Shown: piece by piece, positions 1 through 7,759 of the stretch
Layout of the letters: the number at the start of each line of letters is the position of its first letter
How positions within the stretch are numbered: the first letter of the stretch is position 1
Assembly (NCBI GenBank): GCA_025774615.1
Contig: JALGVQ010000150.1
Span: 1-7,759 of the forward strand
Reading direction: 5' to 3'
DNA from: a bacterium
GTDB taxonomy: Bacteria; Blakebacterota; Blakebacteria; Blakebacterales; Blakebacteraceae
Length of the DNA stretch: 7,759 bases
Translations under genes and position numbers: made by a program
The notes under the pieces: generated by a model
What the model was told of the DNA's origin: nothing
What the model saw: only the letters and a program-made list of their open reading frames with translations
Databases searched by the model: none

Positions 1-1
1 T

Positions 2-619
2 GTCCGGACGAGCATGAAGAGGGAGGGTATCGGCCGGATGTACGTGCTTCAGAGCGAACTTCAGAGTGACTCTGAACATGCCGTGACACCCATGACCGGC
101 GACTGCCTGGCCTCGCTCGGCACGCACGATATGCCCCACTTCGCTGCCTTCTGGAAGGGCGAAGATACCGAACTCCTGCAACAGCTCGGTCATCTCGACC
201 GCGAAGATGCCAGAAGGATCGACTCAGAACGCGGTGACCGGAGGAACGCTCTTCTGGTATACCTGATGAAAGAGGGATTACTGGAAGAAGGTACACCTGA
301 TCTGGAGACGATCATCTCTGCCTGTCACGCCCTGATGGCGACCGGCAGTGCCCCGGCGATGATGATCACCCTCGAAGATCTCTGGCTCGAGACCAGACCG
401 CAGAACGTGCCGGGAACGACCGATGAACAGCCGAACTGGAGTCGCCGAGGTGCCCTCTCATTGGAGGAAATGATGCGTTCTGAAACGGTGGCCGAAGCCC
501 TGAAGGCTATCGACCGGCTCAGGAGGGAACCGGTCCGAGGCTCGACAGGCGCCGGGATCCGCGAATCGGGCAGATCCGGTAATTCGGCCCGCCAGAGATC
601 AAAGGGGCAACAGAAGTGA
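2..619 (+). CDS. malQ: 4-alpha-glucanotransferase (amylomaltase, GH77), C-terminal part; 5' end outside window
   Basis: The open frame runs into the left edge without a start, so this is the last 205 or so codons of a longer gene; GH77 proteins are usually 500-700 residues. Recognisable C-terminal amylomaltase features are a GTHDMP segment (codons near 119-136) matching the family's THD-x-P region, an LWLE stretch, and [12 protein letters not shown] (near 409-444), which matches the diagnostic N-x-PGT-x-DE-x-PNW motif close to the family C-terminus. The final 45 or so residues after that motif are low-complexity and basic and look like a non-conserved tail. The enzyme is cytoplasmic and transfers alpha-1,4-glucan segments between acceptor chains, freeing glucose and lengthening short maltodextrins. 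Its stop overlaps the GTG start of glgB by 4 bp, indicating one operon with translational coupling. The family call is firm; the symbol rests on the C-terminal motifs only. Confidence 0.88.
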
Positions 620-2510
620 CGGAATCCGAATCGGGCATGCCCTTCCTGACCCGGGAGGACATCCAGCGGTTCAAGACGGGGGCTCACCACTCACTTTACC
701 AGGTGCTCGGTTCACATCCCGGTATCGGACCGGGAGGCACCGAGGGTGTCCGACTCCGAATGCGAAAAGGGTTTCAGTCTGTGGCGACTTCAACTCCTGG
801 GATCCCGGATCCCATCCGCTCTCACGTATCCGGGGATCGGGGATATGGGAGGGGTGGGTGGCCGGCGTCTCCCCGGGCGAGCGTTACAAGTATCACATCA
901 GGGGGAAACGGCGAAGCGGCACCTTCGACAAGGCCGACCCCTTCGCGAGGACCAGCGAGGAACCGCCGGAGACTTCATCGATCGTCTGGGAGAACTCCCA
1001 CGAGTGGGGTGATTCCGGATGGATGAATGATCGGGCAGAGAGGAACAGTCTCAGCTCACCGATCGCCATCTACGAGATCCATCCCGGTTCATGGCGACGC
1101 CCCGGCAACGGGACGAGCGGGTTCCATACCTATCGGGAACTGGCCCCCCTGCTGGTCGAATACGTGCAGGAGATGGGCTTCACCCATGTGGAATTCCTCC
1201 CCCTCATGGAGCATCCTTTCTACGGGTCGTGGGGGTACCAGAGCACCGGCTACTTCGCGCCCACCAGCCGGTATGGGACACCCGATGACCTGATGTACCT
1301 CATCGATATGCTGCACCAGGCAGGGATCGGTGTAATCCTCGACTGGGTACCCTCCCATTTTCCCGAAGACGCCTTCTCTCTCGGCCGGTTCGACGGCACG
1401 CCTCTCTACGAGCATGCTGATCCACGCAAGGGTTATCACCCCGACTGGACCAGTCTGATCTTCGATTACGAAAGCCCTGAAGTCAGGAGCTTTCTGCTCA
1501 GCAGCGCCCATTTCTGGCTCGATCTGTTTCACGCAGACGGGCTCCGGGTCGATGCCGTCGCCTCGATGCTCTATCTCGATTACTCGCGGGCAGAGGGGGA
1601 GTGGGTGCCCAACCGGGATGGGGGTAATGAGAACCTGGAGGCGGTGGACTTCCTGCGCACACTCAACGAGACGATCTATGCCGAACATCCTGACGTTCAG
1701 ATCTTCGCCGAGGAATCAACTGCCTGGGCGGGTGTCTCGCATCCCGTCTCGAGCGGTGGACTCGGTTTCGGTTTCAAGTGGGACATGGGCTGGATGAACG
1801 ATACGCTCGCCTACCTCTCCACTGAGCCGGCCAAGCGCGGTACTATCCATGACAAACTGACCTTCAGGGGACTCTACGCCGGTTCCGAGAACTTCATCCT
1901 GCCCCTTTCACACGATGAAGTGGTCTACGGGAAGGGTTCGCTCCTGAACAAGATGCCCGGCAGAGAGAAGGAGCGGTTCGCCGACCTGCGCCTTCTGCTC
2001 GGATATCAGTATGCCCTGGACGGCAAGAAACTGCTCTTCATGGGAGATGAGTTCGCGCAGGAGGGGGAGTGGAACCACGACCTTCCGCTTCACTGGGAAC
2101 TCCTCGACAAGGTCCCGCACGCCGGTGTGAGTGAATGGGTCACCGCCCTGAACCGGATCTACCGGGAAGAACCTGCCCTGCACCGGCTCGATTGTGAACC
2201 GGGCGGATTCGAGTGGATCACCGCCGATGACTCGAAGCGGTGTGTGCTCGCCTTTCTGCGCAGTGGTGGTGAGGGGGCGGCACCGGTCGCGGTGGTCTGC
2301 AACTTCTCCGATCAACGGCAGGAGAGGTACGCGGTCGGGGTGCCGCATGACGGCGAGTGGGTTGAACTCCTCACCAGTGATGCCGCCCGGTTCGGTGGCG
2401 GGAGTGATGATGAATCGTTGGTGTACAAAGCAGTGTCTGAACCAACCGGACATTTCGATTGGACGATCCAGGTGACCCTGCCTCCCCGGTCGATCCACTT
2501 CTACCGCTGA
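616..2510 (+). pseudogene. glgB: 1,4-alpha-glucan branching enzyme (GH13), frameshifted near position 753
   Basis: GlgB transfers alpha-1,4 chains to alpha-1,6 branch points during glycogen synthesis. The N-terminus starts at GTG 616 (GGGG at 604-607 as a weak ribosome site) and reads [12 protein letters not shown], typical of the CBM48 start, up to EGVR (742-753). From about 753 the family continues in the next frame: [18 protein letters not shown] (753-806) and GERYKYHI, then the complete catalytic barrel. All key residues are visible: DWVPSHF, RVDAV (nucleophile Asp, codon 1551), FAEES (acid/base Glu, codon 1710) and [15 protein letters not shown] (Asp, codon 1914). The original frame stops at 1026; the downstream frame is open from before 753 to the stop at 2508. 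Compared with the usual FRVWAPNA sequence, about 13 bases are missing; restoring them gives a 635-residue protein of normal length. As written, the gene is broken unless the shift is a sequencing error. An internal GTG at 858 could start a CBM48-less product, but has no supporting evidence. Confidence 0.9.
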
Positions 2511-2511
2511 T

Positions 2512-2518
2512 GGAGAGG
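2512..2518 (+). promoter_or_regulatory. Ribosome binding site of the GH57 gene
   Basis: GGAGAGG lies 8 bases before ATG 2527, inside the 16-base gap after the glgB stop. It is the clearest Shine-Dalgarno site in the window and fixes the GH57 start. Confidence 0.6.
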
Positions 2519-2526
2519 TACATCTG

Positions 2527-4068
2527 ATGGGGCGGTACGTCTGCATCCATGGACACTTCTACCAGCCCCCGCGCGAGAACCCCTGGCTGGGGGAGATCGA
2601 ACAACAGCCGTCGGCCGCTCCCTGGCACGACTGGAACGAGCGGATCGCCGAAGAATGCTACGCCCCCAACGCAGCCGCGCTGATCGAAGGTGTCGGGTCT
2701 GCAGAAGAGCCGGTCACCCTCAACAACTATTCCCGGATCAGTTTCGACACCGGCCCGACTCTCCTCTCCTGGCTTGAACGATCCCGTCCTGACATCCTGC
2801 AGGCTATTATCGAGGCAGACCGGATCGGGATGGAACGCTTCTCCGGCCATGGGCCTGCACTTGCCCAGAGTTACAATCACCTGATCCATCCGCTGGCCAG
2901 CAGCCGTGACGTGATGACGCAGATCGTCTGGGGTATCAGGGACTTCCGGCATCGGTTCGGTCGCGAACCAGAGGGGCTCTGGCTGCCCGAAACGGCGGTG
3001 GATACCGGAAGTCTCGAATCGATGGCGGCACAGGGCATCCGGTTCACGATCCTGGCTCCTCACCAGGCCGAGGCTGTCAGACCGATCGGCAGCAACGAAT
3101 GGACCTTACTCGGGGAAAAGGCACTGGTCGACACAACCATACCGTATCTCGTCAGGCTTCCTTCGGGTCGTGAAATGGCAGTCTTCTTCTATGACGACGA
3201 ACTCGGCAAGGCTGTCTCCTTCGGTGGACTTCTCAACGACCGTGAAGCGTTCGCGGACCGATTGCTCGGGGAGCGAGGTCATGGTCATGATCACGATCCC
3301 GACTCCAGCCGGCCGCAACTGATCCACCTTGCGACTGACGGAGAGACATTCGGACACCACGTCAAAGGGGGCGAGAAGACCCTCGCCTGGACGCTCGACC
3401 GGATTGAAAGAGACGCGAATACGGAGTTGACGATCTATGGTGAATTCCTCGATCGCTTCCCGCCGACGCACGAGGTTCGGATCGCAGAGAACACCTCGTG
3501 GAGCTGCCCGCACGGAGTGGAACGCTGGCGTTCCGACTGCGGCTGTGCCGGTGGGCGGTTCCCCGAGGGAGACCAGGCCTGGCGGGCTACTGTTCGGGAG
3601 GCACTCGATTGGCTGAGGGACTCAGTCGCCGAACTATTCGAACGTGAGGCCGGACGATACCTTGCGGATCCCTGGCGGGCTCGTGATGCATACATCGAGG
3701 TGATCCTCGACTCATCTGAGGAGACGGTCACCCGGTTCTTGGATGAGCAGTCACTGTCGGGGGTTACTCCAGAGGAAGCCCGGAAGGTTCTGCCGTTCCT
3801 TGAACTCCAGCGTCATGCCATGCTCATGTACACCAGCTGCGGATGGTTCTTCGACGATCCCGGGGACATCGAGACGGTGCAGATCCTCCAGTATGCGGGA
3901 CGTGTCATCCAGATCGCGCGGACTCAGACAGGGATCGATCTCGAAGAAGGATTCCTGTCGATACTGAAGGATGCGGTGAGCAACGAACCTGAACGGGGTA
4001 ACGGGGCTGATATATACGAGCGCCATGTCCGACCCAATCTGGGAATCTTCCCGGAGACAGCGGAGTGA
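2527..4068 (+). CDS. GH57 family glycoside hydrolase (alpha-amylase/alpha-mannosidase-like, COG1449 type)
   Basis: A 513-residue cytoplasmic protein with no signal peptide. GH57 motifs appear in order: HGHFYQPPRENPW (residues 8-20, motif 1), FSGHGPALAQSYNH (105-118), GLWLPE (150-155, with Glu155 the likely nucleophile) and ATDGETFGHH (269-278, with Asp271 the likely acid/base). A conserved-looking cysteine segment, CPHGVERWRSDCGC (327-340), follows, then a helical region containing MYTSCGWFFDD and ETVQILQYAGR (434-459). Proteins of this type often carry a further C-terminal extension and run to 700-800 residues; this one stops after RHVRPNLGIFPE. A second diverged copy of this tail at 5866 also stops there, so the short form is probably native. 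GH57 enzymes include alpha-amylases, branching enzymes and 4-alpha-glucanotransferases; exact activity cannot be read from the sequence. Its place 16 bases after glgB points to glycogen trimming or remodelling. Confidence 0.88.
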   Translation: MGRYVCIHGHFYQPPRENPWLGEIEQQPSAAPWHDWNERIAEECYAPNAAALIEGVGSAEEPVTLNNYSRISFDTGPTLLSWLERSRPDILQAIIEADRIGMERFSGHGPALAQSYNHLIHPLASSRDVMTQIVWGIRDFRHRFGREPEGLWLPETAVDTGSLESMAAQGIRFTILAPHQAEAVRPIGSNEWTLLGEKALVDTTIPYLVRLPSGREMAVFFYDDELGKAVSFGGLLNDREAFADRLLGERGHGHDHDPDSSRPQLIHLATDGETFGHHVKGGEKTLAWTLDRIERDANTELTIYGEFLDRFPPTHEVRIAENTSWSCPHGVERWRSDCGCAGGRFPEGDQAWRATVREALDWLRDSVAELFEREAGRYLADPWRARDAYIEVILDSSEETVTRFLDEQSLSGVTPEEARKVLPFLELQRHAMLMYTSCGWFFDDPGDIETVQILQYAGRVIQIARTQTGIDLEEGFLSILKDAVSNEPERGNGADIYERHVRPNLGIFPETAE

Positions 4069-4073
4069 TTCAG
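4030..4073 (+). repeat. Left copy of diverged direct repeat: 3' end and stop of the GH57 gene
   Basis: This block covers the last codons of the GH57 gene (RPNLGIFPETAE, stop 4066-4068) plus TTCAGG. Its first 26 bases match 5866-5891 at 22 positions, including 12 identical bases (AATCTTCCCGGA), and its end (GTGATTCAGG) matches 5914-5923. The TCA at 4070-4072 corresponds to the glgA stop codon in the right copy, so the block holds the whole GH57/glgA convergent junction. Confidence 0.75.
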
Positions 4074-4115
4074 GCCGGATAGTATGTTCGATCTGGAATT
4101 GAACATTATATTACT

Positions 4116-4239
4116 GATTCTTGCGTAATGCTACGTTTTGTGTTATATTTATAAAGAATCGTATCGATTATATTTGATAATTCGAGACGATTCTTGATTT
4201 TTGTTGAGTCAGACGCGATATTCATGGAGAATCGTATCG
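4116..4239 (+). promoter_or_regulatory. Operator array of four alternating half-sites, likely bound by AbiEi
   Basis: Four copies of one half-site alternate in orientation: GATTCTT (4116-4122), AAGAATCGT (4154-4162), ACGATTCTT (4187-4195) and AGAATCGT (4228-4235). The second and third form a perfect 9-bp inverted repeat. The first pair overlaps the predicted -35 and start site; the second pair lies in the leader and over the abiEi start. AbiEi antitoxins are known to repress their own operon by binding inverted repeats at the promoter, so autoregulation is the natural reading. The half-sites also form two copies of a 73-bp unit: 4116-4166 and 4189-4239 agree at 34 of 51 positions, ending in the identical AGAATCGTATCG. 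Confidence 0.6.
4121..4149 (+). promoter_or_regulatory. Predicted sigma70-type promoter of the abiEi-abiEii operon
   Basis: TTGCGT (-35, 4121-4126) and TATATT (-10, 4144-4149) are separated by 17 bases, giving an expected start site near 4156 and a leader of about 70 bases. The surrounding DNA (about 4080-4200) is much more AT-rich than the rest of the window. A TATAAA immediately downstream offers an alternative -10. Confidence 0.5.
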
Positions 4240-5024
4240 TCATGCGTGCCCGTGAGTACATACATGAACTGGCATCAAACGGACGCCACCACTTCACCAC
4301 CGCTGACGCTCTCGAAGTAGTCGAAGGCAACCCTCCCGCTGTGCGTGCCCAACTGCGCCGACTGAGGCAGCAAGGTCTGATCGCGGCGCCCGTGCGCAGC
4401 TTCCATGTCATTATCCCCCCCGAGTACAATCGCCTGGGGTGCTTGCCTGCCGACCAGTTCATCGACCAGCTCATGCAGGTCTGGCGTGAGCCCTATTATG
4501 TCGCTCTCTTGAGCGCTGCCGAGAGACATGGTGCTGCTCATCAGCGGCCGCAAACCTTCCAGGTCATGGTGCGTAAGAACCGCCAATCCATCGAGTGCGG
4601 ACAGGTCCGCGTCGAGTTCATCGCTCGAGGTGATCTCGAGAAGATGCCGAGCATCAGTCTCAATACTCTCCGTGGCATACTTCGGTATTCGACACCAGAG
4701 GTGACGGCACTGGAACTCGTCGGTTACCCTAACCACGCTGGCGGGTTGAACAATGTAGCCACGATTCTGTCTGAGCTTGCCGGCGAGATGGTCGCTTACA
4801 AGTTGCTTGAGGCCGCGCGTCTATCACCCTTGAGCTGGTCTCAACGCCTGGGATATCTCCTGGAGCTGGTCGGGGAAGGGGAGATTGCTCAGGCGCTCGG
4901 GCCATTTGTGCGGAAGCATGCTCGGAGCTGCACACCATTGCGACGTGCAGCGAGCGTTGCGGGTGCGAAACGCATTCCGCGCTGGAAACTCATCGTCAAT
5001 GTCGAAGTTGTCTCTGACGAATGA
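4224..5024 (+). CDS. abiEi: Type IV toxin-antitoxin AbiEi family antitoxin / autorepressor
   Basis: About 266 residues from ATG 4224. The N-terminal 70 or so residues (REYIHELASNGRHHFTTAD, then AVRAQLRRLRQQGLI) read as a winged helix-turn-helix. The remainder resembles the AbiEi C-terminal domain: EPYYVALLSAAERHGAAHQRPQTFQVM in the middle, a helical segment after TPEVTALELVGYP, and a W-K-LIVNVEV ending. It has no membrane segments or signal. AbiEi proteins bind operator repeats through the winged helix and neutralise AbiEii without a stable protein complex. The next gene is the matching toxin, overlapping by 4 bp (ATGA), and the half-site array sits over the promoter. The start is uncertain: TTG 4194 adds 10 residues, while ATG 4242 removes six and has GGAG 12 bases upstream. 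Arginine codons are mostly CGT/CGC, unlike the CGG-rich glycogen genes, suggesting separate ancestry. Family assignment rests on layout and partner as well as sequence. Confidence 0.83.
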   Translation: MENRIVMRAREYIHELASNGRHHFTTADALEVVEGNPPAVRAQLRRLRQQGLIAAPVRSFHVIIPPEYNRLGCLPADQFIDQLMQVWREPYYVALLSAAERHGAAHQRPQTFQVMVRKNRQSIECGQVRVEFIARGDLEKMPSISLNTLRGILRYSTPEVTALELVGYPNHAGGLNNVATILSELAGEMVAYKLLEAARLSPLSWSQRLGYLLELVGEGEIAQALGPFVRKHARSCTPLRRAASVAGAKRIPRWKLIVNVEVVSDE

Positions 5025-5845
5025 TTCCCAGGGACAACATCACTGCCTGGCGAGCGCAGGCCCCATGGCTTCTCGATGCGCAGGTCGAGCAGGACCTTGT
5101 CATCAGCCGTGCCATTGTTGAACTGTTCCGTATTCCCGAGTTTGCACACAGCCTGGCCTTCCGTGGGGGTACCGCGCTGTACAAACTCTACCTGACACCT
5201 CCGGCCCGGTATTCCGAGGACATCGATCTCGTCCAGGTACAACCGGAACCGATCGGTAAAACTCTTGATCTGGCTCGTTCGGTGCTTGATCCATGGTTGG
5301 GCGTGCCGCGCCGTCAGCTCAAGGAAGGTCGGGTCAATCTGGTATATCGCTTCGAGTCTGAGGACGCGCCACCGCTCAAGCTGCGACTCAAGATCGAGAT
5401 TAATACTCGTGAGCATTTCACCGAACTGGGAATTGTGCGCGTGCCATTCAAGGTCGAAAACCCATGGTTCCGCGGTGCCGCAGACGTTGCGACGTATGTT
5501 CTCGACGAATTGCTCTGCACCAAGTTCCGAGCATTGTATCAGCGGAAAAAGGGACGAGACCTCTTTGATGTCTGGCACGCCCTGAACATGGGTCGTGCCG
5601 ACCCTCAGGTGCTCCTTACCTGCTTTATGCGCTACATGAACGAAGAAGGCCACACAGTCACACGGGCACAATTTGATGAAAATCTCGCCGGAAAACGCAC
5701 GCAGCCCGACTTCCGTGACGACGTACAGCCGATTCTCCGGCCTGATTTTTCCTGGGACTTTGATTCGGCCATGGACACAGTACTGAATAATCTGGTAGCT
5801 CAGCTGCCTGGCGATCCATGGAAAAGCCAGGTAGCAATTAAGTAG
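5021..5845 (+). CDS. abiEii: Type IV toxin-antitoxin AbiEii family nucleotidyltransferase toxin
   Basis: A 274-residue protein with the full AbiEii/MenT-type nucleotidyltransferase signature: FRGGTALYK (48-55, the G-G/S loop), RYSEDIDL (63-70, with Asp67 and Asp69 as the metal-binding pair), LRLKIEIN (121-128, Lys124 and Glu126) and ELLCTKFRALYQRKKGRDLFD (163-183, containing the Lys and Arg-Lys-Gly-Arg-Asp motif). Relatives act in the cytoplasm; characterised MenT members add nucleotides to tRNA 3' ends and stop translation, and AbiE systems were first described as abortive phage-infection systems. No essential motif is missing, so it should be active. The ATG start overlaps the abiEi stop and lacks a good ribosome site, implying coupled translation that keeps antitoxin and toxin in step. 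Stop TAG is at 5843-5845; no convincing terminator follows. Codon use matches abiEi rather than the glycogen genes. Confidence 0.92.
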   Translation: MIPRDNITAWRAQAPWLLDAQVEQDLVISRAIVELFRIPEFAHSLAFRGGTALYKLYLTPPARYSEDIDLVQVQPEPIGKTLDLARSVLDPWLGVPRRQLKEGRVNLVYRFESEDAPPLKLRLKIEINTREHFTELGIVRVPFKVENPWFRGAADVATYVLDELLCTKFRALYQRKKGRDLFDVWHALNMGRADPQVLLTCFMRYMNEEGHTVTRAQFDENLAGKRTQPDFRDDVQPILRPDFSWDFDSAMDTVLNNLVAQLPGDPWKSQVAIK

Positions 5846-5865
5846 GCTGTCCCCATCTTTTGCAC

Positions 5866-5923
5866 CGACCGAACCTTGAAATCTTCCCGGAAGCCGGGGT
5901 GTGATCCAGAGGTGTGATTCAGG
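5866..5923 (+). repeat. Right copy of diverged direct repeat: stranded GH57 3' end abutting glgA
   Basis: Read on the plus strand this encodes RPNLEIFPEAGV and a TGA (5902-5904), in register with the GH57 C-terminus at 4030-4068. It has no gene body in front: similarity stops just before 5866, and upstream is the abiEii 3' flank. It ends in two near-identical 13-base units (5898-5910 and 5911-5923, 11 of 13 matching), the second containing the glgA stop codon (TCA 5919-5921). It is probably the remnant of the gene end present before the toxin-antitoxin cassette arrived. Confidence 0.7.
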
Positions 5924-7445
5924 AACGCGGAGCGCGATGGATCGGTGACCTCGGCCTCGCCAGAACATCCCGGTAGATCTCCCGGTATTCAAGCGCCGAC
6001 TGTCGCCATGAGAAGTCCTGTGCCATGATCCGCCGGCGCAGATTCGTCCACACCTTCGGCTGGCGATAAACCGAAAAGGCGCGATGAACCGCGGACATCA
6101 GTGCCTGGGGGGTGGTGCTGTGGAAGACGAAGCCCGTTCCGTTCTCGGGATCCTTTGTGAGATCGGTGACGGTATCGACGAGCCCGCCAACTCCCCTGAC
6201 CACGGGTATTGTCCCGTAACGCATGGCATAGATCTGGCTGAGGCCGCACGGCTCGAACAGGGAGGGCATGAGCAGGTAATCACTGCCGGCCACGATCCGG
6301 TGGGCCAGTTGATTGTCGTAACCGATCCGGACGGCGATACGGTCAGGATAAGCGGTTGCGAGCCGTGCCATCTCCAGCTCATACGCGGGATCACCCTCAC
6401 CCAGGACGACCCAGGTGGCACCTGCCTCGAGCAGGTAGGGCATCGCTTCGATCGCCTGAATGATCCCCTTCTGTTCCACCAGCCGGCTGAGCAGACAGAT
6501 CAGGGGGCGTCGGGTGTCCAGTGGCAGTCCTGTCTCCTTGAGAAGCGCTCGTTTACAGCGGTTCTTCCCCTGGAGGTTTTCCGTGCTGTACCGGGTCGAG
6601 ATGAAGGGATCGCGCGCCGGGTTCCATTCCTTAATATCGATACCGTTCAGGATGCCGGTCAGGTTTTCGGACCTCGTACGGATGACACCGTCGATACCGC
6701 AACCGAACTCCTCGGTCTGGATCTCCTCCTCATATGTCGGTGAGACAGTGGTGATCCAGTCGGAGGATACGATCCCCCCTTTGAGCAGACGTATCTCGCC
6801 GAAGTACTCGAAATACCGGGGTGAGAGGTAGTTCTTCGGCAGTCCCGTGAACCGCATGTCATCAGGGTTGAACCGTCCCTGATACGAGAGATTGTGGATC
6901 GTCAGGACCGACCGGGTCCGTTCGAAGAAGGGATCGTGTCGATAGATGCTCTTCAGGTAGAGCGGGATGAGTGAGGTCTGCCAGTCGTGCACATGGATGA
7001 TATGAGGGCGGATCCGCAACTTCTTCAGCAGTTCCAGTGCTCCCCGGTTCAGTGCCGCGAAACGGGCCAGGTTGTCGGGATAATCGAGTCCCTTCTCTCC
7101 ATAGAGCGATCCGCGGTCGAAAAATGGCGGGATGTCGAGCAGGTAGACGGAGGTGTCACCGGTCTTTCTGCCTTCCCATATCCGGGCGGTCACGGGACTT
7201 CTGCCGACCGGCACTTCAATGCTCAGATCAGTCGGTCGGATCAGTTCTTTGGGTATGGTCTGATACTTCGGGATGATGAGAATGGTCCGGCAGCCGATCT
7301 CGGCCATCTCAGTGACAAGCGCCCCGGTCACATCGGCGAGACCTCCGGTCTTGGCAAACGGGACCGCTTCGGAGGCCACGAATACCACCGTGGGTCGGGA
7401 TACTCTTCTTCGTGGTTTGTCCTTGTTCATAATTCGGTAACCCAC
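5919..7445 (-). CDS. glgA: Glycogen synthase (starch synthase type, GT5)
   Basis: Adds glucose from ADP-glucose to the growing alpha-1,4-glucan in the cytoplasm. About 508 residues, the usual bacterial length. Near the N-terminus is VVFVASEAVPFAKTGGLADV, whose KTGGLAD lysine is the ADP-glucose binding motif; HVHDWQTSLIPLYLK and LTIHNLSYQG follow, then the GT-B hinge and C-terminal domain with LLSRLVEQKG, and SLFEPCGLSQIYAMRYGTIP with GLVDTV, containing the catalytic EPCGL region. The frame is intact. Three starts are possible: ATG 7475, GTG 7445 and ATG 7430. I prefer GTG 7445, because GGAG (7452-7455 on the plus-strand numbering) is 6 bases before it and the predicted promoter would leave ATG 7475 with no leader. 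The gene converges on the GH57/abiE side and is transcribed separately from malQ-glgB-GH57. Arginine and isoleucine codon use (CGG, ATC) matches that operon. Confidence 0.93.
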   Translation of the reverse strand: MGYRIMNKDKPRRRVSRPTVVFVASEAVPFAKTGGLADVTGALVTEMAEIGCRTILIIPKYQTIPKELIRPTDLSIEVPVGRSPVTARIWEGRKTGDTSVYLLDIPPFFDRGSLYGEKGLDYPDNLARFAALNRGALELLKKLRIRPHIIHVHDWQTSLIPLYLKSIYRHDPFFERTRSVLTIHNLSYQGRFNPDDMRFTGLPKNYLSPRYFEYFGEIRLLKGGIVSSDWITTVSPTYEEEIQTEEFGCGIDGVIRTRSENLTGILNGIDIKEWNPARDPFISTRYSTENLQGKNRCKRALLKETGLPLDTRRPLICLLSRLVEQKGIIQAIEAMPYLLEAGATWVVLGEGDPAYELEMARLATAYPDRIAVRIGYDNQLAHRIVAGSDYLLMPSLFEPCGLSQIYAMRYGTIPVVRGVGGLVDTVTDLTKDPENGTGFVFHSTTPQALMSAVHRAFSVYRQPKVWTNLRRRIMAQDFSWRQSALEYREIYRDVLARPRSPIHRAPRS

Positions 7446-7482
7446 CCGGTACTCCGGTTCCTGTTCAGACTGCATCAGAGAT

Positions 7483-7510
7483 AGTATACAGGATCAGCTC
7501 ACTCTTCCAA
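7483..7510 (-). promoter_or_regulatory. Possible sigma70-type promoter of glgA
   Basis: On the minus strand TTGGAA (plus 7505-7510) and TATACT (plus 7483-7488) are 16 bases apart, pointing toward glgA, with an expected start near 7476. The -35 lies inside a hairpin, CTCTTC-CAAT-GAAGAG (7502-7517), which could be a regulator site or chance. The spacing is slightly short. Confidence 0.35.
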
Positions 7511-7600
7511 TGAAGAGGAATTGTGACTCAGCACACCGGCGCAGCTTAATTCGTCTTGAACAGATGTCGATACACCTGCACTTTAGATGTCTGCTATTGC

Positions 7601-7640
7601 GGAGGGGTGGCGGAGCTGGTTGAACGTGACGGTCTCGAAA
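7601..7640 (+). pseudogene. 5' half of tRNA-Ser(CGA), truncated at the anticodon loop
   Basis: The block starts GGAGGGG (5' acceptor strand), TG at positions 8-9, a D-arm with stem GCG/CGT and loop GAGCTGGTTGAA, then anticodon stem ACGGT and loop CTCGAAA, giving anticodon CGA (Ser). It closely resembles bacterial tRNA-Ser(CGA) genes. The expected ACCGT closing strand is absent; the next bases, GCCCT, pair only partly (one wobble, one mismatch). No long variable arm, T-arm or CCCCTCC 3' acceptor strand occurs in the remaining 119 bases. It is therefore a fragment, or the first part of a gene interrupted at the anticodon loop whose rest lies outside the window. Confidence 0.6.
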
Positions 7641-7759
7641 GCCCTTTTCACGATCCTGCAACATGTTGTGCCTCATGTAAATGCATGTGTTTTACATACT
7701 TAACCACAGCCTTGATACAGCTTGTTCGTAGAAATGCACCCTTGGTCCTGTAACGAACT
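7641..7759. other. Non-coding right edge with short palindromes
   Basis: No gene is supportable here. It holds a 10-bp palindrome CAACATGTTG (7659-7668) and a hairpin ATGTAAA/TTTACAT (7675-7681 and 7691-7697, 9-base loop). The hairpin has no T-run behind it, so it is not a convincing terminator. Confidence 0.4.

Follow-up and report, generated by a model that had tools for sequence, protein, structure and literature searches.

We report that the 3' end of a GH57 glycoside hydrolase gene recurs, in frame and with its stop codon, on the far side of an AbiE toxin-antitoxin operon. Our best reading of this second copy (5865-5909) is that it is a scar of AbiE entry at the GH57 3' end, left most likely by one-sided recombination of an ordinary sort and not by a novel type of mobile element.

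The window analysed is the entire contig C215 (7759 bp) of a MAG of 3.3 Mb, 82% complete and in 324 contigs, from a sparsely sampled phylum. GH77 (partial), glgB, GH57/DUF3536, abiEi and abiEii all lie on the plus strand and are followed by glgA on the minus strand (Table 1). The glgB gene carries a frameshift near 745-757 (region 642-860), with its N-terminal part in frame 1 (from 616) and the remainder in frame 3. Either the gene is broken or an error arose in sequencing or assembly. At 7602-7645, some 115 bp from the end of the window, the sequence resembles by eye a tRNA-Ser(CGA) gene of which only the 5' half is present, cut off within the 3' side of the anticodon stem. It may represent an interrupted tRNA or an att site; neither ARAGORN nor Rfam reports it, and Rfam found no RNA family in the window.

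Table 1 Features of the GH57-AbiE-glgA region, with positions in the window.
Feature	Position	Strand	Evidence or remark
GH57/DUF3536 glycoside hydrolase, 513 aa, short form	2527..4068	+	Pfam PF03065 and PF12055
Left repeat copy: last 13 codons of GH57 (RPNLGIFPETAE and stop) and 4-5 bases past the stop	4029..4073	+	Alignment
AT-rich leader	4074..4241	+	33% GC over 4069-4223
AbiEi antitoxin	4224..5024	+	PF09407 E 4.9e-45; PADLOC AbiEi E 1e-87 from residue 7
AbiEii nucleotidyltransferase toxin, intact motifs	5021..5845	+	PF08843 E 3.3e-36; PADLOC AbiEii E 2.8e-104
Right repeat copy: stranded GH57 3' tail (RPNLEIFPEAGV and stop), no gene ahead of it	5865..5909	+	Alignment
Second partial tail-end copy, CAGAGGTGTGATTCAGG against 4058-4074	5907..5923	+	13-nt tandem duplication, includes the glgA stop
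glgA, glycogen/starch synthase	5919..7475	-	PF08323 E 2.8e-78; convergent to GH57 and abiE

A local alignment pairs the two copies at 35/45 identical positions without a gap. The right copy, located between AbiEii and the convergent glgA, reads H RPNLEIFPEAGV and stop, where GH57 ends in HV RPNLGIFPETAE and stop; frame and stop codon agree. Its start, 20 nt past the AbiEii stop, is abrupt, and there is no similarity upstream of that point. The initial annotation had reported that the GH57 tail recurs in frame after the toxin gene, with no gene in front of it, and the alignment bears this out. That annotation placed the right end of the copy at 5923 because the 13-nt tandem duplication extends the similarity over the glgA stop: a second TGATTCAGG on the right side (to 5923) matches 4058-4074 at 15/17 positions.

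The similarity is specific to these two places. The alignment scores 40; the highest score among 2000 Markov-shuffled versions of the right flank is 29. When the right copy was used as a blastn query against its own genome, the best non-self match was the left copy (E 0.0016), and the next match had an E value of 1.7. We also searched the 3.3-Mb genome with the degenerate pattern CGNCCNAAYCTNGRNATCTTYCCNGA, which encodes RPNL(G/E)IFPE (RPNLxIFPE), allowing up to 2 mismatches. Exactly two sites were found, at 4030 and 5866, and the reversed-pattern control gave 0. The four genomes of the same phylum that we compared (G001, G002, G003 and G008) contain no site, and no copy of the tail pattern was found among the viral contigs searched. 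Chance similarity is thus rejected by the shuffles, the genome-wide blastn and the pattern search. The right copy had also been considered as a possible dispersed repeat, which we reject on the presence of only two genome sites and on the left copy being the best match in the genome.

Between the copies lies an AbiE type IV toxin-antitoxin operon that is, judged by its domains and motifs, complete and intact. abiEi and abiEii are adjacent and co-directional with a 4-nt overlap, and their domains are those that define AbiE type IV. AbiEi starts at 4224 or at 4242, the latter in better agreement with the family profile. In an alignment of 34 sequences, the AbiEii residues G50, R63, D67, D69, R175 and D180 are conserved, and the protein carries RDLFD (the RDxxD stretch). 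AbiEii thus shows the motifs that define the AbiE toxin, hG[G/S]x15DhD, an Arg in motif II and +DxxD; these definitions come from Dy and colleagues, who found such motifs essential (PMC3985639). The leader contains a 17-nt inverted repeat (4151-4167 / 4182-4198, 88%) and a direct repeat (4145-4166 / 4218-4239), and by parallel with PMC3985639 it is probably the AbiEi operator and promoter. The operon shares with the AbiE described there the bicistronic abiEi-abiEii arrangement, inverted repeats in the putative promoter and the DUF1814 toxin motifs I, II and IV, and we find no departure from the family here.

Compared with the host mean, taken from 20 sampled contigs, the codon usage of AbiEi and AbiEii lies below it (z -2.0 and -1.1 SD, respectively), which points weakly to a foreign origin. 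GH57 has host-like codon usage in both halves (z about +0.3), and glgA is typical. As the initial annotation had noted of integrases and transposases, ORF and Pfam analysis of the window, a contig of only 7759 bp, reveals no recombinase or integrase gene, and abiEi and abiEii are the only genes between the repeats.

The GH57 gene is itself a short form. DUF3536 is incomplete in it, with positions 3-157 of 284 matched (3-161 in the genome search), and a profile search found no other DUF3536 piece in the genome. The protein is without about 300 C-terminal residues that are present in most homologues: these are mostly 790-870 aa long, and the alignment stops at residue about 503-505. Short forms of about 490-525 aa also occur in several unrelated lineages, and comparable short GH57-DUF3536 forms were seen in L011, L012, L104, L075, L086, L017 and L101. 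The tail after RPN is found at the end of no GH57 homologue compared, long or short. Because this tail is unique to the lineage, the right copy would postdate the origin of the short form and derive from the lineage itself or from a close relative. We rejected the reading of the right copy as the C-terminus of a long GH57 form, since 0 long-form homologues have an IFPE-like end; it is also countered by RPNL aligning at the conserved position of about 503.

The differences between the copies are informative to a limited extent. In the first nine codons there are four synonymous differences (CCC/CCG, AAT/AAC, CTG/CTT and GAG/GAA) and one replacement (GGA/GAA), exactly as first described. Each of the last three sense codons carries a replacement (T/A, A/G and E/V), and both copies end in TGA. 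In total the coding part differs at nine nucleotides, of which 1, 3 and 5 fall at codon positions 1, 2 and 3. We simulated divergence from the left copy with either both copies constrained (omega 0.1) or the left constrained and the right dead. For the first nine codons the values are 0.23 and 0.034, respectively, a preference of about 7:1 for constraint on both. For all twelve codons they are 0.04-0.09 and 0.067, about 1:1 and thus without preference, because the replacements in the last three sense codons make the whole pattern fit a dead duplicate equally well. The synonymous-codon argument is therefore weak, as it draws on the favourable section of the tail only, and the proposal built on it, divergence of the copies as functional genes in separate lineages, is not borne out over the full tail.

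We searched for relatives and for empty sites. No GH57 was found in the same-genus and same-family genomes examined (63-85% complete), and glgA has no convincing counterpart in them, with a single weak match (E 1e-4) in G001. Among GTDB species genomes, the closest GH57 has 56% identity, and the plasmids searched contain no GH57 relative. These searches yielded no donor, recipient or empty-site genome. Across the glycogen loci compared, conservation of the glgB-GH57 order is wide; none of the others has GH57 convergent with glgA, and none has a tandem GH57 pair.

To place the scar in the context of the family, we compared 29 other AbiE pairs in two batches. Close flanking direct repeats are present at 4/29 and absent at 25/29, while the controls show them at 0/90 same-contig positions and at 2/5983 positions in glycogen loci. 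All four cases come from the first batch, with 0 among the scorable loci of the second, and they are of four different kinds. The only true parallel is L145, where a 50-nt, 92% copy of the 3' end of the adjacent ankyrin-repeat gene, stop included, lies beyond AbiE (L145:5667-5716 against L145:3787-3836); the ankyrin gene family is multi-copy in that genome. At L144, AbiE is flanked on one side by a lipoprotein-like gene truncated to its 5' end and on the other by a full paralogue of 650 aa, and L144:1665-1910 is 80% identical to L144:3872-4117 over 246 nt. The flanking repeat of L146 is a palindromic 44-mer, and those of L147 are dispersed repeats. Separately, L151 has a 161-nt, 89% direct repeat of a HicB-like frame (L151:4042-4201 / L151:7303-7463) that encloses a helix-turn-helix/ImmA-like gene pair together with AbiE; we set it aside as a parallel, as the HicB-like repeats are separate toxin-antitoxin genes.

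These results speak against a general AbiE insertion mechanism, which we reject given the heterogeneity of the four repeat cases and the 0 in the second batch. They also fail to support the earlier suggestion that a junction of convergent genes serves as an entry point: by a crude, ORF-based scoring of neighbour orientation, the 23 other scorable loci comprise 3 that are convergent, 9 that are co-directional and 8 with a divergent left neighbour, and a comparable 3'-end repeat is present at 1/29. One could go further and read AbiE pairs as autonomous cassettes that have no recombinase of their own and for which duplication or exchange of a neighbouring gene's 3' tail is the way in, so that gene ends would be exchange sites for defence cassettes. 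The gene-tail repeat of L145 and the higher frequency of flanking repeats at AbiE than in the controls favour this; the difference in kind among the four cases and their absence from the second batch count against it, and we consider it very improbable.

The account that we favour, with a probability somewhat short of even, is import by homology-facilitated illegitimate recombination, which stranded a GH57 tail beside glgA. The AbiE operon would have entered where the 3' ends of GH57 and glgA abut, on donor DNA consisting of the 3' part of a related organism's GH57 followed by abiEi-abiEii. Homologous recombination inside GH57 would have closed one side; on the other, the junction would have formed within the final codons of the resident GH57, with no extended homology. 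GH57 would then be left intact with the donor tail, and the resident tail would remain beside glgA. The direction of transfer, the identity of the resident copy and the recombination route are what we infer from this arrangement, and the model predicts a mosaic inside GH57.

Several observations agree with this import model: the tail pattern occurs only twice in the genome and the blastn match is specific to it, GH57 is host-like in codon usage while AbiEi and AbiEii are less typical and preceded by a leader of 33% GC, most differences in the first nine codons are synonymous, and the window holds no recombinase gene. GH57 and DUF3536 are also single copy in the genome, so there is no living paralogue that could have supplied the stub. 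The process, moreover, is already described (PMC3240628, PMC5361080). Homology at one end combined with illegitimate joining at the other (PMC3240628) likewise places one end in a homologous gene and the other without homology, and adds foreign DNA beside the gene; there, however, the process is experimental, whereas we have a single genomic scar. T6SS effector modules displace old 3' ends downstream (PMC5361080), and these effector-immunity genes with orphaned Rhs 3' ends share with our locus a retained 5' part and an old 3' end stranded downstream. Their cargo belongs to the gene itself, as its toxin tip or immunity gene, while at our locus the cargo is an unrelated toxin-antitoxin operon and the neighbouring gene a metabolic one. 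Against the import model, the pattern over all twelve codons fits a dead duplicate as well, and the donor must already have carried AbiE after GH57. In comparison with the initial annotation, which had proposed import linked to a relative's GH57, we retain a GH57-type tail that is not dispersed and is flanked by the cassette and glgA, as a displaced tail would be, but not the functional divergence or the entry through a convergent junction.

A serious, though unlikely, alternative is a long target duplication, in which AbiE entered at the GH57 end and duplicated about 45-55 bp, the glgA-side copy then decaying. At each cassette border the repeat breaks off abruptly, and the 13-nt tandem duplication in the right copy is what non-functional sequence might show. 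There is also a precedent: restriction-modification systems, which are toxin-antitoxin-like, are reported to insert with long, variable target duplications on the order of 100 bp (PMC3874152). Those insertions (Nobusato 2000 and Furuta 2010, cited there) share with ours a selfish two-gene cassette, no transposase and direct repeats of the target, but the repeats here are about 45 nt long and 78% identical. Target duplication should leave identical or near-identical copies, in contrast to the 35/45 observed; with 22% divergence, the insertion would have to be old. The synonymous excess in the nine codons argues about 7:1 against this alternative, though not over all twelve, and 25/29 other AbiE pairs have no near flanking repeat. 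Also unlikely is a tandem paralogue, that is, two diverged GH57 genes of which the second was replaced by AbiE except for its last 13 codons. L144, with its truncated and full paralogues, and L145, with the tail of a multi-copy gene, resemble such a case; against it, GH57 is single copy here and the glycogen loci compared show no tandem pair.

The position at a gene 3' end, with one tail that regenerates the gene and one that is stranded, is the classic signature of an integrative element. The copies could thus be the attL and attR sites of a mini-element that relies on an integrase acting in trans or has lost its own, and the identical 12-nt block in the alignment, AATCTTCCCGGA, would be the crossover core. 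The 7.8-kb window contains no integrase, the genome has no third such site and 25/29 other AbiE pairs are without such repeats, and we regard this site-specific integration as quite improbable. Least credible of all is a chance similarity or an assembly artefact. Although the match is short (45 nt) and the MAG is fragmented, the match is the best in 3.3 Mb, the degenerate pattern is found twice only, and the copies are placed symmetrically with the same frame and stop. An assembler is unlikely to have joined unrelated reads, because the longest exact word that the copies share is 12 nt, which is too short.

Taken as a whole, an ordinary AbiE operon is accompanied here by an insertion scar that is real and not random. 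The case is single and undated, comes from one incomplete MAG and is a further example of processes already described; it also offers a clue to how defence cassettes may enter without a recombinase. Were the import model true, the locus would be a snapshot of how a defence cassette enters without a transposase, with the target gene kept alive by the supplied tail, and the recombinase-free movement of small toxin-antitoxin operons would become testable through stranded gene tails.
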